Origin: Fluviicola taffensis DSM 16823
Lineage (GTDB): Bacteria; Bacteroidota; Bacteroidia; Flavobacteriales_D; Crocinitomicaceae
Direction of reading: 5' to 3'
Length of the DNA: 64,000 nucleotides
NCBI RefSeq assembly: GCF_000194605.1
Contig: NC_015321.1
Span: forward strand, 248,001 to 312,000
Notes under the pieces: model-generated
Told to the model about the DNA's origin: nothing
What the model saw: the letters and a program-made list of their open reading frames with translations, nothing else
Databases searched by the model: none
Position numbers and translations under genes: made by a program
In this document: piece after piece, positions 1-64,000 of the stretch
How the letters are laid out: the number at the start of each line of letters is the position of its first letter
How positions within the stretch are numbered: position 1 is the first letter of the stretch

Positions 1-343
1 TGCCAATCTCAATTCGTTTTGAATCGTCCAATTTGTAGTCTTTAAACTCAGCTTTCACTTTTGCCAAAATAACCGCAGGAATTTGATCATTCCTGATTTC
101 TTCCTCTACTTTCAAAATCGTTCCTTGCGTATTCACCCAAACTTCATAATCATTCTTATCTAAATCAAATTCAGCTTCATAGATTCCGTTTTTCACTTCC
201 CATTCCAAATCTTTTGCATTCGGATATTTTGTCATCACTGCGTTGATAACAACTGATGGGATTTCTTGCTGAGCAATTGTGCTAGCACATGAGATAAATG
301 ACAGTGGCAAAAAAGCCAATACGATGCATTTTAAACTTTTCAT
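1..343 (-). CDS. PepSY-like periplasmic protein, 3' part outside window
   Basis: Reading frame on the minus strand opens with ATG at 343 and runs off the left edge, so only the first 114 codons are visible. It begins with a signal peptide (MKSLKCIVLAFLPLSF, with a Cys at residue 19 and a likely cleavage or lipidation site near SCAS). The rest has the repeated pattern IPxxVxxAVxxKYPNAKDLxWE followed by YEAEFDLDxxxYEVWVNxxGxIL, typical of the PepSY-like (DUF2874) fold. Family members sit in the periplasm and often accompany two-component systems. The kinase/regulator pair lies immediately upstream, in the same direction. Function is not established; the fold assignment is from motif recognition only. 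Confidence 0.75.
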   Translation of the reverse strand, partial: MKSLKCIVLAFLPLSFISCASTIAQQEIPSVVINAVMTKYPNAKDLEWEVKNGIYEAEFDLDKNDYEVWVNTQGTILKVEEEIRNDQIPAVILAKVKAEFKDYKLDDSKRIEIG

Positions 344-454
344 AACTTGTGTTTTTTAATTTATACTACAAATTTATGAGGCAAATTGGGAAAGAAACTG
401 GAATAAAAATGAATTAGACTTTAGAACATCTGGATCTTAAGTCTTTTAAACTTT

Positions 455-1726
455 CTAATCAAACTTCACTGTAAATTGATGCATTGAATTAGAATAAGCA
501 TACTCAATTCGATATCCAGAAATATCAACAATAGATTTTGCGATTGCTAAACCTAAACCTGTAGAAGATTGGTCGGTCGACTCTTTCTGAAAACGCTGAA
601 AGACTTTGGTCGAGTCCAATTCTTTATCGGAACCAGAATTGGAAATTTGAAAGGAAGAATTTGTAATCAAAAGTTCGATTTTTCCCTTGTTGAAATTGTG
701 TCGAATTGCATTTTTAATCAAGTTAGTGATCAATATCCGAGCTAACTCAGGATTCATTTTTACTTTCAAATCATCTTCCTTTTTAAAAATGACCTCCAGT
801 TCTTTGAATTCAATTAACTCTTTAAAATCCAACAATAGACTTTTAATCAAATCATTAAAATCGATTGTTTCTTCGTTTAAAAATTGCTTGTTTTCAATTT
901 TCGAGAGAAGTAAGAGTGATTTATTCAGTCTTGTTAGTCGTTGTAAGGTTTCAATTGTTTGAAAAACTTCATTCACTACTTCTTCAGATAATTCTGGATT
1001 TTCTGCTAACAATTGTAATTTATTCAAAGCAATTGCAAGTGGGGTTTGAAGTTCGTGAGAGGCATTTTCAATCAGTTGTTTTTGATTGTGAAAGGAACGA
1101 ATATTACTTTCCAAAACATCAGCAATCACTTTATTCAACAGCTTAAATTCAGCTACATTGGATTTCAGTAACTGAACTTGTTCGTTTTTACCCAATTTAA
1201 ACTCACTCAAATGATTCAAAAACTTAAAAAAGGGTTTCCACATGCTTCTCAAAACCACTGTGTTTATGGCTAAAATAGTGACAATTAGAATCAGATAAAG
1301 CCATAATAAGGAGTAGAATAAATCTTCGATCAAATCGTCTTCTTCCACCATGGATGAAATGACCTTCAGTTGATAGAATTCATTTTCAGAAGCTTCAAAA
1401 ACCGTTGTTAATAAACGCACGGGTTCCAAATCGTCTTCATTCTCCATGTACATCAAGGTATCTTTGTACACATCGTAATGATTCAAAGCATGATGTCCTT
1501 CTATTTTTCGGATTGCATAATTTCCTTCATCGAAACTCTGTTTTGCCAAAACGGTAGAATCTAAATTTGCCTGATGAATAATCAACAATTTAGAATTGTC
1601 CAATCCATCATCAATACTGTCATGAACCTCATCAATCATATTTACGTAAAAAATGAAGGCCCATGCAGTCAACGCAACCAATAAGGCAACAGCCATATAG
1701 ATTATTGTGCGTTGAATTAACTTCAC
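455..1726 (-). CDS. Sensor histidine kinase
   Basis: 423-residue membrane sensor kinase. TM1 is about residues 8-28 and TM2 about 138-160, with a roughly 110-residue extracytoplasmic sensor between them. The H-box is ENASHELQTP with phospho-acceptor His224. The N-box is TNLIKNAIRHN, the G1 region is a short NSGSD variant of DxGxG, and G2 is GLGLAI. The start codon overlaps the stop of the upstream response regulator by 4 bases, so the two are translationally coupled. The neighbouring PepSY-like protein suggests a cell-envelope signal, but no ligand can be read from the sequence. Length and motif order are normal for a small HisKA/HATPase_c kinase of this phylum. Confidence 0.93.
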   Translation of the reverse strand: MKLIQRTIIYMAVALLVALTAWAFIFYVNMIDEVHDSIDDGLDNSKLLIIHQANLDSTVLAKQSFDEGNYAIRKIEGHHALNHYDVYKDTLMYMENEDDLEPVRLLTTVFEASENEFYQLKVISSMVEEDDLIEDLFYSLLWLYLILIVTILAINTVVLRSMWKPFFKFLNHLSEFKLGKNEQVQLLKSNVAEFKLLNKVIADVLESNIRSFHNQKQLIENASHELQTPLAIALNKLQLLAENPELSEEVVNEVFQTIETLQRLTRLNKSLLLLSKIENKQFLNEETIDFNDLIKSLLLDFKELIEFKELEVIFKKEDDLKVKMNPELARILITNLIKNAIRHNFNKGKIELLITNSSFQISNSGSDKELDSTKVFQRFQKESTDQSSTGLGLAIAKSIVDISGYRIEYAYSNSMHQFTVKFD

Positions 1727-2400
1727 GATTCTATCAATTTATAACCGACTCCATAAATAGACTGGATTTCTAGTCCAGTGTCCATCTCGTTCATTTTCTT
1801 GCGCAAATTCTTTATTTGAGAATAAATAAATTCAAAATTATCGGATTCATCAATGTTATCTCCCCAAACATGTTCTGCCAATGCTGTTTTTGACACCAAT
1901 CTTCCTTTGTTTGATACCAAATACATGAAAATCGCAAATTCTTTTCGATTAAGTACAATTGGTTCTCCATTCATCGAAAGAGCTTGGTTTGTAATATCAA
2001 CCTGAAGATTTCCGATTTCGAATAATGCGTTTCCATCAAACTTTTTCCGGCGTACAATGGAACGTATTCGAGCAATTAATTCCGAAAAATGAAAGGGTTT
2101 GGTTAAATAATCATCCGCCCCCAAATTCAATCCTTCCAATTTATCATCTAACGAATTTCGGGCCGAAAGAATTAAAACACCGTCTGATTTCCCTTGATTT
2201 TTCAATTCTTGAAGTAACTCCAATCCGCTACCATCTGGCAAATTAATGTCTAGTAAAATACAATCATACTCGTAGATTAAAGCCTTATCGAGGGCATCAT
2301 TTAGGTTCGTAGCAGATTCAACAAGCGCATTTTCTTGTTTTAAAGCTCGTTCAATTGACTCCAGCATTTCGGGTTCGTCTTCTACAACTAGAATTTTCAT
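1723..2400 (-). CDS. OmpR/PhoB-family response regulator
   Basis: 225 residues. An N-terminal receiver domain carries the acidic pair E7/D8, the phosphorylation site Asp51 in LLDINLP, Ser in LILSARN and Lys in LTKPF. A C-terminal winged-helix DNA-binding domain (about residues 125-222) ends in the usual GVGYKL. First gene of a two-gene operon with the kinase (4-base ATGA overlap). A weak -7 like element (GAACTTTG on the minus strand) lies just before the ATG. Targets are unknown; the PepSY-like gene beyond the kinase and the divergent sulfatase gene are candidates by position. Confidence 0.95.
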   Translation of the reverse strand: MKILVVEDEPEMLESIERALKQENALVESATNLNDALDKALIYEYDCILLDINLPDGSGLELLQELKNQGKSDGVLILSARNSLDDKLEGLNLGADDYLTKPFHFSELIARIRSIVRRKKFDGNALFEIGNLQVDITNQALSMNGEPIVLNRKEFAIFMYLVSNKGRLVSKTALAEHVWGDNIDESDNFEFIYSQIKNLRKKMNEMDTGLEIQSIYGVGYKLIES

Positions 2401-2501
2401 TTTTCAAAGTTCCTTTAAAATTCTGAAAAAAAACTGGAATTATTCTCCATTAATTCACAATAATAAAACAACTCAAATGAACTCAAATTAGAAATAAGCT
2501 C

Positions 2502-2509
2502 TAAATTTG
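2502..2509 (+). promoter_or_regulatory. -7 promoter box TAAATTTG
   Basis: Matches the Bacteroidota -7 consensus TAnnTTTG exactly and ends 18 nt before the ATG of the sulfatase gene. No clear TTG -33 element at 17-23 nt upstream. Confidence 0.55.
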
Positions 2510-2527
2510 AACCAATTTTAGAATTGC

Positions 2528-4396
2528 ATGCTTCGTCCTTTTCGTGATGTACTTAAACTTCTTCTTTTCTGGATTGTTTGTTTCGACATTCATCGGATCT
2601 TGTTTTCAATACACCATTATGGGAAGTTAAAAGATGTAGGTTTAGGCGAATGGTTATTAGCATTTATCTATTCATTCAGATTAGATTTGGCAGCAGCAGC
2701 AGCATTATCCGCAATTCCATTCTTATTCCGATTACTTCAGTATTACAGCAATTGGATTTGGTGGCGGCGACTTTTTAGAATTTCATTAATCACACTTGTT
2801 TTATTTCTCGTTTTAGTTCAGGCAGGTGAAACGGTAGCTTATGGTGAATGGAATCACAAGTTAACATCTCGTGTCTTCATGCACTTATCTCACCCAGATG
2901 AAGTAGCTAGAACGGCGAATTATTCAATGATCTTCTGGTATATATTGTACGCTTTAATCCAATTGGTAATTTATATTTTCATTTCGAGGAAATTCTTCAA
3001 GAAAACCCCCATCGAAAAGGTCAATATTCGCCATTGGTTTGAATGGAGCGGTTTACCAGTAACTTACATTCTTGCAGGCTTTCTATTCTTCATGTCACTT
3101 CGTGGAGGGTTTCAACCAATTCCATTAAATATCAATGCTGCCAGTTATTCCAACAAAGCAGTGGTGAATGATATTTCGATTAACTCACTTTACTTTTTCG
3201 GAAAAAGCTATTTGTTGTATAATCGCTCGGAAATAGATGCTTTTATTCCAAAAGTTGATAAAGTATTGGCACGAAAAACTGTTGAAAAATGGTACAGTTA
3301 TCCCAAGGAACACGATAATTACTTTTTGGAGGATAGCCGCCCAAATGTGGTGTTTATTATTTTGGAAGGATGGTCCGCAGAAGCAATAGGAAGTTTAAGT
3401 AAAAATAAAGGCGCGACCCCTAATTTTGATAGATTAACAAAAAGTGGAGTTCTTTTTTCAAATATTTACGCAACAAGCACCACTTCTGAGATAGGAAACT
3501 CAAGTATTTTCAGTGGGCATTACACCTTGCCAGAAGTTTCTATTTCTATGCAACCAGAGAAACACCGAAAATTGCATTGTCTCAATGAAGACATGGAAGC
3601 TTGGGGATACCACAGCTCATATATTTTTAGTGGTGATTTGAAATACGGAAATATTGGCGGTTACTTCATGGATCACGGTTTTGATGTAGTCAAAGATGAA
3701 ACTGACTTCCCTTCTGATTTACCTCGAGGAAAACTCAACTTTTACGATCGGGATTTATACAAATTCTTGATTCAAGAAATTAACAGCAACAAGAAACCAT
3801 TTTTACAATGTGCCTTCACAGGAAGTACACATGCTCCTTATGATCAGCCAAAAGGAAAAGGAAAACACTTTACTGGTGAAGAAGCCGATTTCATGAACTC
3901 ATTGGTTTATGCAGATAATTGCCTGGGAGAATTCATCAACAATTGTAAGAAATATTCGTGGTATAAAAACACGCTCTTCGTCTTCGTAGCAGATCATGGC
4001 CATGCTGCTCCAGGAATGGTTGATCCAGGAAGTGGAAAATTTTACCACGTACCTCTTTTATTTTATGGTGAACCAATCAAAAAAACGTATCGTGGCAAAC
4101 GAATGAATGTCATTGGTTCGCAAGCAGATATCGCTGCTACTTTGATTTATCAAATGAAAGGAAAACCAGCACGTTATCCTTATAGCAAAGATTTGATGAA
4201 TCCAAAAGTTCCTCAATTTGCTTTCCATTCCATTATTCGGGGATATGGCTGGGGAACGAATAAAGGAAACTTCACGTATTACATGGAGCAAAAAATTGTT
4301 GGAGACAATACCTATTCAAAAAAAGACTTCGCACGAGAACGCTTGAATTGTTCTTATTTCCTCAATACGCTTTACGAGGATTATAAAAAATTGTAA
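2528..4396 (+). CDS. LTA-synthase-like membrane sulfatase/phosphoglycerol transferase
   Basis: 622 residues. Five hydrophobic segments occupy roughly residues 5-220, followed by an extracytoplasmic alkaline-phosphatase-superfamily domain starting at PNVVFIILEGWSAEAIGSL. The metal site Glu is in that strand, the nucleophile Thr is probably in STTSEIGNSS, and FVADHGHA supplies the Asp/His ligands. This is the LtaS/OpgB/EptA-like architecture, which moves phosphoglycerol or phosphoethanolamine groups onto envelope glycans or lipids. A Gram-negative envelope with lipid A genes in the same window makes true lipoteichoic acid synthesis unlikely, so the substrate is open. It has its own -7 box and is divergent from the two-component genes. 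Confidence 0.88.
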   Translation: MLRPFRDVLKLLLFWIVCFDIHRILFSIHHYGKLKDVGLGEWLLAFIYSFRLDLAAAAALSAIPFLFRLLQYYSNWIWWRRLFRISLITLVLFLVLVQAGETVAYGEWNHKLTSRVFMHLSHPDEVARTANYSMIFWYILYALIQLVIYIFISRKFFKKTPIEKVNIRHWFEWSGLPVTYILAGFLFFMSLRGGFQPIPLNINAASYSNKAVVNDISINSLYFFGKSYLLYNRSEIDAFIPKVDKVLARKTVEKWYSYPKEHDNYFLEDSRPNVVFIILEGWSAEAIGSLSKNKGATPNFDRLTKSGVLFSNIYATSTTSEIGNSSIFSGHYTLPEVSISMQPEKHRKLHCLNEDMEAWGYHSSYIFSGDLKYGNIGGYFMDHGFDVVKDETDFPSDLPRGKLNFYDRDLYKFLIQEINSNKKPFLQCAFTGSTHAPYDQPKGKGKHFTGEEADFMNSLVYADNCLGEFINNCKKYSWYKNTLFVFVADHGHAAPGMVDPGSGKFYHVPLLFYGEPIKKTYRGKRMNVIGSQADIAATLIYQMKGKPARYPYSKDLMNPKVPQFAFHSIIRGYGWGTNKGNFTYYMEQKIVGDNTYSKKDFARERLNCSYFLNTLYEDYKKL

Positions 4397-4434
4397 GTTC
4401 TTGGTTTTTCCAAGATTGTACGAGAAAAGTAGCG

Positions 4435-4442
4435 TATCTTTG
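4435..4442 (+). promoter_or_regulatory. -7 promoter box TATCTTTG
   Basis: Exact TAnnTTTG match 50 nt upstream of the rlmN ATG. TTG at 4416-4418 sits 16 nt upstream, one short of the usual 17-23 spacing. The leader carries a small hairpin (CGCTA/TAGCG around 4449-4465). Confidence 0.55.
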
Positions 4443-4492
4443 CGCCGACGCTAAAGCTATAGCGCAAGTGTTGTACCCCCATTGAAGAAAGC

Positions 4493-5572
4493 ATGGCATC
4501 CAAATTGATCAATATTCGAAATTTAAATCTGGAAGAACTAAAAGCAGCTATTGTTGGTTTTGGAGAACCTGCATTTCGTGCAAAACAGGTTTATGAGTGG
4601 ATTTGGAAGAAAAATGTCCACGACTTCAATGCCATGGCAAACATTGGAAAAAGCCTGCAGGAAAAATTGCAGGAAAATTTTTACTTTGATGGAATTACCA
4701 TCGAAGATCAACAAATTTCCGTCGATAAAACCATCAAATGTGCTTTTGGAATTGAAGGCCAAAGTCAAGTAGTTGAAGGAGTTTTAATTCCTACAACGAA
4801 TCGGATGACAGCTTGTATTTCTTCTCAGGTTGGTTGTAGCTTGTCATGTGCCTTTTGTGCAACTGGCCGCTTAAAAATGATGCGGAACTTGAGTGCTGGA
4901 GAAATTGTAGATCAAGTCGTTTATCTGAAAAACTTAGCAACTGGCAAATACAACACCAATCTGTCCAATATTGTTTACATGGGAATGGGAGAACCCTTGC
5001 TGAATTACAAAAATGTGGTTCGAAGCGTCGATATTTTGACGGATGAAAACGGACTTGGAATGTCTCCCAAACGAATCACAGTTTCTACCGCTGGAATCGC
5101 TAAAATGATTCGAAAATTGGGGGATGACGATGTCAAATTCAATTTAGCACTTTCTCTTCATGCAGCAAATGATGTGAAGCGTTCAAAAATCATGGACATC
5201 AATGACACCAACAACTTGGATGAACTTTCTGAGGCTTTGTTGTATTTCCATGAGAAAACAGGATCTCGCGTTACTTTCGAATACATCATTTTCAAAGATT
5301 TCAACGACGGTTTGGAAGATGCTAGAGAATTAGCAGATTTCGCGAAAGTTGTTCCGTGCAAAATCAATATCATCGAATACAATCCGATTGATGATGGAGA
5401 ATACCAACAAGCTGATCGTCAGAAAGTAGATGATTTCGCGCGTTTTTTAGAAGAAAAATGCAACCTCATCGTAAATGTACGACGCAGTCGTGGAAAAGAC
5501 ATTGATGCGGCTTGTGGTCAATTAGCGAATAAAAATAAAATGATTGATAAACGAGTTTTGAAAACTGTTTAG
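4493..5572 (+). CDS. rlmN: Dual-specificity 23S rRNA/tRNA adenine-C2 methyltransferase RlmN
   Basis: 359 residues. Radical-SAM enzyme that methylates C2 of A2503 in 23S rRNA and A37 of some tRNAs. The three cluster cysteines are Cys115, Cys119 and Cys122 in CSLSCAFC. The C-terminal catalytic cysteine is Cys341 in DAACGQL, consistent with the two-cysteine mechanism. The SAM-binding GMGEPLLN and the STAGI strand are intact. Full length and normal. The ATG at 4493 is the first plausible start after the promoter box. Confidence 0.96.
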   Translation: MASKLINIRNLNLEELKAAIVGFGEPAFRAKQVYEWIWKKNVHDFNAMANIGKSLQEKLQENFYFDGITIEDQQISVDKTIKCAFGIEGQSQVVEGVLIPTTNRMTACISSQVGCSLSCAFCATGRLKMMRNLSAGEIVDQVVYLKNLATGKYNTNLSNIVYMGMGEPLLNYKNVVRSVDILTDENGLGMSPKRITVSTAGIAKMIRKLGDDDVKFNLALSLHAANDVKRSKIMDINDTNNLDELSEALLYFHEKTGSRVTFEYIIFKDFNDGLEDARELADFAKVVPCKINIIEYNPIDDGEYQQADRQKVDDFARFLEEKCNLIVNVRRSRGKDIDAACGQLANKNKMIDKRVLKTV

Positions 5573-5594
5573 AAGACAATAGACTTCAGTCTAA

Positions 5595-5628
5595 GAAAAT
5601 AGTTCGCAATTTCTTCTAAACTATTTTC
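5595..5628 (+). terminator. Hairpin after rlmN, possible terminator
   Basis: Perfect 10-bp stem (GAAAATAGTT / AACTATTTTC) with a 14-nt loop, 23 nt after the rlmN stop. It is followed by CGCGTTTTG rather than a clean T-run, so termination is uncertain. A short AGACTTCAGTCT palindrome lies just before it. Confidence 0.35.
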
Positions 5629-5633
5629 GCGTT

Positions 5634-5666
5634 TTGAATTTCACATTTTGAATTAAGTTAAATTTG
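5634..5666 (+). promoter_or_regulatory. Promoter TTG-N22-TAAATTTG
   Basis: TTG at 5634-5636, 22-nt spacer, and TAAATTTG at 5659-5666, a full match to the flavobacterial consensus. Only 5 nt separate the box from the ATG at 5672, so transcription probably begins at or next to the start codon. Confidence 0.65.
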
Positions 5667-5671
5667 TATTC

Positions 5672-6640
5672 ATGACAGTTCAGGAGATTTTAGCACCCAT
5701 AGAAACCGAGATGAAACTTTTCGAGGTTCGTTTCCATGAGAGTATGAAATCAAAAGTTCCTTTACTGGACAAAATTACCCATTATATTATTCGAAGAAAA
5801 GGAAAGCAAATGCGTCCGATGTTTTTATTTCTAACAGCAAAAATGCTGGGCGAAGTGAATGAAAAAACGTATCAAAGCGCTTCATTAGTTGAATTATTGC
5901 ATACCGCAACTCTTGTTCATGATGATGTGGTAGACGATGCCAATGAACGTCGTGGATTCTTTTCTGTAAATGCGCTTTGGAAGAATAAAATTGCTGTTTT
6001 AGTTGGCGATTATATGCTTTCACGCGTTTTGCTCCATTCATTGGAAAATGATAATATACGCGCATTGCAAATTGTTGCACGAGCAGTTCGCGAAATGAGT
6101 GAAGGAGAATTGCTGCAAATTGAAAAAGCGCGCAAACTGGATATTACCGAAGAAGTCTATTTTGATGTCATTCGTCAAAAAACAGCGAGTCTCATCGCAA
6201 CTGTTTGTGAATCTGCTGCTGCTTCCGTAGATCGGGAAGACATGGCTGATCGCATGCGAAATTTCGGAGAATTAGTTGGACTTGCTTTTCAAGTAAAAGA
6301 TGATATTTTCGACTATGGAACTCCAGGTAATATTGGCAAACCAACAGGAAATGACATTCGTGAACGAAAAATGACCTTACCGCTGATTTATGCAATGCAG
6401 CACAGTGATATTTCGGTGAAAAAAGAATTATTGAATATTGTGAAGAACCACAATGAAGAAAAAAAGTATGTTCAACGTGCCATTCAATTAGTGATTGAAG
6501 CTGGAGGAATTGAATATGCTCATAATCGAATGATTGAATTGAAGACAGAAGCACTCTCACTCCTAAATGATATTCCAGATTCTGAATCGAAAAGAGCGTT
6601 GATTGGTTTGGTGGAATATACAGTTACTAGAGATAAATAA
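5672..6640 (+). CDS. Trans-polyprenyl diphosphate synthase
   Basis: 322 residues. Chain elongation of isopentenyl diphosphate onto allylic diphosphates, here most likely to supply the menaquinone side chain, since menD and menF are also in this window. The first Asp-rich motif is HDDVVDDANERRG (Asp84, Asp85, Asp88), the second is KDDIFDYG (about residue 209), and the basic GKQMRP motif precedes both. Small residues before the first motif (LLHTATLVHDD) fit a long-chain (C35-C50) enzyme, but chain length cannot be fixed by eye. The start is supported by the promoter directly in front of it. Confidence 0.92.
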   Translation: MTVQEILAPIETEMKLFEVRFHESMKSKVPLLDKITHYIIRRKGKQMRPMFLFLTAKMLGEVNEKTYQSASLVELLHTATLVHDDVVDDANERRGFFSVNALWKNKIAVLVGDYMLSRVLLHSLENDNIRALQIVARAVREMSEGELLQIEKARKLDITEEVYFDVIRQKTASLIATVCESAAASVDREDMADRMRNFGELVGLAFQVKDDIFDYGTPGNIGKPTGNDIRERKMTLPLIYAMQHSDISVKKELLNIVKNHNEEKKYVQRAIQLVIEAGGIEYAHNRMIELKTEALSLLNDIPDSESKRALIGLVEYTVTRDK

Positions 6641-6818
6641 TTTAAAATTCAATAAGCTGAAAGAAAAGCGATAAGTTTTCAACCAATCGATTCATTTCAA
6701 CGTTGTGATAAGCAAATTTCTTTAGACAACTTTCAAATGACAAATCAATCATTCATAATTATCCATCGTTGCTGCCGAATTAATTTTTGTTATAACCCAG
6801 TCTTTCCAGCACGGCGAA

Positions 6819-6962
6819 CTAACACTTTTCCCTAAATCATTTTCGCACTAATCCGTCAGCTGACGGATCATTATTTAATCTTCAAAAGCTAACGCTTTTT
6901 CCCAAATCATTTTCGCACTAACGTTTGTCATGATTTGGTCTTCAAAAGCTAGTGCTTTTTCT
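6819..6962 (+). repeat. Imperfect tandem repeat, units of 60-70 bp
   Basis: Two clear copies of a 33-bp block (CTAACrCTTTTyCCyAAATCA then TTTTCGCACTAA) at 6819-6851 and 6889-6921, plus a third truncated copy from 6949 (CTAGTGCTTTTTC). The blocks are linked by TCTTCAAAAG. Copy offsets are 70 and 60 bp. The third copy runs straight into the promoter of the lipoprotein gene. Confidence 0.7.
6851..6868. repeat. 18-bp perfect palindrome
   Basis: ATCCGTCAGCTGACGGAT is its own reverse complement. It sits inside the first unit of the tandem repeat and is followed by CATTATTTAAT. Two other GC-rich palindromes in the window (20066-20081 and 50605-50622) are also followed by TTATTT. Confidence 0.7.
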
Positions 6963-6970
6963 TATCTTTG
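6963..6970 (+). promoter_or_regulatory. -7 promoter box TATCTTTG
   Basis: Exact TAnnTTTG match 18 nt before the ATG of the lipoprotein gene. The nearest TTG (6935-6937) is 25 nt upstream, slightly beyond the usual spacing. Confidence 0.5.
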
Positions 6971-6988
6971 AATTAATATTAAAAAAAC

Positions 6989-7408
6989 ATGAAACAAGTA
7001 ATTGGAATTATTTCGGTGGTACTTTTTTTACTCACGCTAGGAAGTTGTGGAGATGACCAAAATACTGCTAAAAAAGAATCAGCTAGTGATTTAGTAGATA
7101 TCAAAAATGGAATCTATACAGAATACTATCCTGGTAGAAAAGCAGTTAAATTCAAAGGTCCTCAAGATGATGAAAATTTAAGAAACGGTCGTTGGTTTTT
7201 CTATGATGAGAAGGGAAATGAGCTTTCTATGACAGAATATGTCAATGGAAAAAAACACGGATTTATCTTTGTCCGTTATCCAAATGGATCCATGCGTTAT
7301 ACCGGAGAATTTAATATGGATGTGGAATCTGGAGTTTGGAAATTTTACAATGAAGACGGAACAATTTCTTCAGAGAAAGATTACGCAAACACCGAAATTA
7401 TCCAATAA
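6989..7408 (+). CDS. YwqK-like lipoprotein with MORN-type repeats
   Basis: 139 residues. Signal peptide with lipobox LTLGSC (Cys20), so a lipoprotein. The mature part has consecutive short units of the MORN-variant/YwqK type: GIYTEYYPGRKAVKFKG, GRWFFYDEKGNELSM, GFIFVRYPNGSMRYTG and GVWKFYNEDGTISSE. Each is a predicted beta-hairpin with the G-x-W/Y-x-x-Y-x-x-x-G pattern. Databases often label such proteins as toxin-antitoxin YwqK antitoxins, but there is no partner here, so that label should not be trusted. Function unknown; probably an envelope protein. Confidence 0.82.
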   Translation: MKQVIGIISVVLFLLTLGSCGDDQNTAKKESASDLVDIKNGIYTEYYPGRKAVKFKGPQDDENLRNGRWFFYDEKGNELSMTEYVNGKKHGFIFVRYPNGSMRYTGEFNMDVESGVWKFYNEDGTISSEKDYANTEIIQ

Positions 7409-7569
7409 GAGAAAGCACTGCTTTCGATAAGAACAAACGTAGTTTGTGAAGACTGAGCTAAGCAAGACGAATTGCTTAACGCTCGGGAACAAGCATAAGC
7501 GAAGTTAAATTTAAGCAAAGCTTTTGATGAAAATCAAGCCACAGTAAAGATCAAAGAATATATAACAGT
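7409..7569. repeat. Chain of short inverted repeats before dnaG
   Basis: The spacer has consecutive small hairpins: GAAAG-cactg-CTTTC (7411-7425), CAAACgtAGTTTG, GAG-ctAAGCAA...TTGCTT-aaCGCTC, and AAGCAaagCTTTTG. The first one, with its trailing GATAA, matches a hairpin at 11482-11501 before the DUF2911 gene. No gene is visible. Confidence 0.5.
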
Positions 7570-9552
7570 ATGTCACGCATTCCCCCGCATATCATAGATG
7601 AAATCATGCAAACATCTCGTATTGAAGAGGTGATTGGGGAATTTGTGAGCTTGAAAAAATCGGGATCGAACCTGAAAGGATTGAGTCCATTTGTGGATGA
7701 GAAATCACCTTCCTTCATGGTTTCTCCAGCGAAACAAATTTTCAAGTGCTTTTCTTCTGGAAAAGGCGGAACGGTGGTTAGTTTCCTCATGGAAAAAGAA
7801 CATTTTTCTTATCCCGAAGCTTTAAAATGGTTGGCAGACAAATACGGAATTCAGGTTCCTGAAGATAAACCGCAAACTGCGGAAGAAATGGCTGCCATTA
7901 CCGAACGCGAAAGTTTATACATCATCAATGAATTCGCCAAAGAGCATTTTATGCACAACATGCATGAAACAAACGAAGGCCAAAACATTGGACTTTCTTA
8001 CTTTGAAGAACGTGGATTTCGAAAAGACATCATTCAGAAATTTCAATTGGGTTATTGTTTGAATTCAGGCGATGATTTCACCAAAGCAGCATTAAAAAAA
8101 GGATATAAAAAGGAATATCTAGAATCTGTTGGGTTAACCAGAACCAAAGAAGAACGCAGCTTTGATTTTTTTCGCGGTCGCGTGATGTTCCCTATTCATT
8201 CCATTTCTGGTCGCGTATTGGGGTTTGGAGGACGAACGTTAATCACAGACAAAAAAGTAGCGAAATACTTCAATTCTCCTGAAAGTATCATTTACAACAA
8301 AAGTGAAATTTTGTATGGATTGTACTTTGCAAAAGGAGATATTATCAAATATGACAATTGTTTCTTGTGTGAAGGTTATACCGATGTTATTTCGATGCAC
8401 CAAGCAGGAGTGCCCAATTCGGTTGCTTCTTCTGGGACTTCTTTAACGAAAGAACAGATCCGCTTAATCAAACGCTACACGCAAAACATTACAATTTTAT
8501 ACGATGGTGATGCAGCTGGAATCAAAGCTTCATTCCGCGGAATTGATTTGATTTTAGAAGAAGGAATGAACGTCAAAGTGGTCCTTTTCCCTGATGGGGA
8601 TGACCCAGACTCCTATTCCAAAAAAGTAAGTACAACGGAATTGATGGATTTCATTAAGGCCAATACGCAAGACTTCGTAAGCTTCAAAACATCTCTCCTA
8701 CTTGCTGAAGGAAACAATGATCCGCTTCAAAAAGCACAAATAATTCGCGACGTAGTCCATTCTATTTCCTTGATTCCTGATCAAATCACACGTTCTGTTT
8801 TTACAACAGAAATTGCAAGGGTTTTCGGGTTTGATGAGAGTATTGTCATCAATGAACTCAACAAACTGCGCAAAAACAACATTGCGCGTGATTTAGAAGA
8901 ACCACAAATTGCACAAAATCCTGCTTTTACAGACACCTTTACTACTCCTACCCCTCAATCGACGACTGCACAAGAAGTTAAAAACCCTTATGCCATTGAG
9001 GAGTTTGAATTGATTCGGATTTTAGTGAAATATGGAATTTTTGCTATCACAACTGATCATATTGATGAACATGGAGTATCTCACCCTGTAGAAGTGAGCG
9101 TTGCAGAATTGGTTCATCATGAATTATCCAAAGATGAATTAATCTTTCAATATCCCATATATCAGGAAATATACCAGCAGATAGTCGAAGGACTAAGTTC
9201 TAAAACACTCTACAAAATTTCATTTTGGTTGCGTCATGAAAAACCTGAAGTCGTGCAATTAATTACTGAAATTGAAACAGATCAATACGAATTAAGTCCA
9301 AAATGGCTTTCTAAATACAATGTAGATACGAATCGCGAAGTTGATAAGCTCAAAGCAACAGTAATGAATGGAATTTACGCCTTTAAAAAGCTGCGTATCA
9401 TGCAACGAATCGAACAAATACAGAAAGACTTGAATGAACTGGCTGAAAACATTACAGACGAACAACTTCAGGATTTACTCTCTGAACAAATCGTATTGGA
9501 ACGTGTAAAAATGTCTATTGCAGGAAAATTGAATCAAACAATTATTCATTAA
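7570..9552 (+). CDS. dnaG: DNA primase
   Basis: 660 residues. Synthesises RNA primers at the replication fork. An N-terminal CHC2-type fold (residues about 35-90) is followed by the catalytic core with FFRGRVMFPI, a TOPRIM domain containing LCEGYTDV (catalytic Glu) and LYDGDAAG, and a C-terminal helicase-interaction region. The zinc-ribbon ligands of E. coli DnaG (C40, H43, C61, C64) correspond here to Ser39, Val42, Cys60 and Ser63, so the site cannot hold zinc in the usual way. I recall the same loss in other Bacteroidota primases. The gene is coupled to the following mscS-like gene (2-nt gap). Confidence 0.96.
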   Translation: MSRIPPHIIDEIMQTSRIEEVIGEFVSLKKSGSNLKGLSPFVDEKSPSFMVSPAKQIFKCFSSGKGGTVVSFLMEKEHFSYPEALKWLADKYGIQVPEDKPQTAEEMAAITERESLYIINEFAKEHFMHNMHETNEGQNIGLSYFEERGFRKDIIQKFQLGYCLNSGDDFTKAALKKGYKKEYLESVGLTRTKEERSFDFFRGRVMFPIHSISGRVLGFGGRTLITDKKVAKYFNSPESIIYNKSEILYGLYFAKGDIIKYDNCFLCEGYTDVISMHQAGVPNSVASSGTSLTKEQIRLIKRYTQNITILYDGDAAGIKASFRGIDLILEEGMNVKVVLFPDGDDPDSYSKKVSTTELMDFIKANTQDFVSFKTSLLLAEGNNDPLQKAQIIRDVVHSISLIPDQITRSVFTTEIARVFGFDESIVINELNKLRKNNIARDLEEPQIAQNPAFTDTFTTPTPQSTTAQEVKNPYAIEEFELIRILVKYGIFAITTDHIDEHGVSHPVEVSVAELVHHELSKDELIFQYPIYQEIYQQIVEGLSSKTLYKISFWLRHEKPEVVQLITEIETDQYELSPKWLSKYNVDTNREVDKLKATVMNGIYAFKKLRIMQRIEQIQKDLNELAENITDEQLQDLLSEQIVLERVKMSIAGKLNQTIIH

Positions 9553-9554
9553 AT

Positions 9555-10670
9555 ATGTTAGAAGAGCAATTCAAACTTGGTCTCATTCAGGTTTCCTATC
9601 TGAATATTCTAATTATTGCGGTTTCCTTCTTTCTCGCTTATGTTGCGCGAAAAATTATTTCTCGTTCTGTAAAACGTTACTTGACTTCTGCAAATATTCA
9701 TTTGGAGGGTCGTAAAACTACATGGCTCAAATTACTCAGTCAAAGTGGATTTGCACTTGCAACATACATTTCTGTTAAAAGCTTCAACATCAACAATGAA
9801 GGAGTCACATTTCGAGAGTTTTTAGATTACAAATTTATTGACACTTCCAAAATCAAGGTGAGCTTTGAGAATGTCATTTTAGTCATCCTCATCATTTTCA
9901 GTGCGCGAGTGGTTCTCAATGTCGTTCGTTTATTCTTTCAACGTCGCTTTAAACGAAATAAAATATCCGAAATAGGAACGGAATACGTTTACACACAAGT
10001 AGCAAAGTACATTATCAACATATTTGCATTCTTCTTAATTTTAGTCGCTTTAGATGTCGATGCGAAACTATTTTTAGGAGGTTCTGCTGCATTATTGGTC
10101 GGTTTGGGACTTGGATTACAGGATGTTTTCAAAGACATGTTTTCGGGATTTGTTCTTCTATTTGAAGGAAGTATTCGTGTAGGAGATGTCGTAGAATTCA
10201 ATGATGGTAAATCATCCGAATCAATGGTGGCTAAAATCATTCGAATCAATGTAAGAACCACTCAAATTGAAACCCGTGATGGAAATGTATTAATTGTTCC
10301 AAATGCAAAGCTTACACAAGAATACATTGAAAATTGGAGCCATGGGAGTACACTTTCCAGGTTCCGCCTTCCAGTAACCGTTGCTTTTGGAAGCGATACA
10401 CATATGGTGAGTGAAATTCTAAAGCAAGCCGTCTTGAGCCATCCAAAAGTGCACAAATCCAAAGGAGTTGATGTGCGATTAAATGATTTTGGTGAGAATG
10501 GGCTTCAAATGGAAGTGCTGTTTTGGGCCGACCAAAGTTGGGATATCAATATCTACAAGTCAGAGATTCGTTTTGAGATTGATCGTTTATTCCGTCATTA
10601 CAAAATCCGAATTCCTTATCCACAGAGAGATATGCGTATTATTCAAAATTCAAACGAGGATAAAGACTAG
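9555..10670 (+). CDS. MscS-family mechanosensitive channel
   Basis: 371 residues. TM helices lie near residues 13-32, about 102-124 and about 150-172, then the pore helix with alternating Gly/Ala (GGSAALLVGLGLGLQ) and the beta-domain start FSGFVLLFEGSIRVGDVVEF. These are hallmarks of MscS. The channel opens on membrane tension to release osmolytes. The ATG starts 2 nt after the dnaG stop, so it is probably translated from the same mRNA. A strong terminator follows the gene. Confidence 0.93.
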   Translation: MLEEQFKLGLIQVSYLNILIIAVSFFLAYVARKIISRSVKRYLTSANIHLEGRKTTWLKLLSQSGFALATYISVKSFNINNEGVTFREFLDYKFIDTSKIKVSFENVILVILIIFSARVVLNVVRLFFQRRFKRNKISEIGTEYVYTQVAKYIINIFAFFLILVALDVDAKLFLGGSAALLVGLGLGLQDVFKDMFSGFVLLFEGSIRVGDVVEFNDGKSSESMVAKIIRINVRTTQIETRDGNVLIVPNAKLTQEYIENWSHGSTLSRFRLPVTVAFGSDTHMVSEILKQAVLSHPKVHKSKGVDVRLNDFGENGLQMEVLFWADQSWDINIYKSEIRFEIDRLFRHYKIRIPYPQRDMRIIQNSNEDKD

Positions 10671-10717
10671 AGACTTTAGACCAAAGACTAAATTTGTCTT
10701 TAGTCTAAAGTCTTTTT
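10671..10717 (+). terminator. Intrinsic terminator after the MscS gene
   Basis: 18-bp stem with one mismatch (AGACTTTAGAC-c-AAAGAC / GTCTTT-a-GTCTAAAGTCT), a 7-nt loop, and a TTTT tail. It starts right after the stop codon. Confidence 0.8.
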
Positions 10718-10752
10718 ACTTTCCAATCCATTCTCAAACTCATCCAAGTTTG

Positions 10753-10760
10753 TATATTTG
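10753..10760 (+). promoter_or_regulatory. -7 promoter box TATATTTG
   Basis: Exact TAnnTTTG match ending 6 nt before the ATG at 10767. It contains an upstream in-frame TTG, which therefore cannot be the start codon. No good TTG -33 element is visible. Confidence 0.55.
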
Positions 10761-10766
10761 CACCCT

Positions 10767-11453
10767 ATGAAAGCAGAAATTAAAGCAGTTATTGATGCAA
10801 TGAGTAAGCGTTTTACTTCGCATCCTTGGCATGGAATTGAAATCGGTGAGAAACAACCAGCAATCGTGAATGCCTATATTGAAATTATCCCAGCAGATTC
10901 AATCAAATACGAAATACACAAACCATCAGGTTATTTGATGGTTGATCGACCACAAAAATTATCCAATCACATGCCTTGTTTGTATGGATTTGTTCCGCAA
11001 ACATACTGTGACAAAGAAGTGGCGGCTTTTTCAAATGAAAAAACAGGTCGTACTGACATTACAGGAGATGGTGATCCATTAGATATCTGTGTTCTTTCGG
11101 AGCGGGTTTTTCACCAAGGAAACATCATTTGTGATGCAAAAGTAATTGGTGGTTTCCGCATGATTGATGGTGGTGAAGCCGATGATAAAATCATTGCTGT
11201 ACTAAAAGGAGATCAAGCTTACGGAGGGATTGAAGATATTTCGGAAATGCCAAAAATGGTGATTGATCGTGTGCGTCACTTTTTCTTGACCTACAAAGAC
11301 TTGGATGGTGGAGCTAAAAATGTGGAGATTACTCACGTTTATGGGAAAGAAGAAGCTTTTGAAGTGATTAAAAGATCACACAACGATTATACAAACAAAT
11401 ACGGAAATGCCGATGAGAATTTGGCAGTTGCATTAGAAAAATTGTTAGGTTAA
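10767..11453 (+). CDS. ppa: Soluble inorganic pyrophosphatase, family I-like
   Basis: 228 residues from the ATG at 10767. Hydrolyses PPi from biosynthesis. The metal-binding motif is DGDPLDICVL, with further acidic residues in KVIGGFRMIDGGEADDKIIAV and YGGIEDISEMP. It is longer than the 175-residue E. coli enzyme, with an extended N-terminus and C-terminus; this longer form is seen in Bacteroidota. A TTG nine bases upstream stays in frame but lies inside the -7 box, so ATG at 10767 is preferred. The mRNA may be leaderless. Confidence 0.92.
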   Translation: MKAEIKAVIDAMSKRFTSHPWHGIEIGEKQPAIVNAYIEIIPADSIKYEIHKPSGYLMVDRPQKLSNHMPCLYGFVPQTYCDKEVAAFSNEKTGRTDITGDGDPLDICVLSERVFHQGNIICDAKVIGGFRMIDGGEADDKIIAVLKGDQAYGGIEDISEMPKMVIDRVRHFFLTYKDLDGGAKNVEITHVYGKEEAFEVIKRSHNDYTNKYGNADENLAVALEKLLG

Positions 11454-11481
11454 TACCTGACATTTTTTTTATCACACAAGA

Positions 11482-11501
11482 GGAAGTATTGCTTCCGATA
11501 A
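11482..11501 (+). repeat. Short hairpin repeat with GATAA tail
   Basis: GGAAG-tattg-CTTCC followed by GATAA. It matches the hairpin at 7411-7430 (GAAAG-cactg-CTTTC-GATAA), including the preceding AGAG, with compensating changes in the stem. Both lie between one gene's stop and the next gene's start. Confidence 0.5.
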
Positions 11502-11543
11502 CGGATCTGCCTCAGTGGATTAAACATAAATTAAATTCAGAAT

Positions 11544-12386
11544 ATGAAACACTTGTTTATCACAACAATTTTAGCTCTTAGCTTAAGTACATTAGCAAAC
11601 GCGCAATTAGCGCCACAATCAAGTTCAATGAGTAAATTGGAGCAAACAGTAGGTCTTACAGATCTTTCTATTCACTATTCAAGACCAAGTAAGAAAGGTC
11701 GTGTGATTTTTGGAGATGTTGTTCCTTTTGGAGAAGTTTGGAGAACTGGTGCAAATGAAAATACGAAATTCACGAATTCAGATGCTCTTATTTTTGGAAA
11801 AGACACCTTGAAACCAGGAACTTATGCACTTTACACAAAACCAACGAAAGAATCTTGGGACTTAATTTTCTACACAGATGTTACAAACTGGGGGACTCCT
11901 GAAGTTTGGGACGAGAAAAAAGTAGCATTGAAAGTAAATGCTAAGTCAACTAGTTTGAAAGATGCAGTAGAAACATTTACCATTTCAGTGGATGGTTTAG
12001 AATCAACAAACGGAGCAACTTTAACACTAAAATGGGATCAAACAGCAGTTGCTTTTCCATTTGCAGTTCCTACCGATTCAAAAGTGATGGCAAACATCAA
12101 CAAAGTAATGGCAGGACCTTCTGCAAATGATTACGCTGGTGCAGCTAGTTACTATTTAGAGACTAAAAAAGACTTGAAAAAAGCATTGGAATGGGCAACA
12201 AAAGCTACTGAGATGCAACCTGAAGCATTTTGGATTTTCCGTACAAAGTCATTGATTCAAGCGGAATTGGGTGATAAAAAAGGTGCCATTGAATCTGCAA
12301 AAAAAGGATTAGCATTGGCTGAAAAAGCAAGCTATGCTCCTTATGTAAAAATGTTCAATGAGTCATTGAAAGAATGGAGTAAGTAA
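11544..12386 (+). CDS. DUF2911 exported protein with TPR-like tail
   Basis: 280 residues with a signal peptide ending near LANAQ. The conserved block LSIHYSRPSKKGRVIFG, VPFGEVWRTGANE and KPGTYALYTKP identifies the DUF2911 family, common in Bacteroidota, with unknown biochemical function. After about residue 200, a tetratricopeptide-like helical part (LKKALEWATKATEMQP..., LGDKKGAIESAKKGLALAEK) follows. It is monocistronic, with its own terminator. Confidence 0.85.
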   Translation: MKHLFITTILALSLSTLANAQLAPQSSSMSKLEQTVGLTDLSIHYSRPSKKGRVIFGDVVPFGEVWRTGANENTKFTNSDALIFGKDTLKPGTYALYTKPTKESWDLIFYTDVTNWGTPEVWDEKKVALKVNAKSTSLKDAVETFTISVDGLESTNGATLTLKWDQTAVAFPFAVPTDSKVMANINKVMAGPSANDYAGAASYYLETKKDLKKALEWATKATEMQPEAFWIFRTKSLIQAELGDKKGAIESAKKGLALAEKASYAPYVKMFNESLKEWSK

Positions 12387-12395
12387 ATCTCTTTT

Positions 12396-12432
12396 AAATA
12401 AGCGATTAGATTGATATTCTAATCGCTTATTT
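12396..12432 (+). terminator. Intrinsic terminator before the GT22-like pair
   Basis: Perfect 15-bp stem (AAATAAGCGATTAGA and its complement) with a 7-nt loop, running into TTTTT. It ends only 8 nt before the ATG of the next gene, so it also forms that gene's 5' leader unless transcription starts downstream. Confidence 0.85.
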
Positions 12433-12440
12433 TTATATCC

Positions 12441-13997
12441 ATGAAATTGAATTTCAACTCACTCATCATCTTCCTTGCCACGATAGTTTTTGCACTAACG
12501 GCTTACTTCAGTGTTGGTTATTTCCATGCAGACGAACACTATCAAGTCATTGAATTCGCAGGCTTAAAAGCAGGTTGGAATACACCGCAAGAAGTTGCTT
12601 GGGAATATCACACACAAATCAGATCCGCTTTACTTCCCACTCTAGCCTATTGGATTTTTAGCTTTAACTCTTTCTTTCACATTACAGATCCTTACACTTC
12701 TTTATTCGTACTGCGGTTGATTAGTGGATTTTTGTGTCTATTTGCTCTCGTTTTTTTCTTTCGAAAATCAAGTATAGTAATCTTTAAACCAGAGCAATCC
12801 AATTCCTTTTTTAAAGCGACTTATCTCATTTTATTACTCTTAAGCTGGTATATTCCATTTTTAAGTGTCCGATTTTCATCCGAAACGTGGTCTGCAATCT
12901 GCTTACTTTTCGCATTGGGATTCTACTTTGAAATCGGTAAAAACAAATACAATGCACTCATTATAGGAATACTCTTTGGGCTTTCATTTCTATTTCGGTT
13001 TCAAATGGCATTCGGACTCATCGGAATCGGAATTTACCACTTAATCTACGGACAACAAAAACTCAAAACGACATTGAGCGTTTTAATCGGTTTTTCAATC
13101 GTCTTATTGATTGGTATTTTTATCGATCGCTGGTTTTATTCGGAATGGGTTTTCACGCCTTGGAACTACTTTTGGTTGTTCTTCGAAAATGACATTCTTA
13201 ACAATGTAGAATCAAGTTTTGGAACATCTTCCAAGTATTATTACCTCGAAGCATTGGTTCAACTTCCTACTCATTTCATTGGAATTGTTCTATTGATTTG
13301 CTTCGTAATCGCTGTAATTTTCAAACCGAAAAATCCAGTTGTTTGGTTTATTATTCCTTTCGTATTAATCCATTCACTCATTGCACATAAAGAAGAGCGG
13401 TTTCTATTTCCAATTGTATTTCTATTTCCCTTTTTTATTATTTCCGCTTTCTTGGTAATGAGTCAATCCACATTTCTTCGAAAATTTTTCAACCCCCTCG
13501 TTATCTATACCATTTTCGCATTGTTTTTCACCCATGTGGTTGGGCTATTTTTCATGACAACTAAATCTGCTGGACTTGGAAGAATGGAAATCACCCAATA
13601 CATTCACTCGCATTACGACACACAAAAAATCCATTTAATCAATACCCCCTATTCAAACCCATATAATCCATGGGGAAGTCTTCCTGAAAAAATGTATCTG
13701 GAAAAAAAGATTGACTTTCAACAAATTGATAATCTCGCAAATTTCTCTGATACGTTATTCCAAACAAAGAGCATCAATCTGTTAGTTGTTCGTGGGTATT
13801 ATCTAGAGAACAACAAGCTGCCTAAGAACATCGATAAAATGGGATTGAAGTTGATTGCTCAAAGTATTTCGAAAAAAGAACAATCCATGAATCGTTATGT
13901 CAAAGGATTTGAAAATGCAGATGTATTGTATCTTTATGAATGGAAAAGACACAATACAAGCACTACCAAAAGATCTCGAACTCACGTTAATGAATAA
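12441..13997 (+). CDS. GT22-like membrane glycosyltransferase, copy 1
   Basis: 518 residues and about ten hydrophobic helices. The first luminal loop carries HADEHYQ (His29, Asp31, Glu32), like the HPDEhfQ motif of GT22 mannosyltransferases (PIG-B/Alg9 type). It continues with TPQEVAWEYHTQIRS. A late HKEERFLFP motif matches the HKEfRFilP motif of the same family. The donor would be a polyprenyl-phosphate sugar used on the outer side of the inner membrane. The next gene is a clear paralogue, so this is a tandem duplication. Acceptor unknown; protein or lipid-linked glycan are both possible. Confidence 0.8.
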   Translation: MKLNFNSLIIFLATIVFALTAYFSVGYFHADEHYQVIEFAGLKAGWNTPQEVAWEYHTQIRSALLPTLAYWIFSFNSFFHITDPYTSLFVLRLISGFLCLFALVFFFRKSSIVIFKPEQSNSFFKATYLILLLLSWYIPFLSVRFSSETWSAICLLFALGFYFEIGKNKYNALIIGILFGLSFLFRFQMAFGLIGIGIYHLIYGQQKLKTTLSVLIGFSIVLLIGIFIDRWFYSEWVFTPWNYFWLFFENDILNNVESSFGTSSKYYYLEALVQLPTHFIGIVLLICFVIAVIFKPKNPVVWFIIPFVLIHSLIAHKEERFLFPIVFLFPFFIISAFLVMSQSTFLRKFFNPLVIYTIFALFFTHVVGLFFMTTKSAGLGRMEITQYIHSHYDTQKIHLINTPYSNPYNPWGSLPEKMYLEKKIDFQQIDNLANFSDTLFQTKSINLLVVRGYYLENNKLPKNIDKMGLKLIAQSISKKEQSMNRYVKGFENADVLYLYEWKRHNTSTTKRSRTHVNE

Positions 13998-14001
13998 ATA
14001 G

Positions 14002-14009
14002 TAGCTTTG
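14002..14009 (+). promoter_or_regulatory. -7 box TAGCTTTG
   Basis: Exact TAnnTTTG match in the 43-bp gap between the two GT22-like genes, 31 nt before the second ATG. No convincing -33 element. Confidence 0.4.
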
Positions 14010-14040
14010 ACTCAGTGAAATTAACGAACATACTTACTTC

Positions 14041-15540
14041 ATGAAGTTATCCATAAAATCTATTATTATCTTCATTTCTGTTGTCGTATTTACTATTACA
14101 GCAACCAATAGTGTCGGTTTTTTTCACGCCGATGAGCATTACCAAATCATAGAATTTGCTGGGTTAAAAGCTGGATGGAATACTCCGGAAGATCTCGTAT
14201 GGGAATATCACACTAAAATTAGACCAACCCTTCAACCAACAATTGCAGTTGGATTCATTTCAATCTTCAAGTTTTTTGGAGCAAGCGATCCATACACTAT
14301 TTCTTTTCTCTTACGTGAAATAACTGCTCTATTACTCATTTTTGCACTTGTTTTCTTTTTCACCAATACCAAACGCTTCATACCTTCTAAAAAAGAAAGT
14401 ACAAATAGCAAACTTCTGGAAGCGCTGTATTTGGGGTTTCTCCTACTTATTTGGTACATCCCCTATTTAGGAGTTCGATTTTCATCTGAAACCTGGTCAG
14501 CAATCTTCTTACTCTTCGCAATGGGCTGTTTTTGTTCCGAAAACAAGAGTCGAAAAAAGATACTCCTTACTGGTCTTTTTTTCGGACTAAGCTTTCTATT
14601 CCGTTTTCAAATTTTGTTCGCACTGGTAGGTTTTGGAATGTGGTTTTTAATTTTCAATCGAAAAAACTGGAAAGAACTCCTTCAAATTATTGGTGCATTT
14701 TCACTCGTTTTTTGTTTCGGAATTCTTATTGACAGTATCTTTTACAACGAATTTACTATCAGTGTTTGGAACTATTTTGATCAAAATATCTTGCAACACA
14801 AAGCTGCTGAATTTGGAGAATTACCCTGGGATTATTACATCAGCTCCTTATTTCATCTCCCCACAAAATTGATTGGAACTTTATTCTTTTTAAGTATTAC
14901 TTCTGCTATTATCTTTCGAAATAAAGCACCATTCATTTGGATGATTATTAGTTTCATTCTATTACACATGTTAGTGTCTCACAAAGAAGAACGTTTCCTA
15001 TTTCCAATCGCATTTTTCTTTCCGTTGTTTTTTATTCAATTCTTTCAACTACTCATGGATTCGATTCCACGAAAAATTGCACTCATGCTAATTGGTTTAA
15101 CTAGCTTGGGAATTGTAACAACAAGTATTGTTGGTTTGCCCATTTTGGCAAGTAGCCCAGCTGGCCTCGGTAGAAATGGAATCACTCGTTTCATTCATCT
15201 GAAATATCCGAATAAAATTGTTAATCTCATTGCGATGCCTTATGCAAATCCATATAGTCCTTGGTTTCGCAATGAAAAATTCTACTTAGATAAAAATGTA
15301 GGTTTCACACCAATTGATAATTTTGAAGCACTCAATTCATCTATTATCAAAAAGAATGAGATCAATTTATTTGTTACAACTCAGTTCTTTTTAGAAACCT
15401 ATCCACATAAAGAAAACATCCAAAAACTAGGTTTCAAGTTAATCCAACAAAGCATTCCTGAATATCAATTAAAAATGGATAAGTATGTTCGAGGGATTGA
15501 AGATCAAAATATCACTTATTTATATGAGTTAAAAAAATAG
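14041..15540 (+). CDS. GT22-like membrane glycosyltransferase, copy 2
   Basis: 499 residues, a paralogue of the preceding gene along its whole length. It has the same HADEHYQIIEFAGLKAGWNTP block with His29/Asp31/Glu32 at identical positions, the same RFSSETWSAI segment, and HKEERFLFPIAFFFP near residue 312. The C-terminal soluble tail (NPYSPW, PIDNFEALNSS, YVRGIEDQN) is also shared with copy 1. The copies differ at most non-motif positions, so the duplication is old. Possible roles are two successive sugar transfers or different acceptors. Confidence 0.8.
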   Translation: MKLSIKSIIIFISVVVFTITATNSVGFFHADEHYQIIEFAGLKAGWNTPEDLVWEYHTKIRPTLQPTIAVGFISIFKFFGASDPYTISFLLREITALLLIFALVFFFTNTKRFIPSKKESTNSKLLEALYLGFLLLIWYIPYLGVRFSSETWSAIFLLFAMGCFCSENKSRKKILLTGLFFGLSFLFRFQILFALVGFGMWFLIFNRKNWKELLQIIGAFSLVFCFGILIDSIFYNEFTISVWNYFDQNILQHKAAEFGELPWDYYISSLFHLPTKLIGTLFFLSITSAIIFRNKAPFIWMIISFILLHMLVSHKEERFLFPIAFFFPLFFIQFFQLLMDSIPRKIALMLIGLTSLGIVTTSIVGLPILASSPAGLGRNGITRFIHLKYPNKIVNLIAMPYANPYSPWFRNEKFYLDKNVGFTPIDNFEALNSSIIKKNEINLFVTTQFFLETYPHKENIQKLGFKLIQQSIPEYQLKMDKYVRGIEDQNITYLYELKK

Positions 15541-15595
15541 GCATTCTTATTGCAAGCACATTTTTTATTCGTATTTTAGAATAAGTCAGACAACA

Positions 15596-17017
15596 ATGAA
15601 AATCAGTTTAATCATTTGGCTCCTGTTTTTTACAGGATTTGTGCACGCTCAACAAGCAATTTCTGATGATGTGTTTGAATTTGGTGAAATTTATACCAAT
15701 TCCAAACGATATATTGATTTGACTATTGGAAATTCAAAAACAACGAAGATTTACATTTTGCGGGTTGAACATAGCCCAGAAGTTACCTACCGTTTGAGCT
15801 CAGATCTAATTTCCCCCGATTCTTCCGTCAATTTACGAATTCAAGTTAACCCTAAAAAAAAAGGTGATTTCAATTTTGTGTTTAAAATGCATTTAAGCGA
15901 CCAATCAGAAGCTCCTGTTGTCTATCAGTTAAATGGTTCTCTGGAAGATGAATTACCTACTAATGACTATCTCACGCAATGTCCTGATTTCAATGCTGTT
16001 CCAGTAAAATCAGCTCAACCAAGTGAGTTAACAATTCGTACTATCGACAAAGAAACGAAAGAAGTTATTTCAAAATCGACCATAAGTATCATACACAACG
16101 GTCAGCCAAGCGGAACATGGGTAACGGGGAACTTAGGATTATTCAAGGAAAAGCTACCTCCTGGCTTCTTCTATTTTTTAGTTAGTAAAGAAGGCTATCT
16201 AACCAAAGAAGCTGGAATTTATGTAGGACCTGAAATCTCTGAGATCACCATTCCTTTGTCAAAAGATCCGAAATACGATCAACCAGTTCCAGTCGAAATA
16301 GAAATTCCCGAATTAGATATTGCTCAAAAACTACCCGAACTAGATGCTGAGAAGAAATTAAACGAACAAATGAATAATGAACAGGTTGATTCTATCACAG
16401 AAAAAATTATTCCTGAATTAGCCGCCATTCCAAGTGACAATTTTGATGAGTCCTATTTCAAAGATGTCAATGTGATTTTCGTTATTGATATTTCAAGCTC
16501 CATGAAAAATGGCGAAAAAATGAATCTAATGAAGTATTCTTTAAATCAGTTGGTGAGTAAATTAAGGCCCAATGATGATATGGGAATGGTAACTTACGCG
16601 AACACTGCTGATGTTTTTCAAGCTCCCACTTCTGGTAGTAACAAGGAATCTTTGAAAAGTTCAATTACAAGCTTAAAGCCTTCAGGAATGACTGCTGGAG
16701 GAAAGGGAATCAAATTGGGCTACAAAGAGGTTATGAAAAACTATGATCCAGCAAAAGCAAATATGGTTATCATTATTACAGATGGAGCTTTCAACAAAGA
16801 TTCAGATGATTATCAGAAAACGGTTCAAAAATATGCGAAAAAGGGGGTTGTTTTTTCTGTTTTAGGAATTGAAACACGCGAAAGGGATGCTAAATTATTG
16901 CAAGAAGCTGCTGCATTTGGAAATGGAAGGTATGTATCCATTCAAAAACTAGTTGACGCGCATTCTAATCTAACGGAAGAAATTAGGATTGCTGCATTCA
17001 AAGGAATTAAGAAATAA
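15596..17017 (+). CDS. Exported von Willebrand factor A domain protein
   Basis: 473 residues. Signal peptide (residues 1-18, ending VHAQ), then a DUF1573/ASH-like Ig domain (VFEFGEIYTNSKRYIDLTI ... VNPKKKGDFNFVF), a carboxypeptidase-regulatory-like domain near residues 145-225, an acidic linker, and a C-terminal VWA domain. The MIDAS residues are present: DISSS, the Thr in SGMTAGG, and ITDGAF. It probably binds a partner or matrix in the periplasm or on the surface through a metal ion. Nothing in the neighbourhood (MoxR, BatA) shows it belongs to the usual Bat operon. Confidence 0.82.
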   Translation: MKISLIIWLLFFTGFVHAQQAISDDVFEFGEIYTNSKRYIDLTIGNSKTTKIYILRVEHSPEVTYRLSSDLISPDSSVNLRIQVNPKKKGDFNFVFKMHLSDQSEAPVVYQLNGSLEDELPTNDYLTQCPDFNAVPVKSAQPSELTIRTIDKETKEVISKSTISIIHNGQPSGTWVTGNLGLFKEKLPPGFFYFLVSKEGYLTKEAGIYVGPEISEITIPLSKDPKYDQPVPVEIEIPELDIAQKLPELDAEKKLNEQMNNEQVDSITEKIIPELAAIPSDNFDESYFKDVNVIFVIDISSSMKNGEKMNLMKYSLNQLVSKLRPNDDMGMVTYANTADVFQAPTSGSNKESLKSSITSLKPSGMTAGGKGIKLGYKEVMKNYDPAKANMVIIITDGAFNKDSDDYQKTVQKYAKKGVVFSVLGIETRERDAKLLQEAAAFGNGRYVSIQKLVDAHSNLTEEIRIAAFKGIKK

Positions 17018-17108
17018 GTCATTCTAATTGTTTTTCACCGAAATAATTTTCTATAATTTTATTAAACAATGAATCTGTTAAAAGCAGTTTCTATTTCGAA
17101 TCTATTCC

Positions 17109-17116
17109 TAGCTTTG
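17109..17116 (+). promoter_or_regulatory. -7 box TAGCTTTG
   Basis: Exact TAnnTTTG match 22 nt before the ATG at 17139. No TTG at the expected spacing. Confidence 0.4.
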
Positions 17117-17138
17117 CATCTGTTCTAAATAAATACGA

Positions 17139-18311
17139 ATGAAATTCTCCTTTCTAAGGAAAAAGTGGTTCAAAATACCGTATACTCTTCTGCTTTATGG
17201 ATTTGCCGCTTATGGATTTATTCTCACGGCAACTTATTTCGCTGTAAAATTCAATTGGACCAATGAAAAAGGTTCTGTCGATGTCAACAATCGTTATTTC
17301 TCCGAAATGCATGATAAGTATGATCAATCCTTTAAAGTTGATTCTGTTTCCATGATTAAGCATCGATTTGAAGTATTGAATCGTATCATGCTTGTGAATG
17401 AGTATTATCCCAAAAATGCCAATTTAATTCTCGCTACATACACTGAAAACAAAGACGAGAAATTAGCCTTACGAATGCTCGATGCTGTAGATTTACAATT
17501 AAAAAAGAACAAATCATACCGTAAAGCATGGTCAAAGTGGAAACACAAAGACCAAAAATCGGATCAAAAATCAACTGGACTGAGTGTTTTTGAATGGATG
17601 AACATTGCCGAATGGAAAGACTTCAAAGAAGCAGTTACCAAAGACAAAAAATACATTGATTCGGTGTATAAAGTTACTGGAGTTGAACCACGTTTAATCG
17701 TAGCATGTTTAGTCGGAGAACAAATTCGTTTGTTTAATTCGAGTAGAGAATCGTACAAAAGATATATTGGTCCATTAAAAGTATTGGCTCTTGAAAACCA
17801 CCTTTCTTATGGCGTTACAGGAATAAAAAATGGAACAGCATTAACTATCGAGCGATTTTTAGCAGAAAAAGGAAGTGAATTTTACCCTGGCGAAAAATAC
17901 GAAGCTCTTTTGGATTTTGATTCAACAATCAATTATGCAAGTAAAAGCAATGACACATTAGATATTCGTTTACAGCGATTGGTTCAGTGGGAAAACCACT
18001 ACTATTCCTACCTTTATACAGCATTATTTTTGCGTGAAATAAAAACGCAATGGGAAAAAGCGGGTTATTCTATTGAAGACAGACCTGAAATTTTGGCTTC
18101 TCTTTTTAATCTTGGATTCCAACGCTCTGTTCCAAAACCAAATCCTGCTGTTGGTGGCTCTGTTTATAAAATAAAAGACAAAGAATACACCTTTGGTTCT
18201 GTAGCCTATGAATTTTTCTATAGTGGTGAATTGGCAAATGTTTTTCCTTTCAAAAAGAAAAGCTTTGATGAACCAAAAACAGTCATAAAAAGGATTGTTC
18301 CAACAAACTAA
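17139..18311 (+). CDS. Membrane-anchored protein, possibly muramidase-like
   Basis: 390 residues with one N-terminal TM helix (about residues 13-37), the rest probably periplasmic. I do not recognise a named family with certainty. The segment VEPRLIVACLVGEQIRLF, followed by GVTGIKNGTALTIERFL and ILASLFNLGFQRS, resembles the helical layout of lysozyme-like (lytic transglycosylase) domains, in which a Glu after the VAxxxxE helix is catalytic (here the Glu of GEQIR). This is inference from pattern only. A -7 box lies 22 nt upstream. Confidence 0.65.
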   Translation: MKFSFLRKKWFKIPYTLLLYGFAAYGFILTATYFAVKFNWTNEKGSVDVNNRYFSEMHDKYDQSFKVDSVSMIKHRFEVLNRIMLVNEYYPKNANLILATYTENKDEKLALRMLDAVDLQLKKNKSYRKAWSKWKHKDQKSDQKSTGLSVFEWMNIAEWKDFKEAVTKDKKYIDSVYKVTGVEPRLIVACLVGEQIRLFNSSRESYKRYIGPLKVLALENHLSYGVTGIKNGTALTIERFLAEKGSEFYPGEKYEALLDFDSTINYASKSNDTLDIRLQRLVQWENHYYSYLYTALFLREIKTQWEKAGYSIEDRPEILASLFNLGFQRSVPKPNPAVGGSVYKIKDKEYTFGSVAYEFFYSGELANVFPFKKKSFDEPKTVIKRIVPTN

Positions 18312-18385
18312 CATCTCTGATTTTTTGAATACGAATAAATGGGATTAAAATAAATCAAACTAATTTCTTAATTTTATTTGTTGGA

Positions 18386-18393
18386 TATTTTTG
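18386..18393 (+). promoter_or_regulatory. -7 box TATTTTTG
   Basis: Exact TAnnTTTG match 35 nt before the ATG of the lone receiver gene. Confidence 0.45.
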
Positions 18394-18428
18394 TGTAATT
18401 TAAACCTTCTAAATAGAACCAAAATCCG

Positions 18429-18809
18429 ATGAATCAATCTATTTCTGTTGCTTATGCTGAAGATAACGAACCTTTAAGGCTTTTGTTAGTAAATGCGTTA
18501 GAAACTAAAGGTCCATTCAAAGTATTAATCAAGGCCCAGGACGGTTTAGATTTAATTCAGCAATTAATTCAAACTTCTGTTGATATTATCCTTTTGGATA
18601 TCAACATGCCAATCATGAATGGAAATGAAGTTTTAGAGTACCTCAAAAAATCGCAATCCAATACAAAAGTGATTGTTTATAGCTTTCACAATTCTCCAGA
18701 AATCACAGAGAATTATCTAGAAAATGGAGCTTCTGCCTTTATCAGTAAAGATTCTGACATTGTACATATTGTTGAAGAAATTCAGCGAATTCATTATTTA
18801 AAATCGTAA
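18429..18809 (+). CDS. Stand-alone response regulator receiver protein
   Basis: 126 residues, only a CheY-like receiver. Acidic pair in AEDNE, phosphorylation Asp in ILLDINMP (about residue 57), a Ser in the Thr/Ser position (VIVYSFHN), and Lys in FISKDSD. The sequence pattern (GASAFISKDS) resembles the receivers of NarL/LuxR-type regulators, but the DNA-binding domain is absent and the stop is followed by a terminator. No histidine kinase lies next to it, so the partner is unknown. Confidence 0.88.
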   Translation: MNQSISVAYAEDNEPLRLLLVNALETKGPFKVLIKAQDGLDLIQQLIQTSVDIILLDINMPIMNGNEVLEYLKKSQSNTKVIVYSFHNSPEITENYLENGASAFISKDSDIVHIVEEIQRIHYLKS

Positions 18810-18828
18810 TCTATCAATTATTAGACAC

Positions 18829-18856
18829 AAAAAAAGAGGACATTCATCCTCTTTTC
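18829..18856. terminator. Bidirectional terminator
   Basis: AAAAAGAGGA / TCCTCTTTT stem with a short CATTCA loop and A/T tracts on both sides, between the convergent receiver and YceI genes. Confidence 0.75.
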
Positions 18857-18874
18857 AAATTGTTTAAAACGCGT

Positions 18875-19408
18875 TTATTTCGAAACAGGTAATGTTGCAG
18901 TAATCTTAATATTATTGCTCACATCTCCACCCGATTTTCCAACTCCATAAACAGAACGATCAATACTAAACGAAGCAACAAAAGTACCTTTGTTTCCTTT
19001 TTTAGCGAAAGTGAATGGAATCGTTACATCCTTTGTTACATCTTTCACTTGAAGTTTCCCTTTCACGGAATATCCAGCTGACGTTTTCTCAAACGAAGAA
19101 GAAGTAAACTTGATTTTTGGAAATTTCTCCGCATCAAACCACTCATCTCCGATGGCATGTTTATTCTGCAATCCATTTCCAGTATTGATAGAATTCACGT
19201 CAAGTGACATTGAAAACTTAGATGCAGCCAGTTTCGTTTCATCAAAATTGATAGTCGCACTGAATGTTTTAAAAATCCCGTCGACTCCTTTTGCAGAAAA
19301 CTCAATAGCGTAATCCTTTCCAAGCTTCCAAGTCGCAACCTGTGTGAAAGCAAATACTCCCCCAACTAGGAGGAGTATTGACATAAAAGAAACTATTTTC
19401 TTCATCAT
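18875..19408 (-). CDS. YceI-family periplasmic protein, copy 2
   Basis: 177 residues with a signal peptide (about residues 1-20). YceI/polyisoprenoid-binding lipocalin-like beta-barrel: EFSAKGVDGIFKTFSATINFDETKLAASKFSMSLD..., WFDAEKFPKIKFTSSSF, and GKLQVKDVTKDVTIPF. Family members bind long isoprenoid chains in the periplasm. The start overlaps the stop of the preceding paralogue by one base (TAATG), so the pair is an operon. The histidine often seen in the VGF.V.H motif is absent in this copy. Confidence 0.88.
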   Translation of the reverse strand: MMKKIVSFMSILLLVGGVFAFTQVATWKLGKDYAIEFSAKGVDGIFKTFSATINFDETKLAASKFSMSLDVNSINTGNGLQNKHAIGDEWFDAEKFPKIKFTSSSFEKTSAGYSVKGKLQVKDVTKDVTIPFTFAKKGNKGTFVASFSIDRSVYGVGKSGGDVSNNIKITATLPVSK

Positions 19409-19998
19409 TATTCTTTAACTAATTCTAAGTCAGCAGTGATTTTAACTTCATCACTTGCAGCCTCAACTGGCGTTGTAGCTCCAACCCCGAAATCAAGTCT
19501 TTTAAATGAACCTGTCATTTTGAAACCACTTACTTCTTTTTTGCTTCTTGGATTTGTAACAGTTCCATTGTGAACAGCAGTCATTTTAACTTCTTTCGTT
19601 ACACCATGTAAAGTCAAATCACCAACAACTGTGTATTCGTTTTTCGATTTCGCAACTTTCGTAAATGATTTGCTTACAAACGTAAATTTTGGAAATTTTT
19701 CTGCATCAAAGAAATCTGCACTTTTCAAGTGACCATCACGCATTTCGCTAGCTGTGTTAATGCTACTGATGTCTCCTGATACTTCCACTTTAGCATCTGA
19801 AAAATCGGTGTTTGCTGAAGTGATTTTTGCTTCGTATGTGTTGAAACTTCCATTCAAATCAGAAACTCCCATGTGTACCACCGAAAAACCAAGTCTCGAG
19901 TGTACTGCATCTGAAGACCAGATTGAAGAGGTTGCTAGTGTAAATGAAAGTGATAATCCTGCAAATGCTGCAGCTACAATTGTTAATGTACGTTTCAT
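19408..19998 (-). CDS. YceI-family periplasmic protein, copy 1
   Basis: 196 residues with a signal peptide (about 1-26). Canonical YceI features: SDAVHSRLGFSVVHMGVSDLNGSFNTYEAKI, FFDAEKFPKFTFVSK, and GDLTLHGVTKEVKM. This copy keeps the WxxDxxHSxxxFxVxHxG pattern, which the second copy lacks. First gene of the two-gene operon. Isoprenoid or quinone binding is likely by family; the actual ligand is unknown. Confidence 0.9.
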   Translation of the reverse strand: MKRTLTIVAAAFAGLSLSFTLATSSIWSSDAVHSRLGFSVVHMGVSDLNGSFNTYEAKITSANTDFSDAKVEVSGDISSINTASEMRDGHLKSADFFDAEKFPKFTFVSKSFTKVAKSKNEYTVVGDLTLHGVTKEVKMTAVHNGTVTNPRSKKEVSGFKMTGSFKRLDFGVGATTPVEAASDEVKITADLELVKE

Positions 19999-20065
19999 AT
20001 TTGTTTGTGTTTATTTATTTACTTATTTAAATTATCATTATCCGCTACCGCCGATATCTTTTTTC

Positions 20066-20081
20066 GCCAGCCACGGCTGGC
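20066..20081. repeat. GC-rich palindrome GCCAGCC-AC-GGCTGGC
   Basis: 7-bp perfect arms with a 2-nt centre, followed by TCTTATTTG. It lies upstream of the YceI operon and before the IS. Confidence 0.6.
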
Positions 20082-20122
20082 TCTTATTTGTTATTAATTA
20101 CTTGATTTAAACTTCCAAAAGA

Positions 20123-20220
20123 ATGGAACGAGTGACAAAAAGGATAATGCAGGAAAAAAGTGCATTGGAATTGCTAATCCGGGAAACATTTCTGGAGATT
20201 CCATATCCAAAGGCAATCTG
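20123..20220 (+). pseudogene. Short coding remnant left of the IS
   Basis: A 32-codon frame (ATG to TGA) with a protein-like composition (begins MERVTKRIMQEK, ends PYPKAI) directly left of the insertion sequence. It may be the start of a gene cut off by past rearrangement at the IS. No match recognised; it could also be chance. Confidence 0.25.
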
Positions 20221-20231
20221 AAGGATAAAAT

Positions 20232-20269
20232 GGATCAATCACAAAAGTTGGGGAGGAATTTGAATAGAA
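20232..20269 (+). repeat. 38-bp direct repeat, left copy (IS left end)
   Basis: GGATCAATCACAAAAG followed by TTGGGGAGGAATTTGAATAG and AA. It is identical to 21654-21691 and forms the IS left terminus. Confidence 0.85.
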
Positions 20270-20294
20270 TTTAGAACTTTGGAAAAAAAAGCGA

Positions 20295-20648
20295 TTGGAT
20301 CCACAAATTGAACTATTGAAACTGGTACTTCCAGAGTTATTGGTTGATTTCTTTGACTTCATGAAAGTTGAAAAGCAAAATGAAACGTTGCATCTTTACT
20401 TTGAAGAATTAAATAAACCACCAACAGAGCATCTTCATAAAGAATTAATCTCTAAAGGATTCCATGATGAAATTACGATTCAGGATTTTCCACTCAGAGG
20501 TAAACATGTTTTTCTGCATGTAAAGCGCAGAAGATGGACTGATAAGAACACCAAGGAGATTGTTCAAAGAGATTGGAATATCGTTGCTAAAGGTACTCGC
20601 ATGACCGATGAGTTTGCCTCTTTTTTAAAACAAATCAGTCGCTTCTAA
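20295..20648 (+). CDS. ISAon1-family transposase, N-terminal frame
   Basis: 117 residues from a TTG start (the frame opens at 20268 and has no ATG before this). It contains the N-terminal DNA-binding region: PLRGKHVFLHVKRRRW, DWNIVAKGTRMTDEFASFL. It ends at TAA 20646-20648, while the second frame, shifted by +1, is open from 20629. The two products may be separate or joined by frameshifting in the 20-base overlap, which includes an A4 run (20627-20630). Confidence 0.8.
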   Translation: MDPQIELLKLVLPELLVDFFDFMKVEKQNETLHLYFEELNKPPTEHLHKELISKGFHDEITIQDFPLRGKHVFLHVKRRRWTDKNTKEIVQRDWNIVAKGTRMTDEFASFLKQISRF

Positions 20649-21621
20649 ACCGTTCAGCTGTCATACTATTGGTTCATTTTATGGTGTCAAGGGTAAGAAA
20701 CTACAACGACAGCATAAGGATTGGTTAAGTGATTTTAGGAACTGGGAACAGCTTGCTCATGCCAAAGAGTATTTACTTTTTACCGATAATATTGGAACTC
20801 ATTTATCCCTGGATGAAACCTCTCTATCTCAGGGTGAGCTTTACACCATCATCACCAACAAAGCAGCCAAAGGAAAACAAGGATCCATTGTCGCAATTAT
20901 AACAGGAACCAACTCCGAATACATTACAACAATACTTCAAAAAATTCCACTAAAGCTTCGTAAAAAGGTAGTAGAAATAACTCTGGATATGGCTGGAAGC
21001 ATGAATTTGATTGCAAAAAGAAACTTTCCAGATGCTGTGCTTGTTACAGATCGTTTCCATGTCGAAAAACTAGCTTTGGAAGCCGTTCAGGAGCTTCGCG
21101 TAAAGCATCGATGGGAAGCGCTCGATGCAGAAAATGAAGCCATTGAAAAAGCAAAGAATCAAAAGAAAGCATACCATCCTGTTATCCTTGAAAACGGAGA
21201 TACCATCAGGCAATTATTAGCAAGAAGCAGATACGTACTTTATAAAAAACCTTCTAAATGGACCTTCAATCAAAAACAACGAGCGGAAATCCTATTTTAT
21301 CTTTATCCGGATATCCAAATAGCTTATCAACTAGCACAACAACTGAAAGGGATTTTTGAACAAACCAAAGACAAAATTTACGCTTACACCAAATTGGCCA
21401 AATGGCATGAAAAAGTAACTAAAGCTGGTTTTAAATCTTTCAACTCCATATCTAGAACAATCCAAAATCATTACAAAACAATCCTCAATTACTTTGATAA
21501 CCGAAGTACAAATGCTTCCGCTGAAGCCTTTAATGCCAAAATAAAAGCATTTAGATCTCAATTTAGAGGTGTTAGGGATATCCAATATTTTTTATTCCGA
21601 TTAACGCAAATTTATGCTTAG
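20629..21621 (+). CDS. ISAon1-family transposase, DDE catalytic frame
   Basis: Frame B is open from 20629 to the TAG at 21619-21621, about 330 codons. The first ATG (20989) is far inside the conserved domain, so starting there would remove the first catalytic Asp. DDE_Tnp_ISL3 residues: Asp in THLSLDETSLSQGELY, Asp in EITLDMAGSMNL, and Glu in NRSTNASAEAFNAKIKAF. The upstream part (GKKLQRQHKDWLSDF) also matches the family, so a frameshift from frame A or a non-ATG start is needed. No internal stops or deletions, so probably functional. Confidence 0.8.
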   Translation, partial: NKSVASKPFSCHTIGSFYGVKGKKLQRQHKDWLSDFRNWEQLAHAKEYLLFTDNIGTHLSLDETSLSQGELYTIITNKAAKGKQGSIVAIITGTNSEYITTILQKIPLKLRKKVVEITLDMAGSMNLIAKRNFPDAVLVTDRFHVEKLALEAVQELRVKHRWEALDAENEAIEKAKNQKKAYHPVILENGDTIRQLLARSRYVLYKKPSKWTFNQKQRAEILFYLYPDIQIAYQLAQQLKGIFEQTKDKIYAYTKLAKWHEKVTKAGFKSFNSISRTIQNHYKTILNYFDNRSTNASAEAFNAKIKAFRSQFRGVRDIQYFLFRLTQIYA

Positions 21622-21653
21622 TCCCCAGAATTTGGTCTTGATCCCTTTTTATC

Positions 21654-21691
21654 GGATCAATCACAAAAGTTGGGGAGGAATTTGAATAGAA
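21654..21691 (+). repeat. 38-bp direct repeat, orphan IS left end
   Basis: Exact copy of the IS left terminus placed 8 bp after the IS right terminus and ending at the edge of the tRNA-His terminator. No transposase follows, so it is a solo end. Confidence 0.85.
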
Positions 21692-21731
21692 AAACAAAAG
21701 GAGAACGTTTTCACATTCTCCTTTTGTTTTT
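21690..21731 (-). terminator. Terminator downstream of tRNA-His
   Basis: Perfect 16-bp inverted repeat (AAAAACAAAAGGAGAA and complement) with a 10-nt loop, T-rich on both sides. It lies 3 nt beyond the tRNA 3' end and also stops transcription leaving the IS. Confidence 0.85.
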
Positions 21732-21733
21732 AG

Positions 21734-21808
21734 GGAGGGAGACGGGTCTCGAACCCGCGACCTCTGGTACCACAAACCAGCGCTCTAACCAACTGAGCTA
21801 CAACCTCC
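21734..21808 (-). tRNA. tRNA-His(GTG)
   Basis: Minus-strand cloverleaf: D-arm GCTC...GAGC, anticodon arm CTGGT-TTGTGGT-ACCAG with anticodon GTG, T-arm GCGGG-TTCGAGA-CCCGT. G at -1 pairs with C73, the histidine identity feature. CCA is not encoded (CCT follows). The acceptor stem has two non-pairing positions (5-68 T/C and 6-67 T/T): the 3' strand reads CTCCCTCC where CAACCTCC would pair fully. Confidence 0.85.
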
Positions 21809-21958
21809 GTATTGTGGTGCAAAATTAAATATTTCTATTGAAAATCCTACAGGGAATTTCATTTTTTTTTCTTAAAAGTAGTATTTATCAGAAAATGAGT
21901 GGTTTCCACAGTAAAATAACCAACTAAACATCTGTTGTTGATAACCAATCTCTTGGGT

Positions 21959-21990
21959 TTGTGATTCAAAAGCCTGAAACTTTACATTTG
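21959..21990 (+). promoter_or_regulatory. Promoter TTG-N21-TACATTTG
   Basis: TTG at 21959-21961, a 21-nt spacer and TACATTTG at 21983-21990, a full consensus match. The ATG follows after 4 nt, so the transcript is probably leaderless. Confidence 0.65.
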
Positions 21991-21994
21991 TAGT

Positions 21995-22993
21995 ATGAGT
22001 ACAAAGAAGCTTAAAATTGGGGTTTTCGGGGCGGGGCATTTAGGCCGTATACACATTCGACTTCTATTAGAATTAAGTGACTTATTCGATTTTATTGGTT
22101 TCTATGATCCTTCGGATGAATCGTCTGAAAAATCAATTTCAGAATTTGGTGTTACTCGATGGGATGACATGCAAGAGTTGATCGAAGCATGTGATTGCGT
22201 AGATGTCGTTGCTCCTACATTGCACCATTACGATATTGCTTACAAAGCTCTTCGTTCGAGTAAACATGTTTTTATAGAAAAACCAGTTGCTGAAACAACC
22301 GAACAAGCTAAAATATTACTGGATTTATCACGTGAAGCTGGTGTTATCGTTCAAGTTGGGCATGTTGAGCGCTTCAATCCTGCATTTAGAGCGGCTGAAT
22401 CACTCATTGTTAAGCCGATGTTTTTTGAAATCCATCGCTTAGCTCAATACAATCCACGGGGGACAGATGTTTCGGTTATTTTAGACTTGATGATTCACGA
22501 TTTAGATATCGTGTTAAGTTGTGTCAATTCTTCTATTAGAAGGATTTCTGCTAGCGGTGTAAGTGTTGTTAGCAAAACACCCGACATTACTTCTGTTCGC
22601 ATTGAATTTGACAATGGTTGCGTTGCAAATTTAACAGCATCACGTATGTCTTTAAACAACATGCGGAAAACGCGTATTTTTCAAAAAACAGGTTATTTGG
22701 TCATTGATTATTTGAACCAAACAGTTGACCAAATCATGATTACTCCAAAAGATCAAGAAGCTCCTGGATTTTTCAGTTTTGAACTGAATGATGATGTGAA
22801 CTTTTCAGCATTAAAACCTGAGGTAAAAAAATCAAATGCCATACAAGAAGAATTTCGATCTTTTCACAACTCTATCGTTCATAATCAGCCTGTTGTAGTT
22901 TCAATAGATGATGCTTATAGAGCGCTCGATGTTGCTTATCAAATTATTGATAAATTGAAATCGGGTCATCTATCGGTTTTCGACAATAATTAA
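21995..22993 (+). CDS. Gfo/Idh/MocA-family oxidoreductase
   Basis: 332 residues. N-terminal Rossmann fold with GVFGAGHLGRIH, then the conserved FIEKPVAET loop (Lys96 region) and a VQVGHVERFNPAF segment. The C-terminal alpha/beta domain has MIHDLDI (catalytic His). NAD(P)-dependent sugar dehydrogenases or reductases of this family often act in nucleotide-sugar or glycan pathways. It precedes a glycan gene group on the same strand. The substrate cannot be read. Confidence 0.9.
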   Translation: MSTKKLKIGVFGAGHLGRIHIRLLLELSDLFDFIGFYDPSDESSEKSISEFGVTRWDDMQELIEACDCVDVVAPTLHHYDIAYKALRSSKHVFIEKPVAETTEQAKILLDLSREAGVIVQVGHVERFNPAFRAAESLIVKPMFFEIHRLAQYNPRGTDVSVILDLMIHDLDIVLSCVNSSIRRISASGVSVVSKTPDITSVRIEFDNGCVANLTASRMSLNNMRKTRIFQKTGYLVIDYLNQTVDQIMITPKDQEAPGFFSFELNDDVNFSALKPEVKKSNAIQEEFRSFHNSIVHNQPVVVSIDDAYRALDVAYQIIDKLKSGHLSVFDNN

Positions 22994-22995
22994 CG

Positions 22996-23003
22996 TAAAT
23001 TTG
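22996..23003 (+). promoter_or_regulatory. -7 box TAAATTTG within a near-palindrome
   Basis: Exact TAnnTTTG match 3 nt after the Gfo/Idh stop codon, 25 nt before the lipoprotein ATG. Surrounded by AACG...CGTT, giving a near-palindrome that could also be an operator. Confidence 0.4.
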
Positions 23004-23028
23004 CGTTAGGAACGGATAGACTTTATCA

Positions 23029-23892
23029 ATGAAATATATTTATTTTTTTATTCTTCTAACTTTTGGATTATCTAGTTGTGTGAAGAATAATGCACTCCCA
23101 ATTTGGCTAGAAATAAACACTTGGGACTTGAATCCAAGTTTAAATCCTCTAAACCCACAAGGTGAATTAACTCACAATATCACGGATGTATCTGTTTATG
23201 TAGACAATAAAATAATTGGGGTTTTTGAAGTTCCGTGCAAAATTCCAGTTCTTCTTTCTGGTTCGTGCAAAGTAGTTCTTTTGCCAACCATTCGTAACAA
23301 TGGCATCTCCTCCACAAAAAAAGTATATCCGTTTTTAACTCAATTTGAAACTACCCTTGATTTGGTACCTGGACAAACCTATACAATTAATCCAACAACG
23401 GAATATTACTCAAGTACTGTTTTTTGGATTGAAGATTTTGAAAACTCTACCATCAAAATTATTGATGATTTAACGGTGTCAAACGCAACCATGAACAAGG
23501 AAAGTAATAGTTCCATTGGTCATTGGGGAAATTATGGTCATATCGCTTTAAACACAACCGATTCACTTTGGATGGGGGTAACATCAGATTCATTGTATTT
23601 ACCTAAAAGTGGAGCCGAAGTATATTTAGAAATCGATTATATGAATACAAACTCTGTTTTAACAGGAGTTTTTTCTTATCCATATGGAGCTCTCCAAAAC
23701 AACCCAAATATTTCTATGAATCGGCAAAATTCCGATTTGAAATGGAAGAAAATATATATTGATTTGAAAGATATTGTTTCAAACTCAGGAAATTCGATTT
23801 ATTTCAGACAATATATCCGTACTTTATTGGATCCTGATTTAAGTCAAAGTGATATCTATATTGATAATATCAAAGTGGTTCACGCTTTATAG
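23029..23892 (+). CDS. Lipoprotein of unknown function
   Basis: 287 residues. Lipobox LSSC (Cys17). The mature part is beta-rich. It begins with a typical PEGA-like stretch (DVSVYVDNKIIGVFEVPCKIPVL, then GSCKVVLLP), followed by a carbohydrate-binding-like jelly-roll segment (FWIEDFEN ... SDIYIDNIKVVHAL). It is placed between the Gfo/Idh gene and the glycosylphosphotransferase, with a 14-nt gap to the latter. Surface or outer-membrane location is likely; role unknown. Confidence 0.75.
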   Translation: MKYIYFFILLTFGLSSCVKNNALPIWLEINTWDLNPSLNPLNPQGELTHNITDVSVYVDNKIIGVFEVPCKIPVLLSGSCKVVLLPTIRNNGISSTKKVYPFLTQFETTLDLVPGQTYTINPTTEYYSSTVFWIEDFENSTIKIIDDLTVSNATMNKESNSSIGHWGNYGHIALNTTDSLWMGVTSDSLYLPKSGAEVYLEIDYMNTNSVLTGVFSYPYGALQNNPNISMNRQNSDLKWKKIYIDLKDIVSNSGNSIYFRQYIRTLLDPDLSQSDIYIDNIKVVHAL

Positions 23893-23906
23893 AATAATTA
23901 GTTCGA

Positions 23907-25298
23907 ATGCAAAGATTGTTTAGATGGCTATTTATAGGAAGTGACTTAATTACTGCGGCTTTATCGTGGGCATTATTTTACATCTACCGAAAAACAACCA
24001 TAGAACAAGAAGGATTTTTTTTCAATCAAACGTTTTATTATGGAATCATTTTCATCCCAATCCTTTGGTTGTTATTTTACACACTTCAAGGAACCTATCA
24101 GGATGTAAGAAGATTATATCGATTAAAAATCCTGTCTTATACAGCTTTTGCTACCATTTTTGGCTCTATCGTTTTATTTTTCGCCCTATTAATTGATGAT
24201 GATGTAAGTACATACTTCAATTATTATCGCTCACTTTTAACACTTGCTTTACTTCATTTTGGACTAACTTTTTTCTCTCGATTAGTTATCACAAGTATTC
24301 TAGTTGGCCGAATTCATTCCCGAAAGGATGGTTTCAAAACGCTATTAATTGGTGGTTCTGAAAAAGCTGTGGCCATTTACCAAGAAATTGAAAGTATTGA
24401 AAAAGGAGGTGGAAACAAATTCATTGGTTTTGTTAATCTAAATGGGATTGACAAACTTTTAGAGAATAAAATGCCTTATCTCGGGCATGTAGACCAATTG
24501 GAAAAAATTATTGCTGAAAACAAAGTAGAAGAAATTATTATTGCTTTAGAAAGTACGGAGCATGAACGATTAAAAAACATTATTTCTAGAATTAATAGTG
24601 AAAACATTGTCATAAAAGTTCTTCCTGATATGTACGACATATTATCTGGATCGGTAAAATTGAACAATATATTTGGAGCATTGCTGATGGAAGTTAATGC
24701 TGAAGTTATGCCCTATTGGCAGCGCATTGCAAAAAGAGTATTCGATATTTTCTTTTCAATTCTTGCTATTATTCTCCTAATTCCAGTTTATATTTTCTTG
24801 ACAATAGCTGTCCGGTTATCCTCTCCAGGACCAATTCTTTTCTTTCAAGAAAGGGTTGGATTAAATGGACGACCTTTCAAAATTATCAAATTCAGAACCA
24901 TGTTTATTGATGCTGAAAAAGCTGGACCTCAACTTTCAAGTACCGATGACCCGCGCATTACTCCAATCGGAAAATTCATGCGCAAGGCTCGTTTGGATGA
25001 ATTTCTTCAATTCTTCAATGTACTAAAAGGTGATATGTCATTGGTGGGACCTAGACCCGAAAGACAGTTTTTCATTGATCAAATAAAAGTCAGAGAACCG
25101 CAGTTTTTAGAACTTACCAAGGTAAGGCCAGGAATTACATCTTGGGGACAAGTAAAATATGGATATGCAGAAAATGTAGATCAAATGATTCAGCGTATGA
25201 AATTCGATTTGCTTTACTTGCGTAATCGATCCATTGCATTAGATCTGAAAATATTGATGCATACTGTTCTGATAATCGTAAAAGCTAAAGGGAAGTAG
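23907..25298 (+). CDS. Polyprenyl-phosphate glycosyl-1-phosphate transferase
   Basis: 463 residues of WcaJ/WbaP type. Four N-terminal TM helices (about residues 5-130), a Rossmann-like CoA_binding_3 domain (TLLIGGSEKAVAIYQEI...), a fifth hydrophobic hairpin (about residue 280) and the bacterial sugar transferase domain with KRVFDIFFS, FFQERVGLNGRPFKIIKFRTM, and LDEFLQFFNVLKGDMSLVGPRPE. It loads the first sugar phosphate onto undecaprenyl phosphate for exopolysaccharide or O-antigen. It shares one base with the next gene (TAGTG). Confidence 0.93.
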   Translation: MQRLFRWLFIGSDLITAALSWALFYIYRKTTIEQEGFFFNQTFYYGIIFIPILWLLFYTLQGTYQDVRRLYRLKILSYTAFATIFGSIVLFFALLIDDDVSTYFNYYRSLLTLALLHFGLTFFSRLVITSILVGRIHSRKDGFKTLLIGGSEKAVAIYQEIESIEKGGGNKFIGFVNLNGIDKLLENKMPYLGHVDQLEKIIAENKVEEIIIALESTEHERLKNIISRINSENIVIKVLPDMYDILSGSVKLNNIFGALLMEVNAEVMPYWQRIAKRVFDIFFSILAIILLIPVYIFLTIAVRLSSPGPILFFQERVGLNGRPFKIIKFRTMFIDAEKAGPQLSSTDDPRITPIGKFMRKARLDEFLQFFNVLKGDMSLVGPRPERQFFIDQIKVREPQFLELTKVRPGITSWGQVKYGYAENVDQMIQRMKFDLLYLRNRSIALDLKILMHTVLIIVKAKGK

Positions 25299-26275
25299 TG
25301 AAAGTAGCAATAACAGGTGGTAATGGACATATTGGGAATGCCATTATTGAAGAATTACTTCGCAGAGATTATACAATCAAAGCACTTGTTCATTCAAAAA
25401 GCAACTTCTTGGAAAGTAGAGCTGTTGAAATCGTAAAAGGTTCTTTGTTAGATGAGAATTCACTCACTGAACTCATGAAAGATTGCGATTATTTGATTCA
25501 TTGTGCAGCTATTATTTCAATTTCGGGGGATCAGAATGGATTGGTTCAAGAAATCAACATCAAAGGATTAGAAAATGTACTCCGTGTTGCTTTAAAAAGC
25601 AATTTAAAACGTGTTATTCACCTTTCTTCTGTTCATGCATACAATCATCAACCAATGAATGAATTGTTGAATGAGAAGCGAAATTTTGTTTCTGACACAG
25701 CTTATCATTACGATAAAAGCAAACGAGATGGGCAACTTCTTGCACATAAATACTTTGAAGCAGGCTTGCCTATTATTGTTGTAAATCCAACTTCTGTTTT
25801 CGGTCCACCAAACTATGCGAAGTGCAAACAAAACAGCGCATTTATCTCTATGTCTAAAGGAAAAGTTCCATTCGTATTCAAAGGAGGATACAATTGGGTA
25901 GATGTGCGAGATATTGCAAATTCAATTTGTAATGCACTCACTCAAGGTCAAATTGGAGAATCCTATATTCTTGGTGGAAATTATTATACACTGAAAGATT
26001 TATCACGGGTAGTTGCCAAAGTTTCCAATAAGCGAATTCCTTGTTTTGAAGTCCCTATTGGATTGGTGAAATCATTTCTGCCAATAATTGGAAGATATTA
26101 TAAAATAAGAAAACAAGATCCTTCTCTGACCAAAGAAAGCATCGAAATTTTAGAATTTGGAAATAAACAAATTAATTCTGAAAAAGCAAGGAAAGATTTA
26201 GGTCATAATCCGCGACCAATAGAAGATACGATGAAAGATTTATTAACTTGGCATAGCGAGAATCAAAAATCATGA
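25298..26275 (+). CDS. NAD-dependent epimerase/dehydratase family protein
   Basis: 325 residues with a GTG start overlapping the previous stop by one base. Extended SDR: nucleotide motif TGGNGHIG, IHCAA, HLSSVHAY, and the YxxxK pair in YHYDKSK. Similar to dihydroflavonol reductase/3-beta-HSD-like enzymes that act on NDP-sugars, flavonoids or sterols. The next gene is a steroid-5-alpha-reductase-like protein, coupled by a 4-base overlap. Together they suggest oxidation or reduction of a lipid rather than simple nucleotide-sugar epimerisation, but this is inference. Confidence 0.88.
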   Translation: MKVAITGGNGHIGNAIIEELLRRDYTIKALVHSKSNFLESRAVEIVKGSLLDENSLTELMKDCDYLIHCAAIISISGDQNGLVQEINIKGLENVLRVALKSNLKRVIHLSSVHAYNHQPMNELLNEKRNFVSDTAYHYDKSKRDGQLLAHKYFEAGLPIIVVNPTSVFGPPNYAKCKQNSAFISMSKGKVPFVFKGGYNWVDVRDIANSICNALTQGQIGESYILGGNYYTLKDLSRVVAKVSNKRIPCFEVPIGLVKSFLPIIGRYYKIRKQDPSLTKESIEILEFGNKQINSEKARKDLGHNPRPIEDTMKDLLTWHSENQKS

Positions 26276-27027
26276 CACAAGAACAATTCTATTACTTCTG
26301 CTACGTCTGGATCGGAGTGGGCGTTATTGCATTTTTAGGGCTTCAATTCAAGGATGCGCCTTACGGTAAATTCACCACTTCCAAATGGGGGCCAACGATG
26401 TCTAATCGCTGGGGATGGGTTATTATGGAAGCATTTGTATTGGTTGTTCTTTATTATTTCATTCTTACAAGCTCTAAAAAACTCTCAGCTGTTGATTGGA
26501 CAATCGTTAGCTTGTTTACTGCACATTACATCAACAGAAGTTTCATTTATCCATTCAGAACACGTACAAAAGGCAAGCAAATACCTGTGAGCATTGTAGG
26601 AATGGCACTATTCCATAATTTAGCAAACGGATTCCTAATCGGCTATTATCTCTCTCATTTTTCTTCCTATACGAATGATTGGTTTACTTCTTGGCAATTC
26701 ATTGTTGGAATTACTCTTTTTGTAATTGGAATGTTCACGAATATCTATTCTGATACTGTTTTGATCAGGTTAAGAAAAAATCCTACAGATGGATACAAAA
26801 TTCCTTTCGGACGCCCATTTAACTTGATTTCTGCACCAAATTTAGGTGGTGAATTATTGGAATGGATTGGTTTTGCGATTCTGTGCTGGAATCTTCCTGC
26901 TTTCTGCTTTGCGTTCTTTACTTTTTGTAATTTATTTCCAAGAGCACTTGCGAACCACAAATGGTACAAACAAACATTCGCAGATTATCCGAAAGAAAGA
27001 AAAGCGGTGATTCCTTTTATTTGTTAG
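26272..27027 (+). CDS. Steroid 5-alpha-reductase-like membrane protein
   Basis: 251 residues with six to seven TM helices. Sequence follows the 3-oxo-5-alpha-steroid 4-dehydrogenase family: LFTAHYINRSFIYPFRTR, GYKIPFGRPFNLISAPN, LGGELLEWIGFA, and the C-terminal WYKQTFADYPKERKAVIPF. The NADPH and substrate residues cluster in the C-terminal half as in SRD5A1. Eukaryotic relatives reduce enones of steroids, polyprenols or very long acyl chains. Bacterial substrates are unknown. Start ATG overlaps the epimerase stop by 4 bases. Confidence 0.88.
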   Translation: MTQEQFYYFCYVWIGVGVIAFLGLQFKDAPYGKFTTSKWGPTMSNRWGWVIMEAFVLVVLYYFILTSSKKLSAVDWTIVSLFTAHYINRSFIYPFRTRTKGKQIPVSIVGMALFHNLANGFLIGYYLSHFSSYTNDWFTSWQFIVGITLFVIGMFTNIYSDTVLIRLRKNPTDGYKIPFGRPFNLISAPNLGGELLEWIGFAILCWNLPAFCFAFFTFCNLFPRALANHKWYKQTFADYPKERKAVIPFIC

Positions 27028-27462
27028 TGATTTACTCTAATTTTCATAAATTCAAACGAAACAAAATCAACCATTTAATCGGGTAAACTATCTATTTTAT
27101 TATTTCACTACACGCAATAATAAAACCAAAAACACTTATAAACTTACTGAATACGCTTAAAAAAAATGAATAACTATTTTTTTATAGAAAATGTTCACAT
27201 GATATTTTTTTTTTATTAAATTAGTTTTTCAATAATAAAATTGAAAAACCATTTATTTATAAACCATTAAATCAAAAATCTTCATTTATTAACTATTTAA
27301 ATGTGCGGTCACATGTTTAAAAGTATCCAAATAATATATTGACCGGTATATTACTCGGGTGCGAACGTAGCAATTATTGGTTGCCGAAAAAATTATTGTT
27401 ATATGAAAATAACTGATTTTCAGTTCTTAAAAGAGTAGGCCTATTTTTAAACACTTAATATT
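27028..27462. other. AT-rich leader region before the RiPP locus
   Basis: About 435 bp with no gene found on either strand. Much more AT-rich than its flanks, with long A and T runs. Holds a 10-bp hairpin (27224-27249, GTTTTTCAAT/ATTGAAAAAC), a small ATGTG-cggt-CACAT inverted repeat at 27301, an AACTGA/TCAGTT hairpin at 27411 and a near-consensus -7 box TATTTTTA at 27442-27449. Confidence 0.7.
27224..27249 (+). terminator. Hairpin in AT-rich spacer, possible terminator
   Basis: 10-bp perfect stem with AATAAA loop, about 200 bp after the reductase gene. No T-run follows on the plus strand, so termination is uncertain. Confidence 0.3.
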
Positions 27463-27660
27463 ATGTCAAAGTTCAATAAAATGATTTCAAAAATTGAATC
27501 AAGTGAAATCTCAAAAAAACAAATTAAATCCATGTTAGGGAGTATCCGAGGAGGAGAAGACACAGGTTCTGGAGCTGTAAGTTCAAGATATACCTCAAAC
27601 AGTAATGCTTGTGATGGTACTGCTCTTTGCTTTACCTGTCTTCCTCCAGTAAAGAAATAA
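27463..27660 (+). CDS. Putative RiPP (lanthipeptide-type) precursor peptide
   Basis: 65 residues. The leader (1-31) is charged and helical and ends SMLGSIRGG, the double-Gly form common in Bacteroidota natural-product precursors. The predicted core (32-65) contains nine Ser/Thr (34, 36, 40, 41, 44, 45, 47, 53, 58) and three Cys (50, 56, 59), the latter in NACDGTALCFTCLPP. It lies upstream of a LanM-like synthetase. The Ser/Thr cluster is mostly N-terminal to the Cys residues, as needed for (methyl)lanthionine rings. A strong hairpin follows, likely raising precursor mRNA over the enzymes. Confidence 0.75.
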   Translation: MSKFNKMISKIESSEISKKQIKSMLGSIRGGEDTGSGAVSSRYTSNSNACDGTALCFTCLPPVKK

Positions 27661-27689
27661 TAAACTAGGAAATAAATTCAATATTTTAG

Positions 27690-27720
27690 TAAAGGCGATT
27701 GTAAAATACAATCGCCTTTA
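27690..27720 (+). terminator. Hairpin between precursor and enzymes
   Basis: Perfect 14-bp stem (TAAAGGCGATTGTA and complement) with a 3-nt loop, 30 nt after the precursor stop, followed by a pyrimidine-rich CCTTTCTTTT. Probably a partial terminator or mRNA stabiliser. Confidence 0.65.
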
Positions 27721-27752
27721 CCTTTCTTTTATTAGACTAATTTACGACTTCT

Positions 27753-28856
27753 ATGAATTTCAAAATTTTCGCAATGATTTTCGCTCTCTACTACTTGAAC
27801 ACAACTATTGCTCAAGTAGATAGCCTTTCTCCGAAAATTTCAAATTCTCAGCTAGTTGATTTTGAAATTTCTAAAAATTCAGATCTAAAAGAAGGAATAT
27901 TAAATTTACATTCCTTTATTTCAAAACAGGATACAAGCTTAACAATATGTAAAGACGGAATTGAATATCGAGATTTTATCTTATCTGAATTTTTTCCTGA
28001 GTATTATCCGCTATACTATTTAGAGTATCATTTGCTTAATATACTTCAAATAAATGACACCAAATTTGAAGTTGAGATTCTTAATAAACTTGACTATGAA
28101 AAACTAGGGAATGATTATTGTTTTCAATTTGAAGCAAATTTCATTTATAACGCAATTTTATCTAAAGTAAATAATAAGTGGGTGGTTGATTTATCACTTA
28201 GACATGCTAATTACCAGAAACAAAAAACATCCTTTGGGAATATTTATCACCTAAACAACTTAAATAAAGGTTTTTACAAAGACTATAAGATGTTTTTGAA
28301 AAAAACATCAAAACAATTCCATCTTTCAAAACCGAATGAGAAGCTCAATTACATTATAGGAAATTTTGAAATATTTGGATTTCCATATAGCATGTCAGCC
28401 ACTAATCGTTATTTCAAAAAATTTCATCTGATTGTTAGCAAACATAATATCAGTATAGATAAGCACGAATTCTCACATTATTTTTTTCAGGACTACTCAT
28501 TTGGCTTGTTTTTAAACGAAGGACTTGCTGTATATAATGGGGGGAGTATGGGTATGACATTCACGAACTTCTTGAAGTTTGTAAAAGAAACGTACATTGC
28601 TACCTTTTCAGATGAAGAACAAAAAGTATTAATTGAGAAGCTCCTTATGAATCAGATAGAAGGTGGTTCTTTCTTACCAATTTATTATGCCTGTTCCGGA
28701 TTAATATTGCAAGAGTATTTTAAAAAGAATGGAACCGAACATTTTATAGAATTACCTGAAAATGATTGGAAAATTAAACCTGCAGACTTTTTATCTAAAT
28801 ATTTAGAAGTACCTGCCGATAAACAGGTAAGCTATTTAATTGAATTACTAAAATAA
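27753..28856 (+). CDS. Exported gluzincin-like metalloprotease (peptidase MA-like)
   Basis: 367 residues with a signal peptide (about 1-20, ending TIAQ). The zinc motif is HEFSH (His238, Glu239, His242), and a third ligand Glu256 lies in FLNEGLAVY, the arrangement of peptidase-MA/gluzincin families. The N-terminal 200 residues have no recognised domain. It is located between the RiPP precursor and the LanM-like gene in the same direction, with 27 nt to the latter. It could remove the leader after export, or be an unrelated exported protease that travels with the locus. Confidence 0.7.
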   Translation: MNFKIFAMIFALYYLNTTIAQVDSLSPKISNSQLVDFEISKNSDLKEGILNLHSFISKQDTSLTICKDGIEYRDFILSEFFPEYYPLYYLEYHLLNILQINDTKFEVEILNKLDYEKLGNDYCFQFEANFIYNAILSKVNNKWVVDLSLRHANYQKQKTSFGNIYHLNNLNKGFYKDYKMFLKKTSKQFHLSKPNEKLNYIIGNFEIFGFPYSMSATNRYFKKFHLIVSKHNISIDKHEFSHYFFQDYSFGLFLNEGLAVYNGGSMGMTFTNFLKFVKETYIATFSDEEQKVLIEKLLMNQIEGGSFLPIYYACSGLILQEYFKKNGTEHFIELPENDWKIKPADFLSKYLEVPADKQVSYLIELLK

Positions 28857-28883
28857 AAAATCATCACATCATTAAACACCATT

Positions 28884-31667
28884 ATGTTTGATTTTAATAC
28901 CACCAGCGAATCCATTGACTTTATTCAGAATCTGAATAAGCATATTCTAATAGAAGAGAACCAACAGGTATTCCCTTTTGCGGAAAATAATTTTTATGGG
29001 ATGATATTTCCATTGAAAAGGTACATTACAACTAACCTAAATACAATTATTAAAAAAAAACAAGGAACTGATACAAATTGGGCAAGTTATTCTTCCATAA
29101 CGGAATCATTTTCAAACGACATGTATTCTTATCTCATAACCGAACTCCTGAGAAACACGTTAAAAGCAGAAAAAAAACTTGCATTAGAGCATGCGTTTAT
29201 TGATGAAGCTGATACCCACTATCAGTTTGTTGAATTGACAAATGATTCAGAATGGATTCGATACTTCTTCCAGAAGTATCCAGTACTAGAAACATTAATT
29301 AATCATTTTATTGAAACTCAGCTATTATTTTGCAATACTCTTCTTGAACGCATTACAAACGATATAAAAGAACTCCAAGGATTTTTTCAATTTTCAGGTA
29401 AATTGGAAAATATTGAGCTTTATAAAGGCGATCTACATTGCGGAAATAAATCAGTGTGTAAACTAATTTTCACAGATAGAAATATTTATTATAAGCCACG
29501 TAATTTTAGAAACGATCAAATTCTTATGCAATTGCTGGAAAATGAAGATCTAATTTTGAAAATTCCGCCATTTATTGAAAAAGGTGATTACGGGTATTCT
29601 AAAGATATTTTCAACAGTCAAAATGATGTCCCATCACACAAAAAAACAGAGGATTATTTTTATCAATTAGGTAAAGTAATCAAGTTTATAACATGTAATC
29701 AACTGGAAGATATTATAGGTGAAAACTTAATCTATTCAAATGGGAATTTATTTTTGATTGATTCCGAAAGTATATTCATGCCAAAAATTATTGATGAAAA
29801 CAATCGGTTTCACCAACAATCAAAATTGCTTGAATTATCGGTTGCAGGCACATCTTCCATCCCAAGTAAAATAGGACTTTTTGAATATGATTATTCCTTT
29901 ATACTGCCATCAAAGAGAAGTAAATCCAGAAATATCAATAATGATCAGGAGTTATTCAATTTCATTTTTAAAAAAGAAGTAATCGATACTTATCTGCCTG
30001 ATTTTTATTTGATCGAAAATAGTGAAGGGTACATTGCCTGTATTTATCATTTAATCTCAGGATATAAAGACTATCAAGTAGAAACAAAAACCGACACAAT
30101 CAATCAGATTGATCAAAATATGACGCGTATTATTGTAAGAGATACTGCGAGATATGCTCAATTAATGGATTACTTATATCATCCGGAATTTCTAATCGAT
30201 AAGGAAATTTTCCTGAGGCAACTGGCTGTTTTACTACCTATGAAAGAAGAAAAACTGGCAGATATTAATCGCTCTGAAGTAAATCAAATTCTTAAATTGG
30301 ATATTCCGATGTTCTATCTTTCCAGTGGAAATTTGTATAATGACAGAAAAGAATTAATTATACACGATTTTTACAAAAAAGAAGAGAGGCTTATGAAAGT
30401 CTATGATCATGTATTTAATGAAAAAATTCTATTTTCTAATTTATTAATGCAACTACCTGATAAAGATATTTTTAATAATTTATTCGGAAACGTCAGTAAA
30501 TTAAAAATAACTGAATCCAACCTGATGTCTCAAGTCGTAGATATTATTCAATCTAATATCTATTATAACGAAGTTCCATTAATTTTAAATCCAATTCCAG
30601 ACACAAGTAATTTACAAATTTCAAAGAGATTTTCTGCAACTATTAGCTTAATGAAAACTGGTTTGTATGACGGTACTGATGGGTTATTATTAGCTATTTC
30701 AAACTTAAAAGAAAAAGATAAATCACAGGAATCAAAGCAAGTAATAGAACAACTATCTAAGTTCGGACATTCCGTTTTCAGATCTTCTCTAGAAAATTTA
30801 GGGTTCAGTGATTTTGGTTTGTTTCATTCAGCATCTGCATCTATAATTTCGTTCATTATATATGATATGATTTATATCAAATCCAATAATAATCTTTTAT
30901 TAGAACGATTTATTCAGCAGTTTTCTAACTACTTAAAACAAGAGGAAGACCTCAACTTTTCTTTTGTGGATGGAATTAGCTCAACCATTTTGTTTTTGGT
31001 AAACAATTCTCATTTATTTGAAGATAAAACGAACTCAGAGTTCGAAGATCAGATTAAAGCTACTCTTAATAAATTTTCCCATGTTATCGAAGAAAGAGAT
31101 ATCAATATCTTACGAAAATGGGATATGAGAAGCCAGACTGCTGGTTTTCTTATTTTATTAAACACTCTTGAGAAAAAAAATATTTCAGATAATTTTATAG
31201 CAGCGAAAAAAGCTGAATTAACCAACCAATTGATAAATGACATTGAATTCATTCTAAATAACATTCACACCTTAGATAATAATTATAGCTGGTATACTGG
31301 TTTTTCTGGTATTATTTCTCTTTTGATTTCCCTTGAAATTCCAGAATCGACTAATCTATTGAGTATTTTTTCAGAGAAATCCAGTTTCGAAAATATAAAC
31401 GGCTTTGGACTATCAGGAGGCAGTTTAGGTCTCTTATTAATCAATCAACAATTAGCGGATTTAAATCCGTCGAAATATAATAAGACAGTTAACATGACCT
31501 TTGAAGATCTCTTTCATCTAGATGGTGATATTCATATGAAGTCGATGACTTATTTTGGTTTGTACAATGGGTTATCCGGATTCCTAGCTTATGGGAATGA
31601 CGAAAGTATCGAATTTTTAATCCCCAATAACAAATGGCTCTCCCTTGAAAATTTCGCTCTTAAATAA
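28884..31667 (+). CDS. LanM-like lanthipeptide synthetase with degenerate cyclase
   Basis: 927 residues, normal for LanM. N-terminal DUF4135 dehydratase: GDLHCGNKSV (Asp183, His185), YYKPRNF (Lys204), LEDIIGEN (Asp276, Ile278, Asn281), LIDSESIF (Asp293, Glu295), and RIIVRDT (Arg415, Thr421). By comparison with CylM, only the His of the DxHxxN motif is missing (Ile278). C-terminal LanC-like domain from about 584: seven toroid repeats are recognisable, starting with GLYDGTDG. The zinc motifs WCxG and CHG read WYTG (Tyr804) and LSGG (Ser844-Gly845), and the catalytic His motif is absent. The enzyme probably dehydrates Ser/Thr; cyclisation in the usual zinc-dependent way is unlikely. Confidence 0.85.
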   Translation: MFDFNTTSESIDFIQNLNKHILIEENQQVFPFAENNFYGMIFPLKRYITTNLNTIIKKKQGTDTNWASYSSITESFSNDMYSYLITELLRNTLKAEKKLALEHAFIDEADTHYQFVELTNDSEWIRYFFQKYPVLETLINHFIETQLLFCNTLLERITNDIKELQGFFQFSGKLENIELYKGDLHCGNKSVCKLIFTDRNIYYKPRNFRNDQILMQLLENEDLILKIPPFIEKGDYGYSKDIFNSQNDVPSHKKTEDYFYQLGKVIKFITCNQLEDIIGENLIYSNGNLFLIDSESIFMPKIIDENNRFHQQSKLLELSVAGTSSIPSKIGLFEYDYSFILPSKRSKSRNINNDQELFNFIFKKEVIDTYLPDFYLIENSEGYIACIYHLISGYKDYQVETKTDTINQIDQNMTRIIVRDTARYAQLMDYLYHPEFLIDKEIFLRQLAVLLPMKEEKLADINRSEVNQILKLDIPMFYLSSGNLYNDRKELIIHDFYKKEERLMKVYDHVFNEKILFSNLLMQLPDKDIFNNLFGNVSKLKITESNLMSQVVDIIQSNIYYNEVPLILNPIPDTSNLQISKRFSATISLMKTGLYDGTDGLLLAISNLKEKDKSQESKQVIEQLSKFGHSVFRSSLENLGFSDFGLFHSASASIISFIIYDMIYIKSNNNLLLERFIQQFSNYLKQEEDLNFSFVDGISSTILFLVNNSHLFEDKTNSEFEDQIKATLNKFSHVIEERDINILRKWDMRSQTAGFLILLNTLEKKNISDNFIAAKKAELTNQLINDIEFILNNIHTLDNNYSWYTGFSGIISLLISLEIPESTNLLSIFSEKSSFENINGFGLSGGSLGLLLINQQLADLNPSKYNKTVNMTFEDLFHLDGDIHMKSMTYFGLYNGLSGFLAYGNDESIEFLIPNNKWLSLENFALK

Positions 31668-31747
31668 CACCATATTGAACGAGGTTAATACTTTAATTGA
31701 CTAGAAGAAAACTCAAATTTAAAAAGTATCTAAAGATGATAATCAGA

Positions 31748-33175
31748 CTAAACTTTTTCATACACAGCAATCGCCTCAATGTGACTGGTATGTGGGAATT
31801 GATCTACCAACGATAATTTGGTCAATTTATATCCCCCTTTTTCTAAAGTCTCAGTATCTCTTGCTTGAGTTGATGGATTACACGAGATATAAACCAAATG
31901 AGACGCACCCAATGCAATTACTTTCTGAAGTGTTTTAGGCGCAATTCCAGCTCTTGGCGGATCTAAGACGATTGTATCAATTCGATTCAAATATTCTGGA
32001 TGCAAGGTCAAAAATTTCCCAACATCCGCAGCAAAGAAATGGAGATGACTTAAATTGTTGCGTTTCGCATTACGTTTCGCATCTTCAATCGCTTCTTCAA
32101 CGATATCTACACCGATAATTTCTCCCGCATTTACACGTTGTGCTACTAATTGACCGATGGTTCCTGTTCCGCAAAACAAATCCATGATTACTCCACCATC
32201 TTTTGCATGATCGCACACGTAATCAATTGCTTTGGTATAAAGACGCTCAGCACTTTTCGGATTCGTCTGGAAGAAACTTTCCATGCTAATCTCAAATGAA
32301 AGACCCAACATTTTCTCAACTACAACAGAATCTCCGTATAATAATTCACTGGTTCCGTTTTCAATCTTGGCACGATCTGCAATATTATCATTGATTGTAT
32401 GCCAAACACCAGCCAATCGATTTCCTAATTTCTCAGTCAAAAAGGCAACAACCTGCTTTTTATCAAACTTCTTTATTCCTGCAGAACTTGTTACAATATG
32501 AAGCAATATTTTATCCTGATCAAATGATTTGCGAACGACAATGTGTCTAAAGAATCCTTCTTTTTTTGGTGGATGCCAAGCTGGGAGTCCGAAGGTTTTT
32601 AAAAGATCTCTAAATTGAGGCAAGATTGTTTCCCATTGTTCATCAAACAAACCACTTGGCTTATTCAAATTTTCGACTTTCCACCATGTTCCTCTTCGTT
32701 TGAAACCGAGTGCAAAAGCATCGTCAAGCTCTTCTCCTGTTTCTGGAACATGCTCGATACATGAAAAGCTATACTCCATTTTGTTTCTGTAAAAAAACGC
32801 TTCTGGAGATGAAATAAAGGTGTCAAACAAAGCCGAAGGATCTGGAATTCTTCCAATTTTTCGGTAAACATCCAGCGTAGCTTTTTTCTTGTATTCTTGT
32901 TGAAGTTCAATCGGAACAAACAAATATGGTGCTCCAGAAATTTCTTGAAATGGCAATTCCTTTTCAAGTGGAGAGCGTTCTATAACATCGAGTAATTTAC
33001 ATTCAGCATGTCGTTTTCTTTTCTTGTCTACACGTGCTCTTACAAATTGACCTGGAAAGGTGTTTTCAACGAATAAGATAAAATCTCCTTCTTCGGATTT
33101 CATGCGCGCAATTCCTTGACCGCCAAATGCGAAATCGTCGATTTTAATTTCTATAATTTGATTTCTATGTACCAC
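31748..33175 (-). CDS. RlmD/TrmA-family RNA (uracil-C5) methyltransferase
   Basis: 475 residues. N-terminal TRAM domain (FGGQGIARMKSEEGDFILFVENTFPGQ...), then a SAM methyltransferase with SFFQTNPKSAERLY, DLFCGTGTIGQ, VLDPPRAG, the catalytic Cys in YISCNPSTQARD, and DQFPHTSHIE. Acts on m5U in rRNA or tRNA. The four-cysteine iron-sulfur motif of E. coli RlmD (CPxxxxCGGCxxQ) is absent; the corresponding region reads FQEISGAPYLFVPIELQQEY. Target base is uncertain, so no symbol is given. The Rrf2 gene lies 10 nt upstream. Confidence 0.9.
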   Translation of the reverse strand: MVHRNQIIEIKIDDFAFGGQGIARMKSEEGDFILFVENTFPGQFVRARVDKKRKRHAECKLLDVIERSPLEKELPFQEISGAPYLFVPIELQQEYKKKATLDVYRKIGRIPDPSALFDTFISSPEAFFYRNKMEYSFSCIEHVPETGEELDDAFALGFKRRGTWWKVENLNKPSGLFDEQWETILPQFRDLLKTFGLPAWHPPKKEGFFRHIVVRKSFDQDKILLHIVTSSAGIKKFDKKQVVAFLTEKLGNRLAGVWHTINDNIADRAKIENGTSELLYGDSVVVEKMLGLSFEISMESFFQTNPKSAERLYTKAIDYVCDHAKDGGVIMDLFCGTGTIGQLVAQRVNAGEIIGVDIVEEAIEDAKRNAKRNNLSHLHFFAADVGKFLTLHPEYLNRIDTIVLDPPRAGIAPKTLQKVIALGASHLVYISCNPSTQARDTETLEKGGYKLTKLSLVDQFPHTSHIEAIAVYEKV

Positions 33176-33185
33176 TTTGTTGTTC

Positions 33186-33605
33186 TTACAATTCTTGATC
33201 GACTATATCTTGAATTGATTTATTTTCTAAAATACGCAGTGTTTCGTTTCGAACATCGATAAACACTTTGTTTAATCCACATGTTTTCTCATCCGTACAT
33301 TCATCACAACGCTGGTAATAATTGAGACTTACACATGGAAGCAAGGCTATTGGACCATTAAATAGGCGAATGATTGTTGAAATTTGAATTTCGGTAGGAG
33401 TTTGTCTTAAAAAGTATCCACCTCCCTTCCCCATTTTGGAGTTGAGAATCCCTTGTTTTTTTAAATCCAAGAGAATAGACTCTAAAAATTTACGCGGAAT
33501 ATGACCGTTTTCTGAAATTTCAAGAATTAAAGTTGGTTCATTAGCTTCCTTCTTTGCCAAATAAGTCAAAGCATGCAATGCATATTTTGTTTTCTTTGAT
33601 AACAT
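33186..33605 (-). CDS. Rrf2-family transcriptional regulator
   Basis: 139 residues. Winged-helix start MLSKKTKYALHALTYLAK and the HIPRKFLESILLDLKKQGILNSKMGKGGGY recognition and wing region match Rrf2/IscR. Cys91, Cys100, Cys103 and Cys109 in the PCVSLNYYQRCDECTDEKTCG loop can bind an iron-sulfur cluster, so it likely senses Fe-S, redox or NO state. Four candidate cysteines rather than the three of IscR. It probably shares an mRNA with the methyltransferase gene (10-nt gap); its targets cannot be deduced here. Confidence 0.9.
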   Translation of the reverse strand: MLSKKTKYALHALTYLAKKEANEPTLILEISENGHIPRKFLESILLDLKKQGILNSKMGKGGGYFLRQTPTEIQISTIIRLFNGPIALLPCVSLNYYQRCDECTDEKTCGLNKVFIDVRNETLRILENKSIQDIVDQEL

Positions 33606-33656
33606 AAGGTTTTATCTATTGAGGCTAATTTACAATTAAATTCAAAAAGACTATTA

Positions 33657-34433
33657 CTAAATCAATCCTTTGATAACTCCTTTATCAGAAGCTTCAATAA
33701 AAGAAAGTATTTCTCTTCGAATTGGTGAATCCGGAATTGTATCTTTTACAATATCCAATGATTTTGTAACATGGCTATTCTGAACGAAAATAATACGGTA
33801 AATATCTTCTATTTCACGTACCTGATCATCCGTATAACCTCGTCTTCTAAGCCCGACAGAATTTATTCCTGCATAAGTAAGTGGTTCGCGTGCGCATTTG
33901 ACATAGGGAGGAACGTTCTTACGAATTAATGATCCTCCTGCAATAAATGAGTGGGCTCCAACATGAATGAATTGTTGAGATCCGCAACGTCCTTCTAAAA
34001 TTGCATAATCTCCTACTGTACAATGACCTGAAAGTCCAGAATAACTAGCCATTATGACATGATTTCCAATCTGACAATCATGGGCAATATGTACATATGT
34101 CATCAACAAACAATCGTGTCCAACAGTCGTCTTCCACATATCCTTTGTACCGCGATGAATCGTAACACACTCTCTGATAACAGTTCTATCACCTATTTCA
34201 ACGGTGGTATATTCTCCGTCGAATTTCAAATCTTGAGGGATTACTGCAATGACAGCTCCTGGATAAATTTCGCAATTTTCTCCAATTCTAGCACCCGGAT
34301 AAATGGTAACATTTGGATGGATCTTCGTTCCAGCTCCAATAACAACATCATCATATATTGTACTGAATGCTTCAATAATTACCCCTTCTCCTAATTTTGC
34401 ACTAGGAGAAACATGTGCTAGTGGACTTATCAT
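33657..34433 (-). CDS. lpxA: Acyl-ACP--UDP-N-acetylglucosamine O-acyltransferase
   Basis: 258 residues. First committed step of lipid A synthesis, 3-O-acylation of UDP-GlcNAc. A left-handed beta-helix of hexapeptide repeats (residues 1-180), the catalytic His in TYVHIAHDCQIG, and a C-terminal helical domain (RRRGYTDDQVREIEDIYRIIF). Overlaps the lpxC/fabZ stop by 4 bases at its start, the last gene of the lpxD-lpxC/fabZ-lpxA operon. Confidence 0.96.
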   Translation of the reverse strand: MISPLAHVSPSAKLGEGVIIEAFSTIYDDVVIGAGTKIHPNVTIYPGARIGENCEIYPGAVIAVIPQDLKFDGEYTTVEIGDRTVIRECVTIHRGTKDMWKTTVGHDCLLMTYVHIAHDCQIGNHVIMASYSGLSGHCTVGDYAILEGRCGSQQFIHVGAHSFIAGGSLIRKNVPPYVKCAREPLTYAGINSVGLRRRGYTDDQVREIEDIYRIIFVQNSHVTKSLDIVKDTIPDSPIRREILSFIEASDKGVIKGLI

Positions 34434-35836
34434 ACTTCTACTTTATCTTTAATGACCTGCGCAAGCATTTCAGCTTCCATGACATGTTTTCCATTTACAT
34501 ACGCATTTCCTTGCATATGCACCAATCCACGTCTAATAGGTGAAATTAACGTTAATTCAAACACCAATGTATCTCCAGGGATAACTTTTTGCTTGAATTT
34601 TACATTATCAATCTTCATAAAGTAAGTCGAATACAAATGTGGGTCTTCTACTTTACTCAAAGCAAAGATACCCCCACATTGTGCCGTAGCCTCAATTTGC
34701 AAAACCCCTGGGAAAATTGGATTCCCTGGAAAATGCCCTTGAAACATCGGTTCATTCATAGTTACATTCTTCACACCAATAATTTTTTCATCGGTGATAT
34801 CCATTATTTTGTCAACCAACAAAAATGGATATCTGTGAGGGAGCATCCGTTCAATATCATTGATGTTGTACAAGGGTTCTTTCTCTAAATCAAAATGGCG
34901 TGCGCCTTTCTCTTGTCTTTTGATCTCTTCTTTCAATACTTTCGCAAAGCGTGTATTCCCTGAATGCCCTGGACGAGCTGCTAAAATATGTCCTTTGATG
35001 AATTTTCCTACTAAAGCTAAATCTCCAACAATATCTAATAATTTATGACGAGCTGGCTCATTTTCGAACTGCAATTTCAAGCTATTCAAAACACCGATTC
35101 CATCGTAGTTCACTTTCAACTTATCTTTTCCAAGCAATTTCGCCAAACGGTCCAATTCCTCTTCTTTCACATCATTACGTTCAACCAAAACGATGGCGTT
35201 ATCCAAACTTCCACCTTTGATTAGGTTGTTTTGAGCAAGGAACTCCAATTCTCCTAAAAAGCAGAATGTTCTGCATGCTGCGATGTCTTTTTCAAACTCA
35301 CCCAAGTGATACATACTCGCATGCTGTGTACCCAATGCCGGTGAATTGTAATCCACCATCACGGTAACACGATATTCTTTATCAGGAACGGCTAAAAATT
35401 CAATTCCTCTTTCAGCATCTTCCCATTTGATATTCTCTGTCAACTCCAAATACTGGCGATCTGTTTTCTGCTCTTCTCTACCAACTCGTTGAATTTCTCT
35501 AACAAACAACAATGAAGAACCATCCATAATTGGAATCTCAGGCCCTGTCAATGTAATCAAAGCATTATCTACTTCCATTCCATACAACGCTGCCAAAACA
35601 TGCTCTGTTGTATACACTTTCCCACCATTTGACTCAAGTGTAGTTCCTCGATCCGTTGAAACTACTAAATCTGCATCTGCTTTAATAATGGGTTGACCTT
35701 CTAAATCTAATCGTTGGAATTTATATCCATGGTTGTCAGCCGCTGGGTGAATCTCCATTACAACTTGTTCTCCAGTATGTAATCCAATACCATTGAAACT
35801 GATTTTTTCTTTAAGGGTGAATTGTTTTTCTGACAT
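34430..35836 (-). CDS. lpxC: Bifunctional UDP-3-O-acyl-GlcNAc deacetylase / 3-hydroxyacyl-ACP dehydratase
   Basis: 468 residues, a fusion. Residues 1-310 are LpxC: SFNGIGLHTGEQV, YTTEHVLAALYGMEVDN (zinc His), PIMDGSS, HKLLDIVGDLAL (zinc His/Asp), and RPGHSGN. Residues about 320-468 are FabZ: MLPHRYPFLLVDKI, HFPGNPIFPGVLQIEATAQ (catalytic His and Glu). The fusion joins lipid A deacetylation with fatty acid dehydration and is typical of Bacteroidota. It starts 1 nt after lpxD and overlaps lpxA by 4 bases, so the three are co-translated. Confidence 0.96.
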   Translation of the reverse strand: MSEKQFTLKEKISFNGIGLHTGEQVVMEIHPAADNHGYKFQRLDLEGQPIIKADADLVVSTDRGTTLESNGGKVYTTEHVLAALYGMEVDNALITLTGPEIPIMDGSSLLFVREIQRVGREEQKTDRQYLELTENIKWEDAERGIEFLAVPDKEYRVTVMVDYNSPALGTQHASMYHLGEFEKDIAACRTFCFLGELEFLAQNNLIKGGSLDNAIVLVERNDVKEEELDRLAKLLGKDKLKVNYDGIGVLNSLKLQFENEPARHKLLDIVGDLALVGKFIKGHILAARPGHSGNTRFAKVLKEEIKRQEKGARHFDLEKEPLYNINDIERMLPHRYPFLLVDKIMDITDEKIIGVKNVTMNEPMFQGHFPGNPIFPGVLQIEATAQCGGIFALSKVEDPHLYSTYFMKIDNVKFKQKVIPGDTLVFELTLISPIRRGLVHMQGNAYVNGKHVMEAEMLAQVIKDKVEV

Positions 35837-35837
35837 A

Positions 35838-36884
35838 TTATTCTGCAGATTTTGAGAGTGTTTTTATTTTATCTTCTAATTCAGACAATTTCTTAATAAT
35901 GATTGGAAGTCTTCTAAATCCAACAAATGACTTTTTGTAATCATCCATCGGTATTGCAGGAGACCCCATTAAAATTTCCGCTTTTTTAATCGTATTTGGA
36001 ATACCTGATTGCGCCACAATTCGTGTCCCATCAGCCACATGAAGGTGACCGCTAATTCCAGCTTGACCACCAACAAGTACATGTTTACCTATTTTTGCAG
36101 ACCCTGCAACACCTGCTTGAGCAGCTATAGCAGAATGACTACCAACCTCTACATTGTGTGCCAAATGAACCAAATTATCAATTTTCACTCCTTTACGAAG
36201 AATCGTTGAGCCCATTGTAGCGCAGTCAATCGTTGAATTGGAACCAATCTCCACATCATCTTCTAAAATGACATTTCCAATTTGAGGAACTTTTGAAAAA
36301 ACACCCTTCTCATCAGGAGCAAACCCAAAACCATCACTACCAATTACAACTCCAGCATGCAAAACACAGCGATTACCAATTTTGGTATCAGCATAAATCT
36401 TTACACCAGCATGAATTGTACAATCATCACCAATAACAGTACCATCACCAATGTATGCCTGCGGGTAAATCTTCACATTCTTACCTATGACAACATTCTC
36501 ACCAATATATGCGAAAGCACCCAAATATAGCCCCTCACCTATTTTTGCGCTTTCAGAAATAAACGAAGGAATTTCAATTTTCGGCTGCTTTTGACGCATT
36601 TGATTATACACCTCTAAAAGCTTAGCAAAACATGCATATGCATCTTCAACTTTAACCAACGTAAGTGTTTGAGGCAAAGCCTTTGATGGAACAAAAGTGC
36701 TATTTACAATGCAAATACTTGATTGCGTTGTGTAAATATACTCCTCATACTTTGGGTTCGACAAGAAAGATAAAGTCCCTGTAACGCCCTCTTCAATTTT
36801 AGCCAATCCATTAACAGTAATCTCAGAGTTACCAACGACCTCACCGTTTAAAATAGCAGCTATTTGCAGCGCAGAAAATTCCAT
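35838..36884 (-). CDS. lpxD: UDP-3-O-(3-hydroxyacyl)glucosamine N-acyltransferase
   Basis: 348 residues. N-terminal uridine-binding domain (ILNGEVVGNSEITVNGLAKIEEG), central hexapeptide beta-helix, and the catalytic His in HLAHNVEVGSHSAIAAQAG. C-terminal helix typical of LpxD. First gene of the lipid A operon. A -7 box TAATTTTG ends 4 nt before the ATG, so the operon mRNA may be leaderless. Confidence 0.96.
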   Translation of the reverse strand: MEFSALQIAAILNGEVVGNSEITVNGLAKIEEGVTGTLSFLSNPKYEEYIYTTQSSICIVNSTFVPSKALPQTLTLVKVEDAYACFAKLLEVYNQMRQKQPKIEIPSFISESAKIGEGLYLGAFAYIGENVVIGKNVKIYPQAYIGDGTVIGDDCTIHAGVKIYADTKIGNRCVLHAGVVIGSDGFGFAPDEKGVFSKVPQIGNVILEDDVEIGSNSTIDCATMGSTILRKGVKIDNLVHLAHNVEVGSHSAIAAQAGVAGSAKIGKHVLVGGQAGISGHLHVADGTRIVAQSGIPNTIKKAEILMGSPAIPMDDYKKSFVGFRRLPIIIKKLSELEDKIKTLSKSAE

Positions 36885-36888
36885 GAAA

Positions 36889-36896
36889 CAAAATTA
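36889..36896 (-). promoter_or_regulatory. -7 box TAATTTTG before lpxD
   Basis: Exact TAnnTTTG match on the minus strand, separated from the lpxD ATG by TTTC only. No TTG at the consensus distance. Confidence 0.5.
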
Positions 36897-36975
36897 GTAA
36901 AAACCTTTAGGTTAAGCGTGTGTTAATATACGATTTATTAACACTTCATTGTGATGAAACCCCCTATATTTTGCA

Positions 36976-37656
36976 TTAATTTTCTTCGAATTCGTAAAAT
37001 TCAATATGATCTTTAAACCAAGTTGTGCGAGCTTTCAAAGTATCACCACTTTTACGCGGAATTACAATATATTGCTCTGGCGTAGGCTCTGCGTTCAATT
37101 TAGATTTTGAAAAATCAATCAAACCTGATTTTTTCAATAAAAACTGTACCGAATTATCATCTTTCAATCCGAATTTTACCATTTGTTTAGATAGTACATC
37201 ATTTTCTTTCAGATAAACAAAGTTTTTTACGTTTGGAAAATGAATCATCCGCCCAAAACCAGTGATTGTATTTTTATAACTTTGAATGGAACCTTTTGGC
37301 CATATCACTTCTGAAACGAATCCACCTTCAGGAATGGAAAACCACAAGTCAATCGATTTGCCATTCACTTCTTTGGTCACTTTGTACACTTTTAAATTAC
37401 CCTGCTTTTTACTTGATCCAAATGAAATGGATCCATCATCCAAAAAAGTCACAATCGTTGAGTCATTCAAATGATGTTTGTCTAAAAGTTTCTGATTCGC
37501 ATCTGAAACCACAAGTACTTTACCCATAATCGTGTTTTTGACTCTGTTTTCAGGCAACCAAGTACAACCTCTATTTCTAAAAAAGAAAAAAACAAAGATT
37601 AAGCCGATACCAAAACCCACCCCGTAAAAGCGCACACGTCGCCAAAAATTTTTCAT
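36976..37656 (-). CDS. Membrane-anchored conserved protein of unknown function
   Basis: 226 residues. The start MKNFWRRVRFYGVGFGIGLIFVFFFFRNRG is a basic segment plus one TM helix, followed by a Cys-Thr-Trp-Leu-Pro segment and a beta-rich periplasmic domain. I associate this layout with an uncharacterised family conserved in flavobacteria but cannot name it. Situated between trxA and the lipid A operon, in the same direction, with an 80-bp gap to each side. No catalytic motif seen. Confidence 0.75.
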   Translation of the reverse strand: MKNFWRRVRFYGVGFGIGLIFVFFFFRNRGCTWLPENRVKNTIMGKVLVVSDANQKLLDKHHLNDSTIVTFLDDGSISFGSSKKQGNLKVYKVTKEVNGKSIDLWFSIPEGGFVSEVIWPKGSIQSYKNTITGFGRMIHFPNVKNFVYLKENDVLSKQMVKFGLKDDNSVQFLLKKSGLIDFSKSKLNAEPTPEQYIVIPRKSGDTLKARTTWFKDHIEFYEFEEN

Positions 37657-37676
37657 GAGAAACTATTTATTCAAAA

Positions 37677-37715
37677 AAAAAGTCCGATCCTCGATAGTTA
37701 TCGGGACGGACTTTT
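37677..37715 (-). terminator. Terminator downstream of trxA
   Basis: AAAAGTCCG...CGGACTTTT stem with an inner TCGATA/TATCGG extension. Located 18 nt after the trxA stop and ending in T-rich sequence on the minus strand. Confidence 0.8.
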
Positions 37716-37732
37716 ACCTATTCAATTTTTAC

Positions 37733-38050
37733 TTAAATTAATGCGTCCAATTTGGCCGTCAATTGGCCTTTTGGAACTGCTCCAACTGATTTATCAGCAA
37801 TTTCCCCACCTTTAACAAAAATAATTGTTGGGATATTACGAATACCAAATTGTGCTGATACACCTGGATTTAAATCCACATTTACTTTACCTATGATTGC
37901 TTTACCTTCGTATTCATTTGCCATTTCTTCAACGATAGGACCAATTAATCTACATGGACCACACCATTCTGCCCAAAAGTCTACCATTACCGGTTTGTCT
38001 GATTTCAATACAAGCTCTTCGAAGTTTGCATCTGTGATTTCTATTGCCAT
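37733..38050 (-). CDS. trxA: Thioredoxin
   Basis: 105 residues, the standard size. Active site WCGPC with Cys30 and Cys33, buried Asp in VDFWAEW, cis-Pro in IPTIIF, and GAVPKGQL at the end. Cytosolic dithiol reductant. Monocistronic, with a terminator directly after it. Confidence 0.95.
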   Translation of the reverse strand: MAIEITDANFEELVLKSDKPVMVDFWAEWCGPCRLIGPIVEEMANEYEGKAIIGKVNVDLNPGVSAQFGIRNIPTIIFVKGGEIADKSVGAVPKGQLTAKLDALI

Positions 38051-38134
38051 AATTGTTTGTGTTTTAATGTGACTTCTTTCGTCGGTTTAAAAGTACTATT
38101 TGTTTTTGTTTGTCAAAAGCTTTGCCAAGACAAA

Positions 38135-38617
38135 TTACACTGTCAGATTGTCATGCTGAACATGTATTTTTTTCATAGTTTTTTGATTATCTGTCTCCAA
38201 ACAATAGAAAAACACTCCATTATCTAAGCCTTTCGTATCATAACGAATGATATGTCCGCCAGATGGAAATTCCTTATCCTGAACCACTTCAATTGCTTCC
38301 ATTTTTGCGTTCAAAATTGAAAACACAACATTCTTAGTTTTTTCTATCGTAAAATAGAACTCCAAAATGCCAGTTTGATATTTCCCTTCCAAATCGAATA
38401 ACAAAGCATAATCTTCTTTTTGAAGCATTCCTTTTGAGAAACGTTTGATGACAGCTTTGTATGCAATATACAACATAGTAATCGCCGCCAAACCAATTAA
38501 TGTAGCAAGCAATTTACTTTCCCAAGATCTTATTCCTTTTACAAAGTTTACTCTAAAAAGCACTAATGTTGTAATTAATAAACTTAATCCAACAAGTGTA
38601 AGTAATGTTTTTTTCAT
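38135..38617 (-). CDS. Small membrane protein of unknown function
   Basis: 160 residues. Two N-terminal TM helices (about 5-25 and 35-55), then a soluble beta-sandwich-like tail: GILEFYFTIEKTKNVVFSILN, FPSGGHIIRYDTKGLDNGVFFYCLETD. The tail resembles the FN3-like pattern of secretion C-terminal domains (YDTKGLxxGVYFYxL) without the final conserved Lys. It starts 4 nt after the DUF493 gene and forms an operon with it. Function unknown. Confidence 0.7.
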   Translation of the reverse strand: MKKTLLTLVGLSLLITTLVLFRVNFVKGIRSWESKLLATLIGLAAITMLYIAYKAVIKRFSKGMLQKEDYALLFDLEGKYQTGILEFYFTIEKTKNVVFSILNAKMEAIEVVQDKEFPSGGHIIRYDTKGLDNGVFFYCLETDNQKTMKKIHVQHDNLTV

Positions 38618-38621
38618 GGGT

Positions 38622-38891
38622 TTAAAGTGATATTATTCCTTCTATTTTTTGTGCTTTGTTGTAAACCTCAATGATTGAATCAACATCTAACATCATTTCT
38701 TTCACACTCACACTTACGAATTTTGCATTACTTGATTCATGAAATTGAATGTGAGCAGTTTCATCAAACAAAGCCGTCGTTTGAGCTAATAAATGAGGGG
38801 TGTTTGGAACAATAAATTTAAACAAATAGACATTTGGCCATTCTTGCAACTCCAACTGCTCTCTCAATTTATCAAAAGTACCTTCACTCAT
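38622..38891 (-). CDS. DUF493 (YbeD-like) protein
   Basis: 89 residues with a ferredoxin-like ACT-type fold. Pattern WPNVYLFKFIVPN, SSNAKFVSVSVKEMMLDVDSIIEVYNK matches DUF493/YbeD. Such proteins are thought to be small regulators; the E. coli relative lies near lipB. Co-directional with its neighbours, 4 nt from the next start. Confidence 0.8.
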   Translation of the reverse strand: MSEGTFDKLREQLELQEWPNVYLFKFIVPNTPHLLAQTTALFDETAHIQFHESSNAKFVSVSVKEMMLDVDSIIEVYNKAQKIEGIISL

Positions 38892-38932
38892 ATTTTAACT
38901 GTTATTTCTATTTACATGCGCTTCAACTACAC

Positions 38933-39508
38933 TCATTGCACGTATTTCGGCAACAAAGATAAGCGCTTTAAAGCTAAGAGCAGATCTTTTTTTAACTCAC
39001 CTTTATTCTTTTCTAAATCAGCAAACGTTATCCATCCTCTTTCAAGTGCATTTTTCAATCCGTTTTGAATCAACATGGGATCTGGTTCAATACCAAAAAC
39101 AGGTTCTTCATCAGTCCAATTTAAAGTTGGAAATTGGTTTGTAAAGTATCCCTCTATCTTTAATCCATCTTCTAAAGCAGCTTCTATTTGTTCTGGTGAT
39201 TGCATTTGTGAAAGCATCATTTTCCAGTAATTCTTGGCATGCATATACGATTCCCAAAGTTTCAAGACCTCGTCTGTTTCTATCGAATCAATTTTAAAAA
39301 CAACTTTCGAATCGTTTTGAAACAAATTTTGATCTACTGCGATTTGCGCAAGGATTTTCAATCGAAGTAATTTCGATTTGAGTGTTTGACGAAGCAAAGG
39401 TTTTCCTAAAATGTTTTTTTTTATTTCAAAAAGTTCCAATTCAAGCGCATCAAAAACTTCCGAAAGATCATTAACACGCAGGGTTTTTAGTATTTCCTCT
39501 TCGGTCAC
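38933..39508 (-). CDS. Hypothetical cytosolic protein
   Basis: 191 residues, mostly alpha-helical, no signal or TM segment and no family recognised. Acidic, with Trp-rich pieces (LWESYMHAKNYWKMML, PTLNWTDEEPVFGIEPDP). The ATG overlaps the TerC stop by 4 bases, so it is translated with that membrane protein. Could be an accessory of the TerC protein, on position alone. Confidence 0.7.
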   Translation of the reverse strand: MTEEEILKTLRVNDLSEVFDALELELFEIKKNILGKPLLRQTLKSKLLRLKILAQIAVDQNLFQNDSKVVFKIDSIETDEVLKLWESYMHAKNYWKMMLSQMQSPEQIEAALEDGLKIEGYFTNQFPTLNWTDEEPVFGIEPDPMLIQNGLKNALERGWITFADLEKNKGELKKDLLLALKRLSLLPKYVQ

Positions 39509-40260
39509 TGCTCAGGCTCATTTTTATTTTTACGCATCCGAATATTGAGAAACTCTACAAACAGAGCGTAAACCATCGCAAAATAAATGTATCCTTTTGG
39601 AATGTGTTGACCAAATGATTCTGCGATTAACAAAACACCAATCGTCACCAAAAATCCAAGGGCTATCATTTTAATTGTTGGGCGAGCACTGATGAAATCT
39701 GCGATTGGTTTTGCAAAAATCAACATAACAATCATTGAAATAATAACAGCTAAAACAATGATTATAAAAGGATTTCCATGAGTTTCATGACGGATGTCAT
39801 TGGTCATACCAATAGCAGAAATCACTGAATCAAAACTGAAAATAAAATCGATCATCACGATTTGCATAACAACAGCACTTAAACGCACTTTTTTCTTTGT
39901 TTTACCTTCCGAGTGCTCTCCTTTTACACTACTATGCATTTCTCCTACCGATTTGTAAATCAAGAAAAGTCCTCCAATCAATAAAACCAAGGAATGCGCA
40001 GTAAACTTGATGTCGAAAACTGTAAACAGTGGCGTTTTATCCAAAGTCATGATATAGGAAACGATACTCAACATCAACAATCGAATAATCAATGCTAAAC
40101 TCAATCCTAAAATCCGAGCTTTGCGCTGATCTTGTTTCACTAATGAATCTGTGATAATAGAGATGAAAATAATATTATCAATCCCTAATACTATCTCCAA
40201 TAAAGTTAGTACTACTAAATAAAAAATTCCGATACCGGTCGTTAATATGTTAAAATCCAC
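39505..40260 (-). CDS. TerC-family integral membrane protein
   Basis: 251 residues, seven to eight TM helices, GTG start. Conserved TerC acid residues: VVLTLLEIVLGIDNIIFISI in helix 1 and VMIDFIFSFDSVISAIGMT in the middle, giving the paired ExxLGxDN and DxxFSxDS motifs thought to bind metal ions. Related proteins export manganese or confer tellurite resistance. A -7 box TAAATTTG lies 17 nt before the start. Confidence 0.92.
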   Translation of the reverse strand: MDFNILTTGIGIFYLVVLTLLEIVLGIDNIIFISIITDSLVKQDQRKARILGLSLALIIRLLMLSIVSYIMTLDKTPLFTVFDIKFTAHSLVLLIGGLFLIYKSVGEMHSSVKGEHSEGKTKKKVRLSAVVMQIVMIDFIFSFDSVISAIGMTNDIRHETHGNPFIIIVLAVIISMIVMLIFAKPIADFISARPTIKMIALGFLVTIGVLLIAESFGQHIPKGYIYFAMVYALFVEFLNIRMRKNKNEPEQ

Positions 40261-40277
40261 TTTGCTATATTTTAGGA

Positions 40278-40285
40278 CAAATTTA
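40278..40285 (-). promoter_or_regulatory. -7 box TAAATTTG before terC gene
   Basis: Exact TAnnTTTG on the minus strand, 17 nt before the GTG start. Confidence 0.45.
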
Positions 40286-40391
40286 ACTTCAATTCAACTA
40301 TAAAAAATCGATTTGTGATAATTTTCATTTTTAACAGATTTTTTAGTTCTGAAATTTTGTTTTAAAACTCTGATTTACTTACATTAGCGTT

Positions 40392-40490
40392 ATTGAACCT
40401 TGCCCTATTATGAGGCATTCAAACCAATCAGAGAGTCCAGCTGTCTTTTTCGTAGTAGTTTTTAGCAGTTTGGGCTCTCTTTGTTATTCA
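40392..40490 (+). ncRNA. Candidate structured small RNA
   Basis: A promoter-like pair TTG (40357-40359)-N20-TACATTAG (40380-40387, 7 of 8) is followed by hairpin 1 (TTGAA-TGCC...GGCA-TTCAA, 40393-40422) and hairpin 2 (AGAGAGTCCA with TGGGCTCTCT, 40430-40480), then TTTGTTATT. No open frame. A roughly 90-nt RNA with a terminator hairpin fits. I cannot assign a known family. Confidence 0.35.
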
Positions 40491-40574
40491 GAAAGTTCAA
40501 AGTGATTCAAATGGTTAAAAGAGTTCAAAACAAAAAATCAATTTCAAAGAATCAAAATATTTAAAGTCAATTTT

Positions 40575-40630
40575 GAACATTTGAACATTTGAACATTTGA
40601 ACATTTGAACATTTGAACATTTGAACATTT
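40575..40630 (+). repeat. Seven tandem copies of GAACATTT
   Basis: Perfect 8-bp units, G at 40575, 40583, 40591, 40599, 40607, 40615 and 40623. The array touches the first base of the menD stop codon (minus strand). Confidence 0.95.
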
Positions 40631-42330
40631 TATACTCTTTTCTTAAACGACTTGAAATACGTCTCCAAAACCGCGCTATTCTGCTCATTCATCGTGTTTA
40701 TTTCCAGTATTTTCGGTTTATCATTGGAACTTTCACCAAAAAATAATTCCAAATTTCCTTCTAAATCAGAAAGAGATGAAGCTTCAAAATAATCTAATCC
40801 ATACGTTTTGGCAATATTCTCAGCTGACAACTCTTGTTCTGCAACAAAAATCTTTTTCCATTGATTGGTCGACTTCGGACCTGGGATAATATTGAAAATA
40901 TCACCTCCTCCATTATTCACTAAAATGATTCTCAAATTGGAAGGGAGGTATTTACTCCACCAAGCATTCGAATCATAGAAAAAAGAAAGGTCTCCTGTTA
41001 CCAATACATGAGATTCTTTCGAAGAAACGATGGCAGAACCAACAGCTGTAGAACTACTTCCATCAATTCCACTGGTGCCTCGATTACACCAATATTTAAG
41101 CGTTTTGATAGGATCAAATAACAATGCATAGCGGATGAGCGAACTGTTCGAAATATGCAAATTACACTGATCTGGAATAACATCCATCACAAACTCCATC
41201 GCCTTTAAATCGCTCCATGGCTGCGCATTGCAAATCTGCTTTTGTTCCTCAGCCCCAAACTGATCTATTTTTTTCCACGCAAATCCAAAGCGTGATTTAT
41301 GTGGTTTCTCTTTGATAAAAGAGTGGAACAATTGAATCCCTGAAATCGCAGAAATAGAAGCAGTAAACTTCAAATTTTGAAACGTATCCATAAATGGAAA
41401 ATCGACTCCAAAACGAATCACTGGTGCTTTTGATTGACGTAAAAAGACTTTGATTTTTTTCGAAATAATTGCACCACCAATTGTCACGATACAATCCGGA
41501 TAAAAAGAAGACAAATCAGACTCAGGAATGATATTTAGAGCGCGATCAATGTTGGAAACAAAATATGGGCTAAACAAATTTGATGTGTGCTCAACCAAAA
41601 CAGCTACAGAGCCATCCAATGCAAGACTTTCAAGTAATTCTTGCAAATGAGAATCGTTTTGTTGTTGACCAACAATTATCAACCGCTTTTCAGAATTTGA
41701 CCAAATGGATTCTAATTTACTCCTACTGTTTTTGGTTAAAACACATTCTGTTTCAGCAAGTTCAATCCAATTACTCATTGCTTGAATATCAGAAGTTGTT
41801 TCATACAATGGCTCCGAAAATGGAATATTCAAATGAATGGGTCCTTTTCTATTTCCAACTGCCGTTTGAAGTGCTTCAGACAATTTTCGTTCAAAATACC
41901 AACGCTGATTATCTGTATGGATTTCATTCAATTGAGCGCTATTCAAAACCATCTGATTAAAAACACCTTCTTGTCGAATTGTCTGTCCATCTCCTTGATC
42001 TAACCATTCTGCAGGTCTATCAGCCGATAAAACAATGAGTGGAATTTCTTGATAAAAAGCTTCTGCAATAGCTGGATAGTAATTTAAAGGAGCTGAACCG
42101 GAAGTACAAGTAATAACAACTGGTTGATTTAATTTCTGAGCCATCCCAAGTGCATAGAATGCCGCAACACGCTCATCTGGAACAACAAATACCTGAAAGT
42201 CTGGATCTTCATCAAAAGCAATACTCAAAGGAGCATTCCGAGATCCTGGAGAAATAACCACATGAGTTACACCTACTTTTTTACATCCATCAACCAAAAG
42301 TTGAACCTCCAATTTTGCGCTTGAAATCAT
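40630..42330 (-). CDS. menD: 2-succinyl-5-enolpyruvyl-6-hydroxy-3-cyclohexene-1-carboxylate synthase
   Basis: 566 residues, ThDP-dependent enzyme of menaquinone synthesis that joins isochorismate and 2-oxoglutarate. N-terminal PYR domain HVVISPGSRNAPLSIAF with TCTSGSAPLNYYPAIAEA. C-terminal PP domain with VTGDLSFFYDSNAW and NNGGGDIFNIIPG, giving the ThDP metal motif GDLS...NNGG. Normal length. It is downstream of menF and the hotdog thioesterase on the same strand, separated by one unknown gene. TAAATTTA, one base off the -7 consensus, lies 4 nt before the ATG. Confidence 0.95.
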   Translation of the reverse strand: MISSAKLEVQLLVDGCKKVGVTHVVISPGSRNAPLSIAFDEDPDFQVFVVPDERVAAFYALGMAQKLNQPVVITCTSGSAPLNYYPAIAEAFYQEIPLIVLSADRPAEWLDQGDGQTIRQEGVFNQMVLNSAQLNEIHTDNQRWYFERKLSEALQTAVGNRKGPIHLNIPFSEPLYETTSDIQAMSNWIELAETECVLTKNSRSKLESIWSNSEKRLIIVGQQQNDSHLQELLESLALDGSVAVLVEHTSNLFSPYFVSNIDRALNIIPESDLSSFYPDCIVTIGGAIISKKIKVFLRQSKAPVIRFGVDFPFMDTFQNLKFTASISAISGIQLFHSFIKEKPHKSRFGFAWKKIDQFGAEEQKQICNAQPWSDLKAMEFVMDVIPDQCNLHISNSSLIRYALLFDPIKTLKYWCNRGTSGIDGSSSTAVGSAIVSSKESHVLVTGDLSFFYDSNAWWSKYLPSNLRIILVNNGGGDIFNIIPGPKSTNQWKKIFVAEQELSAENIAKTYGLDYFEASSLSDLEGNLELFFGESSNDKPKILEINTMNEQNSAVLETYFKSFKKRV

Positions 42331-42450
42331 GATGTAAATTTAGCTCCTTTAAAGGTTCAAAGAGTTGAAAAGGTTCAAAAAAATGTTCAAATAGTTTAAA
42401 CCCTTCAAGAGAACAGAATGTTTAAAGTCCATTTTGAACGTTTGAACTTC
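42331..42450. repeat. TTCAAA/TTTGAAC-rich spacer upstream of menD
   Basis: Contains GGTTCAAAGAGTTGAAAAGG, GTTCAAA, and TTTAAAGTCC-ATTTTGAACG-TTTGAAC. The last block is nearly the same as TTTAAAGTCA-ATTTTGAACA-TTTGAAC at 40560-40588 on the other side of menD. Confidence 0.7.
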
Positions 42451-43431
42451 TTAATTAAAAACCTTCCGGTCTCTCAATAGTTTTAACAGATCCTTCAAGT
42501 TTTCCTGACTAAAATGAATCCGTTTATCCAACGATTCGGATTTCAAGATCAATTCTTCCGCTTTTCGATAATTCTTGAGATAAAATTCCACACATGCTTT
42601 TTGATAATAACAAACTGCTGCCACTTCATTATCAATACGGGCTTTTTTATCTTTTGGCTCATGCTCTAGTAACGCTTCATCGTAAATTAATAGTGCTTTA
42701 ACAACATCAGGAGCCAATGCATCCGTTGGATTTGTTGCAAACCAGTTCGTTAATAAATCACCCGCATTATTGATGTCTGAATAATCTTGTTTTCTTGATT
42801 TTACACCGATTGCATACAAATCAATATTCCGATTTCCAATGAAATAATCGGCACAAATTTTTGCATAAACTCTTCCAACCATTTCCTCTATTGTTGAGGC
42901 AACTTTTTTAGATTTATTGGTACCATATTCGGTTCTTGCACTTTCGTAATTCAATGTAGAAGTCCCACTATATTGGCTATAACCAGATTCTTGATACATT
43001 TTCACAGGAGTTCCATTTGCCAAATTCAAAGTGAAAGTAAAGTCAATTTGCTCTTCTCCATCGTAGCGATAAGTAGTCGTGGTTGTTTTATTGCCCTTTT
43101 TATCCGTCTTTACTGAAGATGAAGTAGAAGGAACAGTGTTTTTCTTCACAATCCGATTTACCTGAAAAGTAAAATATAACTCACTCGCTTCTATCGAGCT
43201 TTCAAAAGTATAAACACGCTCATTGAAACGTTTCAGGAATAATCCGCGAATATTCGCAAAATCCGTTGAACTTGGTTGTACATAAATCTTTGTAAGACCA
43301 ATATAGTCCAAATTGATTGGAGGAATATCAATCTTTAGCGAAATTGCTTTTTCGGGCTTTAAGTTCTGTGAAAAACTAAGATGGGTAAACAAACATGCTA
43401 AACCTAAAATAGGGAGTATTCTAATTTTCAT
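42451..43431 (-). CDS. Exported protein of unknown function with helical repeat tail
   Basis: 326 residues with a signal peptide (about 1-21, LSFSQ). A middle beta-rich domain with a Thr-rich loop (KGNKTTTTTYRYDG) and a C-terminal TPR-like part (VCYYQKACVEFYLKNYRKAEELILKSESLDK). No family recognised. It lies between menF and menD but looks like an envelope protein, so a menaquinone role is not implied. The gap to menF is 89 bp. Confidence 0.7.
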   Translation of the reverse strand: MKIRILPILGLACLFTHLSFSQNLKPEKAISLKIDIPPINLDYIGLTKIYVQPSSTDFANIRGLFLKRFNERVYTFESSIEASELYFTFQVNRIVKKNTVPSTSSSVKTDKKGNKTTTTTYRYDGEEQIDFTFTLNLANGTPVKMYQESGYSQYSGTSTLNYESARTEYGTNKSKKVASTIEEMVGRVYAKICADYFIGNRNIDLYAIGVKSRKQDYSDINNAGDLLTNWFATNPTDALAPDVVKALLIYDEALLEHEPKDKKARIDNEVAAVCYYQKACVEFYLKNYRKAEELILKSESLDKRIHFSQENLKDLLKLLRDRKVFN

Positions 43432-43520
43432 AAGTAAGAGTTTAAAACCTTTAGTCGATGAAATGATTAAGTGGGGTCAAAATCACCGAGTAAAACTGAG
43501 AAATGAATGAGTAAATTGAA

Positions 43521-44492
43521 TCAAATCTGCTTCATCACACGGGACAACGTTTCTGCTTTTTTTTCTGTTTCATCCCACTCTAAATCTGGAATTGAATCAA
43601 TGGTAAATCCTCCACCAACGTATAAAAAAGCCTTGTCAGAAAGTAATTGAGCACAACGCAAATTTACAAACAAGTTTGTATTTCCTTCTTCAAAAAGGCC
43701 AATAAAACCTGTATACAATTCCCGATTATGCATTTCTCGAGTTAATATTGCTTCCATGGCATTTAGTCGCGGAGTTCCACAAACAGCTGGTGTTGGGTGT
43801 AAATCCAAAGCGATTGACCAAGCATTTGGTTTAGTTAAAAGTGCTTTAAAATCCGTTTTTAAATGCTGAACTGGTCCAGCTTGAACAACATAAGGCCCAT
43901 CCGCTTCAATTTCGACACATTCATTGCGTTCCAATGCTTCGCGAATAGCTGAAACAACAAACTGATGCTCTTTCATTTCTTTCGGAGTCCATTCATGCTC
44001 TTCGTTTTCACCATGAGTTCCTGCCAGAGCAACCGTTTTACAAAGCATTCCTTCTTGGTTCATCAGTAATTCGGGGGTTGCTCCTATCCATGTTCCAAAA
44101 TGCGCTGAAGAAATGAGGTAACAAAAGGCATTCGGATACGTTTTTTCCAGCAAATGAAAGAGTTCAACCGCTTTTTCTCCTTTAAAGGGAACTTGCTTGA
44201 TACGAGAATACACTCCTTTTTCCACTCCTAGAAGCGGAAATGAATTTAAAAAAGCTTGAGCTTCGATTTGATAATCTCTTCGCGAAATAATTGTTGGAAT
44301 TTCGGAACTGTAATGAAAACTAAAGTTAGATTCAGATTCAGGACTTTCTTCAAACTTGAAGATTTGCTCGTGCAGGAAATCGGAAATCACAAAACCCAAC
44401 GGTTTATCTCCTTCTTTGAGAATCGAAAATGTTCCTCTTTGAATGTGAGGTGCTTTTTCCGTGGGCAATCTATAAATCAATAAGTCTTTCAC
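43521..44492 (-). CDS. menF: Isochorismate synthase (chorismate-binding enzyme)
   Basis: About 323 residues from the GTG at 44492. Converts chorismate to isochorismate, the first menaquinone step. Chorismate-binding motifs: FGTWIGATPELLM, KTVALAGTH, LHPTPAVCGTPRLNAM, ELYTGFIGLFE, and LFVNLRCAQL. Short relative to E. coli MenF (about 430) because the N-terminal region is reduced, as in other Bacteroidota. An ATG at 44531 would add 13 residues with a 43-bp overlap. The GTG gives a 4-base GTGA overlap with the thioesterase gene and is preferred. Confidence 0.88.
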   Translation of the reverse strand: MKDLLIYRLPTEKAPHIQRGTFSILKEGDKPLGFVISDFLHEQIFKFEESPESESNFSFHYSSEIPTIISRRDYQIEAQAFLNSFPLLGVEKGVYSRIKQVPFKGEKAVELFHLLEKTYPNAFCYLISSAHFGTWIGATPELLMNQEGMLCKTVALAGTHGENEEHEWTPKEMKEHQFVVSAIREALERNECVEIEADGPYVVQAGPVQHLKTDFKALLTKPNAWSIALDLHPTPAVCGTPRLNAMEAILTREMHNRELYTGFIGLFEEGNTNLFVNLRCAQLLSDKAFLYVGGGFTIDSIPDLEWDETEKKAETLSRVMKQI

Positions 44493-44938
44493 GTTATTGG
44501 AACAATCATAACAGTTAATCGACCTGTACAAATCAATTTATCGTTGGATTCATCAAAAATATCTACTTGCCAAAGATGTGTACGCGAACCAGCATGAACA
44601 ATTTTTCCAATTGCCTTTACTGAGCCCGATTTTACACCTCCAATGTGATTCGCATTAATTTCTATTCCAACTGGAGCTTCTTTCGTGATATCAATTAACA
44701 AAGTGGAGCCAATAGATCCAATTGATTCGATTAAAGCAGCACTTGCACCACCGTGTAAGAGGCCCATTGGCTGATGCGTTCTGTGATCTACAGGCATGGT
44801 AGCCACAATGTAATCTTCACCAATTTCAACGCATTTAATATCCAAATGTCCCAACAAAGTATTGGTTGCATACTTATTAATTTCTTCCAGCGGAACGCTT
44901 TTGATTTTTCTCATAGATACTGATTCTATTTGCGCCAT
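44489..44938 (-). CDS. Hotdog-fold thioesterase, likely DHNA-CoA hydrolase
   Basis: 149 residues from the ATG at 44938 (MAQIES). The open frame extends further upstream, but that part is unlike the family. PaaI/MenI-type hotdog fold: TMPVDHRTHQPMGLLHGGASAALIESIGSIG with catalytic acidic Glu, and VGIEINANHIGGVKSGSVKAIGKIVHAG. Directly coupled to menF by a 4-base overlap and near menD, so it most likely releases 1,4-dihydroxy-2-naphthoate from its CoA ester in menaquinone synthesis. The pathway role is inference from position. Confidence 0.85.
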   Translation of the reverse strand: MAQIESVSMRKIKSVPLEEINKYATNTLLGHLDIKCVEIGEDYIVATMPVDHRTHQPMGLLHGGASAALIESIGSIGSTLLIDITKEAPVGIEINANHIGGVKSGSVKAIGKIVHAGSRTHLWQVDIFDESNDKLICTGRLTVMIVPIT

Positions 44939-45185
44939 TGAAATTTGAAACAAACCAATACATTCGCAAACATTAACATCTATAAAATTAATACTTATTA
45001 AGAGAGAGAAGTAATAGGTAAGTAATTTTCTTGCACCCATTTTATTAAAATAAACAAATCTAGATCCAACTTCCACGGCTCAAAATACCCAATTAAAACC
45101 TCCGAATCAAAAAATGATACACTTTAAGTTATTTCTCATAGGTAGATTCAAATAATTTTTACTTTCATCTCATCAAACTACGATT

Positions 45186-45992
45186 ATGAACAAGCCGATC
45201 ATGTCACTTCCTTGTAATCAATCTCATACGAAGATGGAAAAGCGAGATGGTGGTTATTATTGTTCCAATTGTGAAAAGGTACTGACCGATTTTCGTCATA
45301 AATCACCTACTGAAATCAAACAAATTATCACTTCGAGCCCTAAAAAAGTTTGTGGGGTTTTTAATAATGACCAAATCAGTTCTAAAACATCACATGTTGC
45401 ATTGTCCAATGCTTCCTATCGAGTGGGATTATCTTTACTAGGTATACTTGGTTTTTTGGGTCCGGTAATTACTTCTTGTGAGTCAGCGAAGGACGATGCA
45501 GCATTTGTGAAACAAAAAGCATTCAACAAATTGAAGTTTCCAATGACCATCAGTGGTCAGCTGAAAGATGAAAAAACGGGAAAGCCTTTGGCGAAATCTC
45601 CAGTAGAAATTCAGCAGGATGGCAAAACGATCCTCAAAGGGTATACGGACGAAAGCGGAAATTTTGAGCTGGTAGTGAATCGAAAAGATTTGAAAAGCGA
45701 GACATTTGAGTTGATTTATTTGGCAAAGAGTCACCTTGCTGACACGTTAAAAAAGCAGCAATTAAGTTCTTTTAAAAAAGGACAAAAACTGATTCTCACT
45801 CTAAAAGCGGAAGCTACGAAGTGTAATGTAACCCGTGGAGAAGTTCCTATTGCTGTTCCAGGAGAAATGATTGTAGAAGGTGAAATTGCACCTGATTATT
45901 ACGACCCGCCAACAGCTGGAATCCCTGTAATGGAAGTTGAACCTACTAGTAATCTAACTATTGAGAAACCGAAAGAAATTAATCCGAAATAA
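45186..45992 (+). CDS. Zinc-ribbon and carboxypeptidase-regulatory-like domain protein
   Basis: 268 residues. The N-terminus has a Cys pair pattern (LPCNQSHTKMEKRDGGYYCSNCEKVLTDFRHKSPTEI, then KKVCGVF) resembling a Bacteroidota family of short zinc ribbons. A TM helix follows at about residues 78-97, ending in a Cys. The C-terminal part (FPMTISGQLKDEKTGKPLAKSPVEI..., GYTDESGNFEL) is a carboxypeptidase-regulatory-like beta-sandwich. The sequence thus joins a cytosolic metal ribbon, a membrane pass and an exported domain. Function unknown. Confidence 0.75.
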   Translation: MNKPIMSLPCNQSHTKMEKRDGGYYCSNCEKVLTDFRHKSPTEIKQIITSSPKKVCGVFNNDQISSKTSHVALSNASYRVGLSLLGILGFLGPVITSCESAKDDAAFVKQKAFNKLKFPMTISGQLKDEKTGKPLAKSPVEIQQDGKTILKGYTDESGNFELVVNRKDLKSETFELIYLAKSHLADTLKKQQLSSFKKGQKLILTLKAEATKCNVTRGEVPIAVPGEMIVEGEIAPDYYDPPTAGIPVMEVEPTSNLTIEKPKEINPK

Positions 45993-46025
45993 TGAATACC
46001 GATTTTCCACCTACAACCTAAAGTC

Positions 46026-46066
46026 AAATAAGGGGTTTTGTGAAAACAGGCTCCTTATTTTTTTTT
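46026..46066 (+). terminator. Terminator of the zinc-ribbon protein gene
   Basis: AAATAAGG / CCTTATTT stem enclosing GTTTT/AAAAC, followed by a T-run. It overlaps the 3' end of the convergent AlgJ-like gene. Confidence 0.75.
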
Positions 46067-47206
46067 GGAATAACTGTTGTAGGCTTGTTCTACAAATCCG
46101 AATCCGAACCTATGTAAGTTTGAATCAGTTAACAGTAGAACGACCACCTGATTTTCTAATAACTTCTGCTTCAAATTCTGGTTTTTCACCAGAACTTCCT
46201 TGCTATAAGAGGCTGAATAAACTTGTTCATTGTAGTACCAAAACTCTCCGTTATTGAATAAATCCGCAGAAACATGCGAGTTAAACAAACTCCAATAAAA
46301 ACTATCCCCAATTACCAATATTTTTGGATCATCCTTCTTTGGTTTTCTATTGGTATGAAATTTTGGATAAGCCAATTTTATATCTGGAATTTGAAAAAAT
46401 AAATTCATTCCAAGTCCAATATCATCATCTCCAAGAATCGGTTTAGTTGATTCGACAATTGTATCAAGAACAAAATAGGGAATTTGATAATTGCGAATAG
46501 ATGAAATATACTTTGTTAGTGAATCAACAGCAAAGTACTGACCATAGGCACTCCAGTGGATTCCTGTTTTTGAAAACAATGGATATTTAGTGGTTTTCTT
46601 CATCGACTTAAACCAACTATGCATATCAATGTAATTAATTGCTTGTTGTTTAAAACAATTGTTAAACGCTTCATAATTAGTTTTGCCAATCCCAACATGT
46701 TTGTAATAATCGGGAATGTATTCTGGATAATAACTCCCTTTTCCTGGGGCAAAAACAACTACAAAATCAATCCCTTTCTTCTTCAGCGTGTCTTGAACAA
46801 ACTTTAATTGCTGAGTGATTTGTTTGATTTTTTCATCTCCAATGAAATCGATTCCATAATACGCTTTAATATACCCTTCTTCATAGAGGTAGTTTTCTTT
46901 CCCCACAATAACTCCCGAAGCATTTGTTTCATTGAAAAGCGAGTAATTCCATTGATTATACAAACGAACCCAACCTGGTCTATATCCTGCGTGTTCCGTA
47001 ATATAAGTATCTTGTGCTTGTTGATATTTTCCCGAGAACCAATTTTCAAGAGTGATTTTCGGCTTTTCCGATAAGACGTAAGATCCAATCAATGGCTTTT
47101 CGGCAGTGAATCGAAATTTATGTTGAACCATTGGCATAAACAAAGCTCCAATGATTCCGAAAAACAATACTTGCTTCAATCGTTTATATGTTCGTTGTTC
47201 ACTCAT
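46055..47206 (-). CDS. AlgJ/AlgX-like (DHHW) acetyltransferase-associated protein
   Basis: 383 residues. One N-terminal signal anchor (about 12-28), then a GDSL/SGNH-like exported domain: FVVVFAPGKGSYYPEYIP, SKTGIHWSAYGQYFAVDSL (an HW pair), and KILVIGDSFYWSLF (nucleophile Ser in GDS). Matches DHHW proteins that work with an MBOAT partner to O-acetylate extracellular polysaccharide. It starts directly after the MBOAT stop with no gap, so the two are one operon. Confidence 0.82.
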   Translation of the reverse strand: MSEQRTYKRLKQVLFFGIIGALFMPMVQHKFRFTAEKPLIGSYVLSEKPKITLENWFSGKYQQAQDTYITEHAGYRPGWVRLYNQWNYSLFNETNASGVIVGKENYLYEEGYIKAYYGIDFIGDEKIKQITQQLKFVQDTLKKKGIDFVVVFAPGKGSYYPEYIPDYYKHVGIGKTNYEAFNNCFKQQAINYIDMHSWFKSMKKTTKYPLFSKTGIHWSAYGQYFAVDSLTKYISSIRNYQIPYFVLDTIVESTKPILGDDDIGLGMNLFFQIPDIKLAYPKFHTNRKPKKDDPKILVIGDSFYWSLFNSHVSADLFNNGEFWYYNEQVYSASYSKEVLVKNQNLKQKLLENQVVVLLLTDSNLHRFGFGFVEQAYNSYSKKK

Positions 47207-48628
47207 CTAAAATCGAAAATAAATAAATGGATTAAACCCAGAAGAAACAATAGAACTAACACTCAATGCAAACAAAACAAGCGAAAGGAATAGAAATCCA
47301 AAATATCCTGTCAGAGAATAGGTGTTTCTAGCAAATACAAAATCTTGCATTTTCTTCCCAATTGGGAAAGCGTATATAAAAGAAAAGAATATGGCCAAAA
47401 TAGCAATGGGCCAGAAAGAAGGAAATACATTCACCAAACAAACAGAGTCAAAATCAATCAGCTTTTGTAAATAAATCCCCATTCCGTTTAAATCTTCTAT
47501 ACAGAAGATAATCCAGCCAACCATAACCACTAAAAACGTAAATGGAATTGCAACAAACGCTCCCAAACGCCCCAATAACTTTGCTAAAAAAATGCGATCC
47601 AAAATCAAGAAAAGACCATGGTAAGCACCCCAAATAATAAAATTCCAAGAGGCGCCATGCCAAAATCCGGATAAAATAAAGACTAGTCCCAAATTAAAAT
47701 ACAACCGTGCTTTAGATGAAACCCGATTTCCTCCAAGTGGAATATACAGGTAATCCCGCATGAAATTTCCTAATGTCATGTGCCAACGTCTCCAAAATTC
47801 GGTAATACTCTTAGAACTGTATGGACTATTGAAATTCTCTGGAAAATGGAAGCCGATCATTTTACCCAGTCCAATTGCCATGTCTGAATATCCCGAAAAA
47901 TCGAAATAAATCTGCATCGTATAAGCAAACATTCCGATCCAAGCTGTTGTAGCATCTAATTGATTAAAGTCGCTCCAGAAAACAGCCTGAACTTGTTTTG
48001 CCATCATGTTAGCAATCAATACTTTCTTTGCTAAACCAATGCAAAAACGGAAAAATCCAATGAGTTTTTCATCGATATTCTCTGTACGTTCTGTTACCTC
48101 ATCTGCTATTTCTTGAAAACGAACAATTGGTCCAGCAATCAACTTTGGAAACGCCAATAAATAGACAAAATAGTCTTTCAAACTGCGTAGTGGAGCATGC
48201 TTACCTCTATAAACATCAACAGTATAAGTAATAGACTCAAAGGTGAAGAATGAAATTCCTATAGGCATAATAACCGTCGCCCAACTCACTTCCTTAAAGC
48301 CAAATCCATTTAACAACGCATTTGCATTTTCAATGAAAAAGTTTGAATATTTAAAATAGGCTAAAAGACCTAGATTGATAGTTACAGAAATTATCAAGAG
48401 CACTTTCTTTTTCCTGACTTGATGCGTTCGGTGAATTATTCGAACCAATAAAAAATCTAAAAACGAAGTTCCTAAGAGGATAAAAATAAAAACAGGAGCT
48501 CCCCACGTGTAGAAAAGAATACTAAAAAAGAAAATGACCCAGTTTTTTAATGATTTCGGAACCACATGATAAACCAGTAAAAAGAATGGCAGGAAGTAAA
48601 AAAGAAAAAGCGTACTACTAAAAACCAC
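47207..48628 (-). CDS. MBOAT-family O-acyltransferase (AlgI/DltB type)
   Basis: About 474 residues from the GTG near 48628. Ten or more TM helices and the MBOAT signature: HFPENFNSPYSSKSITEFWRRWHMTL and the catalytic His in FILSGFWHGASWNFIIWG. It passes acetyl groups across the inner membrane to an exported polysaccharide together with the AlgJ-like protein. The open frame extends to a TTG at 48676, but that TTG and the following TATCTTTG form a promoter, so the longer start is unlikely. The VVFSSTLFLFYFLP start resembles normal AlgI N-termini. Confidence 0.9.
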   Translation of the reverse strand: MVFSSTLFLFYFLPFFLLVYHVVPKSLKNWVIFFFSILFYTWGAPVFIFILLGTSFLDFLLVRIIHRTHQVRKKKVLLIISVTINLGLLAYFKYSNFFIENANALLNGFGFKEVSWATVIMPIGISFFTFESITYTVDVYRGKHAPLRSLKDYFVYLLAFPKLIAGPIVRFQEIADEVTERTENIDEKLIGFFRFCIGLAKKVLIANMMAKQVQAVFWSDFNQLDATTAWIGMFAYTMQIYFDFSGYSDMAIGLGKMIGFHFPENFNSPYSSKSITEFWRRWHMTLGNFMRDYLYIPLGGNRVSSKARLYFNLGLVFILSGFWHGASWNFIIWGAYHGLFLILDRIFLAKLLGRLGAFVAIPFTFLVVMVGWIIFCIEDLNGMGIYLQKLIDFDSVCLVNVFPSFWPIAILAIFFSFIYAFPIGKKMQDFVFARNTYSLTGYFGFLFLSLVLFALSVSSIVSSGFNPFIYFRF

Positions 48629-48649
48629 TCGTTTGAGATATTTGGTTTT

Positions 48650-48676
48650 CAAAGATAAAAAAATGTGTGGACACAA
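48650..48676 (-). promoter_or_regulatory. Promoter TTG-N16-TATCTTTG of the MBOAT operon
   Basis: Minus strand. TATCTTTG at about 48657-48650 matches TAnnTTTG, and TTG at 48676-48674 is 16 nt upstream. It lies inside the longest open frame and so decides the start. Confidence 0.6.
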
Positions 48677-48711
48677 AGCCTTGCTTCCAAACAGATCTAA
48701 ATAATTCTTTT

Positions 48712-50448
48712 TTATTTCTTCCTAATCAATTCCAAAGCATATTCCTTCACCACATCTCTTCTTTCAAAATAATCTTCCATGCTTTGACTAATCTGGTAAT
48801 CGGGCAAAATCCCTGTTTCATCTGGAAGCGTTGTGGCGGTTGATTCATGCGTATTATCAGCTATAAAAACGAGCATTTTGGTGTTCTTGAGCCTGCGGAT
48901 TTTTTGTCCGGCAGAACAAAATTGATTGGAACCTAATTCTTCCCCTACAATCGTTCCTAGTTTCCAGGTTTTCACCAGCGACATAAAATGCCCGGTGGTA
49001 GAATTCCCCACTCCATCGATCAGGAACCAAAGCTGGCCTTTGTAGCGATTTTTAAACGGCTGGATTTCATTTTCTCCATACAAGGGTTGAGTTTTTCCCT
49101 CAAATTCAGACCTGGAATAGTAGACAAACGGCTTTTTAGCCAGGTATCTCAACAAATAAATACTCGATTCCGAAGATCCTCCGAAGTTGAAGCGCACATC
49201 GATAATCAGGTCATGAATATCTTTTTGACTGATCTCTTTAAACGTGCTGTCCATAAAATGTTCGAAAAAATTGAGATTATTCCAGGGATAATAATTAAAT
49301 GATTCGATGGTAAGTAAAGCAGTTTTGTCTTTGCGAACTTCCAGACAAAGGCCTCTGCATTGGTGTAGTGGATCATCATACGGCGCTGTAAACGATTTGA
49401 TCGGATCCAATTCGATTGTTTCATCACTTCCATTAAGAGTAACTGTATACTTTTCCGGAAGTCCCAGCGCATAAGCTATCATTCCAGTTGACCACCAATT
49501 AAATACATGCCGTTTGGTGGTTTGGATCAATCCTTGCGCAGAAATATGTGGATAAATCGAGCTAACCAGATTTGAAACAGAAACTCCGTTGATGCGTATG
49601 ATCTCATCTTTTACTTTAACTTTCCCTGTATTGCTGAGCGGATCAACGACAACCAAATGTCCTCCAATCAAATGTGTTTGCAATGGAAACCGGAAATCAG
49701 AAGGCAACATTTCGTTCTCATAGTAAAATCCGCCTGAAGTATGTGAACATTGAACGCTGGCAACAATTTCACTGCAATGCCAGGTGAATTCACCATAAGT
49801 AGTTTGATCGTTAATCAATGCTTTTTTTGCTTCAACAACCTTAAGGAACGCTTCTTTCGAAATAAACTTGAGGGCATTGGGATGGATTTTCAATAACAGC
49901 TGACCCAGTTCATCCAAATCAGCTTTATACTCTTCTACCAAGAATTTTTGAGAGAACTTTTCCTGTGAAGTCGGGTAAATGCTGTCTGGAAACTGGATCA
50001 ATAAGATTTGATCTTCCGCGTGGAAATTCTCGGGATCCATTTCCAGAGAAATTTTGTAATTCTTCATTGCAAGAGTGCTGTCGCTATTTGCCAGATACGC
50101 ATCACCTAGGCAATCATAAGCATTGGAAGAAGTCGGAAATTCTCCACTAAGCAATTGAAATATAGCAATGGATTCATTTGTTTTCCCAGACCAAAGCAAA
50201 GAATAACCATATAAGGTCAATTCGAGTTCATTCCGAAAATCGTAGGTATTGGAATGTTCTTTTTTGAGTTTGTAATAAAGGGAAATTCGCTCTTCAACAG
50301 GTGAATAATCCAGCTCTTTTAGCTTTTCCACAACCGATTCTTTTCTGTTTGGAGAAGAATCTACTTGACTCTTGTTATTTACTCCGCAAGAGATCGCACA
50401 AGCGCAAATCAAAACAAATAAAGCGGTTTTTCGTAGGTTTATTGACAT
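48712..50448 (-). CDS. S41-peptidase-like lipoprotein with TPR region
   Basis: 578 residues from the ATG at 50448; a TTG six codons upstream lies in a -7 like CATCTTTG. Lipobox AISC near residue 21. A TPR-like region (about 75-155) includes AYDCLGDAYLANSDSTLAMKNYKISLEMDP. It is followed by a PDZ-like segment (KVKDEIIRINGVSVSNLV) and a crotonase-like S41 domain (LIIDVRFNFGGSSES, IVGEELGS, LPDETGILPDY). Where S41 proteases have the catalytic Ser (tFSaaE), this reads STTGHF, so activity is doubtful. Its base composition looks slightly more GC-rich than its neighbours. Confidence 0.82.
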   Translation of the reverse strand: MSINLRKTALFVLICACAISCGVNNKSQVDSSPNRKESVVEKLKELDYSPVEERISLYYKLKKEHSNTYDFRNELELTLYGYSLLWSGKTNESIAIFQLLSGEFPTSSNAYDCLGDAYLANSDSTLAMKNYKISLEMDPENFHAEDQILLIQFPDSIYPTSQEKFSQKFLVEEYKADLDELGQLLLKIHPNALKFISKEAFLKVVEAKKALINDQTTYGEFTWHCSEIVASVQCSHTSGGFYYENEMLPSDFRFPLQTHLIGGHLVVVDPLSNTGKVKVKDEIIRINGVSVSNLVSSIYPHISAQGLIQTTKRHVFNWWSTGMIAYALGLPEKYTVTLNGSDETIELDPIKSFTAPYDDPLHQCRGLCLEVRKDKTALLTIESFNYYPWNNLNFFEHFMDSTFKEISQKDIHDLIIDVRFNFGGSSESSIYLLRYLAKKPFVYYSRSEFEGKTQPLYGENEIQPFKNRYKGQLWFLIDGVGNSTTGHFMSLVKTWKLGTIVGEELGSNQFCSAGQKIRRLKNTKMLVFIADNTHESTATTLPDETGILPDYQISQSMEDYFERRDVVKEYALELIRKK

Positions 50449-50515
50449 AACATTGGTTTGACACAAAGATGAATTACGTCATTCTAAATATATGTCAACG
50501 AATGTAAATTAGTGC

Positions 50516-50559
50516 AAAAAAAAGTAGGGCTGAGATGAATCATAGCCCTACTTTTTTTT
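50516..50559 (-). terminator. Terminator downstream of lon
   Basis: AAAAAAAGTAGGGCT / AGCCCTACTTTTTTT, a perfect 15-bp stem with a 12-nt loop. T-tract on both strands. Confidence 0.88.
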
Positions 50560-50604
50560 GTTTTTATCTTTCGCATGACGTCCTGTAAGAGTATACGAAG
50601 TCTT

Positions 50605-50622
50605 AATCCGACATGGCGGATT
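50605..50622. repeat. Palindrome AATCCG-N6-CGGATT at lon 3' end
   Basis: 6-bp arms directly after the lon stop, followed on the plus strand by CTTATTTC. Similar in style to 6851-6868 and 20066-20081. Confidence 0.5.
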
Positions 50623-50623
50623 C

Positions 50624-53050
50624 TTATTTCTCTTTTTTCTCCAATGCCAAGTCAATGACTTCTCGCATCTTTTTAACATAGTGAAATTTTAATCCTTTCA
50701 CGTAATCCGCAGTGATTTCTTCAACATCTTTCCGATTGCGTTCACACAAGATTATTTCCTTAATATTAGCTCGCTTAGCTGCTAAGATTTTTTCTTTGAT
50801 TCCTCCAACAGGAAGTACTTCACCACGTAAGGTAATTTCACCCGTCATTGCTAAGTTCTTCTTCACTTTTCGACCAGAAAAGGAACTCGCTAATGAAGTC
50901 AACATAGTAATACCAGCACTTGGACCATCTTTAGGTGTTGCACCCTCTGGAACGTGGATATGTACATTTTTTTCGTCAAATAATTCTTGTTCCAAATCCA
51001 ACCAATCGCTGTGTGCTTTCAAAAACTCCAAAGCAATAACAGCAGATTCTTTCATGACATCTCCTAAATTTCCTGTCAAAGTCAATTTTCCTTTTCCTTT
51101 CGTTAAGGAAGATTCGATAAACAAAATATCTCCTCCAACGCTTGTCCAAGCCAAACCAGTGACTACACCCGGAACATCGTTATTATCGTATTTTGTTCTT
51201 TCACGACCTGCCCCCAAAATAGTTGTCAATTCTTCGACATCAATCTTTTCGTCGAATTTCTCTTCCAAAGCAACTTGTTTTGCTCTGTGACGAGCCAATT
51301 TTGCTAATTTTTTGTCCAAACCGCGAACTCCTGATTCATTGGTGTAATTTTCAACTATTCTCTCTAAGGTTTTACGATCAACAACCAACTGTTTCTTAGT
51401 AATACCATGTGCTTCGAGTTGTTTGGGTAACAAATGTTTTTTTGCAATTTCAATTTTCTCTTCGATTGTATAACCATTGACTTCAATAATTTCCATTCGG
51501 TCTAATAAGGGACCTTGAACAGAAGACAAGTTATTTGCAGTTGCAATAAACATCACTTTAGATAAGTCGAACTCCGTTTCCACATAATTATCATAAAAAG
51601 AACTGTTTTGTTCCGGATCTAAAACTTCCAATAATGCCGAAGATGGATCTCCGTGATTACTTCTTCCCAGTTTATCAATTTCATCCAATACAAAAACTGG
51701 ATTGGCCGAACCTGCTTTTTTCAAATGTTGAATCACCCGACCTGGCATTGCACCAATATATGTTTTTCGGTGACCGCGAATTTCGGCCTCATCATGTACT
51801 CCGCCTAAAGACATACGCACATATTTACGACCCAAAGCCTCAGCAACTGATTTCCCTAGAGATGTTTTTCCAACCCCAGGAGGGCCATAAAAACACAAAA
51901 TAGGTGATTTCATATCGCCTTTTAGCTTCAAAACTGCCAAGTACTCTAAAATACGCTCCTTGACTTTTTCCAATCCAAAATGATCGCGCTCCAAAATTTT
52001 TGCAGCTCGTTTTAAATCCAAATTATCGATTGAGTATTCATTCCAAGGTAAATCCAACAAGGTATCCAAGTAATTCAACTGAACCGTATATTCAGCTCCT
52101 TGCGGATTCATACGTTGTAATTTCGAGAGTTCTTTGTAGAACAACTTCGAAACTTCTTTTGTCCATAATTTTTTCGAAGCACGTTCTTCCAAATCACGCA
52201 CATCTTGTTCTTGTGGATTATCTCCCAATTCATCCTGAATAGTACGAATTTGTTGATGCAAAAAATATTCCCGTTGTTGACGATCCATGTCTAAGCGCAC
52301 TTTCGATTGAATCTCGTTTCGCATTTCCAGCAATTGAGATTCTAAAGTTAAATGCTCTACCACCAACCGTGCACGCGCTTTGAAATCCAATTCTTCCAAA
52401 AGCTCTTGTTTCTTCTTCACATCTGCATTCATGTTGGAAGAAATGAAATTCACCATAAACGTTGGCGATTCAATATTTCCAATCGCAAATGCCGCTTCAG
52501 AAGGAATATTCGGACTGTCTTTAATAATTTGAAGAGCCAACTCTTTTACATTTCGGAACAAAAGATCCATCTCGTGATCATCCTTTTCAGGAAGAACTTC
52601 AGACAAGAATTTCACTTTTGCCCGCATATATGGCTCCGTTTGATTTGGTTCTACAATTTCAAACCGCCGTTTCCCTTGAATAATGACTGTTGAAGAACCA
52701 TCAGGCATTTTCAGCAAACGGACAATTTGTGCAACTGTTCCAATTTTATGTAAATCATTGAACTCCGGACTTTCTTCGTCTTGGTCTATCTGCGCAACAA
52801 CTCCAATAATCTTCTTCCCACTATTTGCATCTTGCAACAACTTCAATGATTTATCACGACCTATAGTAATCGGAATCATTACTCCTGGGAAAAGAACATT
52901 ATTTCTTAAAGGTAAGATCGGTAAATCTTCTGGGAAGACTTCTTTGTTCATATTGTCTTCATCGTCTTGAGACATCAACGGCAAAAACTCCGCATCTTCT
53001 TCAACTCCTGACGAGACTATTAATGTGCTATTATCGAATGAATCTTTCAT
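50624..53050 (-). CDS. lon: ATP-dependent endopeptidase Lon
   Basis: 808 residues. N-terminal LON substrate-recognition domain (LPILPLRNNVLFPGVMIPI), coiled coil with RTIQDELGD, and AAA+ module with Walker A GPPGVGKTSLGKS, Walker B PVFVLDEIDKLG and sensor regions. Protease domain with catalytic Ser in TPKDGPSAGITML and Lys in GGIKEKILAAKR. Degrades misfolded and regulatory proteins. Full length, monocistronic. No heat-shock operator was recognised upstream. Confidence 0.97.
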   Translation of the reverse strand: MKDSFDNSTLIVSSGVEEDAEFLPLMSQDDEDNMNKEVFPEDLPILPLRNNVLFPGVMIPITIGRDKSLKLLQDANSGKKIIGVVAQIDQDEESPEFNDLHKIGTVAQIVRLLKMPDGSSTVIIQGKRRFEIVEPNQTEPYMRAKVKFLSEVLPEKDDHEMDLLFRNVKELALQIIKDSPNIPSEAAFAIGNIESPTFMVNFISSNMNADVKKKQELLEELDFKARARLVVEHLTLESQLLEMRNEIQSKVRLDMDRQQREYFLHQQIRTIQDELGDNPQEQDVRDLEERASKKLWTKEVSKLFYKELSKLQRMNPQGAEYTVQLNYLDTLLDLPWNEYSIDNLDLKRAAKILERDHFGLEKVKERILEYLAVLKLKGDMKSPILCFYGPPGVGKTSLGKSVAEALGRKYVRMSLGGVHDEAEIRGHRKTYIGAMPGRVIQHLKKAGSANPVFVLDEIDKLGRSNHGDPSSALLEVLDPEQNSSFYDNYVETEFDLSKVMFIATANNLSSVQGPLLDRMEIIEVNGYTIEEKIEIAKKHLLPKQLEAHGITKKQLVVDRKTLERIVENYTNESGVRGLDKKLAKLARHRAKQVALEEKFDEKIDVEELTTILGAGRERTKYDNNDVPGVVTGLAWTSVGGDILFIESSLTKGKGKLTLTGNLGDVMKESAVIALEFLKAHSDWLDLEQELFDEKNVHIHVPEGATPKDGPSAGITMLTSLASSFSGRKVKKNLAMTGEITLRGEVLPVGGIKEKILAAKRANIKEIILCERNRKDVEEITADYVKGLKFHYVKKMREVIDLALEKKEK

Positions 53051-53382
53051 GTATGTGTATTTAACGTCAAAATGTCATTGTTCTTATCGTTCAATCGAAT
53101 AAGTTTCCAATAAATGTTCGACGACTTGGTTTGTCAAGTGTTGTGCCAAGACATAAATACTGACGAATTGACATCTTTTCTAAGTCGGGAATTAATTTGA
53201 ATAATCTAATTTATATTGGATTCCTATGATTGATTAAACTTCTCTTAGTCTTTATTTTAGCTGAAGTAACTTGTTTTAAACTTATTATCACAAGTCAAAA
53301 ACGTGAAATCTTTTGGAAACGGGATTTCCAAATGGAGACTAAGCAATATTTTATACCTATCTTTCGCATCTAACAAATTTAA
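53051..53382. other. Divergent spacer between lon and the desaturase gene
   Basis: 332 bp with no credible gene. A perfect 8-bp hairpin TTTGGAAA-cggga-TTTCCAAA lies at 53312-53332, and TATCTTTC (one base off the -7 consensus) at 53358-53365, 17 nt before the desaturase ATG. Confidence 0.65.
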
Positions 53383-54492
53383 ATGAGTGAAATTGGTTCA
53401 GTGAAATGGAAGAAAAATGACATGGCGCATTTCTTTCCTACACTAAAAAAACGCGTTGATGGTTATTTCAGTGAAAATAAAATCAAAAAGCAAGGAAATC
53501 GTAAATTGTATCTTAAAGCAACCATTCTTTTGAGCGTTTATCTCACCCCTTTCATTCTTCTTCTAACCCTTCCTTTTTCGAATGGAATGCAATTGATTTT
53601 GTGGTCTATCATGGGTTTTGCTTTAGCAGGAATTGGTATGAGTGTCATGCATGACGCCAATCACGGCGCCTTCTCTAAAAACAAAACACTGAATTATATC
53701 ATGGGACATTCACTGAACTTATTGGGTGGATCTGTTTGTAATTGGAAAATGCAGCACAATGTTTTACACCATACTTATACCAATATTGCAGATATGGATG
53801 AAGACATTGACGATAAATTAATGATGCGTTTTTGCCCACATTCTGAACGCAAAGGATATCACCGTTTTCAATTCATATACGTAGTTTTCTTCTATTCTAT
53901 TTTGACCTTGTATTGGGTTACTTTAAAGGATTTTGTTCAATTCATTCAATACCGCAAACACAAGGCTTTTTGTGAAGAAAAGAAAAGTAATGTCCGCAAG
54001 TTTATTCAGATTATTTCCCTAAAAGCTGTTTACTTTTTCATTATTTTATATTTACCCATTGGAATCATTGGTTTGCCTCTAGGAACAACTATTGCAGGAT
54101 TCATTATCATGCAAGCAATTGCAGGATTCATACTTGCACTTGTGTTTCAATTGGCTCATACCGTTGAGGGAACAAGTCATCCACTTCCAAATGAAGAAGG
54201 AATTATTGAAAATGATTGGGCCATTCATCAATTGCAAACAACTGCCAATTTTTCACGTAAAAGCAAACTAGTTTCTTGGTATGTTGGAGGATTGAACTTT
54301 CAGGTAGAACATCATTTATTCCCTTACATTTCACACGTTCATTACCCGGAAATTGCACACATTGTAAAAGAAACCGCAGAAGAATTTGGTGTTCCTTATT
54401 TGGAAAACAGAACATTTATGGATGCCGTGAGTTCACATTTTGCATTTTTATATCAGTTAGGGAAACCTAATCCAATGACTGCGCAGTCTTAG
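53383..54492 (+). CDS. Membrane fatty acid desaturase
   Basis: 369 residues. The three di-iron His boxes are present: HDANHG (about residue 90), HNVLHHTYT (about 126), and QVEHHLFP (about 307). Four TM helices in two pairs. The QxxHH form of the last box is that of front-end (delta-5/delta-6) acyl-lipid desaturases, but the usual N-terminal cytochrome b5 domain is absent, so electrons must come from a separate protein. The role is membrane fluidity control. The inverted repeat upstream may be an operator. Confidence 0.9.
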   Translation: MSEIGSVKWKKNDMAHFFPTLKKRVDGYFSENKIKKQGNRKLYLKATILLSVYLTPFILLLTLPFSNGMQLILWSIMGFALAGIGMSVMHDANHGAFSKNKTLNYIMGHSLNLLGGSVCNWKMQHNVLHHTYTNIADMDEDIDDKLMMRFCPHSERKGYHRFQFIYVVFFYSILTLYWVTLKDFVQFIQYRKHKAFCEEKKSNVRKFIQIISLKAVYFFIILYLPIGIIGLPLGTTIAGFIIMQAIAGFILALVFQLAHTVEGTSHPLPNEEGIIENDWAIHQLQTTANFSRKSKLVSWYVGGLNFQVEHHLFPYISHVHYPEIAHIVKETAEEFGVPYLENRTFMDAVSSHFAFLYQLGKPNPMTAQS

Positions 54493-54499
54493 AAAGTAA

Positions 54500-54988
54500 T
54501 TAAATCCCAATTATTTTTAATTCTGTTCTGCGATTTATCACATGCAATTTTTCGTAGTGAGCTTTATTGGTCTTTCGGTATTTATTGATTTCTTCTTCAG
54601 AAATAATCCATTCAGTTTCTCCATAGCCCTTGGCTACTATTTGTGATTCAGGAACACATCTTTTTACAAGAAAATATTTCACATATTCAGAGTGCCTTTG
54701 TGTCAATTTTAAGTTCATAGTATCATTCCCTCTACAATCTGTATGCACTCCAATTTCAACAGAAACATTTTTATTCTGCTGCAGAAAAAGCACAACACTG
54801 TCGAGTTGAATACTAATCAGAGTATCCATAAATAGATGATGTTTTCCGCCTAATGGGTAAGGAATATCTGTCAATCGACACTTCTGCCCTATACAAAACA
54901 TTGTATCAGATAATCTGAAGATTCCTTGTGTATTTCCCAGAAAAGAAAACAAAAGATAGAGCAGAGTAAATGGAACTAATTTTCTCAT
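54500..54988 (-). CDS. OmpA-like domain protein
   Basis: About 162 residues from the ATG at 54988 (MRKLVPFTLLYLLFSFLG, a signal peptide). The open frame upstream does not look coding. The C-terminal half is OmpA-like: VSVEIGVHTDCRGNDTMNLKLTQRHSEYVKYFLVKRCVPESQIVAKGYGE with the peptidoglycan-binding HTDxRG and RxTELK patterns (NRRTELKI at the end). Small stand-alone peptidoglycan-binding protein. Convergent with the desaturase gene (7-bp gap). Confidence 0.82.
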   Translation of the reverse strand: MRKLVPFTLLYLLFSFLGNTQGIFRLSDTMFCIGQKCRLTDIPYPLGGKHHLFMDTLISIQLDSVVLFLQQNKNVSVEIGVHTDCRGNDTMNLKLTQRHSEYVKYFLVKRCVPESQIVAKGYGETEWIISEEEINKYRKTNKAHYEKLHVINRRTELKIIGI

Positions 54989-55159
54989 AAACACATATGT
55001 CATTTCATACAAAAGGTAAACTTCCTTTAAGATGATTCCAACAGATATTGAAGTGAAATGATACCTGATCATTAATATTTTTCTGAATTTGGGATTTTTA
55101 GCGAGCTATCTTAAATCAATTTAATAAATAATGTTAATTTTACCCGAAAAAACTGAACT

Positions 55160-55753
55160 ATGAAATTTACTCTTTTCACGATTCTATTATTGATATCATC
55201 AACAACTTTCTCACAAGAAAAAGCCATAAAGGCATTTGGAGATATTCAATTTGGTGGCGCTACTACATTAAGAGGACACGGGATTCTAAATAGTACTGTA
55301 GGATTTAATTTTGCACTTAAAAACGGTTTATATTTTAGAGCTGGTGGAGAAATTGGTTTTTTCGGAAGACGTTACGATGCGTATGTGAAATCATCTTATA
55401 CTGGATATAATTTACGAATTGGATTTGCAAGTTCTACTTCAGAAAAAATAACTATCGTTCCATATGTTGGAATTGGAATGGAAAACAGTATTGTAACTAC
55501 CTATGAATTAGACGCTCTTGCTAATGCAGTTTCAGGTATTACTGGTGATGCAGTTTCTTCTGTTACAGGTAAGGACGCAAAAGCAAAAAGAAACAAATAC
55601 CTAACTGAAAAGCATTCTTACATTACTGTACCAGTTGGAGTTGATATTCATATCCATGCTAAAAGTGTAGGATTAGTTCTTGGTTATTACATGAACGTTT
55701 CAAAATATGTTGAAGGTGGTCTTCGACTTGGAATTTCATTTGGAAAACTTTAA
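55160..55753 (+). CDS. Outer-membrane beta-barrel-like protein
   Basis: 197 residues with a signal peptide (about 1-18, TFSQ). Alternating aromatic/Gly strands (LYFRAGGEIGFFGRRYDAYV, YTGYNLRIGFASS, ITIVPYVGIGMEN, VGLVLGYYMNVSKYVEGGLRLGISF) suggest a small eight-stranded barrel. It ends in a beta-strand, although the last residue is Leu rather than Phe. Function unknown. A perfect terminator follows. Confidence 0.75.
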   Translation: MKFTLFTILLLISSTTFSQEKAIKAFGDIQFGGATTLRGHGILNSTVGFNFALKNGLYFRAGGEIGFFGRRYDAYVKSSYTGYNLRIGFASSTSEKITIVPYVGIGMENSIVTTYELDALANAVSGITGDAVSSVTGKDAKAKRNKYLTEKHSYITVPVGVDIHIHAKSVGLVLGYYMNVSKYVEGGLRLGISFGKL

Positions 55754-55769
55754 TTTTTCATCTTGAATT

Positions 55770-55799
55770 AAAGGGTGTCTAAAATTTTAGACACCCTTT
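55770..55799 (+). terminator. Terminator after the beta-barrel gene
   Basis: Perfect 30-bp palindrome AAAGGGTGTCTAAAA / TTTTAGACACCCTTT followed by TTTTT. Confidence 0.88.
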
Positions 55800-55892
55800 T
55801 TTGTTGAAATCAATTTGAATGATTTCAATCGTTGGTTCGATTTTGTATCTAAACGAAATTAAGTCGAAATATAAAACAAGGTAACTTACTAC

Positions 55893-56069
55893 TTAAAGCC
55901 CTTTTCGGATACAATACTCCTTAACGATTTCCATCTTTTTGCAATTACCCAGATAGTAGTAATTACTTGTAATCACCAAATTTTCATCATCATATACTTT
56001 CATTTGATCAAAGGATGATTCTCCTGATTCAAATATCCTAAATGGTTCCAGCCTGACTGTCTGAGACAC
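55893..56069 (-). pseudogene. Probable gene remnant, minus strand
   Basis: 58 codons, possible GTG start, TAA stop. Residue composition is protein-like (FDQMKVYDDENLVITSNYYY, then CKKMEIVKEYCIRKGL). It is preceded by an in-frame TGA 21 bases upstream, so only the C-terminal part of a former protein seems to remain. No family recognised. Confidence 0.35.
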
Positions 56070-56134
56070 AAAAAAAACTCGCTTACTTCACACTCTCTGA
56101 CACGAAGAGTTATACAAAAGAAACAGAAGAGAAA

Positions 56135-56224
56135 TCAACAGGCCTTTCCAAAAATAAGGTAAAATTGATCATTCAGACGTTTCAATTCTAGCTTTAAGCT
56201 ATCCATTCGTTCCTTATTCATCAT
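56135..56224 (-). pseudogene. Very short frame with strong ribosome site
   Basis: 29 codons (MMNKERMDSLKLELKRL...) behind GAGGAAGG. Helical and charged. It may be the 5' part of the same decayed gene as 55893-56069, or a tiny real gene. Confidence 0.25.
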
Positions 56225-56316
56225 CCTTCCTCTGGTACAATCAAACAATGCTGCTATCTTTTAAAGGACTGAGTTCCCTCATAAATAAATAAAGGATGTA
56301 TATTCTGAGAAAAGCA

Positions 56317-56336
56317 ATGAATGAATGAATGAATGA
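56317..56336 (+). repeat. Tetranucleotide repeat (ATGA)5
   Basis: Five perfect ATGA units followed by ATAGATGAATAG. Simple-sequence repeat in non-coding DNA. Confidence 0.9.
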
Positions 56337-56380
56337 ATAGATGAATAGAAAATGATAAGTGAATAAATAGATTTCATAAA

Positions 56381-56409
56381 TGGAATAACTAATTCTTTTA
56401 GTTATTCCA
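56381..56409. terminator. 12-bp hairpin TGGAATAACTAA / TTAGTTATTCCA
   Basis: Perfect stem with a 5-nt loop and no clear T-run. May end transcripts of the decayed region. Confidence 0.35.
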
Positions 56410-56430
56410 TCTCGTTCAAATCATCCCAAC

Positions 56431-56460
56431 AAAAAAGGCGATTCTTACGAACCGCCTTTC
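56431..56460 (-). terminator. Terminator of the thrS-infC-rpmI-rplT operon
   Basis: On the minus strand AAAGGCG...CGCCTTTTTT with an inner TTC/GAA pair. It lies about 26 nt after the rplT stop. Confidence 0.8.
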
Positions 56461-56486
56461 CTATTGATAAAGTGTATTTTCGATTT

Positions 56487-56834
56487 TTATTTTTTCACAG
56501 AGTCAACTACAGCTTTGAACGCCTCAGGGTGGTTCATTGCTAAGTCAGCTAAAACTTTACGATTCAATTCGATATCGCTTTTGTTTACAGCCCCCATAAA
56601 TTGAGAATAGCTCATTCCGTGTACACGAGCACCAGCGTTGATACGCATGATCCACAATGAGCGGAAGTTTCTTTTCTTTTGCTTACGACCTTCGTAAGCA
56701 TAATTCAATCCTTTTTCAATAGCATTTTTTGCTACTGTCCAAACATTTTTTCTACGGCCGTAGTATCCTTTGGCCAACTTCATAAAGTTCTTTCTGCGAG
56801 CTCTTGAAGCAACGTGATTTACCGATCTTGGCAT
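56487..56834 (-). CDS. rplT: 50S ribosomal protein L20
   Basis: 115 residues. Standard L20: [39 protein letters not shown] with the basic N-terminal arm, and [21 protein letters not shown]. Needed for 50S assembly. In many bacteria it also represses its own operon by binding the rpmI leader. Last gene of the operon; 144 bp after rpmI. Confidence 0.97.
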
Positions 56835-56978
56835 AACTTTTTCGTTTTTAATATGGAGTGCAGTATTATCTCAACTGACTTTTGTACTCAATACTTGGTT
56901 AACAATACCTCTCGCTTTTGATGTCTAACACCCACCACGAGATTAAATTTTAAAATAAAGCAGAACTTACGTTCTATT

Positions 56979-57176
56979 TTATTTCATGTTCAACATTAAT
57001 TTAACGTTCGACAAATCAGCTTGGTGAACCAAACCTGCGTGCGTTAAATTACGTTTTTGCTTCTTGGTTTTTTTCGTAAGAATGTGGCTTTTGAAAGCGT
57101 GTTTTCTCTTGATTTTACCAGACCCAGTTACAGTGAATCTCTTCTTTGCACTGGATGTTGTTTTCATTTTTGGCAT
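56979..57176 (-). CDS. rpmI: 50S ribosomal protein L35
   Basis: 65 residues, the standard size. [33 protein letters not shown] and a basic C-terminal [10 protein letters not shown] match L35. A 57-nt imperfect hairpin lies in the gap to infC, which is where L20 would act in other bacteria. Confidence 0.97.
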
Positions 57177-57221
57177 TTCTTTTCTCTTTTAAAAAATGAA
57201 CACTTTATCAATTATTAATTT

Positions 57222-57278
57222 AGAATGCAGAATTAAGAATGTAGAGAAGTTCTCTCTCAATTCTACATTCAGCATTCT
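57222..57278 (-). promoter_or_regulatory. Long imperfect hairpin in the rpmI leader
   Basis: AGAATGC...GCATTCT at the ends, with about 20 of 27 positions able to pair across a GAAGTT centre. Sits between the infC stop and rpmI. It is the right place for an L20-binding leader or a processing site. No T-run follows, so not a simple terminator. Confidence 0.4.
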
Positions 57279-57282
57279 TCAT

Positions 57283-57828
57283 TTACTTCTTTTTAGGGTT
57301 GATCATTACAATCATTCTCTTCCCTTCTAGTTTTGGCATTTGTTCCAATGTTCCCAAATCGGCTAATTCTTGAACAAATTTCAACAATAGAATTTCACCT
57401 CTATCCTTGAAGACAATTGTTCTACCGCGGAAAAACACATACGCTTTCACTTTTGAACCTTCTTCCAAGAACTTACGAGCATGTGTCAATTTAAATTGAA
57501 AATCATGATCATCTGTATTCGGACCAAAACGAATTTCTTTCAAAATAACTTTACTTTGCTTCGCTTTTAATTCCTTTTGTTTTCTTTTTTGGTTGTATAA
57601 GAATTTACGGTAATCCATAATCTTACAAACCGGAGGAACGGCATTCGGAGAGATTTCCACCAAATCCATGTCTTGTTCTTCAGCTAATTGCAAAGCTGCT
57701 GACAAAGTTAAAACTTGTGGTTCTTCTCCCTCTACAACTAAACGAATCTCACGAGCTGTGATCTTAGCGTTTATTTTGTGTTGGTCGTTGTCTTCTTTTC
57801 TTACTGGTTTTCTACTGTCTTTTCTCAT
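57283..57828 (-). CDS. infC: Translation initiation factor IF-3
   Basis: 181 residues. N-domain ([55 protein letters not shown]), linker rich in Lys, and C-domain ([42 protein letters not shown]). It controls start-codon selection and subunit joining. Here it has an ordinary ATG start, 8 nt after thrS, instead of the rare ATT/ATA start of E. coli infC, so the classic IF-3 start-codon feedback would not work in the same way. Confidence 0.97.
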
Positions 57829-57836
57829 TCAATTAA

Positions 57837-59783
57837 TTAAACATTTGTCGACAATTCTTTTTCTATCGCTTGGTTTACAATAGCTGCAAAAGCATCTATT
57901 GACATGGAACCTTTATCTCCTTCACCACGTTGCCTTACAGAAACTTGCTTTTCTTCAGCTTCTTTCTCTCCAACAACCAGCATGAATGGGATTTTTTTCA
58001 ATTCCGCCTCGCGTATTTTCTTGCCTATCTTTTCGTTACGGTCATCAACGAATCCGCGAATATCGGAATTATTTAGCAATTCCAAAACATCTTTCGCATA
58101 TTCATTGTATTTATCACTAATTGGTAGGATTGCAACTTGGTCTGTTGCCAACCACAATGGGAAGTCTCCTCCACAATGCTCTAACAATACAGCAACGAAA
58201 CGTTCCATCGATCCAAAAGGCGCGCGGTGAATCATTACTGGACGGTGTTTTTGGTTGTCAGCACCTGTATATTCCAACTCAAAACGCTCTGGTAAATTGT
58301 AATCAACCTGAATCGTTCCCAATTGCCACTCTCTTCCCAATGCATCTTGCACCATGAAATCTAATTTCGGTCCGTAGAATGCTGCTTCACCTAATTCAAC
58401 TACTGTTGGAAGATTCTTCTCAGCGGCTGCTTCAATGATTGCGCTTTCTGCCTTTTCCCAATTCTCATCCGAACCAATATACTTAGATGGATTTTCTGGG
58501 TCACGCAAAGAGATTTGAGCTTTGAAATTCTGAAAATCAAGTGTTTTAAAAATATACAACACCAAATCAATCACTTTCTTAAATTCTTCTTTTACCTGAT
58601 CTTGCGTACAGAAGATATGTGCGTCATCTTGTGTAAATCCACGAACACGAGTTAAACCATGCAATTCCCCACTTTGTTCATAACGATAAACAGTTCCAAA
58701 CTCTGCAAAGCGAGCTGGTAAATCTTTGTATGAACGAGGCTTACTTTTGTAAATCTCACAGTGATGCGGGCAATTCATTGGTTTCAACAAGAATTCCTCA
58801 TCCGGATCTGGAGTTTTAATCGCTTGAAATGAATCTGCTCCATATTTCTCGTAATGACCAGAAGTCACATACAATTCTTTGTTTCCAATATGCGGAGTGA
58901 TTACTTGTTCGTAACCAGCCTTGCGTTGAGCTTTCTTTAAGAAATTTTCCAAACGCTCACGCAATGCAGCACCTTTCGGCAACCACAATGGCAAACCTTG
59001 TCCTACTTTTTGAGAAAAAGTAAACAATTCCAATTCTTTCCCTACTTTTCGATGGTCGCGACGTTTTGCCTCTTCCACTCTCTCCAAGTACTCCGTTAAC
59101 TCAGCTTGTTTTGGGAAGGTAATTCCGTAAACACGCGTCAACTGCTTATTTTTTTCGTCGCCACGCCAGTATGCACCAGCAATCGACATCAATTTCACTG
59201 CTTTAATGAATCCAGTATCTGGAATATGTGGTCCACGACACAAATCGGTAAAATTACCCTGTGTGTAGAACGTAATGGAACCATCCGGTAAATCCTGAAT
59301 CAATTCCAACTTGTATGGATCTTCTTTCTCCGTAAAGTATGCCAATGCATCTGCTTTAGAAACCTCCTTACGTACATAAGGGTTCTTTAGCTTTGCAAGT
59401 TCTTTCATTTTTTGTTCGATTTTCTCTAAATCTTCTTCCTTGAAAGGTTGATCCATAAAATCGACATCGTAGTAATATCCATTTGCAATTGGAGGTCCAA
59501 TCGCCAACTTGATTCCAGGATAATAAAATTCCAGTGCCTCAGCCATTAAGTGAGCTGAAGAGTGCCACATGGTTGACTTTCCTTCAGAATCATTCCAGGT
59601 CAACAATTGCAATGTACAATCATTGGTCAATGGAATATTCGCATCAATTACCACGTTATTTACTTTGGCTGCCAATACGTTACGAGCCAATCCTTCAGAA
59701 ATGCTAAGAGCAACATCTAATGCTGTTGCTCCTGCTTCGTATTGTCTAACTGATCCATCAGGAAGAGTTATATTAATCATCAC
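57837..59783 (-). CDS. thrS: Threonyl-tRNA synthetase
   Basis: 648 residues. TGS domain (1-60), the editing domain ([23 protein letters not shown]... with the HxxxH metal ligand area) and class II catalytic core: motif 2 [34 protein letters not shown], the zinc ligand Cys in [10 protein letters not shown], and motif 3 [14 protein letters not shown]-terminal anticodon-binding domain. First gene of the operon with infC, rpmI and rplT, an order found widely in bacteria. A -7 box lies 15 nt upstream. Confidence 0.97.
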
Positions 59784-59798
59784 TTATAAATTTTAATG

Positions 59799-59806
59799 CA
59801 AAAATA
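59799..59806 (-). promoter_or_regulatory. -7 box TATTTTTG before thrS
   Basis: Exact TAnnTTTG on the minus strand, 15 nt before the ATG. The leader is too short for a classic ThrRS operator or T-box. Confidence 0.5.
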
Positions 59807-59842
59807 GGCTTTATCTAGCAATTACAGCACATTTTACTGTAA

Positions 59843-60346
59843 TTAAGGTTCAATCCCGTAAACTAAAACAATCCCTTCTTTAGCTGGTTTTCCAGAGCCA
59901 ATACTATATTCAATGTGAATATTTCTCAAGCGGTCTGCATCTGGATTTTTAGCTACGTACAAATCGTTCAATTCTTTGGTTCCGAATTTCACATTTTTTC
60001 CTTGCACTTTTTTAAACTCTTTAATCAAAAGTCTGTCTTTGTTGTCTGACCCAGCATCATAAATTTTGATATTCAATGATACACTGCATTTCTTCGCACT
60101 AATTGCAAAGCGATATTCATCCAATAAAAAAGTATAAACCTCAATGTTTTTAACTTGTTTTGATCCAAGTGTGTAATAGGTGATTTTTGAACCTTCGTAG
60201 CGAGTTCCTTTAATCAGCTCCTTACATTCTTGTTTCAAGGTACTCATTTGAGCTTCTAAAGCGCTATCATCATCTCCAGAAACCAATGGAATCCATAGTA
60301 AGCAGATGATGAATAAAGGCAATGTGTTTTTAAATAGCTTGATCAT
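59843..60346 (-). CDS. Exported protein of unknown function
   Basis: 167 residues with a signal peptide (about 1-24). Mature part beta-rich (YEGSKITYYTLGSKQVKNIEVYTFLLDEYRFAISAKKCSVSLNIKIYDAG...) with a single conserved-looking Cys pair (Cys41, Cys87). It starts 7 nt after the lipoprotein gene, so they share an mRNA. No family recognised. Confidence 0.7.
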   Translation of the reverse strand: MIKLFKNTLPLFIICLLWIPLVSGDDDSALEAQMSTLKQECKELIKGTRYEGSKITYYTLGSKQVKNIEVYTFLLDEYRFAISAKKCSVSLNIKIYDAGSDNKDRLLIKEFKKVQGKNVKFGTKELNDLYVAKNPDADRLRNIHIEYSIGSGKPAKEGIVLVYGIEP

Positions 60347-60353
60347 TCGATTT

Positions 60354-61208
60354 TTATTTACCAGGTTTTACAATATTATCACGTACCATTTTCACCTCTT
60401 TTGCCAAAGATTGATATTCCTCCTCAGACAATTGTGGTGTTTCTACATTGATATTTTTAGATACTTTTTTCACGGATGCCATGCTTTCATATGTAGATAA
60501 AATACCTTCATACATTTTAAGAACATCTTTCAAACGCGTATCTTGTTGTGCAGGATGACTTTTAATTCCTTTGATAATGTTTTTCAACAAACTCATTTGT
60601 TCCACCAATGATTTACCAATTCCAGTTTTATCTCTTGTATTATCAATTCCCAAATACAATCCTTCAATCCAAGCACCAGCAAATTGAATATCTCCTAAAT
60701 ACTTCAAATCATTGTTTTGCATGTACTCATCTGATTTATCTTGAATATCATAAATCATGTCTTCCAAAGCATTTACATCGCCTAAGCTTTTATCAAACTT
60801 ATTGATCATTTCTTTATCTGAAAAAACACTTTCCAAACCAACTTTAGAACCCAATTTCTGAACAGCTACTAAATACTCCCGAGCCTCTTGTGTTTTAGAA
60901 TTGATTGCGCAATATGCCAAATCTGTTGAATAAACTCCCAAGTTGATTAGTTGGTCTATTTTCACAGAATACTTATCAATACTTGAAGTTGGATTCGTTT
61001 TTCCTGCAACATACTTCAAACCAGCAGCTTTAAATGCATTTGCAATGGTTATCGGCTGAGGCAAAACGTAATCATCATCAGAAGATTCAGTAGTTTCTTC
61101 GGTAGTTTCAATTGTTGCAGCTTCTTTCTTATCAGATTCACCACCTCCACAAGATGTTAAGCTTAGTGTAAGAGCAAAAGCAGGCACGAAGTAATTCAGT
61201 TTCAGCAT
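60354..61208 (-). CDS. Lipoprotein of unknown function
   Basis: About 284 residues from the ATG at 61208 (MLKLNYFVPAF). An in-frame start 12 codons earlier is possible. Lipobox SLTSC, followed by GGG and an acidic Thr/Ser/Glu spacer. The mature domain (about 60-284) is all-helical (DKYSVKIDQLINLGVYSTDLAYCAI, KYLGDIQFAGAWIEGLYLGIDNT). Similar helical lipoproteins occur widely in Bacteroidota, but I cannot name the family. Operon with the following exported protein. Confidence 0.75.
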   Translation of the reverse strand: MLKLNYFVPAFALTLSLTSCGGGESDKKEAATIETTEETTESSDDDYVLPQPITIANAFKAAGLKYVAGKTNPTSSIDKYSVKIDQLINLGVYSTDLAYCAINSKTQEAREYLVAVQKLGSKVGLESVFSDKEMINKFDKSLGDVNALEDMIYDIQDKSDEYMQNNDLKYLGDIQFAGAWIEGLYLGIDNTRDKTGIGKSLVEQMSLLKNIIKGIKSHPAQQDTRLKDVLKMYEGILSTYESMASVKKVSKNINVETPQLSEEEYQSLAKEVKMVRDNIVKPGK

Positions 61209-61317
61209 AATTTGGTTTGTAAAATTTTGAATGTAAAGAAACAAAGAAATTTTATTTAGCGTGCATAATTGTTACATTTTATTTAGATTCGTATCAAAAT
61301 AACACCACTATACATTT

Positions 61318-63258
61318 ATGCCACTACTCCCTCTTTTAATTGGCCTAGTTATAGGCATTTTCTGCCCTGTTGTTTTTAATGACAGCCCAAAAATCGTCGT
61401 TTTATCCATTACTTCTGGATTATCAGCAACATGTCTTTCTCTGTTTTTCGCTAGCCTATTTCAAAAAAATAGTATGAAGAGGAAACTTACTCCACTTGCT
61501 TTTGGTTTTGCTTCCATGCTCGTTGGCGTTCTTCTCATCGAACTGTCGAAGCAGGAAACCTCCCAATTGGAAACATTGTCGAATAAAATAAACATAGGGA
61601 CAGTTTTTAGAACCAAAATTTCAGAATCTGGTTATCAAACCATTCATGTTTCATTAGAAAAACAACAATCAGGAGATTATTTTCAGTCAGTAAATGGGTC
61701 AGTTATTCTAACATTAGATACCTTGGAGGGAAAATTCACTATTGGAGACATCATTGCGTTCAAAACAACTCTTGAAGCTTTTAAAAACGAAACAAATCCA
61801 GGAAGCTTTGATGCTGAATATTATTATGGAACACATCATTACGTTGGTCGAGCTTTTATTTCCTCGAATTTAATTTCAAAAATCGGTACTGGAGAAAGCA
61901 TCTCACTCTTCTTTTCAAAAAGGCAAAATGAAATTGCGGAAAAACTAAAATCATGGCTTCCTGAGTCTGTTTCCGGCATTGGAATCGCTTTACTAGTTGG
62001 TGCAAAAACAGATATTAATCAGGAAGTTCTGGATTCATTCTCCAATACAGGAGCTATGCACGTATTAGCAGTCTCAGGTTTACATGTAGGAATCATTCTA
62101 ATTATTTTTCAAGCGATTCTTCAATTGTTTAGCAGATGGATTTCAAAAAAACAATCTATCATTCTTTCCGTGGTTTTGATTTGGAGCTTTGGGTTACTAA
62201 GTGGTGCTTCACCTTCTGTTATCCGAGCAGTGGTGATGTTCAGCATCCTTGTTTTAGGACAGCTTTTAAATCGAAAAAACAGCGGATTAAATAACCTCAT
62301 TTTCTCAGCCATTCTACTCTTGATGTATGATCCCTATTACTTATTTGACATTGGCTTTCAGCTTTCCTATGTGGCACTTGTTGGGATTTTTCTGTTTCAA
62401 ACTCCTATCTACAAACTCATTTATGTTTCAAACAAACCACTAGATTGGATTTGGAAAGGAAGTGCTGTTGGGATTGCCGCAACTATTACCACTACTCCAT
62501 TTATGCTTTATTGGTTTCATCAGTTTCCCAATTACTTTTTGCTGTCCAACATTGTGGTGATGCTTCTCGGCTTTGTTGTGCTATTATTGCCTATTATTCT
62601 AATGGCTACTGCTTGGATTCCTTATTTCAAAACACTCATTATTTTTCTCACTGCTTTATCGCTTCAACTATTAATCCTTGGAATTCAGTGGGTAAATGAC
62701 ATTCCTGGCGGAGTTTCAGCTGGATTTGAATTGAGCTTCGTTGAATTTTTAGTGACTGCGTCTTTGATTGGATTTTGTGCTCATCAGTTTTTGGTTCGAA
62801 AACTCATTCCTAAAGGTGCTTTTCTAGCATTAGCTCTCTGCTTTTTTCTTATTTCATGGAAACGCGAAGAGAAATTCAATCAAAACAATCTTTACTTGTT
62901 TTCAAGCAAGCATTTTTGTGGAATGATTCAATGGAATGGACAAATTATTACTTTCTCGGAAATTCCTGAAGGAAATAAGAGTATTGAACAAACATTGAAA
63001 AACGCCGTTCGTTTTTCAGGATTAAATCTCACGAAGCCAATCATTCTTCAATCGAGTAACAAGCTAATTATTGGAAAGAAAAATCTCCTGATTAATCAAA
63101 CAAAAAATGGCTGGGAAATTCATGTAGATACATTGAAGATTCAGTATCGAACAAAAGGAACGCCCAATAGTTTTGAAAACAAGCAATTAATGAGTGTAAA
63201 ATTGCAACGATACTTATACGGAAATGAAACAATTCAACCTTTTAAAATTTCAATTTAA
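61318..63258 (+). CDS. ComEC/Rec2-family membrane protein
   Basis: 646 residues. N-terminal TM helices, an OB-fold-like DUF4131 region (about 100-190), and the Competence domain with LKSWLPESVSGIGIALLVGAKTDI, FSNTGAMHVLAVSGLHVGIILIIF, LSGASPSVIRAVVM, and YYLFDIGFQLSYVALVGIF. ComEC forms the inner-membrane channel for single-stranded DNA uptake. The C-terminal beta-lactamase-like nuclease domain of Bacillus ComEC is absent; only about 130 soluble residues follow the last helices. The 3' end overlaps the convergent gene by 9 bases. Confidence 0.9.
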   Translation: MPLLPLLIGLVIGIFCPVVFNDSPKIVVLSITSGLSATCLSLFFASLFQKNSMKRKLTPLAFGFASMLVGVLLIELSKQETSQLETLSNKINIGTVFRTKISESGYQTIHVSLEKQQSGDYFQSVNGSVILTLDTLEGKFTIGDIIAFKTTLEAFKNETNPGSFDAEYYYGTHHYVGRAFISSNLISKIGTGESISLFFSKRQNEIAEKLKSWLPESVSGIGIALLVGAKTDINQEVLDSFSNTGAMHVLAVSGLHVGIILIIFQAILQLFSRWISKKQSIILSVVLIWSFGLLSGASPSVIRAVVMFSILVLGQLLNRKNSGLNNLIFSAILLLMYDPYYLFDIGFQLSYVALVGIFLFQTPIYKLIYVSNKPLDWIWKGSAVGIAATITTTPFMLYWFHQFPNYFLLSNIVVMLLGFVVLLLPIILMATAWIPYFKTLIIFLTALSLQLLILGIQWVNDIPGGVSAGFELSFVEFLVTASLIGFCAHQFLVRKLIPKGAFLALALCFFLISWKREEKFNQNNLYLFSSKHFCGMIQWNGQIITFSEIPEGNKSIEQTLKNAVRFSGLNLTKPIILQSSNKLIIGKKNLLINQTKNGWEIHVDTLKIQYRTKGTPNSFENKQLMSVKLQRYLYGNETIQPFKISI

Positions 63259-64000
63259 GGGCATGAAAAATGAATCATATTTGCGTGTAATAAGGATGTT
63301 TTTATCCTCAACTGATAGCGCTTCAACGATGTATTCCGTTTGTTTTGTAAATGGATTCAACTCCTTCTTGAATGAGAATTCATAATCCCCCACTTTAAAA
63401 TCGGGAATTTCATTTTTCAATTGATGAGCAGCAAGCTTTATCATAATCGTTTGGTACGACAAATTTCCAGCTCCATTTGCAAAGCGCATGACTAAAAAAA
63501 CATTCTCCAAAAAAGCAGCCTTCTCTTCTCCTACCAAATTGAACTCCTTCCCTTTCATCATTTCATAAAACTTCAGATCTTCATTCGGAGTATATCCTAG
63601 ATTCTGGGTAAACCAATCTTCTTCCATGTAGCGCTCCGCCCATGTATGATTCCATTTTCCAGTAGTGAAATAATCCACATACTCCATTTTCCGAAGTATA
63701 TTGCGATTATTCAGGTAACAATTCGCAATAATAAACTCATAAGTTGTATCCTGAACCAATTCAAACCAATGAGTCTCCATAAACAAGACCTCTGTGGTAT
63801 CTGAAAGCAAAATCATTTTTTGAGTTTCGATTTGTGGATCTATTTCTTTGGTCGACATTCCGCGCTGACTCAGTTGGTATTTCGCCTCAAACAACGAATC
63901 CAATCTCTGATAAGAAATGGGTTTCACCGTAACTGATTGTCCATACGTTAATGGAATATATGCTTTATTTACGGCATCAAAATCTGCTCTTAATTGATCT
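63250..64000 (-). CDS. Hypothetical protein, 5' part outside window
   Basis: The frame stays open through the right edge, so at least 250 residues. A GTG at 63927 looks internal because the sequence before it (DQLRADFDAVNKAYIPLTY) is protein-like. Contains WAERYMEEDWFTQNLGYTPNEDLKFYEMMKGKEF and a beta-rich end (FKVGDYEFSFKKELNPFTKQTEYIVEALSVEDKNILITRKYDSFF). No family recognised and no signal peptide visible in this part. Confidence 0.65.
   Translation of the reverse strand, partial: DQLRADFDAVNKAYIPLTYGQSVTVKPISYQRLDSLFEAKYQLSQRGMSTKEIDPQIETQKMILLSDTTEVLFMETHWFELVQDTTYEFIIANCYLNNRNILRKMEYVDYFTTGKWNHTWAERYMEEDWFTQNLGYTPNEDLKFYEMMKGKEFNLVGEEKAAFLENVFLVMRFANGAGNLSYQTIMIKLAAHQLKNEIPDFKVGDYEFSFKKELNPFTKQTEYIVEALSVEDKNILITRKYDSFFMPLN

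Follow-up and report, generated by a model that had tools for sequence, protein, structure and literature searches.

How much of lanthipeptide ring formation needs a cyclase is an open question. It is posed in natural form by a 64,000-nt stretch of the Fluviicola taffensis DSM 16823 genome (NC_015321.1, positions 248,001–312,000; the whole stretch is called the window below). The window encodes a LanM-like protein (P0001) that has lost the catalytic site of its cyclase half, beside a putative Cys-containing precursor peptide (P0003) and a metallopeptidase-like companion (P0002). The features discussed here are as follows, in window coordinates.

27028..31747, no strand: three-gene islet (P0003, P0002, and P0001), flanked by genes that are neighbors in relatives (GC content and synteny)
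27463..27660, + strand: putative precursor P0003, 65 aa, with a GG leader (ORF and alignment to the peptides of relatives)
27689..27721, + strand: 15-bp perfect hairpin followed by a T-rich stretch between precursor and companion, terminator/attenuator-like (folding)
27753..28856, + strand: companion P0002, 367 aa, metallopeptidase-like (motifs)
28884..31667, + strand: LanM-like protein P0001, 927 aa, intact frame (ORF and domain matches)
29277..30320, + strand: DUF4135 dehydratase domain, P0001 residues 132–479 (profile match)
29715..29717, + strand: Ile278, replacing CylM His349 (by motif; opposite His in the LicM2 alignment)
30504..31664, + strand: LanC-like half, P0001 residues 541–927, predicted toroid with the catalytic site lost (alignments and predicted model)
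30960..30962, + strand: Ser693, where zinc-intact rows mostly have the catalytic Asp (49 of 58; NisC Asp141)
31131..31133, + strand: Ser750, where zinc-intact rows mostly have the catalytic His (53 of 58; NisC His212)
31293..31295, + strand: Tyr804, replacing the first zinc Cys, so that WCxG reads WYTG (alignments)
31413..31418, + strand: Ser844-Gly845, replacing the zinc Cys-His, so that CHG reads SGG (alignments)

Domain matches and a fold model bear out the normal-length LanM layout that a first-pass annotation had read from the letters of this DNA. The DUF4135 match (220.2 bits, 6.3e-65) covers positions 1–377 of the 378-position profile, and a LanC-like half follows it. The LANC_like match is weak (23.5 bits versus a cut-off of 23.2), and the TIGR03897 score of 196.7 bits is under the curated cut-off of 304. 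DUF4135 and LANC_like each match once in the genome of this strain (one contig, 4,633,577 bases), in both cases in P0001. The predicted model of P0001 matches LicM2 and CylM over its whole length, a match that is partly built in because the alignment used for the model came from LanMs. The fold comparison consists of VIA-align rows, which give aligned ranges rather than a residue-by-residue superposition, and the pLDDT block means in the modeled cyclase half are only about 31–79. The residue equivalences given below come from sequence alignment.

The cyclase site was compared with a panel of 81 further DUF4135 proteins, of which genome contigs supplied 73, Bacteroidota genomes 7, and a plasmid 1. 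The complete ligand set (Cys, Cys, and His/Cys) was found in 58 of them; 16 had no residues in the two ligand columns, one was cut before the second ligand column by the contig end, and six (L054, L055, L056, L060, L091, and L092) had an incomplete or unreadable set, L060 being a wrong-frame reading that carries no information. In the multiple alignment, Tyr804, Ser844, and Gly845 stand in the three ligand columns of P0001, and Ser750 occupies the catalytic base position; both the loss of every zinc ligand and the missing His had been claimed from the sequence, and both claims hold, with NisC and CylM lying outside the alignments and their residue names carried over by motif. The roles of the NisC Asp141 and His212 positions are those given in excerpts of PMC10604976. 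When the LanC-like half of P0001 was combined with that of a relative, L133 (see below), profile–profile comparison with the zinc-intact panel gave 96.8–98% with the same ligand pairing, versus 71–75% for the P0001 half alone. A two-sequence alignment agrees on Tyr804, and the CHG motif falls in a gap there. Cys ligands elsewhere in the domain, which would speak against the loss, are ruled out because P0001 residues 387–927 contain no Cys. As judged from the alignments, the loss is selective for catalytic residues: among the 27 positions conserved in the 58 zinc-intact LanMs, P0001 keeps none of the five catalytic ones and 16 of the 22 others. Four of the six non-catalytic toroid positions that are also lost are glycines.

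The dehydratase domain keeps eight of the nine CylM catalytic residues. CylM D252, H254, K274, D347, N352, D364, R506, and T512 correspond to P0001 D183, H185, K204, D276, N281, D293, R415, and T421, with the equivalences assigned by motif while CylM itself was unaligned; the same motifs align with LicM2. The ninth residue, His349, is replaced by Ile278, in a column that is His in 79 of the 81 other rows, Trp in L019, and Cys in L022. According to excerpts of PMC4550811, the CylM H349A mutant kept slow activity and reached nearly full modification within ten hours, and elimination was abolished in T512A; P0001 has the corresponding residue, Thr421. The suggestion that the protein may only dehydrate its peptide fits the kept dehydratase residues and the lost cyclase residues, but the activity itself is a prediction.

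The three genes form an islet of low GC content (29.0% for 27028–31740, versus 34.8% in the left flank and 37.5% in the right). In nine same-genus genomes, the flanking genes are adjacent (about 50–150 bp) in five and have other ORFs between them in two, and the left gene was not found in two; tblastn with the three islet genes gave no match in any of the nine stretches examined. At the same insertion point, one relative carries an 838-aa ORF that is cation-ATPase-like by eye (L130:6987-9503), and another carries two smaller ORFs (L131:9087-10036). Since different ORFs occur at the same point, insertions may recur there.

Relatives of P0001 were found at a wider taxonomic range. DUF4135 occurs in nine genomes of each of two 395-genome samples, one drawn from the phylum and one from the class, three genomes being shared, and the class-level search led to L135, L136, L133, and a fragment, L109. 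In a dehydratase tree, P0001 and these four are on one side of a branch (5 of 68 rows, SH-aLRT 97); the tree is a quick search with long branches and SH-aLRT without bootstrap, and it omitted 16 panel rows as well as L019 and L022, both of which are without His349. Alignment A4 included 52 of 73 loci, near-duplicate, short, and misframed loci being omitted, and another tree used 79 of 82 rows. The residues at the His349 position are I, I, M, I, and I in P0001, L135, L136, L133, and L109, respectively. L135 and L136 are full-length and keep the zinc ligands Cys-Cys-His. In L133 (L133:6639-10575), the ligands are Asn, Ala, and Asn, and an in-frame stop lies between two gene pieces; because its frame is interrupted and the place of Lys204 differs between alignments, L133 may be decaying. 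P0001 and L133 have in common the companion-first gene order and the absence of zinc ligands. A shared loss in these two was considered and set aside, as the tree does not order the five and L133 is interrupted. Since P0001 is the only intact zinc-less member of the family, a stable branch of this kind would have this gene as its single representative.

Closer relatives were sought in several samples. A sample of 398 further genomes of the order gave no match to P0001 at E 1e-10, no close relative was found in a single-protein scan of genome contigs or in viral contigs, and the plasmid and phage matches are distant. Of 240 genomes from the taxonomic family, two encode DUF4135, the second in an eCIS_core/DUF4135 protein and not a LanM; in the order of L133's genome, 1 of 16 genomes does, which is L133's genome itself.

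Other DUF4135 proteins were met in these searches. L056:5503-8595, L091:5510-8787, and L092:5197-8637 are LanMs that have 0–1 of the three zinc ligands and high-scoring cyclase domains. Their neighborhoods contain GG precursors with SGECN...SC cores and adjoining C39 exporters, and no YcaO was seen within about 6 kb (by eye; five neighboring proteins scanned). They were rejected as relatives of P0001, as they form a group of their own (SH-aLRT 98 and 94 in two trees). L023:8389-10788 and L020:8654-10909 encode eCIS_core followed by a DUF4135 dehydratase/kinase domain, with no LANC_like match; the L020 protein is near a contractile-injection tape-measure gene, and both resemble injected cargo constructed around a lanthipeptide dehydratase. 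At L054:1385-8220, a DUF4135 protein with a degenerate cyclase half lies beside two YcaO genes and TfuA, probably a dehydrazole- or thioamide-type cluster. L014, L016, L017, L034, L039, L041, L072, and L103 are standalone Bacteroidota DUF4135 dehydratases of 475–650 aa with no cyclase half, and the first three adjoin several short ORFs resembling NHLP-like precursors by eye.

The core of the putative precursor, EDTGSGAVSSRYTSNSNACDGTALCFTCLPPVKK, contains Cys50, Cys56, and Cys59 and nine Ser/Thr. Short Cys-rich peptides with a CDxT motif are encoded at three of the four relatives' loci (L135, L136, and L109); the L136 and L109 peptides have a GG leader end, and the L135 peptide does not. No precursor was recognized near L133. 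In full-length alignments of P0003 with the L136, L109, and L135 peptides, the score was reached by 0 of 2000 shuffles each, and the core-only score by 10, 1, and 0 of 2000, respectively; these shuffles test composition only, and the compared peptides were chosen for their adjoining LanM genes. The core pattern common to P0003 and the relatives is C-D-x-T with further Cys after it. As the three Cys of P0003 are placed as in relatives bearing zinc ligands, uncatalyzed ring closure, free thiols, and disulfides are all possible fates. The retention of the three Cys points to a continuing role of rings, or in any case of thiols, and P0001 may have kept some cyclase function.

Downstream of the precursor gene, the stretch 27660–27750 folds at −22.8 kcal/mol, and the hairpin in it may have a terminator/attenuator-like function that lets the precursor be made in excess. 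P0002 has a signal-peptide-like N-terminus (by eye), HEFSH at residues 238–242, and NEG at 255–257. Glu256 was considered as the third metal ligand and rejected, as the residue is Leu in the L136 companion. HExxH companions of ~380–400 aa with a signal-peptide-like start are also encoded at the L135, L136, and L133 loci, and L109 ends with its contig. P0002 shows relationship to the companion of L135 (8.5e-9) and, weakly, to that of L133 (0.002), and via L135 to those of L133 and L136. For P0002, Pfam and NCBIfam gave nothing up to E 1, plasmids gave no match, and no solved structure scored better than E 1; the L136 companion gave nothing in Pfam/NCBIfam beyond two weak chance-level rows. The annotation had also reasoned that the system would be class II-like yet distinct, which is half right: P0001 belongs to a family in Bacteroidia whose precursors are related and whose HExxH companion is predicted to be secreted, but two full-length members keep the zinc ligands.

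The islet contains no dedicated exporter. A C39 exporter adjoins L136, and the own genome encodes an intact one at about 4.55 Mb, in another peptide locus (L027) that also encodes two nearly identical precursors and, as judged by eye, HlyD- and TolC-like proteins. A second such locus, L028, lies at about 1.14 Mb, and its C39 gene is broken. We take both loci to be grasp-with-spasm-like.

Based on these comparisons, we consider it moderately probable that P0001 derives from a LanM, acts as a peptide dehydratase, and has a LanC half that is now a catalytically dead scaffold (pseudo-cyclase). The leader of P0003 would bind to P0001, and the kinase-like domain would phosphorylate the core Ser/Thr and eliminate the phosphate, yielding Dha/Dhb. 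The toroid, empty and without zinc, would only hold the protein together or hold the peptide. The three Cys may then add to Dha/Dhb without zinc catalysis, or may remain as free thiols or form a disulfide. The C39 exporter encoded elsewhere, at about 4.55 Mb, would remove the GG leader, and the secreted HExxH companion may trim or turn over the peptide outside the cell. By analogy, keeping a dead toroid would not be absurd, because the zinc-less cyclase domain of CcaM is needed for dehydration, and the excerpts of PMC10676384 list no thioether ring for its product. In an evolutionary reading that we hold only tentatively and would sooner doubt than accept, one branch of a zinc-keeping Bacteroidia RiPP family dropped the zinc site and kept the toroid, the dehydratase, and the substrate Cys pattern. 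The outcome would be metal-free rings, templated by the empty toroid or by the peptide, or an exported dehydropeptide with free thiols.

The toroid could instead close the rings through other residues, like the zinc-free class III LanKC domains. ThurKC has Ser, Phe, and Asp at the ligand places and is active without metal, as described in excerpts of PMC10604976, and its Ser608, at the Asp141 position, corresponds by motif to Ser693. The 16 of 22 non-catalytic positions kept in the P0001 toroid and the three Cys kept in P0003 would also suit such an enzyme. However, ThurKC Phe770/Asp771 and Asp667 (same source) correspond to Ser844, Gly845, and Ser750 in P0001, and the cyclase-domain score of P0001 is 31.6 bits, versus 338.6–364.8 for the zinc-poor but well-kept L056, L091, and L092. 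A metal-free cyclase is thus unlikely. Early decay could be envisaged because the LANC_like similarity is so low (23.5 bits): the islet would have been acquired and become useless, with the cyclase half the first to go. It is missing beside the same gene in the nine same-genus genomes examined, it contains no exporter, four conserved toroid glycines are lost, and L133, also without ligands, has its frame interrupted by a stop. A decaying import is nevertheless improbable in view of the intact 927-codon frame in DNA of about 30% GC, the kept dehydratase residues, the selectively kept non-catalytic toroid positions, and the intact precursor and companion frames.

In class I lanthipeptide systems, dehydration and cyclization are performed by separate enzymes, and the annotation had likewise allowed for ring closure by another protein. 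This idea is weak, because a LANC_like search of the 4.63-Mb single-contig genome at E 0.001 finds P0001 and no other protein, and we regard a separate cyclase encoded elsewhere as very improbable. P0001 might also phosphorylate the peptide and stop, like the phospeptin maturase EmbM, a LanM-type dehydration domain that yields a phosphorylated peptide (excerpts of PMC9259500). The one unusual active-site residue, Ile278, would be in line with this. EmbM has mutated key residues according to the same text, whereas all four elimination residues (equivalent to CylM D252, H254, R506, and T512) are kept in P0001, which makes a kinase-only role quite improbable.

With the pseudo-cyclase reading preferred, the P0001 system is a natural test of whether rings need metal. 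Related enzymes with zinc ligands (L135 and L136) and without them (P0001) occur beside related Cys/Ser/Thr-rich peptides. Because such natural pairs exist, the contribution of the zinc site is measurable by comparing them. A caution also follows for annotation: the name 'LanM' does not imply thioether rings.

Among the matches listed from open-licence papers, none was found to describe the P0001 gene set. The novelty implied by the annotation is nonetheless too strong. Zinc-less LanM-type enzymes (CcaM/LanMbC and the CA_C0082 group) are already in print (PMC10676384 and PMC10301443, in excerpts), and therefore P0001 is not a new kind. CylM and LicM2 share with P0001 the DUF4135 domain and LanC-like toroid, the fold, eight of nine dehydratase residues, and a GG-leader precursor nearby, but P0001 is without the zinc ligands, the catalytic Asp and His, and His349. 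LanMbC/CcaM, the dehydrazole enzymes, are similar in combining DUF4135 with a zinc-less cyclase domain in a dehydration enzyme. Unlike P0001, which has an HExxH companion, CcaM has a cyclase described as class III-type, and LanMbC enzymes work with YcaO partners (excerpts of PMC10676384); the own genome of P0001 gave no YcaO match at E 0.001. The class III LanKC cyclases, as represented by ThurKC in excerpts of PMC10604976, are likewise toroids without zinc ligands and with Ser at the Asp141 position. They differ in an N-terminal lyase plus Ser/Thr kinase, where P0001 has a LanM dehydratase, and in the metal-free features of ThurKC, Phe-Asp for Cys-His and Asp at His212, where P0001 has Ser844-Gly845, without the Phe/Asp pair, and Ser750. 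The CA_C0082 group is LanM-like with the zinc motif lost; its members are 670–728 aa, have a shortened dehydratase with catalytic residues lost, and are mostly beside agr genes (excerpts of PMC10301443), whereas the dehydratase of P0001 is complete in extent and keeps eight of nine residues. EmbM resembles P0001 in its LanM-type dehydration domain and the lack of a working cyclase, but it is a single functional domain with mutated key residues (PMC9259500, in excerpts), whereas P0001 has both halves and keeps the elimination residues. P0001 thus combines the DUF4135 domain and LanC-like toroid of a LanM with missing zinc ligands and a TIGR03897 score under the cut-off. As it also lacks a defining feature of LanMbC, of the CA_C0082 group, and of class III, it is filed as LanM-like. 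Most likely, as far as its residues tell, P0001 works like a LanM dehydratase that carries a zinc-less cyclase half.
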